The notes beneath the pieces are model-generated. The model was not told where the DNA came from and did not search any database. It worked only from the letters and a program-made list of their open reading frames with translations. From Polytrichum commune (taxonomy: Eukaryota; Streptophyta; Polytrichopsida; Polytrichales; Polytrichaceae): 64,000 bases of DNA. Below, piece after piece: positions 1 through 64,000 of the stretch. The DNA is taken from the NCBI GenBank assembly GCA_950295325.1, contig OX485804.1, forward strand, positions 45,002,429 through 45,066,428, in the 5' to 3' direction. Position 1 is the stretch's first letter, and each line of letters starts with the position of its first letter. The position numbers were made by a program, and so were the translations under genes.

Positions 1-160
1 TTAGTAGACTCCGAACCCGTCTCTTGATTGAGACTAAGTTCAATTATATGATTAAAATATACTATTAAATCCAAGAGACTCTGTGGCCACATGCACCTCC
101 GGTACATGTATCCCTAAAGGTGTGTGGGTGTTATTTGGTTAGTTTTTCCATGGGCTCTTT

Positions 161-2581
161 TAAGGTATGTGGGTGTTAGTTGGTTCGATGTTCATGTTTC
201 TCCAACTTCTATTGATTAGGGTTTACACAACAAAATCTCGTGTTGCATTATCGAATCTACGATGAAACATCTGCAACCATCGGATTGAAAATCGGACGTT
301 TTCTGGTTTAGTTATGGTTATTGGAAGTGCATGTTTGTTGATTTATGAATTGGAGACATAGGTCCTCCCAATCGTGTGTGTTGTTGAGTGTGGAGGACTT
401 GTGAATGTTTGAAGGCTTGGTCCAGTCTCTTTTAAACTTGTGTGTTGTTGATGTTTGCTCTTTGATCCTCACCAAACCACTTGCCAATCAAATATAGGGA
501 GTTGATTAAGAGAACATGCCACTTAAGAGGGTTCAAGCATGGTAAAGTGGATGGCTCTTGATCCTTGCACAAGTTTAAGTGAAAGTGATACAAAGCAACA
601 TACTGACTTGAATTTTATGAAAAAGATCATAAACATTTATAAAAACATATTGATTGACAAAGCCAATCAATCTATGTTGACCAAAATAATCTAAAAAAAA
701 AGTCTATGTATGTTAGAAGACGGTGCAAGTGGGTGTGCAAGTGGTGATATTCAACAAGTGAGTGTCAAATTTTTGTTTAAAATATGATAAAATTACATTG
801 AATTGATAATTTTCTAACAAAAATATTTGATAATGACCTCAAGTGTATAATGACTTCAAGGGTTATTTTTAAAAGTAATCAAGTTTCAAATATTGAAGGT
901 CATGAAATTTACGTCCAAAACCAAATCTAGCCATTTGCTTTTGAGCATTACTTTTTAATGATAATTTTTAAAGATCTTATCTTGGTATTCTACAATTGAG
1001 TACTTAACATAACAATAGAGGTCACCATGGATGGGTTTTTCAATTCAAACAACATTTTGCTACTACTTTTAGGCATTGGACGAACAAAAAACTATGGTTT
1101 TAAGATACCAGAGCACTTTTTGGTCCACTGCACCATGCTCGCATCCAATACCCATCTACCTTATCCTTCTAAGGTTGGCATGCCTAAGATGGATGCTTTT
1201 CTCTGTGCGACCACTTCTTGTAGGATATGAAACACACAATTAGTGGAAGATGATTAGCAAATCCAAATCATGCATGTAGTTGCATGCCTCACTATGTTTG
1301 GAGCTCATATGAAAACCTAGGTCTCATCAAAGAGAATATTCTATTTTTCCCCCATTAAGTGGTTGTATGGGTTCCCCCAATCATGTTGACTATTGAGTCT
1401 ACAATGGCTAGCATACTTTGAACATGTAAACCAATCTCTTTTTAAGCACACCTCTTTTTGGAGCCATTTCTTAGATTCACACCTAACCACATACCACTCA
1501 AATACAAGTTCCCAAATCATTGATGTGTTCGATTTAGTCATGTTTGCCACACTGATCATATTCACATAATGAAACTTGTAATGCATCAATAAAGCTTTGA
1601 TGTGATACAAGTTTGTCTATATTCTTTGATTATGTCATGACCATCAAAACTACAACAATGTGAGTGGATTATTTTAGATGAAAACCTAGGTCTCCTCAAT
1701 GATGTTGACAATGGAGTCTAGAGTGCTTAACAAAAGTGCGGGGACATAGTCCAATCTCTTTTGATCACATGTCTTGTTATTGCCCATTCTTAGATCAAAG
1801 TTCTCAATCCTCTACTGATCGTACTAACATAATGAAACTTGTGTTTCATTAGCAAATCTTTGATGCAACGTCAGCAAAAATCGGATTGAATATTGTACCT
1901 TCTTTGATTTAGCTATGATAACCTAAAGTACAAGTGTGTTGATTCTTTAGAAGCGTACCTAGGTCTCCTCAACTATGACTCAACTATGTTGACTATTGAA
2001 TCTAGAGTAGTTAATAAATTTTAGGTACATAGTCCAATCTCTTTAAGCGCATATCTATTTTTTGTCCATCCTCAGGTCTACACCTAACCGCACATCACTC
2101 AAATATAGGTGCCTTAGTAAGAAAAGTAACCAAGTTATGCCCCCTATACCTTAGAGTTATTTTTAGCTTAAGCCAATGCCCATGTGAAGACAAAAGTAGC
2201 ATAAGACATGTAGGTGTTATGTGGTTAAGTTTTCATGTTCCCCAACTTTTACCAATTATATATACACAACAAAACTCATGTTGCATTAGCAAATCTATGA
2301 TGAAACATCTATAAAAACCATATTGAAAACCAGACCCCTCCAATTTAGTTATGGTTATTAGAAACGCATGTTTGTTGATTTCTTAATTGGATACATAAGT
2401 CCTCCCAATTGTGCTCACTATTGAGTGTATAGTGGTTATTAATATTTGAAGACGTAGTCCACTCTTTTCTAAACATGTGTATGTATATGATGTTTGCTCT
2501 TTGATCCTCACCAAACCACACACCAGTCAAATGTAGGGGTCTGATTAAGAAAATGAGCCACTTAATACCCATCTACCTTAC
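161..2581 (+). repeat. Family A MITE-like repeats, three copies
   Basis: Two good copies (about 161-530 and 2200-2581) and a diverged one (about 1835-2130) of a ~370-bp dispersed repeat. Each begins with a form of AAGGTATGTGGGTGTTAT and ends near GACCCATCTACCTTA. The two ends are roughly inverted (AAGGTA..TGGGT), which suggests a non-autonomous DNA transposon. More copies lie near 17755, 26013, 54070, 56498 (reversed), 59965 and 61678, with fragments near 14860 and 41440. No coding capacity is visible. The stretches between the copies show no gene. Confidence 0.7.
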
Positions 2582-4440
2582 ACTTGTGAGTTCTCTAGCT
2601 CCCATGTTGAAACTTGACTCATTAGCATTTTTGTCCCTATCCCATGCCAACAAGATTTAGCAAAAGGAAAAGGAAAAAAGGAGAACAAAAGAAGCAAATG
2701 TATAAAAACAACGGATCCACGTCCTAACAAAAAGTATGTATATCTTGATGACATGGCTCAAGTGCAAAGGAGTCCTCATGAAGAAGTTTAATGTTTTCCT
2801 CGCCTTCCATGTCTCAAGCTTCTAGGTGTTGTGGTGGCAAGCTTACTTGGCCATCACTTTTGTTTCTCAAGCATTCAAGTGTTATTGTGACTAACCTATT
2901 TCAGAAGTCACTTTCCCTATTTGCTACATACAACTATCCACATGCCAATTCAAATTAATATGCAAATGACACTTCCTCCACAAGGTTGACAATACTAAAT
3001 GATTGAACAATCATTAGGAGATTATTTATTTTATTTTATTTGTAGTCCCGCATTCCCCCAAAAAACCCATGTCACATTGCCCCCCCCCCCCCATTATGGG
3101 ATTGTGATTGCAAATGGAGCTAATTGATATAATAGAAACGGTGCTAAGAAAATCGTTTTAAGAGAACCAAAAAAAAATACAACAACAATAACAAACGTCT
3201 GTATTTCACTGACGTGAATTTGAGCCTATTGGCCCTTCTTTGTTCAAGAGTTGTCATTTAAAGACTATAATTATGATCAAGACATGATTGATAAAAATAA
3301 ATAAGAAATCAAATCTTTCTTCTTAGTAATGGAAAGGGTGTTCAATGCAACAACATATGCCTTATTTGATTTATGCATGGAATAGTTAGAAGGGCTCAAA
3401 TCATATTTGTGGACATTCTCAAATCATATTTTAAAGTTCGAATTTAACCTACAACACTCTAAGTTAGTGTTTACATTATGTCAAGTACAACTATGGTCAT
3501 AACAATACTCAATGCTAGGGTGTTGCTCTCCTAGTGCCAAGAATTTTGGGATCATCATGCCGCATTGATGTTGGGCCACCCTTGCAAATTGGTCAATACT
3601 TAGCATGAGTGATGTTTGTTTCACAAGGGGAAATTTCACAATTGGGCCGGACCTAGGGGTTTAATACTTGGAATGGAGAAAAACTTCAGTATTATAGAAA
3701 TTGGTGATAATCAACCAAACTGCATGGATGTCAATGCCCACATGGTTGATGAGTGTCGATCAAATTTGGCACCAACTAATGCCATTACTTAGCAGCGTGA
3801 GAATAATTGCCCATTATTTCAAGGCCAACAATGCAAGTAGGCCTACCCCTCCCCCTCTAGAAAGGTGCACAAGGGGGTAGGCCTAGTAATGTTATGGTCC
3901 CCTTTGAACCATGGTTTGTTTTATTTTTGTGTTGTGGTACACCAAATGTTTTGTTTATACTTGTCCATGTTAAGTTGTGGCTTTTGCATTAACTACGTGT
4001 ACTTATTTATGAGCTTTCCAACAAAACATGGAAACATTCAAACAAAGTGAAACCTACGTAAAGACATTTTATTACATGTTTAGTTACTATAGAAAGCTCA
4101 AATAACAATGCCAAGATGCGAATTGCCTCCATCCACGAGAATTGGGGGACAAGCCCCAAACACATGGAAAAGTGAATATAATGAATCATAATTGCAATCC
4201 AACCATGATTCAAGCATGGTGTGAATGCTCTTACAACATTGTGCATGTTTCATTTGTTTGTGGCGTCTCTTGTAACCAATGTATATTGGTGGACTTGTGT
4301 GTATATGTGTGTGTGGTGGGGGGGGGGGGGGCTTTAGACATAAGTATCAGCTATTTAACATTGATCCAAAGAACATGATATGGACTACATTTGCAACATG
4401 AGGCTAAGTCCTCCTTTACAATATAGAGGTTGAGAGGTTG
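2582..4440. other. Intergenic, no gene seen
   Basis: AT-rich sequence with short frames only. It includes a run of C at about 3080-3092 and a run of G at about 4318-4331. I see no protein motif, RNA gene or clear transposon ends here. Confidence 0.5.
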
Positions 4441-5340
4441 AAGATTTAAGGAGCCTTCTCATTGGTGAAGAGCCTTTTCCTCACACTAGTTTACTCAAAT
4501 TTACTCTACACGTGCACTCACCCAAAAACAACAGAGAAAAGCAAGACATTGAGAGAAATCAAAGCCGAGAGAAGGACGAAGGAAGGCTGCGAAGGCCAGC
4601 AGCCAAGGGTGACGAGGTCGAGCGCGAGGGGAGACGACGCAACAACGAGGGTATGGAGCCGGGCAGTCCGGGTATGGAGTCGGGCAGGCCGGGTTTATAG
4701 ACGGGTATCCGACCAGATACGGAGCCACAGTAAGCGACGGGAGCCGGCCACGTGGAAGTAACAGAGCCGTTGGGGAACGTGACTGGAGCCCCGGGAACGG
4801 ACTGGAAGCCGGCGGGAACAAGCCAAAACCAATGGGAGCGAGTGCGAACCGACGGGAACAAAGCCGTAGTGAACGGATGAAGACATTAGTAAGTTAGGTT
4901 AGAGATTAGTGATGATGTAGTCACTTCTTGGATGAGAGGCAAGCACTTAGTGATTATAGGAAGTGACCACTTAGTAGTTAACCAACAATGAGTAGACACG
5001 TACTTACTAACGCGGAAGGATGAAAGACAATGCCAAGGGATTTCCATCCCTTGGATGACATTAACCGCTTTAACTATCTAAGCAATGAAAGGATGAGATC
5101 TTGGATGAATGACCCATGAATGGTAACCGCACACACCTAGGCACATCTAGGTATTAGAAGGAATTGCAACCAATCCACTTCTCACGAACATCTATATTTA
5201 GCACGTGTGGTTTCTGTAAATAGATGCGACAGACCTAAATTTAGACTGCAGCCTTAATTCAGACTAAAATTAGCCTAATTAGACATTTGGCATTAGGGGC
5301 CACACCTAACCGCTAATTCAACCAATTATAAGATTTCAAA
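4441..5340. other. GC-rich island and unexplained spacer
   Basis: Positions 4560-4870 are much richer in G and C than their surroundings and repeat short blocks such as GGAGCCGGGCAG, GGTATGGAG and GACGGGAAC. Frames stay open on both strands for about 100 codons, but the peptides are low-complexity Arg/Pro/Ser-rich and match nothing I recognise. The rest is AT-rich spacer. Confidence 0.4.
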
Positions 5341-5356
5341 ACCTATATAAAGGGGC
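5341..5356 (+). promoter_or_regulatory. TATA-box-like element
   Basis: CCTATATAAAGG at about 5342-5353 is a good plant-type TATA box. It is followed within about 60 bp by the start of a long purine-rich transcript-like region. With no coding frame downstream it may be the promoter of a degraded LTR element or of a noncoding transcript. Confidence 0.45.
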
Positions 5357-5439
5357 ACTACGGACCCCTATACCACCTCATTATTCATTTCAACAATCCA
5401 ACGTGAGCGTCAAGAGGAGCATTATCGGGAGCGTTTTAA

Positions 5440-6700
5440 CGAAGACCTATTTGGAGCATTATCGGGAGCGATTTGAAGACAATCGAAGCTTCGCGATTTT
5501 ACTCAAGGAATCGAAGATCTTTTCGAGCTTGAAGACTTAAAGGATTGAAATATATCCTCGAGCTTGAAGACTTAAAGGATTGAAATATTATCCTCGAACT
5601 TGAAGACGACTGAAGGCCCAAATCTGAGGGACCACGAGGCCGCAAGGCGTGAAGACGAAGGCCGAAGACTTAGAGAAATTTGAAGTCTCTAAAACTCTTA
5701 GAGAAATTTGAAGACTCTAAATTTTTGAGATATTCGAAGACTGAAGGCCCAAGGCTGAGGGACCACGAGGCCGCGAGGCGTGAAGACGAAGATCGAAGAC
5801 TTAGCGACATTTGAAGATACTCGAAGACGAACGCCTTCGAGTTTGAAGACCGAATTTAGACTGAGAGCCCGCGATACTGGAGGCCCGCGGACTGGAGACC
5901 GCGACTGGAGGACCGCGGAACCGGACGACGAGTTACGAGACTTGAAGATTGATTCATAACGAATCCGAAGACTTGGAGATTTGAAGATCCCTTTTGGGTG
6001 TACCTTGAAGATTGAGGGCAGAGGTACTGAAAGACCACGAGACCATAGGAGCGAAGACTAAAGACCTGTGAAGTATTTGAAGACTTGATTGAAGACTTTT
6101 GAAGACCGGGAGAATATGGAAAGCTAAAGGGGCCACAAGACTGAGGGCCCATGAGACTGGAGGACCAAGAAGACTTTAGGATTTAAAGGTCTTTTCAAGA
6201 GATTACGAAATCAAGGACTACAAGAAAAGACTTGAAGACATTAAAAGCTTTCTTCAAGATTTGGAGACTGAGGGCCCTTGGGACCAGAGGACCGCAAGCC
6301 CGAGACCAAGACCACAAGTTTGAAGCCCTTTTGAGGACTAAAGGTTTAAATGAACTTTCTAACCAAGATCTAAGATACCTTTTGGGTCTAAGGAGATGTC
6401 AAGATATCAAAAGTGAAGATGCTAAGAGATTGACAAAATCTGAAGCTCATCGTGAAGACAAAGAAGATTGCGTAAGGAATCCAAGACCGAAGCACTCAAG
6501 AGAATAGGAAGATTAGAGAAGATCCTTCCTAGGAATTTAGAGATATTCAAGAATGAAGAACTAAACTCTCATGAGTAGAGAATACAAAGGAAAACCAGAC
6601 AAAATGGAACTTTAGAAGAATGAAGACATTAAGAGGATTTCAAAGCCATCATTCGAGAAAATAAGAAATTAAAGACCATCAAGTAGTCAACTTCCACTTT
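5440..6700 (+). repeat. Purine-rich GAAGAC/TTGAAGA repeat tract
   Basis: About 1.2 kb of irregularly repeated words such as TTGAAGACT, CGAAGAC, GACTGAAGGCCC and GGACCACGAGGCCGCGAGGCG. A longer unit of roughly 130 bp is seen twice (about 5610-5700 and 5735-5810). No frame stays open for more than about 100 codons on either strand. It could be the untranslated leader of a decayed retroelement, or a degenerate satellite. Confidence 0.55.
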
Positions 6701-7531
6701 GAAGGCATTGCAATGAATTGTTAAATGAAAACTCTCAAAGTAATGTGATTGTGAACTTTGGTTGAGGATTTATAAATGAATGGAAGAATGTTGTTATTGA
6801 TTACAAAAAAACACTCTCTTCATTCGTAACACTTAACCTCGACATTAGGATTTCGGGGAACATAAGCTTGAAAGCTTAGACTACTTTCTCCTTAGAGATT
6901 TATCCAAGAGGAAACACCTTCAAAAGTTAATTTAGATAAGTGTAGTGTCCATGTAAACCGGTCAACAGCGGGTTACACCGTCTAAGTTGCTGAGGGTTTG
7001 AAGGTGACCTCGACACTACACTTGAGCTTAAACTTGAAGACATACAAGCTTAAGTGACGCCAACTTGATGGATCCCCCATGACCCCACGTGGAACGTCTA
7101 CAACCTCTTGGTAAGTTACAACCTAATGGAGGTCACTTGGGAATGTCAAGAATTTGAGTTTTTTTTGTTTTGTGGGCCCCAAGACTTTTTGACATATGTT
7201 ATGAATACTCCTTTATATATTATCATTGTTCCCTTCATATCTCACTTTGAGCATGGTCACTTTCCACTTGCTCAAATCTCAATAGTTTGATCCTTGAATA
7301 GAAGCTTGTCATATCCAAGTATCAATCTCATGAGAATTGCAAGTTTGAGCTCTCAACTTGGGCTTGAATGAGGAGGGGCTTCAACTCAGATACAACTAAA
7401 TTGGGGTGTGTGTGTATTGAGGGAGGGGGGGAATTTAAGTGCATTATGAAGCAATCAATGAAGAGTGTTATTGCAATTTATCCCACTACCCGAATCCCAA
7501 CATATCACTAGGGGAAGGTCCCGGATGTGGA
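6701..7531. other. Intergenic with a short inverted repeat
   Basis: AAGTGTAGTGTC near 6938 is inverted as GACACTACACTT near 7011, bracketing about 60 bp. No coding region is recognised in the rest of the stretch. Confidence 0.35.
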
Positions 7532-7890
7532 TAACATTACCCAACCCAAACGTCTTAACTCCGGCGCGGAGTTCGATGCGGCTCCGATGCGGCTCCGGGG
7601 AGGTTCGGATGCCAGCTCCGGTGGGTTCGGGTGGGTTGGGGCAAAAATTGCCCCCTATTTTTTTGATTGGGTGGGGCCTTACTTGATCTCATAAGGGGCC
7701 TCCTAGAGTAATTTGGGGCCGTAGAACCCAAATTTAGCAAAAAAAAACCAAAAAGAGTCATCAAGGGGCCATAACAGGGAGGGCCAGAAAAATGGACCCA
7801 CCGGAGTTGGCATCCGAACCTCCCCGGAGCCGCATCGGAGCCGCATCGAACTCCACGCCAGAGTTAAGACGTTTGGGTTGGGTAATGTTA
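7532..7890. mobile_element. Foldback / MITE-like element with ~95-bp inverted repeats
   Basis: The left arm (7532 to about 7628) and right arm (about 7795-7890) are close inverted copies over roughly 95 bp. The shared end reads TAACATTACCCAACCCAAAC and the arms are GC-rich inside (GATGCGGCTCCGATGCGGC). About 165 bp lie between them. The arms differ by a few substitutions, so the element is not brand new. A TA dinucleotide sits at both tips; no longer target duplication is clear, so the superfamily is undecided. The open frames across it are by-products of the GC-rich arms. Confidence 0.75.
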
Positions 7891-8961
7891 GGGCCCGGAT
7901 GTTAGATAAGAATAGCATCATCTATTAACAACCATTTGGCATAATCTAAGCTAATAAGAAAAACATAAAAGTACATGATAATATCCAAGACATGACTTTA
8001 CTTAGTCCCCACTAAATGTTCACAACCTAACTATAGTTGCATACTAATAGTTTATTGTTCACAAGCAAATATTCACAGTATCAGTCATTGCTATCGGGCA
8101 TGTGCAATGCTAGGATTTTTCTTTACAGTAAACACATGCCCTCCTCATGTTTGAATAACATGAGTTTACTAAGGATACTCCCCCCCCCCAATTTGCAGCC
8201 TTTCTAAAGGGGGAGGGGTAGGCAGTAGGCTCAAATTAGGGGCCTTTATTCTAGGCTATGTTCCTTGCTCACAACTTATACTGTACATCTACAGGTGGCA
8301 ACGACACGTGCAAATGGCTGGAAGACACACATGGAGTCCAGGTTGACACCTAAACGGCATCGTGGTTTAAAAACTCATACTCTATGAATTAAATACCGCA
8401 AGTGACGAGCCGAATTGCCAATTCCCTCTTGTAAAATAAACAGTAATTAGATTAGGTAATGTTTATTTTACAAGGATGGCCTACCACAATAAGGATTACT
8501 CTTCCAAAATTCTTGACATTAGGGGTGCAACACCCTAGTGTTGAATAACATTACGAAGTCAAGGCTTCATTCAATATTCATACACTTGATACAAAGCATA
8601 GGAGGAGCTAGGTGCTAACCCTACCCATACCGCCACTTGAAGAATGCCATGGAGAGTTGATGGTTTTAGGGTTTTGATTATTTTTGTTTTTTTAAAATAA
8701 ATTTTATGTGGAATTTCTATAGGAGGGGAGCCGGGACTGGCACAAAGGGCCACCTTAAGGTATAGTAAGCTTATTCACTTTTTAGCCGACTGCGGCGAGG
8801 GAGCGACGTTGGCTCAAAAGGAGAATGGACCCATAAACTTCCTTTGATTTTTTTATATGAGAAAAGGCAGGCCCATAAGCTTGGAATATGCTCCCACAAC
8901 TTTGGCAGCTGAACAGCATGAGATGGGAATCGTGAACAGGAAGGAATTTGGCCACTAATAA
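7891..8961. other. Intergenic, no gene seen
   Basis: AT-rich spacer with a run of C near 8171 and no recognisable coding frame or transposon ends. Confidence 0.4.
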
Positions 8962-9937
8962 GGGCCACTTCACACGCGAGACTGAAGGCCCGTGACCATC
9001 GCATTCGAAGATCTCTCATTGGCCAACAAGGGCCGAGACCATCCACAGTCGCAGTTTGGCCACTACGGGCCACTTCACACGCGAGACTGAAGGCCCGTGT
9101 CCATCGCATTCGAAGATCTCTCATTGGCCAACGAGGGCGGAGACCATCCACAGTCGCAGTTTGGCCACTACGGGCCACTTCACACGCGAGACTGAAGGCC
9201 CATGACCATTGCATTCGAAGATCTCTCATTGGCCAACGAGGGCCAAGACCATCCACAGTCACAGTTTGGCCACTACGGGCCACTTCACACGTGAGACTGA
9301 AGGCCCACGACCACTGCATTTGAAGATCTCTCATTGGACAACAAGGGCCGAATCCATCCACAGTCACAGTTTGGCCACTACGGGCCACTTCACACGTGAG
9401 ACTGAGGCCTGTGACCATCGCATTCAAAGATCTCTCATTGGTCAAAGAGGGCCGAGACCATCCACAGTCGCAGTTTGGCCACTACGGGCCACTTCACACG
9501 TGAGACTGAAGGCCCACGACCACTGCATTTGAAGATCTCTCATTGGCCGACGACGGCCGAGACCATCCACAGTCGCAGTTTGGCCACTACGGGCCACTTC
9601 ACACGCGAGACTGAAGGCCCACGACCATTGCATTCGAAGATCTCTCATTGGCCAACGAGGGCCGAGACCATCGGCATTCACTTCACAGTAGAAGGTGAAG
9701 GCCTAAGGTCCAAAACAATTATCATGGATGAAAAGCTTGCATGGTTTTCTACGTGGTTGATTATAGGTAATGTTTTATGGTTTGCCAGAATTTGTGGAAG
9801 ACCCAACTCCAAGAGGTAAGCCTAATGAAAATTCATGTAGACCATGTCTGTTAAACAATAGGTATGACTTTCTGACGGGAGTCGAGGGCTGCCACAATTG
9901 CATGGTCACGGCCCCTGGCTCGTTTGTGGAGTGGCCT
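8962..9937. mobile_element. Tourist-like element, family B copy 1
   Basis: Begins GGGCCACTTCACAC after a TAA and ends GTGGCCT before a TAA, consistent with the 3-bp target site of PIF/Harbinger-type elements. The body contains the family B landmark CCAACTCCAAGAGGTAAGCC near 9805, a worn version of the hairpin that is perfect at 59297-59367. The left end is expanded into a seven-copy 105-bp array, listed separately. Three related elements lie at 13966, 58514 and 59110. No transposase is encoded, so it would need one in trans. Confidence 0.7.
8963..9672. repeat. 105-bp tandem array, about 6.8 copies
   Basis: Units start with GGCCACTTCACAC at 8963, 9068, 9173, 9278, 9383, 9487 and 9592. The spacing is 105 bp, except one unit of 104. 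Each unit carries the family B terminal sequence followed by GAAGATCTCTCATTGGCC. Because 105 is a multiple of three, long open frames run through the array on both strands (224 codons on the minus strand at 8771-9445). I judge these to be repeat artefacts and not genes. Confidence 0.95.
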
Positions 9938-10650
9938 TAAGTTATTGAGTTATCCTTATTTCTTTGTCATCACCGCCATGAACGACTCTTAGTTGACATG
10001 CTTTGGTTATTCCTTGTAATTTGACTTAGATTATGTTTGTTTGTGTGTTTGGAATGTGATAAGGTGAAGGCGTGGCCTCACATAACTTTGAGCTTGCAAG
10101 TTTAATGGGCCAAGGTATAAGAGTTTGAGTTCTCACTTTAGATGGTGGAGGTTGGTCAAGGCTAGACGCCCACCTCTTTGAGTTTGGCCCTGACCACATT
10201 TATTGAGGTGGTAGTATGTTTTTTTTGGGTTGATAATTAGATCCCGGAATTAGCATCAGAGATCTTAAATTAACTTAGAGGGAGCCACTTCATATGAATA
10301 AGCCACAATTCTATTGGGGGTCATGTATTTATTATACCTCCTTTGTCTTCATTGTAGCAGTGGGGACCCAACTCAAAGAGGTCTTCTGTCCAACCATGGC
10401 TGTGAAGGAGGTTTTGTCTCAAGATTGGTCCACACTTTTCCCTTTATTAATTTGAAGTTGAAGCCCCACCATATTGAAAAACCAAACCTCCACCCTTTTG
10501 GGCGCATGTCAAGGGCATGCAAGCGTCCGAATTCTTTTACCTTGGCCCACCAAACTTGCAACTCAAGGTGTTTGTGGCAAGGGGCATGAGTTACCTGGAA
10601 AATACATATATTTTTAACTGGGGATTCGGGAAAGTGAAGTGACTCATTGT
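9938..10650. other. Intergenic, no gene seen
   Basis: Spacer between family B copy 1 and the next pair of repeats. Short frames only, none with a recognisable motif. Confidence 0.4.
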
Positions 10651-11470
10651 AGCTACAGTACACTAGATAGTCCTGTTAATGTGGGTGTAAAAGTAGCATG
10701 GAAATAATTAGCGTGGGCCATGCTTATTTTCTAGTCAAGGTGGAATCAACGTGGGTCGTAAACCTGGGGTCTTCCCCTAAGTCTTCATGAAGACTTTCAA
10801 CCAACACATTAAATATAATTTGAAGCACAAAAGTAGCACAAAATGAATCAATCACCCATGATTTTCTAGAAAAGCAATTCATGTGACCCATGCTAATTTT
10901 CTACTAGGAATTCATCATGGGCTCTAGAAAACTACTATGGCCCACAATTATAGGACTATTTAGTGTAGTTGCCGGATCTCCTTGTTCAGTGGATTCGTCC
11001 CCATGGCCATTGTATATCATTGCGTTCACATTGACAAATTGGCAAAAGAACATGGAGGAGAAGAAATCGATGCTTTACTTACCTTACCTTAATATACTAT
11101 AAAAATGCGGCAACCATGACTTTGCTTTTGAATCGGTGATTTAGGAAAGTGAAGTGACACATTTGTAACTACACTAAATAGTCATGTTGATGTGGGTGGA
11201 AAATTAGCGTGGGCCAAACTAATTTTTTAGTCAAGGTGGAATTAACATGGGTCCAAGAACCCGGATCTTCCCTATGTCTTCATGGAGACTTTTGACCAAC
11301 AAACTAAGTATTAGTTATAGGGCAACAACATCACACAATAAGATAATCACCCACATTGAATTTCTTGAAAACAATTGATTTTGACTACGCTAATTTTGTA
11401 CTATAAATTTGGTGTGGGTTGGAAATTAGTGTGGCCCATAGTAATAGGACTATTAATGTAGCTAACATAC
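10651..11470. mobile_element. Two neighbouring related MITE-like elements
   Basis: About 10656-10970 and 11176-11466 share the same order of landmarks: GAAAGTGAAGTGAC, a left end with ACTAAATAGTC or a variant, AAATTAGCGTGGGCC, GTCAAGGTGGAAT, and a right end GGACTATTTAGTGTAG. Within each copy the two ends are inverted. The ends resemble those of the element at 27790-28128. No coding frame is supported. Confidence 0.6.
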
Positions 11471-11631
11471 TCCCCGCTCATTTATGGTGCGTGCCTGCAC
11501 ACACACACACATATAAATAAACATAAATATATATAGAAGGTGTGCAGGGACTCACCTTGCACTCTTTGTTATTAGACACTTGTATTTGAGTTGGTACATT
11601 GCAAGCTTTTGTAGTTCAAAACTGGTATTGA

Positions 11632-12335
11632 ACATACACGTGTTACGATGGGATTGGACTACATGCTCAAAATCTAGACACCATTATCGGTCTAGTTTCA
11701 ACATAGTTGGGAAGATCTATATCTTCACTCGTAAAGAGAAAAAAGACAAATTCTTATAACTTTTGCATCTCAACTCTGATTCTGAATTTTAAAATGAAAG
11801 TCTTCATGTTTCACAATTGCTAATTGGATTAAACTCCGGATTTGACCCACATGTTAAAAATTGTGGGTGGATTAGGAGTGCCCACAACTTTAATAGGACC
11901 ACGTACCCTTGTCTCTTTGAATGCACTGGGACATCATCATCGATCAACAACAAGAAAATGTGAAAGGGAGACGTGCTAACAAACAAACATGTGTTACAAT
12001 GAGAATGGACTATATGCTCACAATATAGACACCATTGTAAGTTTAGTATTGAACACAACTGTAAAGCTCTAGTATGTGTTCGTTTAGCAAAGAGGAAAAA
12101 GAAGAAGAAGAAACAAAACAACGTCTTTTATACCTTTTGCATCTCAACTCCGATCCTAGATTTTAAAATAACAATCTTCGTGTTCCACTATTGCTAACGG
12201 GATTAAACAACTCCGGACTCGATCCACGAGTGTAAAGTTATGTTTGGGGTTGGGAGTGGCCACAACCTTGAATAAGGCCACCACATAAGCCCCCTTATAT
12301 CGTTGAATGCATGGGACATCATTGATGGGCGAGAC
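11632..12335. repeat. Tandem duplication of a ~354-bp unit (family F)
   Basis: A ~350-bp segment beginning CGTGTTACGATGGGATTGGAC at about 11638 recurs at about 11990, diverged but collinear (ACACCATT, TTTTGCATCTCAACTC and GGGACATCAT occur in both). A third relative is near 62260-62450. No gene is seen. Confidence 0.65.
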
Positions 12336-12433
12336 AAGGGAATGGGAAGGAAAGGGGCAGGGAATCGTTTCGTTTGGGGCTCCTTCTTCATTTGCATGCA
12401 TTATTGTTTGTATGGGAAGGGAGGGAAGGCGAG

Positions 12434-13285
12434 GCCCCGGGCTAGATCACATCTAAGGCTAGCGCCATGCGGTTTTTTACAGTTGGGTTTTTCATGGTTT
12501 AAAAAAAAAACCCAGTCATATGAGGTCCAGCAAAATCCGGGTTTATTGGGTTTTATTGCAGATGAGTTGAGATTATAGGGCACGGGGCGAGTACATATGG
12601 TGGCATTTGGAATAAAATCATGGTTTTATTCGTAGAAATCGGGATTTTTTCATGAAAAACAAAAACTCAATGCATTAGCCGGGGAAAAAATTGGGTTTTT
12701 TCCACCCTTGATGATAACTGCTGACTGGGATACAAATAGCGGCAACTAGAATAAAACCATGGTTTTATTCTTGGAAATCGGGGTTTTTTTTGCATTAAAA
12801 TCAATAACCCAGTACATCGGCCGGGGAAAATTTGGGTTTTTCCACCCTTGATCACATTTGCTGAGAGTTGGGCTCTGCATCGGGCACACCTCCTTCACTA
12901 TCCGAATGAAGCCCATGCTCCCTGCCCATTCCCCCCGACTTCGAAAACTAAAATTGTCCCTTGCATTCTTGAAGGCCGCTTGTTCATATAACCCATATCG
13001 AGTGCACTTCATCTTCAAGGTCCAAATTCTAATATATATATGTTCACTTTCACCGAGTAAACAAGCCAATGATTGGGATTTCATTTTCGAAGTGAAAACG
13101 TCAATAAAGCATGTAATTAACTTGGGAGTCAAAAATATTACCAAACCCTCTTTAGCACTGAGGTTGTAAGTTTTGTGACTTACCATTGGAAAGGGTCTTT
13201 CGTCCTTCTAATTGAGTGTGATAAAGACTTTGATATTCTTAATGGATGGGGCCCAACCCTGGGCAGATGTGATCTAGCCCAAGGC
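12434..13285. mobile_element. Possible small Mutator-like element
   Basis: The left end GCCCCGGGCTAGATCACATCT at 12434 is matched, inverted, by the sequence ending at 13285. Both resemble the ends of the complete Mutator-like element at 35829-41399, which share CTAGATCACATCT. The 9-bp flanks (GAAGGCGAG, and GGAGGGGAG if the right flank is taken from 13287) agree at 7 of 9 positions. That suggests an old non-autonomous relative of about 850 bp. No captured gene is recognisable inside. Confidence 0.45.
12601..12852. repeat. Two-copy ~140-bp tandem repeat
   Basis: GGAATAAAATCATGGTTTTAT near 12609 and its copy near 12749 start units that both end in GGGTTTTTTCCACCCTTGAT or a variant (12712 and 12852). 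The period is 140 bp. It lies inside the putative small Mutator-like element. Confidence 0.8.
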
Positions 13286-13316
13286 GGGAGGGGAGGGGCT
13301 TGACCAGCGATCGGGA

Positions 13317-13548
13317 AGATTTTTAGGCATGCATAATCGGTTGAGATCCAAATGTTTGCAAGTCCAACGGGTTACATGTTGATATTCTTCGATTTTTCTT
13401 TATTAAATTGGGGTATATTCTTCCATAGATTCCTCTAACGTGATTCGTAATTCTCCCCCTAAAGTCTCGCACTTCAACCGGTTATTTCTCAAACTCAACC
13501 GGTTCATTTGTAACTAACCGCCGGTTCTCCCCGATCATAGGGCTTGAC
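13317..13548 (+). repeat. Family C dispersed repeat, copy 1
   Basis: A ~235-bp repeat with the landmarks GGTTACATGTTGATATTCTTC, TTCTTTATTAAATTGGGGTA, CTCAAACTCAACCGGTTCAT and TTCTCCCCG. Other copies lie near 19486-19715, 28300-28480 and 36700-36930. There is no coding sequence and no clear terminal repeats. Confidence 0.7.
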
Positions 13549-13965
13549 TAGTTATTATAGTGAGGTCAAAGGGTAAATCAATGGAGAGCACGAGAAAGAA
13601 GGGGCATCCATCCTAAGGGTCCGTGAGGCTTGGGGGAAAAAGCGGAATGAATGATTTGGGCCTTAGATCAAGGGGAGCGAAAGTAGAAGCTCCCTCTTTC
13701 CCTTCTTCTTTCCCTTTTCGGAAACATAAGCTTCGGGGTTTGGTTTCTCCATTTGCTTGTACCCAAGTCCCCGGCTCCCACCGAAAGGGGGCCATGCAAA
13801 AGGGGACGGGATCGAATTTTTTTTTAGGGTGGGCAACAAGGGGTGGTGGATGGATGAATATAGTTCCCGCTTGAGCACTTCTAGAGCCCGCTCTATCTCT
13901 TTGGATAACCTTCAAGGAGAAAGATTTGTATGCAAGGTGAGAAATGTGTTGATGGTTATTAATTA

Positions 13966-14463
13966 GGGCCACTTCACACACGAGCCAAGAGCCGTGACCA
14001 TGAATTTGTAAGATCCCAAGGAAAGTGTCCAAAGGCCGTCCCAAGACACCTCCAAAATCATGTAGTGTGGTCACGGACCCTCAAGTGTAGTGTGAAGTCA
14101 TATGTGACCGGGCCCTCAACCAAATGCTATTTCAATGAATTTCTATTCATGTGGGTCCTCACACATGATAAAATAGAATAAATCAACGGTTGTGAGCGTT
14201 CGGAGTGCCATGGTCTCCCGGTTTTGTGTTAGACCTACCTCCAAGAGGTGGTTTTTCAATATAGTCCAAGTGACCATGCAACATGATCCATTCGATGCCA
14301 TGTAGGAGTCCATGTAGACTTTACATCCATCTTGCATTCACGTACTCCGTTGGTCCCTCAAGCGTGGTGTGAAGCGAACTTGGACCGGCTCCGTCTTTTC
14401 CACCAATGAGAGTGCTTGAAGTGTAATGGTCACGGGCTCTCGGTCTTGTGTGTGAAGTGACCC
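13966..14463. mobile_element. Tourist-like element, family B copy 2
   Basis: Starts GGGCCACTTCACAC after TTA (13963-13965) and ends GTGTGAAGTGACCC before TTA (14464-14466). The terminal inverted repeats extend about 35 bp with mismatches. The internal landmark TACCTCCAAGAGGTGG lies near 14236. At 498 bp with no coding frame, it is a MITE. Confidence 0.8.
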
Positions 14464-17400
14464 TTAGGTGTGCATGCTAGACCATTGCGGTGCATGAGTC
14501 GCGGGTTTGATTTCCTACTCCAACATTTTCGTGTATGCGTCTTTTTTTGATGAAGTTGGCTCTCACACTTAGTCCAAGTAAAGTTGAATTTCAAGTTCAT
14601 AGGGAACGCTTGAACATCCGTTCATTGGGAACGTTAAATGTTCGCTACGTGGATGAAATCCGCAAATTGGACGATTCTTGGGATGCCATGGGCTGCCCCA
14701 ACTCAAAAAAATGCCAATCAATCTTAGCCGTAGATGTACATTTGACGGTCCGGATCCCTCGGTTGTCCCCCCTTTTGGTAGGGCCCATGGACTTGGATTC
14801 CCCTACCTTGAGTTAGTGCTCCTTCCAAGTTCCTTGCTCATCATTCCACAATCAACGTACGTGGGTGTTATTTGGTTTGTTTTTCATGTTCTCCAACTTC
14901 TACTGATTACATTTTGTGAACCCTTTGAGTGGTCCACCACTCTGCGGGATCACTTTTAGTTAGAATGTTAGCATTAAAAGTTAGAATTGATAGGGAATTT
15001 AGGAAAAATTAGTTCATTTAGCATTTAGCCTAGAAGAAGGAAGGTCAAAATGAAACTAAGTAGTGCTAGAAGATAGCAAAGTAGAAAAAATGTGCTAGCT
15101 AGTAAAAACAACTAGCTAAGCAAATATTAGTAGATCCTAGTTATTAAGCAAATGTTAGTAGATGCTAGCTAAGCAAGTGTTAGTTTATTAGTTAGTGTGA
15201 GGCACACAAGACTATTGGAGGTGTTTTACGTAAGAAGATAAAATCGGCGTGAAGAATTTTGAAGACAAAAAAGAAAGAGAGCAAGAGGGATACTTGCCCA
15301 CTTGCCCCCTTGCCAACTCGATGGCGGAAAAATTAGAAAGATTTCTAAAGGTTTTTTGTTGGAGCCACCTCGGCGAGAGGGTGGCAACCTCAACCGGGAA
15401 AACCCCCGAGCCAAAATTTCGGGAAAGGGTTTGAAAAATGGATCCGGTGGAGGAGGGGTCTAACCCTTTTGTGAGAGGGTTTAAAAACCCCTCCTTCCAC
15501 CTTGTAGTTCTCTCTCTTTCTCTAGTTTTTGGGCGAAGCCCTGCTTCAATGTAGTTAGGAAAAAATCCTTTAGCATGTATTCTCAATGGTCTAAAAGAAA
15601 GGCTTGACAACCTCCTCTACTCTCTCTCCTAGTTAGAATGTGTGTTTATTAACACACCAACAAAATGATTTCTTCTTTTGTAGAGGTAGGTTGGATGGTA
15701 GAGTTTTGAGTGGAGGCATTGTAGACCTCATCTGCCAATGCCCTGAAGGCTTAGTTCAGAAGCTAGAACAAGATACTTATCATTTTTCTCTTAGAGAGAT
15801 TTCCTATAGCTATCCATAGCCGTTTCCCATTTGTGATTTGGTTAAGATAACAATTAGTTATGAATTTTCAAAGATGGAGTAGAAAAACTGGGTGGTCTTG
15901 TGGGTAGCGGCTGCTGGATCAGACCTGCGAGCCCAATAGGAATTTTAATTCCAAGAAATTATATTTTTCCCAAGTAGAACTTTTGTGTAGCTTTCCAAAA
16001 TGGCTTAGAACATTTGATTTGAGCATGATTTGAATCAGATATGAATTATGCAAGATGGGACACATAGTTTGAGAACTTTTGGTTGACTGCTGCATTACAG
16101 AGGACCTGCTGGGTTCACTTCGGCTTATCTTTCTAATCACATATTTTTATCAAATACATCTTTTTAATATCTCTCCAGGGTCATATAGAACGTTTGATTT
16201 GAATAAGATTTGAATTAGATATGAATTGTTGAAGGTGAAATACATAGTTTAAGTCTTCTTGATTGACTGCTGTGTTACAAGGAGTCTGCTGAATTTCTAT
16301 TAGCTTAACCTGCTGATGTCATAATTTTTCTAGTTAGAGCTTGTTCATAGCTTTCCAATGGTATAAGGAAAGCCTAGATCCAAGTAGTAAGGAATGTGCT
16401 ATGAATTTTTGAAGTTAGAAGGTAGATAGGTGGGTTGGAAGGGTCGGTTGAATCGACCTCACACTTCCAACCCTCATAACTTTTGCATTTCTTATCCGAT
16501 TAGAGTGATTTTTAGATCATTGGAAAGATAATTTGGTGCACTAAGTATAAATATTATGCTTAGGATTAAATTACAGGGCAGAATAACACTTTATATTTTA
16601 ATTGTTAACTAAGGTACGCTTACTACCAAACTAGTTACAAAGAAGGAGGCAAGGTCGACGCTCGGAAAGTGGAGCAAGGAAGGAGGTAGCGGCTCGGCCT
16701 ACATCAAGCCCAAATCAACCGAGGAAAATTGATGTAAATTAACTAACCTTAAGCCTTCCATTTAGGATTGGAGGGAGCACGGCTAAGGTACGCATCTCTA
16801 AACCCACTCACCTATCTCGTAAGGTCAAGTGGCTTGACCACTTGACCGCCAAGGGAGTACCCAATTCCATTGTTTTCGGGGCCCTTGGTATGTTTTGTGG
16901 TAGTAGCTTCATTTATTAGCAAGTTTCGTGTGTGGTAAGTCGGATTAATCACCGACACGACCACTCTGAATGTTGTTGGTGGAAAGGTGGGGTTAATGAC
17001 CCGCGAATCCACTATTATGTTGTTGGCCCCATAGATTGGGAGTAATGGCCCCAATTTATGAAGATTGCGCAACAGGTTGAACCTACAGGTCGCCCGTCAC
17101 CCTGGTCCCATTGAGTTGCATTTCGTGGTCTATCCAGTGTAAACACATTTAACAATCAAAACATACAAAATAAATCGTAAACCCTTGTTGGCAAGAGACC
17201 CGAGGTAAGGGGTGATGCCTAATATATTAATGTAGTAAGTTAGGACGTGCAAACAAAAGTAAGTAATTAAGAAGGAATTTGTGTGAAGGGTGGGACTTAG
17301 GCCAAGTTCCCCCGCTTAGAAAACTAAATAGAACTAAATAAAGAAATAGGAAGAATTGAATGGTCCATCAAATTGTCGTTATTCCGTTCGTTGAGTTAGG

Positions 17401-17754
17401 GTGGTATGAGTCACACCCGGTTGGGTGTATCAGAACCATCCCAATTCACAAATTAGGATTGCCTTGGTTTCAAGGCTGGTGCGTGTGTGCGTAGAATAGG
17501 TTGTAGGTTAAGGTTAGAACTAGATATGAAATTGGTTAGTGGAGTTTAAAGCCACACTAGTAAAAAACTAAGGCCTAACTTCCGGAGGTACTACGACGCA
17601 TATTTAATCTCTCTTAAAAATCTAACTACTCACGTTATACACCTATCATCCGGGTTCGGCTTGGGCGCCTGCAAATGCAGGCCACCTTCACCGAAGGGCT
17701 TGTGTGATACTTTTAGGCTCCCTCGAAAGGGGGTGGCCCAAAAGTACCACACAT
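14464..17754. other. Long non-genic stretch with retroelement-like features
   Basis: Contains a family A fragment (about 14860-14910). A promoter-like segment near 15460-15540 has TTTAAAAA followed by a CT-rich tract, as seen in some LTRs. An approximately 185-bp direct repeat pair lies at about 15990-16140 and 16170-16320 (landmarks TTTGATTTGA, AGATATGAATT and TTGACTGCTG). No reverse transcriptase, integrase or gag frame is visible, so a retroelement origin is only a suggestion. Confidence 0.35.
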
Positions 17755-18065
17755 TTACACAACAAAATTCGTGTTGCACTAGCAAATTTGCGATGAAACA
17801 TCTGCAAAAAAGCGGACCTCCTCTAATTTAGTTATGGTTATTGGAAGTGCACGTTTGTTCATCTTTATAACTGAATACATAGGTCCTCCCAATTTGTGTT
17901 CATTGTTGAGTGTAGAGTAGTTGCTAATATTTGTTGATGTAGTCCAATCTCTTTTAAATACGTGTCTTTATGAAATTTGCTCTTTGATCCTCACTGAACC
18001 ACGTACCAATCAAATATAAGGGTTCGATTGAGAAAACGAGCCGCTTAAGACCCATCTACCTTAAG
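17755..18065 (+). repeat. Family A, 5'-truncated copy
   Basis: Collinear with family A from the ACACAACAAAA landmark to its end GACCCATCTACCTTAAGGTA. The first ~60 bp are missing. Confidence 0.7.
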
Positions 18066-18175
18066 GTAAATACATACACACAATTATGCACATGGCTTAT
18101 TCCGCAATGTGGGTCAGTTACAATGTGCCATGTTATTTTGGGGATTGCTTTTTGTACAACGGAGGTACTAACATC

Positions 18176-18439
18176 GGAGAGAGGGAATTATCGTATATGG
18201 CTGTACCTCTTGTCCATCCAACATAAGAACTCACTTGACCCTTTCTTTATAGATTTGTTGTCAAATCATCTCAAATGACTTCAAGTAGACCGATTCGGGG
18301 TCTTTTGAAGCTATTTCTGGTGTGAAATCGACTAAAATAAAGTAACTTCCGGGTTGTATACTATCACAAGTTTTTTTTTGTAATTTTGAATGTTGGATGA
18401 AATGAGAGGGATGCTCGTATACACTAATTTCCTCTCTCC
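18176..18439. mobile_element. Family E MITE-like element, copy 1
   Basis: The ends are inverted: GGAGAGAGGGAATTA on the left and TAATTTCCTCTCTCC on the right. A second copy at 60353-60587 shares the interior (CATCCAACAT, CTTGACC, TTTTGGTGT or a variant, ATGAGAGG). In both places it lies just downstream of a family A copy. No coding frame. Confidence 0.65.
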
Positions 18440-20440
18440 TCCAAAATAACATAAATATTGTTCAGTTCAAACTCATGCTTTGTGGGGTTGTGAATTGTTT
18501 GGGCATAATGTCTCTTTATTATGGGATGGCCTTACAAAATGAAAAGCACTCATCCTAAGTACTTTTCACAAAATACTACACATTTGAATGATATAAATGT
18601 GTGCTTGGCTAGTCCCCTAAAGCTACATTTTTTGTCATAGTAAATTGAAATTGAATGTTGTGTAGCAAAACAACATAACATTACTCAGTTGCTACAAGCT
18701 AAAACACCATGGGGCCATGGTTCTTGTCGAGCATTATGCCCCTTTTATTTTGGGATTGCTTTACAAAATGAATGGTGCTCAACCTAAGTATTGTTCGCAT
18801 GATACTAACTAAACGACGCGTACTACTAGTTAATCCGGACCTCCTCTTATTGAAACTATAGTGGATACACATCAATAAATGTACCTTATGTTTGCATACT
18901 GAGACATTATCATGTTTACACTAGGCATTTATAACTGGGTTCCTTGGACTCACACGTTACACATGCACACATTCTATCAAGTTACTAATGAGTTCACACG
19001 AACATGAAATACATAACTCCATCTATTGTTGGAGAAGAGGAGGAGGAGGGATGGAGCGGGATTGATACATTGGAATTTTGATCAGGTTGGGATTGGATTT
19101 TGATCAAGCCGGGATTGAATTTCGATCATGCCGTAACCAATAATTCCATGACACATGTCTTGGTTTTGAGTGCTAAAGTGAGGAAGAAGGAGCAATTGAA
19201 ATGAGTGGTTATGGCATACTCTAGACATTGGTGATATGTTCGGGTCAACTTTCGGCTTCAAAAAATCATGGTAATTTTAAATTAAGGAATAAAATTACCA
19301 AAAAAATGCAATCCTCCCAATTTCTCTCTTCCTACAGAGAAGAAAATTCGCACCACCTTATACTTCTCCAAATTTGGCGCATAATCTCTTAAGTGATCAG
19401 GTATGGGCGCCTCTACTCTAATGAGGTGAATCTTGAGGTTGGTGAAGGAGGAATGCTGTGGGCACACGAGTCCCATTTTTAAACCAATGTCCAGGGAGAG
19501 TTTTGGGCATAATCGGTCAAAATCCCATTGCTTCCAAGTCCAAGCAGTTAACTTACATGTTGTGATGTTTCAATTCTTCTTTATTAATTTAAAGTATATT
19601 CCTAAGATTCCTCTAGAATGATTGGTAAATTTGCTGAAGCCTTGAACTTCAACTGGTTAATTCCCAAACTCAACTGGTTCATTTGTAACTAGCGGCCGGT
19701 TCTTCCCGTTCATTGATTAAACATGTCTTGTGCAATTGAAGAAATCATAAATCCATTATTGTTATAGATTGCAACTTTTTGATAGATATGACCAACGACA
19801 AGAAAGTGGATGACAAGCCACGGGAGTGGCAAGGAATCATCCACCTACTCAAGCCATATTTTAGTCATAATTGATCAATTCATAAAATATAATACAATAA
19901 TTATGGACAATATCATGCTCCATAAATAGAAAATTGCGACGAGTTATGATAACCCTTACTCTCATGGATGAGCGATTAGTTATGTGTAAGATATGCACTA
20001 GTAGTCACGGAAGGTGTAGCTCACTTGACATTGGATGCATAAATTCTGACAACTTGAGATGAGAATCTAATGTTTTGGGGGGGGGGGGGTATTGTATCCT
20101 CACATCATCTCCTCTAAGGTAAGCGTCCCTAATCCGGTTACTCTATCGTAAACAACGAATGCCATTTCTTTAAGTGGAAAAATATACAACACACAAACCA
20201 AAAACATATTTTTGACTTGTGTGCTCATAATTTGTTAAATATCCTAGGTTTCGTACTCAACATAATTTGGGAGACGTACATGATCATTTAGGAATAAAGA
20301 GAAAACTTCACTTTACTTTGGTAGTTAACAAAATAATCATATAAGTTGCAAAGATTGTGGAAAAAAGGATATGGTCTTCATTTAAATGTGCTACTAACCA
20401 TCTCACATGGATCACATGTTTAATATCTTAGTAGAGTGGA
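18440..20440. other. Non-genic stretch with a family C copy
   Basis: Family C copy 2 lies at about 19486-19715. An approximate ~235-bp direct duplication is seen at about 18490-18610 and 18720-18840 (landmarks TTACAAAATGAA, CTAAGTA). A G run lies at about 20078-20089. No gene is recognised. Confidence 0.45.
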
Positions 20441-20710
20441 TTTCCGGAACATGTCTACCTTAGTTCTATGACAATATAATGTTCACCTACCAAAAGGTGG
20501 GTAATACACTCTATCATGTTATAAAAGATAACGTTTGAAATAAAGTGGGGTGAACGGGCTCATATTCACATTAGTGGCAACCATGAATGTCATTTATTTC
20601 ATTTTCTTCTTTTTTTAATCTGTTTTCTTTTTGGGAGCAATATTCGGCCTACTATTGAAATTCTTGGCTTAACAAGGTTGCTTAGGATTGACAAGAGTCA
20701 AAGATGTGCT
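20440..20710. repeat. Older repeat, uninterrupted copy
   Basis: Landmarks CCACCAAAAGG-like, CTATCATG, GGCAACCATGAATGT, a pyrimidine tract and GGTTGCTTAGGATTG recur in the same order at about 23396-23945. The second copy is interrupted by a Stowaway element right after TATCATG. This copy therefore shows the empty site. Confidence 0.7.
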
Positions 20711-21641
20711 ACTAACCATTTTGTACTAATCACAAGCTCAATATCTTAGGGTCCAACTGCACCATCTAGTTAAGAATTAGCTAACTTATAAGTCAATAAG
20801 GATTAACTAACCAAAATTCTAGCTAACTAGAATCATGGCCGCATCACCTAGCTAGAATAATTAGCTAACAATGTGAGTTGATTAAATTCAACACTTGTAG
20901 AGGGCTCTCTATTCCAACACACAATAATCATTTCCCCCGCAAAATTTGCCATGTGTCATGCTCACATTTACCACAATCCAGTTGTATCCCACGTGAAAAC
21001 TGCATTCTAGCACATGTAAAGATGAGATAGGGAGCCCTTATGGTAAGTCACATGCGAGCTAACTAATCGCACGACTGCACATTTTGGTTATCATGAACTA
21101 AAGGTTGATTGACTGAAGTTTTCTCAACTTGCCCAAGTTTTGAACATGACACTAGTTATGATACAGTATGATTATGTGGGCCACACAATTTGTGTTTTAT
21201 TAGGATTAAATGTATATTAAACATACTATGAGTATATCTAAAATTGAACATTGAAAACAATATTATAATATTATCTTATATTGTAAAATGTGTGCTAATT
21301 TAGGACGATGTAAGAAATAGTGTGGTCCACCTTGTAGTAGAACAGAGAGAAGATGCGGAAAATGAGAGGTGGGCATTCAAGATAAAAACGTCTACTCATT
21401 TGTAAAAGTTAGTTAGCGTTAGGGGTATGGCTAAGTTGAGATTTCTTCACAAAAACAAGGTCCCAAAAGTTAGCTAACTTCTAGTTCAATAACTGTATAT
21501 TTAAACCTGAATTTTAACTAGGTGTTGGCATAACATTATTCAATTATTATCAACTGTTCCAATCTAATAATATCAATGCATTGCTTCACCCGAGTTTCTT
21601 TAGCTTGAATATGCCAGTGCAATGCTATGATGTGAGACTAA
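20711..21641. other. Non-genic, AT-rich
   Basis: Contains many TTAGCTAAC words and a weak inverted relation between about 20757 and 21530 (ACTAGTT/AACTAG type), which may be a worn-out MITE. No gene is seen. Confidence 0.35.
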
Positions 21642-22015
21642 GGGCCGGTTTACACTACGGTGGAGAAGGCCTCCGGTCGGTCAAGAATGCTTGGCCAAGA
21701 CATGGTTATATGAGGCAAATGGTGGATGTGCCGGAGAAGAATTAAAGGCAATAAAATATTTTTATTGAGTTGGGCTTCTCCGGCCTCTTGAGGCCGGACA
21801 AGAAACTCCTCCTCCGGAGAAGCCCAACTCCAAAAAATGCCGCCATGTAGGCGGCCATGTCATTTTATCATCCATGAGAAAAGTTCACCACCATTGTTTT
21901 CTTCACCTAGTGTAAACACCCACCGGTCAAGAGTTGCATTTTCGACCAATCACAATTGAGAAACGCCCTTTTTTTCATGACCGGTGGACTTCTCCACCGT
22001 AGTGTAAACCGGCCC
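21642..22015. mobile_element. 374-bp Tourist-like MITE
   Basis: The terminal inverted repeats are perfect for 27 bp (21642-21668 and 21989-22015), beginning GGGCCGGTTTACACTACGG. They are flanked by the direct repeat TAA (21639-21641 and 22016-22018). A 3-bp TAA/TTA target and GG-starting ends are typical of PIF/Harbinger-derived MITEs. No coding frame. The intact ends suggest a fairly recent insertion. Confidence 0.88.
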
Positions 22016-22184
22016 TAAACATGGTATAATTTCAAATAGAATCTAGCTTATTCCTCGCCCCACCCAACATTCAAACTCAAATTGAATATTGTTATGCCGG
22101 CCTTGAGATAGACTAGCTCTCATTGGGCAGCTAATCTATGTTAGCTAACTCTCTTAATTGGGCAGCTCAAACACAATATAACTA

Positions 22185-23297
22185 CAGTCTAACCTCGATA
22201 ATGTCACCCTTGTTAATATAACACCTTGATATTCTCACCTAAAAGTTTGAAACTGAATTTCATAGTGTAAAACTCCCTCGTTATTATCCCTATCACCCTT
22301 GGTAATGTCACTATTTTTTTCCAAAATCCGTAGTGTAAATGTGATAATACCAAGTATGGATGGATTGTATGTGATGGTTGGATGGACAGATTGTAGTAGC
22401 CGAAAGGGTCATGCGCCGCCCATGTGATAAATGCAATGTTATTCTTGGAACTTGATCGTGCACCAACCCTGAACGGTGTTGTCTTTTCATGGCGTTGTCA
22501 AGACTTCTCGGCCTCTATGCACCCCACCTTCCGTCACATGTGTTCAACTGTGTGTCTTTTCACAGTGTTTTCACGGTGTTCACGCATGTGGGCACAAGAA
22601 GAAGAAGAAGAAACCAAGGAATTTTGCTTCATGGAGCTAGAATTGGGGTTTATGGAAGGTACTCACATTTGGGAAGTAGAGGGAGATCCCCAATTTTGTT
22701 TAGCAGAATCTGTAAACTAAGTTAGAGGGTTGTTTATCACTAGTTAATTAGTTTGGGCACCCATCTGATTCGTTTCCTAGTTTTGGAGATAACCTTCTCG
22801 GCTCTGTTTCTGGCAGTGATGATGAGTCTAAAGTAGTGGAGCTAAGCGATGCACAAAAATATGCTAAAGATGTTTTGAATTTTATGGCTAGCCAAGGTTC
22901 TCAGATTTTCAACACTCTGGAGTTGTTAGGAATGGAAAAAATCCATGACAAACTCATTAGAATTGGTGTTGCACATTTAACATCAACAAAACAATGTGAC
23001 ATTAGAAGCTTCTTTGTCTCTAGTGAGAGGTCTTTACCTGATCTCAATGACGCATTATGATGTGCTCTTGTTGTTATTCACAATTTTGAATTAGATTTTA
23101 CATTCAAAAACATTGAAGTCTCGTATTTGTTATTTTCTTTTTTACATTGTAATTTTATTTAGATTTTCTACCTATTTTTTTGATAATATCACATTATGCA
23201 CAAATCTTCAAAATGTGACATTATCAAATATGTCACACCTTGTTTATATCACTCTTTTTGGTGAAACAGATGGTGTGACATTATCAAGGTTAGACTG
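22185..23297. mobile_element. pogo/Tigger-like element (Tc1/mariner superfamily), internally deleted
   Basis: The left end CAGTCTAACCTCGATAATGT and the right end (inverted, CAGTCTAACCTTGATAATGT) match over about 24 bp with one difference, and a TA dinucleotide flanks both sides (22183-22184 and 23298-23299). CAGT-starting ends and a TA target are the signature of pogo/Tigger elements. Second copies of the end motif lie just inside (ATGTCACCCTTG, ATATCACTCTTTTTGG). At 1.1 kb it is far shorter than an autonomous element, and only the end of a transposase frame is left. Confidence 0.8.
22776..23060 (+). pseudogene. C-terminal remnant of a pogo/Tigger-like transposase
   Basis: The frame is open from about 22776 through the Met at 22836 to the stop at 23060. 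It encodes an acidic stretch (GSDDESKVVELSDA), a helix-like segment (KYAKDVLNFMAS), and ends near KQCDIRSFFVS. A basic/polar segment followed by a short SFF-type motif at the C-terminus is common in CENP-B/Tigger-type transposases. The N-terminal DNA-binding and catalytic DDE parts are absent, so it cannot be functional. The assignment rests mainly on the enclosing element's ends. Confidence 0.5.
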
Positions 23298-23468
23298 TAA
23301 TTCGAGTGGTTAACTTACTTTAACTGGAGCCTTAACTAGGATGTGTGGCTAGACCCCTAGGACTAGTTAGGAAAAGAAATAAGACTTTCAAAACATGTGT
23401 ACCTTGGTTTTACAACAATATAATGTCCACCCACCAAAAAGTAGGCAACACCTGCACTTTATCATGTA

Positions 23469-23757
23469 CTCCCTCCGTCCCAAAATGATTGTCCGTGTTT
23501 CTAACTTTTTGACGAGACGAAGGCCCACTGACCATTGACCGAGTAGTTGTAAGTATGACTCTTAAAATAGGAAAAACCACCTTACTCTGAAACGCTCTCA
23601 GAAGTGGCGGTGTCAGAAGACATCTTGATATAGAAAGTTTGATGTGAAAATATTGACTTTGAGCCTCAAATTTCTAGCTGGCCAGGTAAACTAGACAATC
23701 ACTTTGAGACAAACTAAAAAATCCAAGAAATAGGATAATCATTCTGGGATGGAGGAC
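23469..23757. mobile_element. Stowaway-like MITE
   Basis: Starts CTCCCTCCGTCCCAAAATG and ends with the inverted CATTCTGGGATGGAGGAC, flanked by TA on both sides (23467-23468 and 23758-23759). This is the classical Stowaway (Tc1/mariner) signature. At 289 bp with no coding, it interrupts an older repeat whose intact paralogue is at 20440-20710. Confidence 0.92.
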
Positions 23758-23944
23758 TAACCCAAAAAAAAAATTAAAAATTGAACCAAGCTAGGGCAAA
23801 CATGCTCATAGTCACGTCGGTGACAACCATGAATGTTAGAACTTTTATTGCTTTTTTTCCTTTTCCTTTTCCTTTCTTTTTCTCTTTTCTTTTATTCTCC
23901 GTTTTCTTTTCGGCGGTTGCTTAGGATTGCCAAGAGTCGAAGGT

Positions 23945-26012
23945 CCTGTTTGTGACGTGGGTCCCAAGCCAATAGACTCTCAAGCATCTCTCAGCAACTG
24001 ACGGCTCCGTCATTAAATTCCAGGCCACACAAACACTCCTCCATGTCACCGTTGTCACCACTTGCCACGTACTTCGTTGCCGATCCATACAAAAGTAATA
24101 ACAAAGCGAACCTCATAAAAATATAAAGTAAATATTCCGTCCATCAACCGCCGGACATTCCAAATCTTTGTGAGCCTTGCCATGATATTGTTGTGGGTTT
24201 TTAATGCCCGGACTTGCACGATTGTAAGTTTAAGTACATAAGTTTCTATGGTGTGTGATCTCAAGTTTATGTTGAATTCAAAGAATATGAAAAATAGTCC
24301 AAGTTCGAGTTATCCAAGGTTATAAAATCTACGTCCAAAACCTGAGTTAGTCCATGTGTTTGTGAGCACTACTTTCAAAGATAAGTTTTGAAGATCTCAT
24401 CTTGGTAGTATACTGAGCACTTAGCACACAACAATAAAAGGAGCCATGGGAAAAACTCGATTTAAGGAACAACACAAAATATAATATTGTTTTACGCGTT
24501 TGATCGGGGCATAAAGGGTGTAGTGTACTGGTCCACTTTACCATGCTTGCACCCACTTGATATATCCCAATGGAATTGACATGAGAAACCTCAAATTAGT
24601 TTGAAGGTGATGAAATGGATCGACACAACATTAACCAGTTGTGGAACTGTGCACCCATTTCCATGTCGATCTTGCTAACAAGATATTACAAGAACCTTGC
24701 GAGGATGGCTTGGATGGAAAGGTTTTAGGGTGTGGGGGAGCATCTAGAGCCCAACACAACGGCATGTTTAGACTAAAGATGAGACGCAAAGGTTTCCCCG
24801 AAGCATCTATGAAGCAATTATTCTTAGCATATACTTGGGCCCATGGTGCATTGCCTCACAATTTGATTGATGGTATGGGCCCTTGAAGTGTAGGGAGCTT
24901 CATTTAGTAGAGTCCGTTCATCCACGATAGGTGAGTGTACGTAGACATCACGAAGTTCCATTTTTTGTGAAGCCACCATCATGGATGGTTTTCATCTTGA
25001 GTTTTTTTCCATCTTTTGTTTTCATTTATATCCTATGATGTACCTAGCATGTCGTTGATAGAAAGAATATCATAGGAGCCGATTACTACCAGAGCCCCTT
25101 CATCCAAGATGGACGAGTTTAACTTACACACTACGAAGCTCTAGCTTGTGCAAATCCATTGTTGTGTAAATACCTGTTGGTTTCGGGATTCATGGTAGCC
25201 ATGGCAGGAAGTCCAACATACACCTACACCCCTCTACATTCAAGGCCGATTCATTCCAAAAGAATCTAACTAGACCAATTCCGAGCCTCTGATGCTAATT
25301 TCAAAACCAAATATCTCAACAACATTTAAGGACTCCTAACGTTCTCATCAAGCAACTCACATGACTGCCACAAACCCTTGGTTACAGGTAAATTCCCAAC
25401 TCGGGATTCGTCGTGTCCATGTAAACTCATCCATCATGGATGAAGGGGCTCTGGTAAAAAGAAGTTCCCTACAAGGTTGAGGGCCGAATCGTTCCAGCTG
25501 AACTCCACTACACTAATTCAAGGTCTCTGATGCTATTTCCAGAGTCAAATAGTCTTAAAACAATCACCAACCTGGTACAATACGATTCACCATGTTTTCA
25601 CTTACGCAATGGATGAGTTTACATATACACCATGAATCCATAGCTTTAGTAAAATTTTGTATGGTGTACGTGGTACCCATATATGTACCCGAATTTTACC
25701 CCGAATAGTGCCCGCCTGCCCGGGCCAGGTGTACTTTGTCGTAATCTTACCGCAGCCAATGAGCTTCCCATGACCATACCCACACAAGCAAGAAGACGTG
25801 TCTCATTAGACTCCGAGATTTGAGAGATAAGTGATGAATGAAGGAATATTTTACACATGTATGTGTATAGACACCTCCTTACCGATGAGAGGTTGAAAAA
25901 CACACACATCATAATAATAATAATGAGGAGGAGGAGGAGGAGGAGGAGGAGGAGAAGAAGGAATGGCAATGTTCAAGGGATCGATGTGAATGTGTGGGTG
26001 CTCCGTTTGCCT
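23945..26012. other. Non-genic stretch
   Basis: Short frames only. A pair of related segments near 25080-25210 and 25410-25500 share CATCCA.GATG and CCGATTCATTCCA-like words, in partly inverted order. A GAG/GGA trinucleotide run lies at about 25925-25958. The frame at 24641-24886 (81 codons) has no recognisable motif. Confidence 0.4.
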
Positions 26013-26376
26013 TAAGGCATGTGGGTGTTATATGGATAGTTTTTCGTGTTCTCGATTTCTACCGATTAGCTTTACACAACAAAACGTGTGTTGCATCAGG
26101 AGATCTACGATGAAATATCTGCAAAAACCGGATTGAAATTCGGATCTCCCTTGATTTAGTTATGGTTATCGGATATGCATGGCTGTTGATTTTTTGATTG
26201 GATACACACATGTCCTCCCAAATGTGTTCATTATTGAGTGTAGGGTAGTTATGAATATTTGAAGACGTAGTCCAATCTCTTTTAAACACTTGTCTTTATG
26301 ATGTCTGCTCATTGAACCACATGCCAGTCAAATATAGGTGTATGTTTGAGAAAATGAGCCACTTAAGACCCATGTA
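26013..26376 (+). repeat. Family A copy
   Basis: Near full-length: starts AAGGCATGTGGGTGTTAT and ends AAGACCCATGTATCTA. Order and landmarks are as in the other family A copies. Confidence 0.75.
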
Positions 26377-27789
26377 TCTAGTATTGATGCAATTTTGTCA
26401 GGATAGTATGGTAAAGTATGGGTGGGTTTACAGTAAATGACTGGGTGCAAGAAACTCGGGGTTTAGAACACCCCTTATCAAGGGGCCTTATTTCTGGGTT
26501 TGAGGTTGGACCTAACTTTGAAATTTGGTTTTTCAAACTATAAGGGGGAGTATTTTCTTGATTGGAGACTGTCAAGATCTAGTGGGAAGTTGGTTGATGC
26601 CTGTTTTTTTTGTTTTTGTTTTTTTTCCCTACCTTGGGATCTCACACCCTAGTTTTAACTCCTTGAGTCCAAAATTTTGCTATCAACCAATAAGATCACT
26701 TGGTTTTGGAGTTCTTTATACTTGAATTCTAAATCCATTGTAAACATGATACACGTGACACCATATGTTCAACTCTGGTAGGGTGACTCAGATTCCATTT
26801 CCACATCATCTTTTAAGAAGTTCCAACCAATCGCATGATGACACATGACAATTTGACGTTCTTGGCAAACACGTAATAGTCAATTTACGTCTAATTTGAC
26901 CCACACATAGGGTGGTGAAGTAGGATTCATCACAGCTACATCATCACAAGATGATAAAATTCGTGGTGATCGAAAAGGCTACTAAAGTTGATTGATGATG
27001 GTCGGATTCAATGTCCATGGGAGGAGGAGGTTGTAAAGGGGACAAAGTGGGAGGCCAAAAATAAAGGGTGTCTTATTGAATGTATAGGTACCTAACAATG
27101 TAAGTGTGTCCATCTCTTGTTGGCGGTTGAGTGTGAGAGGGAAAAAGCAAAGTCAATTCCTTGGTAGCACGTGGATGGTGGCCATAGTTCGGAGTTGCTC
27201 AACTTTGATGCGGTCGGAGTTAATGAAGGTCCTTGCCACACGACGGAAGTTTTTGGAAAAAGGAAGAGCGCCATTGGTAGTTCGGAACACGTAGCTATCA
27301 TATGAGAGAGGTAGGGAAGGGCAATGATGTGGTCTTGATGACGCAAAGCATAAGTTCTTGTTTTGGTTTGGTTGGGTTTGGTTGGGTTTGGTTTTAGGTT
27401 CGAAAATCTCTTGTGGCCAAAAGACAAGTGATATGGCACAGAAAACGTCTGGCCAATGTCCCGGGATTTAGAAACGGGGATGATTAAGAATTGAAAATAG
27501 AAAGTGTTTTCATAAGACACTTTAGTTTTATGACGCCAACAAGGTTGGCAACCTATGCCCTACTTACACTTATTCTTGGGCCTAGCTAGTGGATGGTTCC
27601 CACCAATAAAGTCTTTTTTAAAAAAGTTTTTTGTTAAAATTTTAAATTTTTTTAAAGGTTTGTTTTAGCTAGTCACTGGATGTAATGTAGTGTAGTTTTA
27701 CCCCGTCGTTGGCTAAAGCAAACGGGAAAGTCCCCCTTACTGATGGGAGCCATCCACTGGTTGTGCCCACCAATAAGTGTGAACATGGC
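26377..27789. other. Non-genic stretch with a possible coding relic
   Basis: No intact gene. Around 27100-27300 the plus strand reads in short open pieces with a coding-like look (for example HSSELLNFDAVGVNEG), interrupted by stops and frame changes. This may be a relic of a gene or element, but I cannot name a family. Confidence 0.3.
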
Positions 27790-28128
27790 ACTACACTAAA
27801 TAGGTAGATTAGTGTTGGAAACACTAATAGTTGACGAAAACGCTAAATGTAAATTGTCTCTATAGTGTTAGAACACTAAATGTCAACTCTAACACTATTT
27901 GTACCAAGTAGTAACTTTAAATATTTACATGAGCGCATTTAGTGTTAGATGATAAATCTTGGAATGAAGAATTGAAGGAAGAAGAATATGAGAACCTCAT
28001 AAAAGGTATAATTTGTTCAAACCCTATTCAAACACTAATTGTAATATCAATTGAAAATTAGTGTTTTAGGTATCTATTGCATCTAACACTAATCTTCATC
28101 TAACACTAATCTACCTATTTAGTGTAGT
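27790..28128. mobile_element. MITE-like element with ~27-bp inverted ends
   Basis: The left end ACTACACTAAATAGGTAGAT and right end (inverted) match over about 27 bp. The interior is AT-rich and full of AACACTAA words, some inverted. Target duplication is not clear. The outermost ACTACACTAAATAG is shared with the elements at 10651-11470. Confidence 0.7.
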
Positions 28129-28129
28129 T

Positions 28130-28715
28130 GAGGTTTGAGACTTCATGAAAATTACCCATCACAGATGAACTGGTTCAGTTTGAGAAATCACTAGTTGAGG
28201 TTTAGGGGTTCAAGAAAATTACCATTTACAGATGAACCGGTTGAGTTTGAGAAAAAACCTATTGAAGATGAAGACTTCAGGAAAATTACCATGGAGATTT
28301 TTGAACATTATCAGTAAAATCCTACTATTTCTAAGTCCGATCGGTTACATGTTGTGATCTTTCGGTTTTTCTTCATTAAGTTGAGGTATATTCCATGAAT
28401 TCCTCTGAAGCAATGGGTAATTTTCCTAAACCCCTAAACCACAACCGGTTATTCTCAAACTCAACTGCTTCATCTGTGGTGGATAATTTTCTTGAGTTTT
28501 TTTTTTTTTTTTTGGAGACAGAAGGCCGACAAGCTAGCGCCAAAGCACATGAGGCAGTTGACCACCTGGCAAGTTTTTTCTGTCAAGTAGAGAGGAGATT
28601 TCACATTTTCACAAGTAACTTGTTATGTCTCAAACTCAACCAGTTCATCTGTGATAGGTGATTTTCCTAAAGTCTCAATCGTCAACCAGTTATTTCTCAA
28701 ACTCAACTGACTCAT
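28130..28715. repeat. Family C units in both orientations
   Basis: Several ~70-bp units built around CTCAAACTCAACCGGTTCAT and GGTAATTTTCCTGAAGT. They are inverted at about 28130-28300 and direct at about 28300-28490 and 28625-28715. A T-rich run lies at 28498-28514. The array sits just downstream of the RSPH10B-like gene. Confidence 0.6.
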
Positions 28716-28830
28716 TTGTAAAAAGAACAAGAAGTTAGCATGATTGATGGCCCAGGCACACATAATGACCCAAGGCTATACAATAAATGGATTGATTGAC
28801 TGTTGGATGTGAAGTTTGGTATTACTAAGC

Positions 28831-31800
28831 TTATGGTTCAACATTCTCCTGAACACTCCCCTCAGTATTCTCCTCAACATCATCCTCAACTAACCCCTGA
28901 TTCAGCGACCGTACTACGTCACCCATAAATGCTTGCACAAGTTCACCATGTCCTCTATGAGGGTTGCCTTCGTCAAGTGTAATTTTGGGAGCTATTTCCT
29001 GCACATTCAAGTCAAGCCATTTCAGAGAGACTACAAGCATTAAAATCATCTTAAAGTACAGTTCAGAACTGCAAGACCAGTTAAACCCTTAACTTATAAA
29101 AGTAACCTTACGTCTATAAATTGCTAGTCCATTGGACATGAGCTGTATAAAATACCGTGATTGAGAATTGGACCATCAGCATTTCAAGCTCTTTGAAGTT
29201 GATTTCCATATTAAGATACAATGCCTGATTTTCTCCTTGAATCTCGAATTGGTAGATTGTTCTGAGGATGACCTTCAACAAATCATCTTCAGGAACTTCG
29301 CTGCCAAATACTAAGGTCTGCATGATGCACATTAACATCAATCTCAAGAACCCTCCATAAATCAAGATTGATCGTTCAGTGGGAGGAATAGACAAATTTA
29401 GACAGAACTTCCAGAACATGATAATACCCTTGAATCAGTGGTGGATGTGCAATTGGGAATTAAAGTTCTCAAATGTTCATAAATCTTGAAGAAGTGACAG
29501 CAGACCGACTACCTTAAGCAAATGCACCACCTCCCGTAACTTGATACAATAGGATTGTGTCTTGGATCGCAGCATGGACATGGAAAATAGTCTTTGGAAC
29601 AACACTTTGTATTTGAGCAAGACGTCTTGGACAGCCTCTTTTGCAACAATTGTGAAGATATTTTGCACATCCACCACTGGAGTCGTGTTTTTACACATCT
29701 CGAAAAACTTCAAAAGCTGCAAAACACCAATCCAATTTTTTTACAAATAGTTGAATCACGCATGATGCACCTCAAATTACACATGGGGCTCCAATATAGA
29801 GATTAGTGCCTTCCATAATTGCACAAACTCAAACTCCATGACCATAGCTACTGTTGGAATGACATCTTCTAGAGGCAAGATATAGGCATTTTATGACAAC
29901 TCAAAGTGGGCATAAAATTTACCTTATCATCAGGTCCTATTTCTTGAGCATAAAATTTGCATAGACCAAGTTTGATCAACGCCTCGTTCACTTCTCGTTG
30001 TATCAATTGGCGAGTCTAAAACCATCCTCATGAAGAAATTATTTATTTGGCTGGAGATATATATTGCACATTAACAGTGACTATATATGTGTATTCTTCC
30101 TTAGATTCCAATGATGGAACAAGATGGATTGTTACTTACAGGCACCAACCGATCAGTAGCACAAGCTCCAACTTGATAGGTTTTTATTTTGCCAGGCTCC
30201 AACATTTATTTTACTTTGATGGGCTCCAGCATTTATTTTGGTTTTTGAAATGCTTGAAAAATGCCTTAATTAGTTGTAAAGATTGGGAAATTTGAATCAT
30301 TGTATACACATAGTGACAATATTCGTACCCACAAAGTATTCTACTTTTTGGAAGTTATGGATCTCACCGGACAATACAAGTCAAAAATGTCGTCCCATGC
30401 ATTCGATGCAGGAGTCAAAATTGCATCTATTTGGGCCAATCCAAGTCCAGGTTCCACAACCTACACACCATGAGATGTGTTATTATTCACCAACAATAAT
30501 CCTCAAAAGGTCTACAACAAATATTCAATCATATGAGACATGTTATGTATTAATTCGATGCACAAACACATCAATTACATGAAAATTATGGCAGAGACGC
30601 CAAAAACTGTTGATGGTCATCGCAAATGTTTGTCCTTCCGACCGCAGATTTTGGTAGACAAACACAAACTTTTTATCCAGACTCGCAGGGATTGGTGAGT
30701 CCTGTTTGCTCCCTGACATGTTCTTTGCGAGCTGGTTAATATACTCTTTCGACAACTGCTTCTCAGGAAGCTCAAATAAGCTTTTGTATCGCTTTATTCG
30801 TGGTAGTGCTTTGACTTTTTTCAAGGAGTCCTGTGCAGGATTGGGAGCCTTTGGTGGTGTTGGCTTCGGGACGAAATCCACACTTTGTATCTCCTCCTGG
30901 TTTGCGTCAAGCTCTGGTCCTGCTTCTGGTAACTCCTTCAATTTGGATTTGCTCGAATCTGTATTGCATGCACTGAAACGAGGAGCTCATCAACTTCAAG
31001 AACTAACCAGACCCAGTGAGGTCAATAACAAAAGCTTTGGCTATACGTATGACACAAATGATCCGTTTGTTTGATGCATTGCAATAAATTATGATCAGAT
31101 CATAACCAAGCACATGAAAATATTTGAAAGTTGATGTGTGTGGGAGACCTATATTCATGGAACAAGGTTGTCAGAGTCGCCAAATAACGCATCAAAATGT
31201 ACGATACTTTGACTTTAGCTTTGTGGGGGTCCTCTTCATCTTGTAACACTTCATCAAGGGTCTGCACAGACAACAACATCATGATTTCCTAACTCTCAAA
31301 AAATTAGCATTAACAACATATATATTTCATCATGCATGGTTTCGTTACATTTGACAAGATTCAGGAAGTGTACAGAGAGCATGGTGCACCTCTTTGACTA
31401 GTACTCCAATGCTCTTGTCTGGAATAGGGTCAAAGTGGTTGTCTTTGTATATGCCAGAGCATATTCTGCCATCCTCGTATGTGAATACCCCAAACCCATT
31501 CTTGAGGTTTTTCTTCCATATTCCCTACCAACTCAGTATGCAAACCAATGAGGAAGTCATAATTGGTTTAATGGGGTATCACATAAGTATCCATAATTGG
31601 TCTTGTAGGGCCTCATATACGTAAGTATCCAATAAGACCAATTGGCCATTGTAATGACCCTGTCACAAAATAACTCTTTCTCATGAGAGCAACTTTTTGT
31701 GTCAACAAGATTCTACAATTTAAGCCCGTGTGACATTAAACTTCACCCTAAATCATGTATCCATTGTAATGAGAGCTTCCGTTTGAGGAATCACTCTCAG

Positions 31801-34800
31801 AGTCTATAAAATCGATGACCTTCTTTTAGATGATTTTCAAAACATTTTGAGTTACAAGAAATCTTCCTCCCATTTCATCAGGAGAACACAAATGGGAAGT
31901 GGCACCCTTCCTCTCATCAAGGACTTCCAAAAGCAACAAGAGAACTCACCATGACAAACCCACCCAAGAAAACTCACAAACTCCTTTGCTAACATAGAGA
32001 ACTGAAAGAAGTTTACAACGACTCTGTGCCATCAGACATAACAATTTCTTGGCTTCTTGCACATGATTAAAGGTTCACCTGAAAAACTCCACCAGATGCA
32101 AAATAAAAAATGCCTTTCCCGGACCGCATCCCAGTTTCAAACCCTCCCACATATGCATTGTGCAGAAGACCAATGGTTTCCTTGGCATGATCCCAAGTCC
32201 AGAGATGTTTTCCTCTACACAGCCAAATCACAACAGTTCCTCTGATATTATATCAGATCAATGGACTATGTAAATCTTCGCCTCCCCAGGTCGTTATGAA
32301 TGCGTGGGGTGTAGAGACAGCGAGGGTTGAGCAACCAAGCACAAGGATTCAGGAGAAATCCAAGAAGTTTGCATAACTTAGGTTATGACTGTGATGGAGA
32401 GCATAAATGCAGAAGATGTGAATTAGAGTTATCCTCTAACTCAACATGACTTTTGGTCGGGAGTTAGTTGTTTTGCATACATCACCTTTCACGTTTGGTA
32501 AGTTTGCGGTCCATGCTTGGAGGTAGTGTGGAGGTTTGAACAAAGAACATTCGTTAAGGGTTCATTGAGAGTCAAACTCATTTTGGCATGCCAAGAGGTG
32601 CTAAAATGAGTTTGGCCCTCAATCGACCATAATAGGTTGCCCTTCATTTAAATTCAAACACTACCTCCGAACATTTACCACAAGTGGAAAGAAAAAAATT
32701 GGTGTTGTATGCAAAGTAACTGATGGAAAATTATAGGGGACCAACTCCTGGTGACTCGAGTCCCATTCAGTTCAAAAAATAACTATATCATGTCATGGAT
32801 TTCAGGGTGACTAATTCTCTTCTTCGAAATTACCTGCCATGCGGAACATTATTTGCCCATTCGCCTTCGTAAACGCTTGCAACAATTGTTGGATTATCTG
32901 GTGGCGCCGTCTTGCCGTCCACATATTGAACTTGGATGCCGATTCCATGCCGCTTGCCTTCCTTCCACAACCCTTGGTAGGTGGTGGTTGTTGCATACAC
33001 GTACTGTCCATGGCCATGCTTTTGATCATGAGCCCAGGAGCCTGCATAGAAGACTGGATCCTCTTCACTCCCAGGATTGAAATTCATAGTCCCCTACAAG
33101 TAGAACTGTCATGAAGTTTTTAGTTTCACCAAACGATATTGATAATTGTAAACATTGTTCAGACAAAATGAGCACTTACTTTTGGTATAGTCCACCTGTC
33201 AGGGCTTTTTAAGTTAAGGTCAGGATGCAATGTGAGAAAATTGCAACGAAGAAATTTACAAAATTTCATAAATTGTATGCTTCTCTATATGTTGTATAGA
33301 TGCTCCACAGGGTGTATTTTTCTCAACATCTTATGAAAATGCGACAGTAATGCGACCAAAGTGTATATGTTGATGATACAGACATATATTCATGTGGATA
33401 CTCATGTATTTAGGTAGCACCTGTCCATGGCGAAGTCCAGCCGCCCATCGTCCCTCATAAATGTGTCCTCTTTTTCCCTCTACCATCCTCGCCTGCCCAC
33501 TTGGCAGACCATCAAATATCTGCAATAATCCAGCACTTGTTAAATTAATTTTTGCTGAAGTATTCTTGGACTTGCATGAACTTGAACCCGAAATGTCATG
33601 GTTGCACATTGACCACAGGAGTTTCATATATAGCAGTGTAAGCATATTTGATACCCTTGAGCTTAATTCGAAATGGTTTGAGAGACAGGAGTAAAGATAG
33701 ACTGAACGGAAGAGAGCAAGACACCTCGCCACTAAAGTCTGATATCCCTGGCCACTGATATGTGCCAACTCCATGCAAGCAATTGTAGAAGAACTCCCCC
33801 TCATAACCAATCTGGTGATCCTCCCCCCACGTCAATGTGCCCTTGCCATGAAGAAATCCCTTCCTGAAACCCCCTGCAACACAAGTCTGTCTGAAGCTTC
33901 TTGAATTGCTTCCAACTTACATCTTCAGCTAGGTAAGGTAAAGCACACAAGCACACCTTACCCTCCATTTCATCAACTGATTTTCAGTACAACAGCAGAA
34001 CCAAATACCAGAACCCTAAATAGCAGAAGAAGCATGATTACTTATTGAAAGCCAAATTTTTCCACGTTGTTTGCAATCCATGTGCATGTGCAATGAGAAC
34101 AACATCTGCATATATGGTTTTGTCTCAACACTTGTCCTCATTTACATTGCTTCCACTTAAATCTCCAGTTACACCAAAATACCTAACCATACTCAATCGA
34201 TTTCCAGTAAACTGCAGAAACCTAAACCTAAACTGCAGAAGCATGGCTATTGATAGTGAATTCTTTTGGCATTGTTTGCAATCCATGTGCATGTGCATGT
34301 GTAATGAGAATATTGTATGTTTTGTCTCCACCTGTCACCACTTACTTCTTCTTCCACTTTGTCTCCAACTACACCAACATACCTAACCCTCAATATAATC
34401 CATCGATTTTCAGTGAACTGCAGAACCAAATACCAGAACCCTAAACATCAGAAGAGGCGTGGCTACTCGGTGATAGCTAATTCTCTCGGCATTGTTTGCA
34501 ACCCATGTGCATGTGTAATGAGCTGAATATGTGCATGTTTTGTCTCAACACCTGTTTCATCACTTCAATTGCTTCCGCTGAAATCTCCAACTACACCAAA
34601 CCAAACATACCTAACCCTCAAACGAATCAATCGATTTTCAGTAAATGTCCCACGAAGCTACAGACCGAACCCTAAACTGCAGATTCAGCATGGCTACTTT
34701 TGATACCCAATTCTTTCAAAAACTGTTCTCAATAAATTTGCATGTGTAATGAGCAGAATTTTTGTTTTTGTCTCAACACCTGTTTCTCCACTTCAATTGA

Positions 34801-35446
34801 TTCCACTGAAATCTCCAACCAAACCAACATACCTAACCCTCAATAGAATCAGTCGATTTTCGGTAAACTGCAGAATCAAACCACAGAACCCTAAACTGCA
34901 GATTCAGCATAGCTACTTCTTAACACCCGATTCTTTCAACATTTGTTTGCAATACATGTGCATTTATAATGAGCAGAATTTTTGTGTTTCTTCCTCAACA
35001 CCTTTGTAGTAAATTGACAATCCCAAGTACACCCTGCCTTCGCCTTCTGGAAACTCCGGTCCAATTGTGGGTAACTTCGGACCCTCTTCAGGGGCTACTA
35101 CAGGGGACTTTGAATCTTTTCTTTCACCTCGAGGAGACTTCGCAGATCCTTTCCTTTCAACCTCGGGAGCCTTTCCAGATCCTTTTCTTTCAACTTCGAG
35201 ATTAGCTGACTCCAGCAACGGTTCCAATTTTTGTGCTGCCCTGAAGGACCGCCATTGCCAAGCTGCAATGGTGGTGGCCGACACAGGCTGGTTTTTGTGC
35301 AACCCATAGATATGGAGAAACTCATTCAGGTTGGCATGTTTCCGGAAGCTTGCGTATGTGAGGCGCTCGTCGCCTGGCAGAAGGGCTTCTTCCTCCACAT
35401 CCACATCCACATCAACATCAACGTTGGTACTTGTGTGGCAGTCCAT
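28831..35446 (-). CDS. Radial spoke head 10 homolog B-like MORN protein, 14 exons
   Basis: Exons read on the minus strand: 35446-~35023, 33873-33725, 33519-33421, 33093-32834, 32214-32079, 31524-31390, 31261-31149, 30972-30579, 30460-30368, 30015-29967, 29868-29783, 29716-29513, 29317-29138, 28998-28831. This gives about 829 residues, close to vertebrate RSPH10B. The N-terminus has an Asp/Val run (from a CATCCA repeat) and a Lys/Ser-rich segment. It is followed by several MORN repeats, for example GGFRKGFLHGKGTLTW, YEGRWAAGLRHGQG and YVGGFETGMRSGKGIFYF. The C-terminal helical part keeps RSPH10B landmarks such as INSFWRLCHNFH, QIDAIL and LFSMS. The tail is acidic. Radial spoke heads form part of the axoneme of motile cilia, so the likely role is in sperm flagella. 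Two junctions are uncertain. The exon 1/2 border lacks a GT donor at the position similarity favours. Exon 10 may instead end at 29923, but that breaks the frame. All other introns are GT-AG. Confidence 0.85.
32519..32668. repeat. ~150-bp foldback element in intron 4
   Basis: GGAGGTAGTGT at 32519 is inverted as ACACTACCTCC ending at 32668. An inner pair, GTCAAACTCATTTTGGCA and its inverted variant, lies around a short loop near 32597. The two arms together form a long imperfect hairpin in the intron between exons 4 and 5 of the RSPH10B-like gene. This is probably a small MITE. Confidence 0.7.
34040..34990. repeat. Five-copy ~205-231-bp minisatellite in intron 1
   Basis: Units contain ATGTGCATGTGTAATGAG, TTTTGTCTCAACACCTGT, TCTCCAACTACACCAA, ACATACCTAACCCTCAAT and CAGTAAACTGCAGAA. 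The landmarks recur at about 34071, 34276, 34496, 34730 and 34950. The array fills most of the first intron of the RSPH10B-like gene and reaches to within about 30 bp of exon 1. Small open frames in it are artefacts. Confidence 0.9.
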
Positions 35447-35819
35447 GGAATTATCAATTGTTGCAGGTTGATCTAATCAAGAGCTACAGCACAAGGTGTG
35501 CATGATTTCAATGAACATATTCAGGATGATGGTGTTGGGTAATGTTTGGCAATTGTGGATAACTTAAGATTCGTGAACGGGATCATCTGTAATTTGTTCA
35601 TTGAGTTGTGGATTGGAGATTATATGCGAATGAAGATCGATATTGGAAAGTTCTCCCAAAGATTGAAGATACAACAATGAATTCCTTCTACCCACCCCCA
35701 CCTACCTACACAAATGACCTAAATTTTGAGTTTTCGAATCCTTTGATTCTCATCTGAGAAGGAACTTTATAAGGTAAGGGGGTCTTAAACAAACTTTCTC
35801 TCGGAGGATATCAAACACA

Positions 35820-35828
35820 CTCGTAGTG
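35820..35828. repeat. 9-bp target site duplication, left
   Basis: CTCGTAGTG directly precedes the left end of the Mutator-like element. The identical 9 bases follow the right end at 41400-41408. Confidence 0.93.
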
Positions 35829-36149
35829 GCCCAGGGCTAGATCACATCTGCCCAGGCCCCCCGCCCCGCCCCGGGCAGATGTGCTTCCCTGCCCTCATTC
35901 ACTGCCCGCAAATTTCCGTGCTCATGGGAACGAGAGCCCGTTGGGAACGAGAGCCAATACCCGGGCCGTCATGCCCGGCCAGGCCCCGCATGCAAGCTCC
36001 CCATCCCAAGCAGCTTGGCTACACACGCCCCGACGCCGAAGCTCCCCACCTCAAGAAGCTTGTGAGTTTGTCTTCGCACTAAGATTGTCGCTCCTGTTTG
36101 CATTTGTTGTGATTTGTGGGACAGTGACCCATGCGGAGAGCCAGGAGTA
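35829..36149 (+). repeat. Left terminal inverted repeat of the Pack-MULE
   Basis: 321 bp, GC-rich, nearly identical in inverted orientation to 41096-41399. The left copy is 17 bp longer because GGGAACGAGAGCC is locally duplicated at about 35927-35956. A 110-codon frame starts inside and runs into the GMP synthetase fragment; it is open by chance or is a chimeric transcript frame. Confidence 0.93.
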
Positions 36150-37117
36150 TGGGCGCATGGAAATCACCGCCGTGAAGGGGAGCAGGCTCTATGGTGATGC
36201 GGATAGTTTCTAACTAGACTGTGTGGATGAGCCATGGTGACGAAGCTGTTAAGTTGCCCCCGGGATTCTCAGTTGTGGCTACAAGTTTGCAGGGGAACAT
36301 TGCTGCCATCGACAATGCTGAGGCTAACATCTATGCTCTCCAGTACCATCCTGAGGTAACATTCGTCTGTAAACCCTCGTTGGCTATGTGCATAATCGTG
36401 GTTGAATTCGTAAGGGTTTAAGGTTGCAAGGGTTTAAGTTGATGCTCCAATTTGTGAGGGTCTGGAGGTTCGAATCTTGCTTTCTGGGGGGGGTTCCTTA
36501 ACCTCTTGTGTGTGGTTGCTATGTCTGCTCACGAGGAGATGGTATCATCGTGGCATGCATTTCGTAGAGAGGATTGCAAATTTTAATTTAAAGAATGTAA
36601 AGAGGCATGATTTCCAATTTGTTAGGGTTTAAATACACTACTCAATCACACCAAAAGTCAGATGTTTTGGAATAGTCAATGTCTCAATAACTTGGATTCA
36701 GTGTCCAGGGGAGATTTTTGAGCACAATTGGTCGATATCCTAGTGTTTCCAAGTCCAACCAGTTACATGTTGACATATTTCAGTTTCTCTTTATTAAATT
36801 TGGGTATATTCTCTAAAGACCTCTGAGATGATTGGTAATTTTTCTGAATTCTTTGAAATTTAACCGAGTATTTCTCAAACTCAACTGGTTCATCTGTAAC
36901 TAGCAGCCAGTTTCTCCCCGTTCATAACTATGTTGCTTCTTTCATGCTTATTTGCTCCCGAAATGCAAGCATCAGGTGAATTGATAATTTATGTTGCATT
37001 CGGCAGGTCACTCATGTTGAGAAGGGAATGGAGACTCTGAGGCATTTTCTGTTGGATGTGGGTGGTATCTCGGCCGACTGGAAATTGCAGGATGTTTTGA
37101 TAGAACAGATAGATAGG
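36141..37117 (+). pseudogene. Captured GMP synthetase fragment (glutamine amidotransferase part)
   Basis: GMP synthetase turns XMP into GMP using glutamine. From about 36141 the peptide QEYGRMEITAVKGSRLYGD fits the amidotransferase domain. After a frame break at 36210-36224 (stop codon and two bases too few), [17 protein letters not shown] and ALQYHPE follow, including the His and Glu of the Cys-His-Glu triad. A GT-AG intron (36356-37006) is retained, so the capture was of genomic DNA and not cDNA. The next exon, 37007-37117, reads VTHVEKGMETLRHFLLDVG and ends in the domain linker before the ATP-pyrophosphatase. The nucleophile Cys region and the whole synthetase half are missing. It cannot make an active enzyme; a functional copy must lie elsewhere. 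Confidence 0.88.
36700..36930 (+). repeat. Family C copy inside the captured GMP synthetase intron
   Basis: Shares GTCCAGGGGAGATTTTTG, CCAGTTACATGTTG, TTTATTAAATTTGGGTA and CTCAAACTCAACTGGTTCAT with copies near 13317, 19486 and 28300. It lies within the retained intron of the GMP synthetase fragment. It either came along with the captured gene or inserted later. Confidence 0.75.
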
Positions 37118-39661
37118 GTAGGACCCATTGTTTGTGGGTAAACCCCTTCTGTGGGTCTTGCCATAGGCCACTCCACCAATGGTATTTGTGTGTAAGGGTG
37201 TTGATGTCAGCGCCCAAAGACAATTTTAGGTACTTGTATTTGGGGAGTGGAGATCAAAAGGGTGCCCTCAGTACTTGCAGCCCCTTGATTTTTTGCCTCA
37301 GCCTCAAAAGGATGGGAAATCCACTTCGGCCCATTGAGCCCAGTGCTATCAAAACTGAGATTCCTCATACTAAGCAGACATGTGCAAAGGCTCTCCCCCT
37401 CCTTGCCTCTTATTCTATTTTGATGTACCTTGGAACTACTGTTTGGTTGATACATTGTCCAAGCACAGTGTTTTAGTGTACTTTGGTATTGCTACATTTT
37501 AATGCTGAGTCAATTTCACTCTAAAATTATTATTACAGTCTATCTGCAAACAAATTCAGGTCAAAGTGCACTCTTAGTCAATTATGGTGGTTGTGACGGT
37601 GAGAGGACACAGTCCTCACAATGAAAGGCTGCGGGGCCTTAAGTTTAGGTGTCTTGCGAGTGCTCTCGCAACATCTCTTTATTCTCATGTTCTTGCATAA
37701 TATGTTCTCATTGAGCAGATAATGTTATGACCACATTAAGGTTATGATATTTAGTTTGAGTAGACTGATTCAGAAAGAATGCACAAAGCCATTGCACATA
37801 GCATCCATTACACGAAGCGATGAGCAATCACATTCTGAACATTTTGATAAATCCTTAGCGTCTCTGCTCACTTGACACTACAGTTGGAGTTTTTAGGTTA
37901 TCTCTAGCTAAGATTTAGTTGGCTTTTCCACCAGCGCTGCTAAGTAGTGCTAAGCCTACCTGGAAGCTTAACTGACACCTTGTAAAACCCATTCTTATTC
38001 AAAAGTAACATCAATGATACAGCTGTGAGAGATACAACATCATACTTAGTTAATGTAGGAGTTGCAGGTCCATTAGATAACATTGACATGATAACGCTCC
38101 ATGTAGCTTGTGGAAAATGTTATTGTTGCCTACCCATTTCTTTACTTATGCAAGTTTTTAAGTACAGAGGACTTCCTGCTTGATTGTGGTAAAAAATATC
38201 TGTCAATGAGGTTACATTTCTGAAATAATATTATCAATGGAAAGCAGTAAACCTTATCTTCATACTCCAATTATTGCGTTGATGTATTGCACATAAGTAC
38301 AAAAGCTCATACTGTGTCCGAATCTATACATTAATGTGTAAGAGGACTTGGGATTTTGAATTGTCCGTCAAACTTTGAAATGATCTCTCACCAGTTTGTC
38401 TCTCTTGATTTTTGGCCCGTCGACTGCTTTATGTCATTTTCATGTTCTGCAACCTGGATGATGTATTGGATAGAAATACTTGACAGGTCATTTTGTGAAA
38501 CCTGAAGGATGCTACCACTTCCTTTGGACAATAAATCTCTGCAATTCACAGGTTTTTGGTCCACCTTGTAGAGAAACACCCAACCCTCAGTACACATGGC
38601 AGTTTATAACCACCTCTCCAAATGGCATCACTCAACCACATGACAGTTGGTGTACTGAGAGATTAAGCGCCACGAGTATTCACGATTTATATCCAATCAA
38701 ATGGAAAATGTAATGTACAATTAGATTTATGGTAGAATATAGCTTCAAAATTCTTCCATATCCAAACAGCTAACTCACCTGAAATCGCCAGCGGCTACGC
38801 TGGATTTCGAGATGTCCTCGAAGAGCAATCCAAAGAACCATCACATCTAGTTAATTTTGCTATTGAATGGTATTGTTAAGACCTGTCTTCAACTGGTTCA
38901 CCCAAAACTGAACAATAGGAGATAACTTGTGAAACAGGACTGTAACTCTGAGACGACTTATGCACTGACAGAAGAATGGGAGATGCGGGATTGTTAGCAA
39001 AAGAGGTAAAGAAGAGCATTCACAGGTTTTCAATTGGAAGAAAATTGGTCAACTTTCTATGAACCAAAGCAATCTCCAGCTACCATCCACAATCGATCAC
39101 ATTTGAAGAATTTGACAACCAAAATCTATTGGAACACATCCCTAACTCTTGCCCTTCTGCAATACACCGCCGAAGGACATCCTGACCTCATTTTGAACGC
39201 AATCACCTGAGGACCTTACGTAACGCCAAATCTCAGCTCATGACCAATGCAATTGTCAATTTGAAGAACCATGTTACGGAGACATCGTCATATCATCAGG
39301 CCTCCTACTATACTTTCAAAACACGACGGCAACTGCAAAACCGCATGAATCAGGTGCTTATTCAGTGACACGAGACTGAGGTGAGGGAGAGACGAGCAAG
39401 AATACATTGAGGTAAAAATGACAAATTTGGGTTTTCTTGTCAAAAGAAGAAATACTTCATTTCATATCCAAGTACGTCGCCCGGCCATCAGAGGCATCCC
39501 TCTGTGGCCCAGCACAAATTAAGTTGGCTGCTTGAGTGGAGAGAGAGTCAGAGTACCGAAGGCAAAAAACTACAACCAAGCCGGCCAAATCCAAAACTGA
39601 ACTCATCAATCCAAGGACATGATGCTTCTGTGGAGTGCTCGCTTACTAACTAATCCTCATT
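37118..39661. other. Pack-MULE interior, unassigned
   Basis: No long open frame or transposase motif. The sequence right after 37117 begins GTAGG, the natural donor of the captured exon, so part of the following DNA is probably GMP synthetase intron. The source of the rest is unknown. Confidence 0.5.
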
Positions 39662-39961
39662 TCAGCACAGATAGGAGCGGCGGTCATTTTGAGTAATGAG
39701 ATTCTCCAGAGACCTGTTGCCTCCATCATTGAGCCAGTTCCTGAACTCCTGCTATTGTGCCTTTGCAATTTCTCGCTTATTAGACCTTATCGCCGCATTC
39801 AGCAGCCTCCAGACCTCTGCTCTGCCAAAATTGTGACCCGGTACGGACGCGTACTGCTGTACATCGTCTCCGAAACTTGCCCCTTTCTGCAGCTGCACTG
39901 GCGAATGAGGAAATCCATGTCCTCGATGTCCACAGGCTCGTTCATTGACCAAACCTAGCAT
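39662..39961 (-). pseudogene. Degraded coding fragment of unknown origin in the Pack-MULE
   Basis: On the minus strand one frame runs from about 39961 to a stop at 39662, interrupted only by a TAG near 39750. It has coding-like composition: FGDDVQQYASVPGHNF, AEVWRLLNAAIRSNKREIAK, then QEFRNWLNDGGNRSLENL. Upstream, a different frame begins MNEPVDIEDMDFLIRQC, suggesting a frame shift between the two parts. I do not recognise the family. It is probably a second captured gene piece, opposite in orientation to the GMP synthetase fragment. Confidence 0.5.
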
Positions 39962-41095
39962 CAGAGAACTTCACAAATGCATCGCTCTGCCCTTCGAGTT
40001 GCTGACAATAGAAGTTGGCGCTCAAACAGGGGACGCATCCAATCACCACCCAGCGCCATTCAATGACAATCCCTACTTGAACTTGGCAGTACCCTGAACC
40101 CAAAACCCTAAACCCTTTTAATTCGTGTTGATAACAACTACGTTTCTTAGCAGTGTTGCCGGTGAACAGCTATGTAATTTGGATTTATCACCATGATCAA
40201 CCCCAACATGTCTTTGGTAATCTTTGAAATTATGGGGCCTCTGTGACTTGCTTTCTACACCACTTTCCACGCACATTGGGTTGATATTTCTCATTCACTT
40301 CATTACAGGAAGATACTCAATGGTTTGAAAACAACATGAATAAATCAACAAAACTAGGGCATCTTCAACTCAGGTGGCAATACAATCACATTGCAATATA
40401 AAAGTATCAAGGATTGGAGTTAAGGGAAGTGCGGCCTCACCACCTGCGTGACAGTGGTGAACACTGCCTCCTGGAGCAACAATGCGAGCTGGGGAGGTGC
40501 AGTTTGATGAAGTATTTTGCTCATTAATTCAATGTTCGGCGAATTGGATGCCCGACACTCGGTAATTTGAGCTAAGCAGGTAGACGGAGGGGCAATCTTA
40601 CTTGCATGGCTGTCAATCGGCCACTTCGTATGCAATAGTCGGTGTCATCCGTAAAAGATGAAGTCCTCCAGAATGAAATATGACAAGATTTGAAAGCACA
40701 CGACATTTCTGCAAGCAAGAGTTACCAACAAATTCCAAGAACCCTCAGCACTTGTAGAACTCCACTTCCACGAAAAGCAAACGATTTACTCAATCAGCAT
40801 AAGCTCAAAACCAATCTATTACATTCTCTTGAGACTATTTACAAGGACGGTGAGCAAAAATCTGAAAGTCTTCTTCCGTTTCCATAGAGAATACGTACCA
40901 AGAAGGCAGGGGCAATTGGCTCGTGAAGCCCATGTGGCCCAAATTCAGACCCTGTGGCCCAAATTCAGATTCCGCCACGAATTCCCGCGACTTAAGCATC
41001 GATCACACCACTGATGAACTGCAGATTCGTGACTTAAGCCTCGATCACATCACTGATGAACTGCATATTATCCAAGCTTGGGGGGCCCTACAAAG
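39962..41095. other. Pack-MULE interior, right part
   Basis: Short frames only. A small direct duplication lies near 40935-40970 (GTGGCCCAAATTCAGA twice), and another near 41000-41060 (CGATCACA.CACTGATGAACTGCA twice). Confidence 0.5.
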
Positions 41096-41399
41096 TACTC
41101 CTGGCTCTCCGCATGGGTCACTGTCCCACAAATCACAACAAATGCAAACAGGAGCGACAATCTTAGTGCGAAGACAAACTCACAAGCTTCTTGAGGTGGG
41201 GAGCTTCGGCGTCGGGGCGTGTGTAGCCAAGCTGCTTGGGATGGGGAGCTTGCATGCGGGGCCTGGCCGGGCATGACGGCCCGGGTATCGGCTCTCGTTC
41301 CCATGAGCACGGAAATTTGCGGGCAGTGAATGAGGGCAGGGAAGCACATCTGCCCGGGGCGAGGCGGGGGGCCTGGGCAGATGTGATCTAGCCCTGGGC
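41096..41399 (-). repeat. Right terminal inverted repeat of the Pack-MULE
   Basis: 304 bp, the inverted partner of 35829-36149. It lacks the 17-bp internal duplication seen on the left. Confidence 0.93.
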
Positions 41400-41408
41400 C
41401 TCGTAGTG
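41400..41408. repeat. 9-bp target site duplication, right
   Basis: CTCGTAGTG, identical to 35820-35828. Confidence 0.93.
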
Positions 41409-42540
41409 TCAGATGATTAGCAAATCCCAATCGTGCCCGTGGCCACTGTCCTGATAATTTTCAGAGCTCATTTGAATATCCTATTCATTGTCAAAGGGAG
41501 CTTCTCTTGTCATTATATGATATAGAGGTCTCCCAATCATGTTGACTACTGCATTAAGAATGGTTAACATTTTTTTGAGCATTTAGTTCAATTTTTTTTT
41601 AACACACATCTTTTTGATGTACGCTCTTAGATTCATACTCAATCATACACCGCTCAAATATAGGTGTCCGTTTAAGTTTGGCATGTGCAAGATTGGCACT
41701 TGGCACCCTTGCATACATATACACATTTTGGCAACCAACTGATAGCTGTCAGTTTAGGGCAACAAGGGCAGGTGGACGTTGACGCAATCACTGTTGTAAA
41801 GTTGCAAAACGATCAGCCATTAACAATGGCATGTTGAGAAAATTGTTAAATGGGTTGAGACATTGTTTCATATGCACCAAAGCAATGGACCAGGACGGCA
41901 TAGGCCCAAACTAGTTTATTATATGATTTGGAACTTTGGAATGGCTAGGGCACATGGGCGTTGATGCGGACATCGTTTCATGGTTTCAAAATGGTTGGCC
42001 GTTGAACAAACCATGCACAAGACATTAATTCATATGCTCATGTGCAACAAGTCCAGTGCTTAATATTATATTGGGTGTTTCATTATATTAATAGTAACTT
42101 GTAGCACAACCCCCAAAAAACAACCACCTAAAAAAACACATAAGATTTGGAGCCTAAATCCAAAATTTATCCCAAAGTTGAGAAATAAAACAAAAGCTTT
42201 CAAAAACATCCTCTACACTACACTAGCGAAGCCCCCTCACTAGTACGTAGGGGGGACCCTCCCGCCCCAAAATGTGGTGGAGTTGCCACTCCCACTAGAC
42301 GCCAATGGTAATTGTGGTGGCCATCATTGCCAACTACAACAAGCATCTGTAGCAACTAGCGTCCGGGTGACAATAACAAAAAAGCCAATGCTAGAATGGA
42401 CAACAATTGCAGCAGCCCAGCCACCACCAGCACAATCAGGCACACCAACAACTAGATCCTCGTCTAGCGCCTTCAAAACTCTTTCAAAGCGAAATCAACA
42501 ATGTCTCCCTCCATCTCCAACATCCTCAAAATCATGAAGT
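41409..42540. other. Non-genic stretch with a diverged family A relative
   Basis: About 41440-41670 resembles the diverged family A copies near 1300-2130 (GTTGACTA, CACTCAAATATAGGTGTCCG). The frame at 42274-42537 (87 codons, Ser/Thr/Pro-rich C-terminus) has no recognisable domain. Confidence 0.4.
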
Positions 42541-42559
42541 GTGCGATTAATTGCTCTCT

Positions 42560-43260
42560 CTTCCACATGGTGGTCAAGCATATTTTTATGCATTGAAATT
42601 CCTCATGTTAGACACGCCGGTGATCGTATCAAAGGTTACATTCGAGATGTCTTCCATTTGATCATCGTGAAGATTTATGATGATTTTCTATATGGAAGGA
42701 GCTCACCTCACATCCATGCCCATGAACCTCAATGGTATCACGTTGGATTGGGGTAAAATTGGCCACTCTTGCACATGTGAAACAAAGTGACAGCGAGACT
42801 AACACCCAAGTGCTTCTTTGTACAAAACTGCGCTCATTGATGAGCCTTTTGTAAGACGTTGCCATGAGAGAGACTCACACAATGTTCAAACCAACCTTTC
42901 CAAACTTCACGTACTCCATTTTACCATTAATCATATCTTCTGTCGATATTGTGATGAACAAACTCAAATGCTCCTCCCATTGTCTTTCATGCAATAACCG
43001 ATCATGCCCTTGAACATATGCAAACCCGTCGGAGGAGTCCCATCCCATCCCAAACAAACCTTGATTTGTTTGTTCAACACAAGTAGACTACTAAAATTCC
43101 CCTTCACCATCATTTGGAAATGCTTGTGGGTCAAAGCTCCACCCCTCTCCACAGAGCACAACCGGGCAATGCAATGATCCTCGATCAAGCGCCTCAAATT
43201 CATAAGTAACACAATGTCAACATCCACACCTCCCACTGCGATTGTCCCGGAAGCCTCAAT
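42560..43260 (-). pseudogene. Decayed HUH/Rep-like endonuclease fragment
   Basis: On the minus strand the frame from 43236 to 42964 contains LTHKHFQMMVKG and, about 45 residues later, GYCMKDNG. An H-x-H motif flanked by hydrophobic residues, followed by a Y-x-x-K motif, is the layout of HUH rolling-circle replication initiators (Rep proteins of small circular DNA viruses and some transposons). The frame changes after GYCMKDNG: the continuation (ISTEDMINGKMEYVKFGK) is in another frame, which stops at 42875. Homology-like sequence fades toward 42560. With frame breaks and no helicase domain it is inactive. It could be an integrated virus-like sequence or an HUH transposon; the sequence alone does not decide. 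Confidence 0.5.
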
Positions 43261-44228
43261 GTACTTTTAACATGCACGTGTTAGCTCTTGTGCTTGAGAG
43301 CGAGCAAGAGCACGCATTATAGAGCCATGCCACAAATTCAAAGGAACACACCAAAGGAGAAGAAGGATCATGCACAAACATGCAACAAAGAAACACAACA
43401 ACGACCATCACAAACAAAGTCATTGCAGCACCAAAAGCGACCACCTACGTTGTGCAGAGGTTTCCCAGCCTGTAGCTTGCCACTTGTTTCCTGTCCCACC
43501 ACCGTCCATGTCAATTGCCAGCCTGTAAACACCTAAAACCCAACACCCCACCCTCACACCCAATCCCCTATTAGCCCTCAACGTTAGTGTGAACTAGCAC
43601 AACCTAGCCAATGCATGCAACGAGGGCTTATATATTGGAGCAACACATACCCAAATTAATATACTACTAGGGATCTCAGGTTAGAGCATGAGATATGACA
43701 GTTAGAAGCCAATTTGTACGGTCAAAGAAGAACATGGTGACACACAATGCTTGCCACAATGGTCGTCGTTGTAGGTGGTCTCCCACAAGTGCCACATGCA
43801 CATGCACTGGCCTGACTTAGTGGTTTTCTAAATTAATAAAATTTGAAGGCTAATATGATGTGTAGTTGGTTCTAGCAAGTTTGTTGTGACTCTACATCTA
43901 TTTTACAAATCTTTTAGATTAGCATGTGCACTTGTGGTAGATAAATGCATGGATATGTACATGAGTAGACAAGTGGGTGTGTTAATCGATAGGAAGGTCA
44001 CAAAATACTTGCAAAGTGTTCAATCCAAACCTCCATCCCACCTCAAATGCACCACCTTGCCATGCCATTTGCCATGGTCATGTGGTGGACAACAACAAAC
44101 AAGCGTATACATCATTTGTATCAAAGATAACACCCCCTAGTTGCAACATCCAATTACATCATTTGAAGATCATCAAGTACATGGAAAGCTAGATTTTTAA
44201 TACATAAGTCTCCCCCTAACGCAACAAA
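43261..44228. other. Non-genic stretch
   Basis: Short frames on both strands with no domain. No transposon ends recognised. Confidence 0.35.
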
Positions 44229-44460
44229 ATTGATGCGTACAAATGTACCTCTCATTCTTCCAACATAAATGCCATGTAATAGTATGTAACACGATGATTA
44301 CCTTTTAAAAGACTAATTGACACCGGAATTAGTTCCGAAATCCCCGAAGTGATCTTATGGGATGCAATTGAGATGGAATAATCATAAAGCCATAGAAGGC
44401 TTACTTTTAACATAGATGGATGAGAGGTACGCTCATGCACAACAATTCCTTCTCTCTTCC
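44229..44460. repeat. Diverged family E relative
   Basis: The right part (ATGAGAGGTACGCTCATGCA, then ATTCCTTCTCTCTTCC) matches the right end of family E copies 1 and 2. The left part carries an inverted ACCTCTCATTCTTCCAACAT. Confidence 0.5.
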
Positions 44461-46329
44461 CTGTGCTGAGTTCCATAAATAGCTAAGTCTACCTTAACCT
44501 GAGAAGAGCTTCTTTTGACTTTTTGAAAACCTGTTACATCAAAGTCCAAAATAGTAATCAACTCAAAAGAACTTTAGAATGCTTGACCTATTGGACTGTT
44601 CAATCATTCAATGTTACAAAACTGTAGAAATCGTTTTCTGACCTTTCACGAGCACAATTTGAGGAGCTTTAATCAGGATACGAATAAAGTTTGCAGGATG
44701 GGTTTCTTTGACTTTTCTATCAGAACAAACCACTGTTTAATCCATGGACTGCTAGGTACCTGTTACCAAGTTTATCTCTACCTCCAAAAACCCACATTAT
44801 CAGCCACTTTGCAGATCACCTGGAATCTTTGCAGGAAGAATGTGACGGCCATGAGTTGCACTTGTCATGGAGTTTACAAGTTACTGTGGGAGTGAAAGCT
44901 CAACATCATGAAAACCTCATAAGTATATATATACCAGTACTATACAAATAGGGTAATTGATGCTGGTTATTTGAAGTCCTAAATATTTTATTGAGTTCTT
45001 GTAATCTTTCTGATGAGACCCACTGATTAGAAGTTGGTAACCACATTCCACACTTTTTTAAAATTTTGTTACCACAGTAACAAAATATATGGGTAAAGAG
45101 GCAACCTATTCACAAAGGCAACCTTATTGCACATATAAGTGCAGTCATTGCTACAAGCAATTGCTGAAAGTCTAAATTGACCATTCCAAGTCCAGGCACT
45201 TCATCCAAAAATGTGTCTCCGTGGCTTGGGAAAAGAGAAACTATACTATACAGTGCCAATGCAGATCTTGGATCGAAACAAATGTCACGATGTCAGAACT
45301 TCCTGAAAATGAGAAATCTCTTAGTAGAAAACTGCTGTGATATAACTTGACATGTACACATGTAATCTGCCAGATATGAAACATACATGTCCATGCTCAT
45401 GAATCCCTGTATTTTTTTCAACAAATGAGAGCATGGTAAATCATGATTGTGATATTAAATATGACACCAATGACACACAAACTCTCCTCTTAAGAGGTAG
45501 ACTAAAAAGCACATCAACAGAGTAGCACTTTAGAAATGATATGGGCTAATTAAAAAATTGCCATTCTCTTGAGGAAATAGCAGAATTTCATTGACCAAGT
45601 AACATATTTCAGAAATGTCACCGAAAGGCATAACAAATGTATGTACAAGGTTCAGCTCACAAGGTTCTTGTACCTGGTGAGCCAATGCAAATCATGACAA
45701 AAGTTGGGGCAAGCAAGACAGTAAGCTCGACTACGCAGTAGTGTAACCTACAGGATATTCTACACCATGAACTAGTGGAGTGTACTCTATCTCTGTAAAT
45801 GTGACACACAATGTAGGTTCCCAGTGTTACAAACCGGGTGATGGTTCTAAAAGGCTAAAGGCTTGATTGATGATGGTTGACGTTCATTAAGCCTAGCTCC
45901 AGAACAAAAGCTGTGAGACACCCTCAATACTCACATTTGCGATGACTAATCATTTCACTTTCTCATCATTTCAAATTCCTGAACCACCACCTCTCCCTCC
46001 CTTAAGTCGGTGCCAGAAACAAAAACAAAGTACAAGAGCCTGCTCTGTACAGAAGTGTACCTATACAGTTGGAAAAGGCTGTACTGAGGAGGAAATGTCA
46101 AATTCCATCAAGGGTGCCAAATCTTCTCATCCGAGAGGCGCTTTGTTGACTTCATAAGAACAGCCTTGGGTCGTAAATTGTTAGGAAGAGAAGCTCTTCC
46201 ACTTATATCCTGGCAAACCCGATTTTAGGAGGTACACAGGGCAATGAAGCTGTTGTCTTATCACATACAAAGCCTTTCGACATGTGCCGATAAAGGAAGA
46301 ATGGTAGTGACCTCTTGCAATGGATGTTG
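44461..46329. other. Spacer downstream of the receptor kinase gene
   Basis: No gene, RNA or clear transposon recognised. AT-rich with short frames only. Confidence 0.4.
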
Positions 46330-46369
46330 TTTCTCTACACCAAGATGGCCAAGGAAAAAAGAGAATCCA

Positions 46370-47060
46370 ATGTGTCCTTGATGAAGTCTGCATGATTCTC
46401 TCCCCATGAATCCACCGCCATAGACTTGCATCTTGTGGGGTTCTTACAAAACTGGTGCAAGAAAACATTGAAACAGCAAACTCACAGATCCAGGAGACCT
46501 GCAGTCGCATACTTGTAATGCCCTCAAACACGCAAGGCCTTTGCAACAACAGCAGGCTCCAAGCTCCTTCGGAATACAAATGGGTTGAAGGTGTCCAAAT
46601 TTCTCGTGTGATTCTAATATCCTGAAATCTCATAAAATTCAACCCTGATCTTGACGAGGCTCTGCAAATTGGAGTAGTTCCGTGGTCTAGTAGAAACCCA
46701 GAGTTTTCATGAGTATCTTAACCAAAGTCAGAACATGTCAGAATCAAGTGTCTCCTTCTTGAAGTCTGGATGACTCCCCTTGTACATTTTCCATTGACTT
46801 GCAACTCATGGGAATCTCACAAAACTGATGGCAAGAAAAAAAATCTCAAGCAGCAACTCCCAGAAGCACAAGACCTGCTGTCAGATGCCCGACGCCCTTG
46901 AACACGAGGCCATTGCAACAGTCTCAGTTGTGAATCGAATCGGTTGAATGTGTGCAAATTTCTTGTGTGATTCTTATATCCTGAAATTTCGTGAAATTCA
47001 ACCCTGATCTTGAGGAGGCTCTGCATTTGGAGTACATTCGTCATCTGGTGGAAACCCTGA
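46370..47060. repeat. Tandem duplication of the receptor-kinase 3' end
   Basis: About 46375-46690 and 46750-47060 are diverged direct copies with a 359-bp offset; for example AACCCTGATCTTGA.GAGGCTC lies at 46641 and 47000. The inner copy includes the last codons and stop of the receptor kinase. The outer copy is a decayed relic in what should be 3' UTR or downstream sequence. Confidence 0.85.
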
Positions 47061-50000
47061 GTTTTCGCGAGCTTCTTGATCCACATCAGACCCTGTGTTC
47101 TCCGAGGCTTCTTGATCTGGGAATGGACCTGAACAGTCATACGCTTCCTGGACAGGTGAAGGCTCTGCATCCTCTAAAATTTCTACATCTGGGAGAGACC
47201 CAGAACTTTCACAAGCTTCCTGATCTGGAGGGGTACCTGAATTTTCAAAAGCTTGCGGAACAGTGGCAGACTCAGTCTTTTCGCCAGCTTCTTCCTGAGC
47301 TCGGGGAGGCCCTGGCATTTCATCAGTAGCTTGCTGATGATTTTCACTCTTTTCACAAGTTTCCTGACTTTTGTGGAGCCCCAATTCTGTAATCTCAGAA
47401 CTATCCTCAATGACTGGCAAGTCTTTTGAGTCACTGGATTTTCGTGTACAAGCCTCGGTAAGCATCCTCACAACCTCCCTCATTGTCGGCCTTTCGGACG
47501 GTAAACTACTCGTACAAAAGACAGCAACTCGTAGGACCAGAAGCATCTCTTCAACAATAGTCTCGTCCATCAAATCCAACCTGCTGTCAAATACAGAACT
47601 TATCGCAGCCCTTTTCTGCATCGTCTCTTTTACCCATGTCACTAAATCTCCCCCTTCTTCAATAGGTTGAATCGGACACCTTCCCGTGAGCAACTCCAGT
47701 AGAACCACACCAAAACTGTAAATATCACACTTCTCGGTTACCTTCATTGTATATGCATACTCTGCATGTACAAGGGAACAGAAATCTTCAAGTTAGTGTA
47801 AGTGAGTAATTTATAAATCTCAATGCCAACCATAAATTGCAATGTGAGCACTGTACACCCAGCAAGCTGAAACATTTCACCTGAACGCAGACACACTAAG
47901 CAAGTACAAACAAGTAATGGTAGGGAAATGCTTCAAATAAATTCCTAAGGAGAACAGTCAGGGAACAAGAACATGCTATCAACTTCACTCTGACTTGTAA
48001 CCCTTCAACACGCTCTCGAAAGGGAGTAGACGAAACACACATATGGAAGTCCACAAAAGATACGCAAAAGAAAAATGAAGTAGTAATCGATGCACTAACT
48101 GCAACAAAATATCAGAGGACATAAACCCATCACTTGCTAAATTTCTCAAAGCCAATGTTCAAGTTCGAATCCAATATTACATTGATGTCTGTGCTAATTA
48201 GAAAGAGTAGCAAAATCTTCTGTGCAAACACCCAGAGTCAACCTCCAGAGGAGCCTGATAAGTAACTTTGTGCATATTCTCTAAGTCAGGAAAGTAAAAC
48301 AACACAGTCAGCAGACACACATCACAAGATTGCAAGCACATGTTGGACAGCACATTGTTGGAGAAACCATAGTGTGACAGAAACATGTAAAGATTGACAA
48401 CACCTAGATATTCCAATCACAATATTCAATGTGTAGTATTGTCTGTACCAGGTGCAATGTAGCCATACGAACCAGCAACAGCCGACATCGATTTCGAGTC
48501 TGGGAACTCCATGAGCTTTGCCAACCCAAAGTCTCCAACATGTGCCTCGTAGTGGTTATCCAGGAGGATGTTGTTAGACTTGATGTCACGATGGATAATG
48601 AGTGGCTTGCAATCGTGGTGTAGATATGCTAAGCCTGCCGCAGCACCCAATGCGATCTTATACCGCAGGTCCCAGTCAAGTTCACAATTTTCGGCCACCA
48701 ACAGCTCACCCAAGCTTCCCTTGGGCATGTATTCGTACAAGAGAAGGTTGAAACCTTGGTAAGAGCAAAACCCTAAGAGCTTAACAATGTTACAATGCCG
48801 AATCTTACCCAACGTCATAATCTCTGCAGTGAAGCTATCATACTGTGTCATGCTGTCTTTCTGAGTTGACAGTTTCTTGACTGCGATGATTTTCCCAGAT
48901 GGCATGACTGCCTTGTACACTTTCCCACATGCACCTCTTCCTATTTCAGTCGCATCGCTGAAATTCTCTGTTGCACTCAACACATCAGTTATGGTGATTC
49001 CTGTCCTTGGAAGAAATATAGTGTCCACCGTCTCTTTCTCAGGTAAAGGTACAAGAGCAGTGGGACGCCGACAGAACCAGCATGCCCCAATAAATATGAT
49101 GAGCACCGCCCCACCAATCACAGCTGCAATTACACCAACAACAGCACCAGTTGACACATTTGAGTCCTGCCAAGTGGGAGCTGGTGGCGAGGGAAGAGTT
49201 TCCACAAAAGGGCACGCACTCAATACCGGACCTCCACATAACCCTGTGTTTCCCATCAAACTGCTCATATTCAGCTTCGAGAAGAACGAGCCACTGGGCA
49301 GTGGCCCCGACAACTGGTTGTAAGATACATTGAAGATGATGATACTGGTAAGGTCTGATAGGGCAGCTGGTATCTGCCCTGTGAGGTTATTGAATGATAA
49401 GTCCAACATTTCAAGCATAATCAGGTTACCAAGTTGCTCTGGGATCCTCCCAATCAGAGAATTGTGGCTGAGGTTAAGCCCATACTGTAAAGTGGTTATC
49501 TGGCCTAACGACACAGGAAGAAATCCTGAGAAATTGTTTCCTCCCAGATGCAAATAGGACAAGCGAGAGCATAAATGCAAAGCATCTGGAATGGAGCCTT
49601 CCAGTTGGTTATTTGCAACCAAAATGCCCTCGGCAAATGTCAGGTTGCCAAGCTCTGAGGGAAGCTCCCCACTTAAGAGATTGTCACTGAGGTCCAGTCG
49701 TTGGAGCTGTGTGCAGTTGCCAATCTCGGAGGCAATGGTTCCAGTGAAGGCATTTCCAGAAACATTCAAATACACCAAATTCGACAGCTGACCTAACGTG
49801 CCAGGAAGCGTGCCGTTGAAGTTGTTGTCTGCAATCGAGAACACTTGCAGCGCCGTCAAGTCGCCAATGGTTGCAGGGATTTCACCACTGAAACTGTTTC
49901 CTCGCAGGTCAAGCTGTTGAAGGGATGTAAGGTTGACTACATGTGGCAAAATGTCACCAGTCAAGAAGTTCGCATCTAGGCCAAGCTGTTGTAGGGACTT

Positions 50001-51383
50001 GCATGTGAAGACATCCTGTGGGACAGTGCCGGTCAGGAGATTGTTCCCAAGGTGCAGGAGATAGAGGGCACCCTGGGCACAAAGCAGAGGAGGGATGGTC
50101 CCGGTGAACATATTTGAGGAGAGCTCAAGAATGTAGAGACTGCTCACACTCCCCAGCAGAGGAGGGATGTCACCAGTCAAATTGTTGCTGAACAACTGAA
50201 TCTTCTTGATGGATGTTGAATTTTGAAGGCTTGTTGGGAGGGTTCCTGACAGCTGGTTCAAGGAAAGATCCAAATCAGAAAGTGCAGGAGCTAACCCAGC
50301 AATCCAAGGTATAGTACCAGAGAGGCTATTCTCGAAGAGATGCAAGAGCCTCAAACTTTGTAGCCGGAAAATCCCATCAGGGATGATCCCAGTCAAGTTG
50401 TTCTCCGAAAGATCAATTTCCAAAGCAGAGGTTAAGTTGCCAAGGCTGGCAGGGATGGAACCATTCAATTGGTTGGAGTATAAGTACAAATTCTGAAGCT
50501 CCTGCAGCTTCCCTAGCTCCGGTGGCACTGGCCCACTGAAATCGTTCCTGTAAAGAGCTAACATATGCAGATGGGTTAGGTTGCCAAGCTCCGCAGGAAT
50601 GTCCCCCTCCAGCTGATTCCCCCATACAATAATGGAAGTCAAATTCCTCAGAAGCCCAAGCTCCTTAGGCAAATGACCCGTCAAAACGTTCTGTGCAAAC
50701 CCAAAAAGCTCCAAATTCACACATCCTGCAATCTCCGGGGGAATAGGACCACTGAACGCATTCTCCCCTCCACGAAGCACCCTCAAAGCCCCCAACTTGC
50801 CCAGCGAAGAAGGCAAACCGCCACTCAGGTTATTGGTGTAGAACAAAAACTCCACCAAGTTCGTCAGGTTGCCAACCTCGGGTGGCAGAGGGCCTCCCAG
50901 CCCATTAGTCATCAAGTGGAGTGTCTGGAGAGCTTGCAACTTGCCAATCTCCGGGGGAATGATCCCCGTGAGGTTATTGTTCGCCAAATCCAAGAATACC
51001 AAGCGAGAAAGGTTCCCAATTTCGGGGGGGATTGCACCGGTGAGTGCGTTGAAAGAGATGTTGAGGTACCTAAGTGCGGCTAAGTTGCCAATGCTCGGAG
51101 ACAAAGTCCCAGAGAGGTTCTTCGCAGAGAGGTCGACGTCCCATACCCTCGGCCTGCTTGAGTTCATGCAGTACACCCCTTCCCATTGACAAGGATACCG
51201 ATCGGATGGGTTCCAGCTGCTCAAATGGCCATGAGGATCAATCAAGGTGCTCTTCACATCCAAGAGTGCCCTGCCATCCCATGACAGCCCGTGACACCCG
51301 TGCCCCACAAGAAGCACCACCATGCTCCACATCAACATCCTCAACATCATCATCATCCTTCTAGAGTAATGCGCGATTGCCAT
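46998..51383 (-). CDS. LRR receptor-like kinase (subfamily XI type), two exons
   Basis: Exon 1 is 51383-48449 and exon 2 47761-46998, with a 687-bp GT-AG intron inside the codon for the Glu of GYIAPE; the product has 1232 residues. It has a signal peptide (about 1-33), a cap with CQWEGVYC, and some 25 leucine-rich repeats of the form LTGxIPPEIGxLxxL to about residue 690. One membrane helix follows (about 746-770). The kinase domain has GRGACGKV at 815-822, Lys 836, Glu 854, HRD 931-933, DFG 951-953 and GSYGYIAPE, all intact, so it should be an active RD kinase. It would perceive an extracellular ligand, probably a peptide, at the plasma membrane; the ligand is unknown. Residues 1141-1232 form an acidic tail of about eight 12-residue repeats, absent from typical relatives. 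The start Met begins the signal peptide, and look-alike ATGs lie upstream. Confidence 0.95.
47001..47276 (-). repeat. 36-bp coding repeats in the receptor-kinase tail
   Basis: Successive 12-residue units such as SGTPPDQEACES, SGSLPDVEILED, AEPSPVQEAYDC, SGPFPDQEASEN, TGSDVDQEAREN and SGFPPDDECTPN, with a partial last unit AEPPQDQG. The core is PxQEAxE. The units sit after the kinase domain and run to the stop codon. Confidence 0.9.
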
Positions 51384-51540
51384 GGTTTTGCCAACAAAAC
51401 TTGATGAAGCCTACAGCCAGCCCCAGCTAAATGCTTCCCACCGTGCTCCACATCATCATCCTAGGGTAATGCGAGATTGCCATGGTTTTGCCAACAAAAT
51501 TTGATGCCGCCAGCCAGCCAGCCCCAGCGAAGTGCTTCCC
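51366..51540. repeat. Duplicated start region of the receptor kinase
   Basis: The segment around the true start (GCGATTGCCATGGTTTTGCC, 51373-51392) is repeated about 100 bp upstream of the gene (GAGATTGCCATGGTTTTGCC, 51473-51492), with flanking matches (CAGCCCCAGC, TGCTTCCCACC, GCTCCACATCATCATC). A third, weaker copy is near 52060-52090. Confidence 0.85.
51427..51483 (-). other. Upstream ORF mimicking the kinase N-terminus
   Basis: An 18-codon frame (MAISHYPRMMMWSTVGSI, then stop) in the presumed 5' leader, 44 bp upstream of the main ATG. It arises from the duplicated start region and resembles the real N-terminus (MAIAHYSRRMMMM). If transcribed it could reduce or tune translation of the kinase. 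Transcription start is not known from sequence. Confidence 0.6.
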
Positions 51541-52450
51541 ACCATCTACCTTACCAGGCAACCCCTAACCCACCACCCCACCTTTCTTTTTGCTTCTTCT
51601 CCGAATTCCAAGCTCCGGACAACAACAGCAACAAAACCCCTCATTCAAGCTCCAAGAAGAAGAGGGCAGCACCGAGGATGAGAGAGACAAAGCAGCGATG
51701 AATCTCTAAATGACCACAAACCATTCTTGCTGCCCCACACTCTTGCATACCCACTTCGCACCCTCGATTCCAATGTCGATGAAAAATTTTCCCACCGCTC
51801 TAACCCAAGTTTCTCCCACTCTCCACGACACGAGCTGACCCACACCACACCACCTTCTTTCTTTCTTTAATTCTTTCTTGCTTCTCCAAATTCCAGGTTC
51901 CGGACAACAACAACAAAACTCTTGATTCGAGCTCCAAGAAGAAGAGGGCAGCACCGCAAGGGAGAGAATCTCTACACCCACTTCGCACACTTAAATTCCA
52001 ATGTTGATGGAATAATCCCCCACCACTATACCCAAGATTAGCCCACTCTCCACAACAACATCCATAGGGTAATGTGCGACTGCTATGGTTGCGACATGCT
52101 TTCTACCATACCTGGCAACCCCTAACCCGCACCACCACCGCTTTTCTTTCTTTCTGTCTTTCTGTCTTTCTTCTCCAAATTCCAGGTTACGGACTACAAC
52201 AACAAAACCCTTCTTCCGAGCTCCAAGAAGAAGAATAGGAGGACAGCAGCAGCAGCAACGATAATGAGAGAGACCAAGCATCCGCGAATCTCTGGAGGAC
52301 CACCCACTGGTCTTGCCCACGCACTCCGCACACTTGACTCAAATGTTGATGATGTTGATGATGATGGAACAATCCCACCACTGTTGTACCCAAGATTCCC
52401 CCACCCTCCCTCCACACCAGGAGCTCTGGAAGCACCACTTCACCGAGCAG
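51536..52450. repeat. Three tandem copies of a ~300-bp unit upstream of the kinase
   Basis: The shared order ACC.GGCAACCCCTAACCC, TTCTTTCTT pyrimidine tract, CTTCTCC.AATTCCA, CCGGACAACAACA, GAGCTCCAAGAAGAAGA, ACTTCGCAC, AATGTCGATG or variants, and CCCACTCTCCAC is found at about 51550-51835, 51840-52055 and 52090-52420. No gene lies within; the frames are artefacts. It may be part of the promoter or 5' UTR. Confidence 0.75.
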
Positions 52451-52555
52451 GCCGCGCGGCGGTCGACGCATGGTGATATTGGCGCCGCTCATCTCCTTTG
52501 GCATCCTGGTGATGACATCTACCTATATATCTAACCAACCTTCAAGGATTTGGGT

Positions 52556-53095
52556 TACCCCAAGCACATACACAACCCTCAAACACACCTGCTTCCCTGC
52601 TCCTCCCACTCCATGTAACCATACTACTCCAAAAACCTTTGTCGCTCATCTACTTTGGTATCCTGATGGCGACATCCCAAGCACATACTTACATACATAA
52701 CCCTCAGACGGACCTGGTCAAATGCCTGTTTCCCTGCTCCCACTCCACATATCCATGCCAGTCCCAAGTTGAAGAAAACCTTTACAGCTCATCTGTTTTA
52801 CAAGTTTGGCCTCCTCCTAAGATTCGGTTGCCCCAAGCACATACATAACCCTCAAATGCCTGCTCTCCTGCTCCTCCCACTCCATGTACCCATGCTAACT
52901 TGCTCCCAAGTTGAAGGCAACCTTTGTCGCTCATCTACTTCGCCATATAATCGTCATCATCATCACATCTAACCTTCAAAGATTCGCGTCGCCCCAAGCA
53001 CATCACCACACCCGGACCTCGTCAACTGCCTGCCCTCCTGCTCCCACTCCATATACCCATACTACTCCTCCCAAGTCGATGAAGCAAACCTCCGT
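52556..53095. repeat. Four tandem copies of a ~120-160-bp unit
   Basis: Units start with CCCCAAGCACATAC or a variant at about 52558, 52677, 52831 and 52992. They share CTCCTGCTCCTCCCACTCCA, CCCAAGTTGAAG and CTCATCTACTT. A second local array upstream of the receptor kinase. Confidence 0.85.
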
Positions 53096-53919
53096 CACTC
53101 AAAGCTGCAAACCACAGCCCGCCCAACCCACCTTCACAACTCAGCTTAGCTGACTCCACAGCTTGCTCCATAGCTTGCTCCAATAGCTTGCTCGGAAACT
53201 GCACCGCTAGAAGAGTGCAACTGACATATTCGCACACTTACATATCCGTAAGAGAACAAGAAGCCAAAGCGGAAGCAAGGGGATGGATGAGTCAGGAGGA
53301 TTGCGAGGAGTTTTTTTTTTTAACTTCCTTCTCCTTCGACTCCTCCTTCATTAGTTGTTCTTAGAGTTACTTACTTACCTACCCACCAGGAGAGGGGCTT
53401 CCATTGATGAGGAGGGCGTCGACTGTTCCCCCCCACCCCCCATTTACTTAGCTTTAGCTTAAGGTAGTCTACAGCTTATAGGGCTGTAGTAAGTAGCAGT
53501 GCGCGCGCATCCTTCCACAAGAACATGGTGGATATTTATGATGGTTTGTACTGACCCAGCTAAAGATGTGTGTTTTATATGCGCATGAAAAGCGAGCGTG
53601 TGGCTCTCGCCTTGCATCCGGCCCTGCCACGCACCCCATCCATTCCACGATCTGGAGTGTGGAGAGTGGAGTGCAGTGGAATGGACTGCTGTGGCTCGCA
53701 GATTGGAGTCACTTGGCTCATCACTTCAATCCTAAGTTAATAAGTTACTCTCCAAGTTACAGGCTTCTCCCTTCTCCTCCTCGATGGGTGGATTAGAAGT
53801 GGCGTCGGAGAGATTCATGGAAAGATAGACTCAAGCCAGTTTACTTCTTACCTTGCTACTGAACAAGATTACCGGCTTGTTTGACTATCCAACAAACAAC
53901 ACGAGGGAGTCGCAGAATC
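53096..53919. other. Spacer upstream of the kinase
   Basis: CT-rich stretch and a broken C run near 53430-53442. No gene recognised; the 76-codon frame at 53566 has no motif. Confidence 0.4.
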
Positions 53920-54072
53920 GTTGCTTTCAAGAATGTAAGACAGAAGTAGAAGACTAAGGTGTAGGGAGACCAGGTCCTATGGCGAGGACTGGGACGACGA
54001 CGACGACGAGGGCGAGGACGTGGAGCAAGGCCAGCGGCAGGGCCGGCATCTGCCCCTGCATAATAAGCAAGG
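53920..54072. repeat. Family D repeat, copy 1
   Basis: The landmark GGGCCGGCATCTGCCCCTGC plus a following TAATAAGCAAGGTGAGG is shared with segments near 59700-59890, 62095-62240 and 62500-62645. No coding; the GAC/ACG trinucleotide run at about 53993-54011 is part of it. It directly abuts a family A copy. Confidence 0.55.
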
Positions 54073-54461
54073 TGAGGTATGTGGGTGTTATTTTGGTTCA
54101 TTCTTCATGTTCTCCAACTTCTACCGTTTGAATTTACACAACGAAAACACGTGGTGCATTAGCAAATCTACAAATGAAACACCTGCAAAAACCGGATTGA
54201 GAATCGGACTTTCCTTGATTGAGTTGTGGTTATCAGAAGTGCATGTTTGTTGATTTCTTATTAACAAGGTACGCAGGTCCTCCCAATTATATCCACTATT
54301 GAGTGTAGAGAACTTATTCGTATTTTGAAGACACAGTTTGGTATCTTTGAAACATGTGTTTTTATGAAGTTTGCTCTTTGATCCTCACCGAACCACATGC
54401 CAATTGAAAATGGGGGTCTGATTTAAGAGAATAAGCCATTGAAGACCCATTTACCTTAAAT
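54073..54461 (+). repeat. Family A copy
   Basis: Near full-length, from GGTATGTGGGTGTTATTTTGG to GACCCATTTACCTTA. Confidence 0.75.
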
Positions 54462-56497
54462 GGCTTTTAGATGGTTGCATTTAAAGCATTCTCCTGAGAT
54501 ATGAAACACGGGATTAGTATGAGATGGTTATTCCATGCTCACACTAGGGTCAGTCACTACTCACTTGCAACACGAAGAGTCCCTCTTGACAGAGAATGTT
54601 CATCTCTTTCCAACATTTACTGCCATTGATAAGGTTTTTTTTTGTCTTACTCATAATGACCTCGTTGGATGTAATGTATTGCATATTTGTTCAATCACTT
54701 CGTCATATACAAGGCCAAAAACTCCTATCAAGATGGAAACTCTCTCACTGTTGTGGATCACTAGTCCACACTAGTCAATCACTAGTCCTAGTCCTAGTGT
54801 GGGTTTGCTATTACCAAATCCAAATCAATGTTGGATCCATTTTCCTTGTAGTTTTTTAAGCTCACATAATATATATTATTCAATATCAAAGTGAACATTA
54901 TTGTGCCCCCCCCCCCACAAGTTCAAATTATTTTAAAAAAAACATAAGGTAATGGGTTCTTAAATAGTTATTTTCCCCGGCTAGCCCACTTCTTCTAGGA
55001 TAGGAAACATGTGATTAGTAGAAGACCGCATACCACTCAAATATAGATGTCCATATAAGAAAGGTATTTGAAGAAGGGATATCCACCTCATGTCTTTTGG
55101 AAATATGTTCTTGAAACCACACCAAACCATTTACCACTCAAATGTAGGTGTTCGATTAAGTGGCCACTTGTCATAACATTACCATTAAAGAGCATGAAGA
55201 GTTATTCTCTTTTCTAATACTAGATACAACTCACCCCGGCTAATGTAGAGCTACATTGTCAAGGCTATATGGGCCGTTGATCCCTCCCTGTTTCAATAGA
55301 TTGACGCACGTATCCCGAGGGCACGCACTCATAACTCGTATTTGTATTGAGGGGAGCTTTAGATGGAGGTCCACAGCCAAAGAACATAGGAAGCAATTTG
55401 AGGCAAATTGAACCCTTAAACCAAACCCTCCCTCAAACATGCCTTCTAAAATGATTCTCAGAGCATGAGCTCTCTTTTGAGTTTCGTTTCTTGGTTTGGA
55501 CCAGTAGTGTTTTCCTCCAAAATGATGTCACGTAGGAAACACCTCACTTCGCCTCTTCTTGGTCTTGGACCCTCGTCTGAAAGCCTTTGGTCCAGTTTAC
55601 ACCTCTTGACCAATAGGATTGCTCTAATTTGTTGGACCCTACCCCTTGGACACCGTATGAAACACCCATGAGTTCATAGTATGTATGCATCATGGCCACA
55701 TTATTCGAGAATTTCTTACTCAAAGTGTTTGGACCCATGTAGTAGACATGATGTTTTGGTCTTATGTGGCTAATGTGCTAGTAGCTACAATGATCGTGGT
55801 TAATAACATGGGCAAGTCTATAGTCATGGGTAGATCACTTAGTGCATTTTAAAAACGACATGCGGCATAATATAGAGAGGATTAAAATCATTTGAAATAA
55901 AAATTATAAAGGAATTCCAAATAATGAAGGGGCCATTAAATGTAGACAATCCCATTATAAGTAAGTTAGATGAACATAAAACGTGGGCCATTGTTTTTTT
56001 GTAAAATTAATATAGGGGCTGAAGATAAGGATCCTAGAAGGTATGTTTAGTATGGTATGTAAATGGGTTTAGGACTCACGGGGATGGATGATAATTGGGA
56101 TTTCCGTCTGTTCAAAATTACTTAAAAGGAATATAGAGTACAAAAAATTGCAGTGACTTGGACAATATAAGTAATGGAAGGGTGCAAACAAATGGGCCAT
56201 TTTTTAAATTTAAGTAATTATAGGGAGGCTTTAATTCAACCCTTGAAGGTAAATAGCCCCAAAACAAACAAAAAAAACCCTAGCCGCACGTGGTGCACAA
56301 AAATGCCTTAGAGTGATCTACCCGTGTCTATAGTGCAACTTGCCTTGCTCCTGGCCATGTCACACACCCCCATCCACGATATGGAGTGGATTGATGTGGA
56401 ATGAATGAAATTGGAGGTGGCATTTGAAATCACTCTTATTTGGCTCATTTAAATCCTCCACCTCGAAGAGGACATGGGTTGGATTGACACAAGTCAC
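54462..56497. other. Non-genic stretch
   Basis: Short frames only. A C run lies at about 54906-54917. No transposon ends or gene recognised. Confidence 0.4.
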
Positions 56498-56884
56498 CTT
56501 AAGGTATGTGGGTTTTATTCGGTTACTTTTCTTAATCGGTCAACTATATTTGACTGACGTGTTGTTAGGTGGGGATCAAAGAACAAACACATCATTTGAA
56601 AGTCAGAAAGAAAACAAATATTGGATTACGTCTTCAAATCTTATTAACCATCCCACATTCAATAATGAACACGATGAAGAGGGCCTATGTGTTTAGTTAA
56701 AGAATCGACAAACACGCACTTCCCATAACCATTATTAACTATGGGGAGATCCAACTTTCAATCCGGTTTTCATTGATGCTTCATCGTATACTTGCTAAAT
56801 GCAACACAAGTTTCGTTGTGTATATTAAGTTGGTAGAAGTTGAAGAACGTGAAAAGTGTTCCCAATAACACCCACATACTTTAC
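56498..56884 (-). repeat. Family A copy, reversed
   Basis: Reads as family A on the minus strand, from TATGTGGGTGTTATTGGGAA near 56880 back to the TACCTTAAGG end. The outer ~60 bp look rearranged. Confidence 0.7.
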
Positions 56885-58513
56885 TTACTAGTGAACCGGC
56901 TACTATAATGATTATCCCAATCAGTGTGTGTCACTATTTGGAGTTACACAATGCAATAATATCTTACATGTGAATGCAATTTTTACTAAAGGAAAAGGTC
57001 AATAGGTTGTTCGAACATCGTAGAACATAAATGACTTTGCTTGGTAGAATATTATATTCGCAATAAATAATTGATACATTGGGTAACTTTGAATAGTAGC
57101 AAACACTAGTTGGAATAATTGATGCAGTTACATACGAACCGTATCATTCTCCAAAATTACCGGTTCATAATGAGATCTACAGGAAATGAACCGAACCATT
57201 ATTTTGAAGAAACATAGTCCCAAATTAAGTAGAAGTACAAGGAATAACCAAAGAATCTCAAAGAATAACCGGCTAATAATAAAGAAGTAAGGATATGTAG
57301 CAATCAACTTGGCTCCAAATATCTCCCCATTCAGCGTTACTTAGAGCCACTTCACACTATGGCTAAAGGTCGAGAGGTCGTCGATCTCCACCAATCAAAT
57401 TGCAAGAACCCCAAAATTTGGCCTCTCGACCCTTCACACCAGAGGCCAAAGTCCAAAGGTTGTCGCTCTCCAAAATGCCTACGTGGCAGTACTTTTAGAC
57501 CAAGGCGACGGACTCTCGAAGGAAGTTTGAGTTGGACAGAAATGGAAACTCATATCATGGTTGAGAGCTTGTCGATTTTTTTTCATTAAAAAAATAAAAA
57601 AACTAACAAGATCTTGACCGTTAGATTGGAGGGGTTGTTTTGGGCAAGGAATAAATGGTAGTATGGGTTTGGACTTTGGGCTTGGCCTCAGGAGGCTTCA
57701 CATTGTGCCCGGCCCGAAGGCTCCAATTCCTATATTGGCTATTGTCAGCCCATTTCTTTGGACTCTCAACAAAGTTTGGCCATTCAATCCCACGGCCTCT
57801 CGACTTAGACAGCCATATTGTTCTCCCTCTTTAGTATGACACGTTTGGGAAACACACAAAAAGTCGTATTATCGAGGGAATACGAAAACATAAGTAGTAT
57901 GAGCTTTATATATATATACACACATATATACATATATACACAACGAGTTTAAGCAATATAGATGGTATGAAATAATAACTTATAACTCTAAACAAATACA
58001 AATGTTTTCAAGAACTCTTGAAATAGGAGTCCAAAGATCTATGGTGTTGCCTACCCAACTTAGCAACTATCATCTCATCTAAATTCCCTACTAACTTTTG
58101 AAAACTAATAATTTCATCAACACCAAAATATAAAAAGTACTTTAATAAGAAACTAGACAACAATGATGCATGACGTTTAGCAACATACTAGGCAGGAGGC
58201 CACTCTAACCCTAACCATGTCCATTATGCACTAGTAACCCTAATTCTCATTAAGTTCCCAAATAGTTCCCAAGTAAAAATGAATGTATTTTAGATCCACA
58301 TAACACAGATGAAAGGAATTCTAGCATTAACTACCTCTTTAATATGACAAAACGGAGATTCTAAATGTCACATTATCAAGTGTCGTAGTCGTATACAAGA
58401 GGGAGTTGTGAACCAAAAAGTTTGGTCGTGCAAAAACATGTCGTAATATCGAAGGTGTTGTATAAACGAGTGTCGTATTAACGAGGTTGGACTGTACTGT
58501 GAAGCAACCCTTA
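56885..58513. other. Non-genic stretch with a lone pogo-like end
   Basis: A TA/CA microsatellite lies at about 57908-57942. Near 58470-58498 the sequence GTATTAACGAGGTTGGACTG is an inverted pogo/Tigger-type end followed by TA, with inner TGTCGTA words. I could not place its left partner with confidence. Confidence 0.4.
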
Positions 58514-59106
58514 CGGCCACTTCACACACAAGATTGAAGGCCCGTGACCATTGCAATCTAAGAGCTCTCATTGGTCGAAAGGGCAAAACCCGTCCATGTT
58601 CATTTCACACACGAAGGTGAAGGTCCTAAAGGCCCAAAGAAGACTTCATGGATGAAAAGTCTACATGGAGTCCTACATGGCGGACTATGAATAAGCTTTC
58701 ATGGTCTCCCGGAATTTTCATCATGCCCACCTCCAAGAGGTAGGCCTGACGCAAATTCCGGGAGATCATGAATTTTTTTAATACTTTTTCCAACATGACA
58801 GATTGCAAGGCAGATTCGAGAACAAATTCTATGATAGATTCCAAAACATACAAACACTACCAAGTAATTCTCTCAAATTGATAGAGTTTGAGACATGTTA
58901 TATTAAACCAAATCCTCCCCTCTTTTTTCCGCCAACAAAATATGCAGTGGTCCCGCAACATGGTCCATTCTCACTTCACACTATGCTTGAGGGCCCGTGA
59001 CCACATAAAACAACTTTCCCAACACCCATGGTATGGCCTTTGGATGAGAGTCAAGGGTCCTCACCATCACAAGGTCACATCTCTTGGCTCATGTGTGAAG
59101 TGGCCC
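58514..59106. mobile_element. Tourist-like element, family B copy 3
   Basis: Starts CGGCCACTTCACAC after TTA (58511-58513) and ends GTGTGAAGTGGCCC before TTA (59107-59109). The internal imperfect hairpin around CCACCTCCAAGAGGTAGGCC lies at about 58708-58775. No transposase. Confidence 0.8.
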
Positions 59107-59109
59107 TTA

Positions 59110-59430
59110 GGGCCACTTCACACACACAAGGCTGAAGGCCCCTGACCATGGCAAAGTAAGAGCTCTCATTGGTCGAAAAAGTGGAGACCATCCAAGTTCA
59201 CTTCACACTAGGAGGTGAAGGCCTAAAGGCTCAAAGAAAAATCCGTGGATGAAAAGTCTACACGGAGTCCTACATGGCATGCTATGGATAAGGGTGCATG
59301 GTCTGCCGGAATTTGCGTCAGGCCCACCTCCAAGAGGTGGGCCTGACGCAAATTCCGGCAGACCATGGCAATGAAACAACTGTCACTGGCTGACAGAAAT
59401 ATTTTAATAATTTTCCAACAGTAATCTTTT
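59110..59430. mobile_element. Family B copy 4, right end missing
   Basis: Begins GGGCCACTTCACAC immediately after the TTA that ends copy 3, so the two elements share one target triplet. It is collinear with copy 3 through the hairpin and the TTTTAATA.TTTTCCAACA segment. The expected right end is not found. Confidence 0.7.
59297..59367. repeat. Perfect 34-bp-arm hairpin
   Basis: The arms 59297-59330 and 59334-59367 are exact reverse complements, separated by CAA. The arm begins CATGGTCTGCCGGAATTTGC. If transcribed it would fold into a perfect 34-pair stem. Confidence 0.97.
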
Positions 59431-59964
59431 CAGGGCATATTAGTGAATAAAAGGCAGATGGCCGTTTCTTGCAAATGCCTTGGAGTTGAAGTGCTCAGAG
59501 TTTGTTGTATGTAGAGAAATATTTTGATTGGTTTTTTTTTGATAATTTTTTGTCTTCAATGGCAAGATTCTCGCAAGATGGGAGTGGTTCTGAAACCCAA
59601 CAATGGAGCTAAAATTCTCCTTGGATGTCGTGGCTTTTACTATGAACCTTGATTGAGTATCAAACAAAAACATTAACTTAACGTTGGCCGCCAGATCATC
59701 GCCACATTGAAAGGCAAGACAGAAAGTAGAAGCCTAGGGAGGCCAGGCCCTGTGTGGGGAGGAGCAACACCAGCGGTGGGGCCGGTATCTGGACCGGTAT
59801 AACAAGGTGAGGCCTGTGGGCCTTTTGTGGTCGCTCTTCCTAAATCCGTACACCTATATGTAACCTCTAGAGTGGTACACGGCTCGGCTAGCTGGGGGTT
59901 TAAGTACGGACCCATACTATACCGGTGTTTCATAAGTTTCCCATTTGGTATGAATAATGTTATA
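59431..59964. repeat. Family D copy 2 and spacer
   Basis: The family D landmark GGTGGGGCCGGTATCTGGAC lies near 59773, followed by GGTATAACAAGGTGAGG. The preceding ~250 bp show nothing recognisable. Confidence 0.5.
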
Positions 59965-60345
59965 CAATTTATGCGGGTGTTATTGAGTTTGTTTCTCATC
60001 TTCTCTAGCTTCTAACGATTATATTCACACAATCAAACTCGTGTTGCGTTCACAAGTCTACGATGAAACATCAACACCAAAAAACAAAAAAACAAAACGG
60101 ACCTCCTCTAATTTAGTTATGGTTGTTGAAAGTGTGTGTTTTATGATTGTCAAACTGAATATATACAGTTTCTCTCAATCGTGTACGTTGTTGTTGAATG
60201 TGGAGTGGTTAATGAATTTTGAAGACGCAGTCTAGTCTATTTTAAACATGTATCTTTGTGGGGTTTGTTTTGTAAGTCTCACTAAACCATTGACCTGTCA
60301 AATATAGGGGGTATGATTAAGAAAATTAACCAAATCATACATGCA
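59965..60345 (+). repeat. Family A copy
   Basis: From GCGGGTGTTATTGAGTTTG to the ATATAGGGGGTATGATTAAG landmark. The last ~35 bp are replaced by family E. Confidence 0.7.
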
Positions 60346-60352
60346 TATCTTG

Positions 60353-60587
60353 GGAGAGAGGGAATTACCCCTCGTCCATCCAACATACAAACTTGACCTC
60401 CCTTCCCTCCTCCCCAGGTGTGGTCAATACATCTCAACTGACTTGGACTAGACTAAATCGGGAGTTTTTAAGCTGATTTTGGTGTCACGTCAACTTTGCA
60501 AAATAACCTCTAGAATGCATATGATTTTGTAGGTTTATATGTTGAATAAATGAGAGGTGTGCTCATGTATGATAATTCATTCTCTCC
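60353..60587. mobile_element. Family E MITE-like element, copy 2
   Basis: The ends GGAGAGAGGGAATTA and (inverted) GGAGAGAATGAATTA match copy 1 at 18176-18439; the interior is collinear. Confidence 0.65.
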
Positions 60588-61677
60588 GTGTTGTTATCTA
60601 CACGTGTTTCAAGGACCATTCCAATTTGGTGTTGCAACTCAGATACAAAAATTCATACCAAATTGAACAGTAGTGTCCAAATTGGATTAATAATATCAAT
60701 GTACCAATCAATACACCAAAAATACCGAAGTGTGATTTTGATATTATGGCCATACCCGTACCATTATGATATTGGATTCTTGAGAACAAAAACGAACAAA
60801 CACAAAAACAAGCACATTGTGCACGCATGGCGAGTTTTGGTTGGTAGTCCGACCAAGCCCAAAAATTGGCTCATTTTGGAGACCGCTTGAAATCAGCAAT
60901 CACTTGCAACTGCACTCCACCCAGAGAATGAATTATTGACACTTACACTTCCGAATCACATCACATATGTGGTTGATTCTAATTGCTGCCAAACTTTTGG
61001 CTCGTTTTAGATACCATCGCTAAATCTCCTTCCACAAAGCAAAGCCAATAAAAAAACACGTACTAGTTCCAATCTAGTATTAAAATTGTATGGCATTCTT
61101 GGCTCGATTGAGTCCTCCCCCTTGACGAGGCAATGAGTTGGATAGACATGAGTTCCCTTCTTATACTACAAACCTAGTCTAACTATTAAACCAAAACAAC
61201 TAAAGTGAGTCACAAGATCATTGCCTTTAGGCCACACATACGTATGGTAGACAAACCCATTTTTGATACCCCCCCTCTCAATCTTTATACATAGAGTCCT
61301 CTAAAGTCGCAGAGATCCACACACATATCTATCAATTTCTAACGTGATGGACAAAGCCGTGAAGTGTCACACATGTTGCCATCACATTCGGTGTGATGGA
61401 AAGAACAAGCTAAAAGGGCACGGATTTGGGTCCTTTGAAAAGGGCATTGATTGTATTCAAGTTTTTGTCTCCCAATTATCAGAAATAAATTGACCTACTT
61501 TATGAACATGGGTTTTAGAGAGAATCATGCCTTTGGAAATTTATGGTGATTGTAGAACTTGGAAATAAGTTTTGATTTTTTGATTTTTGTTTTTTTTGTT
61601 AAGGTTGTGATATTTATTTCAAAACACGTGAAAAATCACTCTAGTATCACACTTGTACTTCTCTTAGGCAAAACTGC
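60588..61677. other. Non-genic stretch with one Cys/His-rich small frame
   Basis: At 61347-61493 a 48-codon frame on the plus strand encodes KCHTCCHHIRCDGKNKLKGH, a cluster of Cys and His that recalls a zinc-binding knuckle. It lies among repeats, has no neighbours and is too short to assign. Nothing else stands out. Confidence 0.3.
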
Positions 61678-62040
61678 TCAAGGTATGTGGGTGTTATTTG
61701 ATTTGTTTTTCATGTTCTCCAACTTCTACTGATTAGACTTGCACAACAAAACTTATGTTCCATTAGCAAATCTACGATGAAACATTTGCAAAAATTGGAT
61801 TGAAAATTGGAGACCTTGCCTTATTTAGTTATCATTATTAGAAGTGCATGTTTGTTGATTTTTTCATTGGATACATAGGACTTCCCAATTGTGTTCACAT
61901 ACTATCGATAATATTTGAAAACGTAGTTCAATCTCTTTTAAACATGCATCTTTATGATGTTTACTTTTGATCCTAACTAAACCATATACCAATCAAATAT
62001 AGGGGTCCGATCAAGAAAAAAAGCCATTTAAGACCCACGT
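61678..62040 (+). repeat. Family A copy, well preserved
   Basis: Starts CAAGGTATGTGGGTGTTATT and ends AAGACCCACGTACTTTAT. The ends AAGGTATGTGGGT and (inverted) AAAGTACGTGGGT show the terminal inverted repeat most clearly. Confidence 0.75.
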
Positions 62041-62094
62041 ACTTTATGGGTAACGGAATTGGATATATCTACCTTAGAAGACTTCATAAAACCA

Positions 62095-62650
62095 TGTCCT
62101 ATGAGAGATGGAGGAGTCAGTGGTAGGGCCAGCATCTGCCCCTGTACACAACCAGGGAAGCGAGCCTTGTGTGGTCACTCGACTTAATTCATATACCTAA
62201 ATTTGAGGGAGGTACTAATGGATAAGTACGGCTTTGTGATCAAGCACGTACACTGAGAAGACATGTGTTATGAGGAGATTGGACGATGTGTTCAAAATAT
62301 AGACACTATCCTAGGTTCAATAGGTAACACCATTGGTAGGGCATGTGTGAACACTTTCAAAAGAAAGAGAATCTCCACTTTGACCTCCTACGACTTTTGC
62401 ATCACAACTTTGATTTTGAAATTTGAAACGACAATCTTTGTGATTATTTGGATTGTTTAAACAAAAGTATCGCACGATTGCCTTGAAGGGCAACACATGT
62501 TTAAGCAAGGGAGACCATGTCGTGTGGGATGATGGAGCAAGGCCAATGATAGGGTTAACATTTGCCTTTGCATGATAAGGTGTGTACGGGTGCCTATTGT
62601 GGGCACTTCCTAACTCCACGTACCTATATACCATCTTACATGGGCGATGT
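62095..62650. repeat. Family D copies 3 and 4 with family F between
   Basis: GGGCCAGCATCTGCCCCTGT (about 62127) and a diverged version near 62553 mark two family D copies, each followed by GTG..TCACT or similar and CCTATATACC-like words. Between them, 62260-62450 resembles the family F unit duplicated at 11632-12335. Confidence 0.5.
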
Positions 62651-64000
62651 TGATTCTAAAAAATCAAATATTTGAATTATCTTCCAAAATTGATTACGAC
62701 AAACTTGAAAATTGCCATTTTCCTAAATTGTTCCCTTTTTGCATTTCATGCATTTAAACATGTCATTTGTAAAAGAAATTGGTGATTTATGGAATAATCT
62801 AATTTCCATCAAAACCGTCTAGGTAGGACGATAGTACTAACAATTTTGAATGAGGAAAAACACGATGAGAACTATGCACATTGGAGTGCCTATGTTACTA
62901 GGGTTTCCAATCAAAGTGCATGCTCCATTATTTATAGTGTTGGCATTTATATGAGTCGAGGTCCTATGTACGAGGGAGTTTTGTGCATACCTCCAACTCC
63001 GCATATAGATTTGACCTTTGGATCGGATAAGGAATTGTCTCACATGGTTAACAATTGCAAACCGCATACATTGTCCTTTCAAGCTTCAAATTTGGAATTG
63101 AGATACAAAATCATGGTAAAAGATGTCAAAGTGAAAATTGTCATTTCTTTAAGTGGTCACGTGAAATCTTACCAAGTGTGTCCATTGTTGATTGTTGAAC
63201 CTATATTGGTGTAACATTATGAGCGCATACAACAGTCGGATCTCATTGTAACACGTGTATTATTTTGTATGTATGTTCTTAAGTACAAGTTTTATTATAT
63301 TTTTCTAGAATACATGCATCTAATCAACAAAAGTGACTACATAAGTCTCACATACCTTACATGTATGGCCATTGGGTCAATGAGCATAAGAACACATTAT
63401 TCTAATTTTCATGAATAAGGAAGAAAGCATGTGAGAATGTTGAAAGTGGAATTTGTATGCTTGGCCCCCATCTCTCTACTATGCAATTAGGTTCATTGAA
63501 TTTACTCCATGTCACAACCAAGACCAAAGAGACACTATACAAGCCGTATTAGACAAATACCAAATCATGGTCAACACAAGTGTGAACACCCATCATCTTT
63601 TTCTATACCATATTCGGGTATTTATAATGAGGATTTCATGTTTTTTTTATACCATTAGGGTACGGGTATTTGATGATATTTATATTTTTTATACCATGCA
63701 TGTCTATCTATATATCTGACAATAAACTTCACACTTAAGTAAAATTGTCCTAGTATCAATATGGTTTAGAATGGTATTGACCCAAACAATGATCATGATA
63801 TACAAGGGTCCTCTCACCTTGACATATCCACCAAATATTAATGTTTGACTACATTGATTATCCCAGTTAGTGAAAGGGGGGGGGGGAGAGAGATTGACAA
63901 TGAGCGTGGGTCATTGATGAAGGTGATATGAAATTTCTTCATGCTATGAAATTAGTGCCACCATAAGATCTAAGAAACGGTTTGCATCCCGACACTATTC
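62651..64000. other. Non-genic end of window
   Basis: A 122-codon plus-strand frame at 62846-63214 is open but has no recognisable motif or splice context, so I do not call it a gene. A G run lies at about 63878-63887. Confidence 0.35.

Follow-up and report, generated by a model that had tools for sequence, protein, structure and literature searches.

The window analysed here, a stretch of 64,000 nt from the moss Polytrichum commune, contains a segment with inverted ends that an earlier note, written from the letters alone, took for a complete Pack-MULE carrying a fragment of a GMP synthetase gene. Pack-MULEs are reportedly the subject of a 2004 paper by Jiang et al. The locus thus raises the question whether the segment is such an element and how host DNA came to lie in it. 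In the following the element of the window is called E1, and E2 to E9 are relatives fetched from the same genome. E1 is very probably a non-autonomous Mutator-like element (Pack-MULE), into which the cargo was copied stepwise and in which one end was then copied onto the other.

The genome assembly comprises 407.8 Mb in 64 contigs, seven of which are chromosome-sized (C1-C7). C1 to C6 measure 77.9, 70.3, 59.2, 59.1, 52.9, and 44.7 Mb, and on C7 a profile search with PF10551 gave matches past 41.5 Mb. psaA and psaB are located on C8, and a tandem array of LHCII genes (14 chlorophyll a/b-binding matches with equal scores over about 95 kb) was seen at C5:1.75-1.85 Mb. The earlier note supposed that the host plant has motile sperm; since a gene of the PACRG (flagellar) family was found in the genome, the moss most likely has swimming sperm. 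Among solved structures, PsaA scored best with 8htu (1724 bits), ahead of the sequence common to 6l35, 7ksq, 7kux, and 7xqp (1704) and of 9lut (1698). For LHCII the two-domain chain 9vfj ranked first, followed by 8htu and 7xqp, 30 bits above the next entry. 8htu, 6l35, 7ksq, 7kux, and 7xqp are structures from Physcomitrium patens, and the scores point to a moss as host.

Results

Ends and Insertion Site of E1

E1 is of the Mutator type, 5.6 kb long and spans positions 35829-41399 (Table 1). Its left end reads GCCCAGGGCTAG... from 35829, and the reverse complement of GCCCAGGGCTAG ends at 41399. The inverted arms comprise 208 nt (100% identity) and 111 nt (99%). The terminal inverted repeats (TIRs) have the lengths that had been proposed, 321 and 304 nt, and differ by one indel of 17 nt and, over the 304 letters that align, by two mismatches. 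Filler-like repeats lie at 40930-41069.

As claimed before, the element is flanked on both sides by the same 9 bp, ctcgtagtg. Both flanks of E1 were joined through a single copy of this 9-mer and used as query in a search of the whole genome; the scoring covered 40 of 2,208 first-look candidates. Besides the two matches of the window itself, 39 others were listed with 68-80% identity. These 39 are paralogues of the target repeat; 37 of them match across the entire 9-mer and the join, and in the other two the match starts inside the 9-mer. All eight empty sites fetched from the 39 listed showed no gap at the join and a single target sequence. The target of E1 was therefore a single copy of a dispersed repeat, and the empty sites agree with the duplication.

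Table 1. Features of E1 (window positions) and locations of its relatives.
Feature	Position	Strand	Evidence or remark
Left target-site duplication, 9 bp, ctcgtagtg	35820-35828	.	sequence; empty sites
Left TIR, 321 nt	35829-36149	+	ancestral TIR until ~36117, GMP synthetase exon beyond
Captured GMP synthetase exon a (part)	36116-36355	+	frame broken by 2-bp deletion in E1; parent L001
Retained GMP synthetase intron	36356-37006	+	5' part 240/260 and 3' part 78/81 identical to parent, middle unalignable
Dispersed repeat within retained intron	36692-36925	.	absent from parental intron
Captured GMP synthetase exon b (part)	37007-37112	+	101/106 identical to parent
Segment matching C1:13.428 Mb	37112-38171	+	downstream of mitochondrial-carrier ORF
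Segment matching C1:48.579 Mb	38234-38476	-	90%
Segment matching duplicated locus C6:14.16 Mb	38511-40042	+	1,532 nt, 33 substitutions, gap-free
Family interior	40050-40627	+	common to E4 (97.8%) and, over 40052-40607, to E6 and E7 (96.8%)
Segment matching C5:3.443 Mb	40620-40935	+	91%; also in E5
42-bp tandem duplication close to right end	40986-41069	+	short filler-like repeat immediately before
34 nt of GMP synthetase exon within right TIR	41096-41129	-	probably copied from left end
Right TIR, 304 nt	41096-41399	-	without 17 nt of left TIR
Right target-site duplication, 9 bp, ctcgtagtg	41400-41408	.	sequence; empty sites
E2	C3:24.08 Mb
E3	C6:43.31 Mb
E4	C3:2.29 Mb
E5	C4:20.77 Mb
E6	C4:52.34 Mb
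E7	C1:49.18 Mb
E8	C3:30.63 Mb
E9	C6:16.15 Mb

Relatives, Transposase and Class of the Element

A genome-wide search with the TIR gave 21 matches, two of which are E1 itself. Fifteen of the 21 fall in the nine elements E1-E9, one is the parental GMP synthetase gene on C5, and one is a short match on C5 (L039); the four matches at C3:9.02, C6:22.70, C3:11.43, and C2:21.64 Mb were left out of the fetched set. Perfect 9-bp duplications were found for E6 (atttgagtg), E7 (cagattcaa), and E8 (GTGGTAAAG), so that the duplication could be read in four of the nine elements, E1 included, and empty sites are at hand for E1 and E6. Other copies with these ends and duplications, whose absence would have spoken against the earlier reading, are thus present.

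E2 on C3 is a second copy with the entire cargo. Its alignment with E1 comprises 5,346 letters, with 74 substitutions among them, as well as 47 gap columns; the left end of E2 lacks the outer 199 nt. As E2 carries the same cargo, the element moved after the capture. E3, E4, and E5 each show one recognisable end in the fetched stretches. E6 and E7 are 10.2-kb elements, each with its own duplication. They resemble E1 in 556 nt of the interior (40052-40607) and in about 295 nt (36574-36867, 96.3%) that consist of GMP synthetase intron and the inserted repeat. 58 nt of this intron relic match the parental gene directly (89.7%, E=6e-18). The outer TIRs of E6/E7 and E1 are 80-82% identical over about 150 nt.

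Two side observations concern these relatives. Three loci of another repeat family (L034, L035, and L036 at C4:24.32, C2:62.99, and C6:31.53 Mb), with about 98% identity to each other over 3.9 kb or more, contain a 1.6-kb stretch with 99.6-99.8% identity to E6 7081-8681, which argues for a recent uptake of a piece of the MULE family by another repeat, or the reverse. In E8 an ORF of 631 aa without Pfam match (L015 4715-6607) lies between two stretches matching the transposase region of E6 and is possibly a nested element.

When the exons of E7 were joined across the predicted introns, the translation matched the MULE transposase domain PF10551 above the cut-off (E=6.7e-12). Single exons reached only E=0.009, and a SWIM match (0.02) stayed below the cut-off. 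The PF10551 domain of E6 and E7 is split by predicted introns; in both elements the frame is apparently broken, and E7 has in addition a stop near the start of the last predicted exon. The genome-wide profile search with PF10551, in which 150 of 271 candidates were scored, gave at least 142 matches, and none of those listed falls within the E6-E9 intervals. A PDB search with the transposase piece gave 0 matches. E1 itself showed no match to the transposase region of E6 (blastn) or to the E7 transposase piece (tblastn), and a Pfam scan of 11 of its 30 listed ORFs left ten without match and identified one as GATase.

MULEs make target-site duplications of 8-9 bp, while CACTA elements have CACTA ends and duplications of 2-3 bp. 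E1 combines a 9-bp duplication and long TIRs (321/304 nt) with a MULE transposase in a relative with related ends, and it lacks a transposase of its own, carries DNA of a host gene whose parent lies elsewhere and has a cargo-bearing second copy in E2. A Pack-CACTA does not fit the 9-bp duplication and the ends GCCCAGGGC. The assignment as a complete Pack-MULE is therefore upheld by the TIRs, the duplication with its empty sites, the related MULE transposase, the unlinked parent, the retained intron and the second copy.

The GMP Synthetase Piece and Its Parent

ORF 36218-36421 matches the GATase family PF00117 (E=8e-10), and the intron 36356-37006 has GT/AG borders and aligns with an intron of the parent. 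A piece of the amidotransferase domain with its intron in place is thus present as described. The parent, which according to the earlier note should exist elsewhere with higher identity, is a multi-exon gene on C5 (L001, C5:12,860,500-12,870,400). Its first exon matches PF00117 with E=2e-32, the later exons are open and were recognised as GMP synthetase by eye, so that the gene is apparently intact. Exon a of E1 is identical to the parent in 235/239 letters, with a 2-bp deletion besides, and exon b in 101/106. In the middle the introns differ, with a dispersed repeat in E1 versus an internal duplication in the parent. Three exon differences from the parent are common to E1-E4, which points to a single capture of their GMP synthetase DNA. 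Since the intron is retained and matches that of the C5 gene, the claim of a capture from genomic DNA is borne out.

That the fragment arose by retroposition or ordinary segmental duplication, with incidental TIRs, is exceedingly improbable. A GMP synthetase-like sequence without introns does exist on C1 (L002, C1:76,643,500-76,650,500; ORFs of 297 and 178 aa with a stop between them) and is a probable old retrocopy. However, it shows only about 65% protein identity and has no intron at the place where E1 keeps one, and it was rejected as source. In addition, the empty sites put the ends of the insertion at the TIRs. A 311-bp piece at C3:22.24 Mb (L011 3732-4042) was also rejected; it contains the junction between GMP synthetase and the C1 match and is 99% identical to E3, and therefore derives from the element. 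None of the TIR matches listed falls there. At a distance of about 0.7 kb from the piece an ORF has DnaJ and RRM matches below the cut-off.

The captured exon could also have been retained in a chimeric protein starting in the TIR, since the TIR has no stop in the frame of GMP synthetase. In E1-E4 this frame continues from the TIR into the exon, an in-frame ATG is present in the TIR of E1 and E4, and in E4 the frame stays open for 198 aa. However, in E1 the frame is stopped by the 2-bp deletion, which is private to this element, and E2 and E3 have no in-frame ATG upstream, so that such a protein is very unlikely. The captured piece of GMP synthetase is probably carried along without a function.

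A Mosaic Interior

The interior had been taken for one GMP synthetase fragment. The piece is there, but the interior as a whole is a mosaic of DNA common to relatives and of matches to four other places in the genome (Table 1). The match to C1:13.43 Mb consists of the aligned parts 37112-37871 and 37998-38171 with about 11% substitutions. This locus and C5:3.44 Mb were considered as direct donors, but both are too diverged and are kept as matching loci only.

The segments are distributed unevenly among the relatives. GMP synthetase DNA is present in E1-E4 and as relic in E6/E7, and no match to it was found in E8. The C1:13.43 Mb match occurs in E1-E3 and the C1:48.58 Mb match in E1 and E3, where E2 aligns to E1. 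Of the nine elements, E1 and E2 alone have the C6:14.16 Mb segment. This distribution indicates that the GMP synthetase piece was taken up early and the 1.5-kb C6 piece late, and the low divergence of the latter (33/1,532) fits a late capture. However, the C1:13.43 Mb match (75/702) is more diverged than its place in this order predicts. The locus may not be the direct donor, the donor being lost or the transfer indirect.

Probable Copying Between the Ends

Because the GMP synthetase exon starts at 36116, 34 nt of it fall within both TIRs of E1 (36116-36149 and 41096-41129). The same 34 nt are carried by the right ends of E2 and E5. Both ends of E8 cease to match E1 where the exon begins. A run-on into the rest of the exon is seen only at the left end of E1 and E2, which argues that the left end was copied to the right. 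In the lineage of E1 the left end was thus probably copied onto the right one, lengthening the TIRs by 34 nt of GMP synthetase exon.

In E6 and E7 the TIRs are 668 nt long (4 and 2 mismatches) and consist of TIR sequence (about 224 nt) and of a part that matches C4:31.89 Mb (about 444 nt, ~90%). The right arm continues for about 320 nt further into this match, whereas in the left arm a repeated 11-mer, CTCCTTGAGTG, precedes the change to the intron relic of GMP synthetase. Both elements lack 195 nt from the middle of the C4 locus. Judged from the arrangement of the arms, copying seems to have run in the reverse direction, from the right end onto the left, and with other captured DNA. The C4 locus represents the 5' part of a gene resembling those of fructosamine kinases, with four successive PF03881 pieces on one strand at C4:31,887,852-31,889,355, two of them weak alone. 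The stretch matching the TIRs lies upstream of these pieces. Its sole coding-like piece is weak (E=0.086) and mostly missing from E6/E7, so that mainly non-coding DNA was copied there.

The 34 nt of GMP synthetase exon would also be present at both termini if aberrant excision had fused two neighbouring elements and enclosed the cargo between them, the right end being the truncated left end of the second copy. Such a fusion is the model proposed for Pack-CACTA (PMC13317346, section 7). For E1 it is unlikely, but it weighs more than the other alternatives. No TIR of either type was found by blastn in stretches of 2.8-10 kb at the six matching loci (L001, L012, L013, L014, L038, and L053), a weak test as past flanking copies could be lost. 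Furthermore, the matching loci are spread over C1, C4, C5, and C6, and the repeated 11-mer at the left junction of E6/E7 is typical of slipped copying. Repair synthesis with template switching is favoured by the unlinked sources, the slipped 11-mer, the filler-like repeats, and overlaps of 1-2 nt at three readable junctions; overlaps of this length do not discriminate between template switching and end joining.

Genes Beside E1

The start of another gene had been placed 383 bp from E1. This could not be maintained: the minus-strand ORF in question has its only ATG at 35446, which leaves 373 bp to the duplication. The ORF has no Pfam match, so that a gene at this side is unproven. To the right of E1 a receptor-kinase-like gene is located on the minus strand at 46181-51410, with a 994-aa ORF and LRR matches in its first 198 aa; its kinase part was read by eye.

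Discussion

Stepwise copying into E1 can be put into the following order. The TIRs of E1 would be recognised by a MULE transposase from another element, as its relatives suggest, which moves the element, and its insertion made the 9-bp duplication seen at the site. Host DNA would have been copied into the element in steps, the GMP synthetase piece early and the 1.5-kb C6 piece late according to the relatives. Gap repair combined with template switching is the most likely mode of copying, and events of the same kind probably then copied a terminus together with the attached gene DNA onto the opposite end, an outcome seen in two lineages. More tentatively, and with somewhat more doubt than confidence, the ends in this moss MULE lineage may be units that are rewritten by repair synthesis: host gene DNA would be copied in next to one TIR and this end, with its cargo, then onto the opposite one, with TIRs repeatedly renewed from host gene DNA. 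Gene capture by MULEs would then be as old as land plants. If true, one repair-based mechanism of MULE gene capture would be readable from the E1-E9 family.

How MULEs acquire genes is called unresolved in the available parts of PMC3310237, PMC8277862, and PMC13317346, the last of which reviews capture. For animal Pack-TIRs, models of gap-filling and FoSTeST are given in PMC8277862. The E1 family provides more evidence on the course of capture than a single element usually does. It offers a relative without GMP synthetase DNA, transposase-bearing kin, successive captures, donors, and two copyings of ends, and this combination in one chromosome-scale genome makes the gap-filling model testable.

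In open-access literature with few subscription journals, no Pack-MULE from a moss was found among the papers listed, and priority is not established. The available parts of PMC3903597, PMC10741241, PMC3276141, PMC4054914, and PMC5941492 contain none; those of PMC8903248 do not mention mosses, bryophytes, Physcomitrium, Marchantia or Selaginella, and those of PMC6446971 do not mention mosses, bryophytes, Physcomitrium or Selaginella. PMC4663468, as far as its available text goes, counted genes expanded by transposons of several types, one of them Pack-MULEs; its 15 species include Selaginella, which is called a moss there.

Compared with Pack-CACTA (available text of PMC13317346, section 7), E1 is likewise non-autonomous and carries host DNA. 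However, it belongs to another superfamily, and a fusion of neighbouring elements is unsupported at its matching loci. With animal Pack-TIRs, as presented in the accessible part of PMC8277862, it has in common the template switching into other DNA and the short microhomology (median 2 bp there), and differs in belonging to a MULE family of a moss that shows captures in succession and the copying of one end onto the other. That acquired sequences can join extended TIRs is already known from section 4.2 of PMC3310237, which in the text available cites Hanada 2009 and Lisch 2002, and the captured host DNA in both TIRs of E1 is of this kind. Beside that statement stand here two cases with a matching host locus and a direction of copying, one of them with a relative lacking the captured DNA.

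Like the Pack-MULEs of rice, maize, and tomato in the available parts of PMC3310237, PMC8903248, and PMC3276141, E1 has long TIRs, a target-site duplication and no transposase, and it likewise carries several fragments of host genes from unlinked loci. In difference to the Pack-MULEs covered there, its host is a moss, and the order of capture, the donor gene and transposase-bearing kin with a remnant of the cargo are found in one genome. E1 thus extends Pack-MULEs, which are best documented in flowering plants, to a moss.
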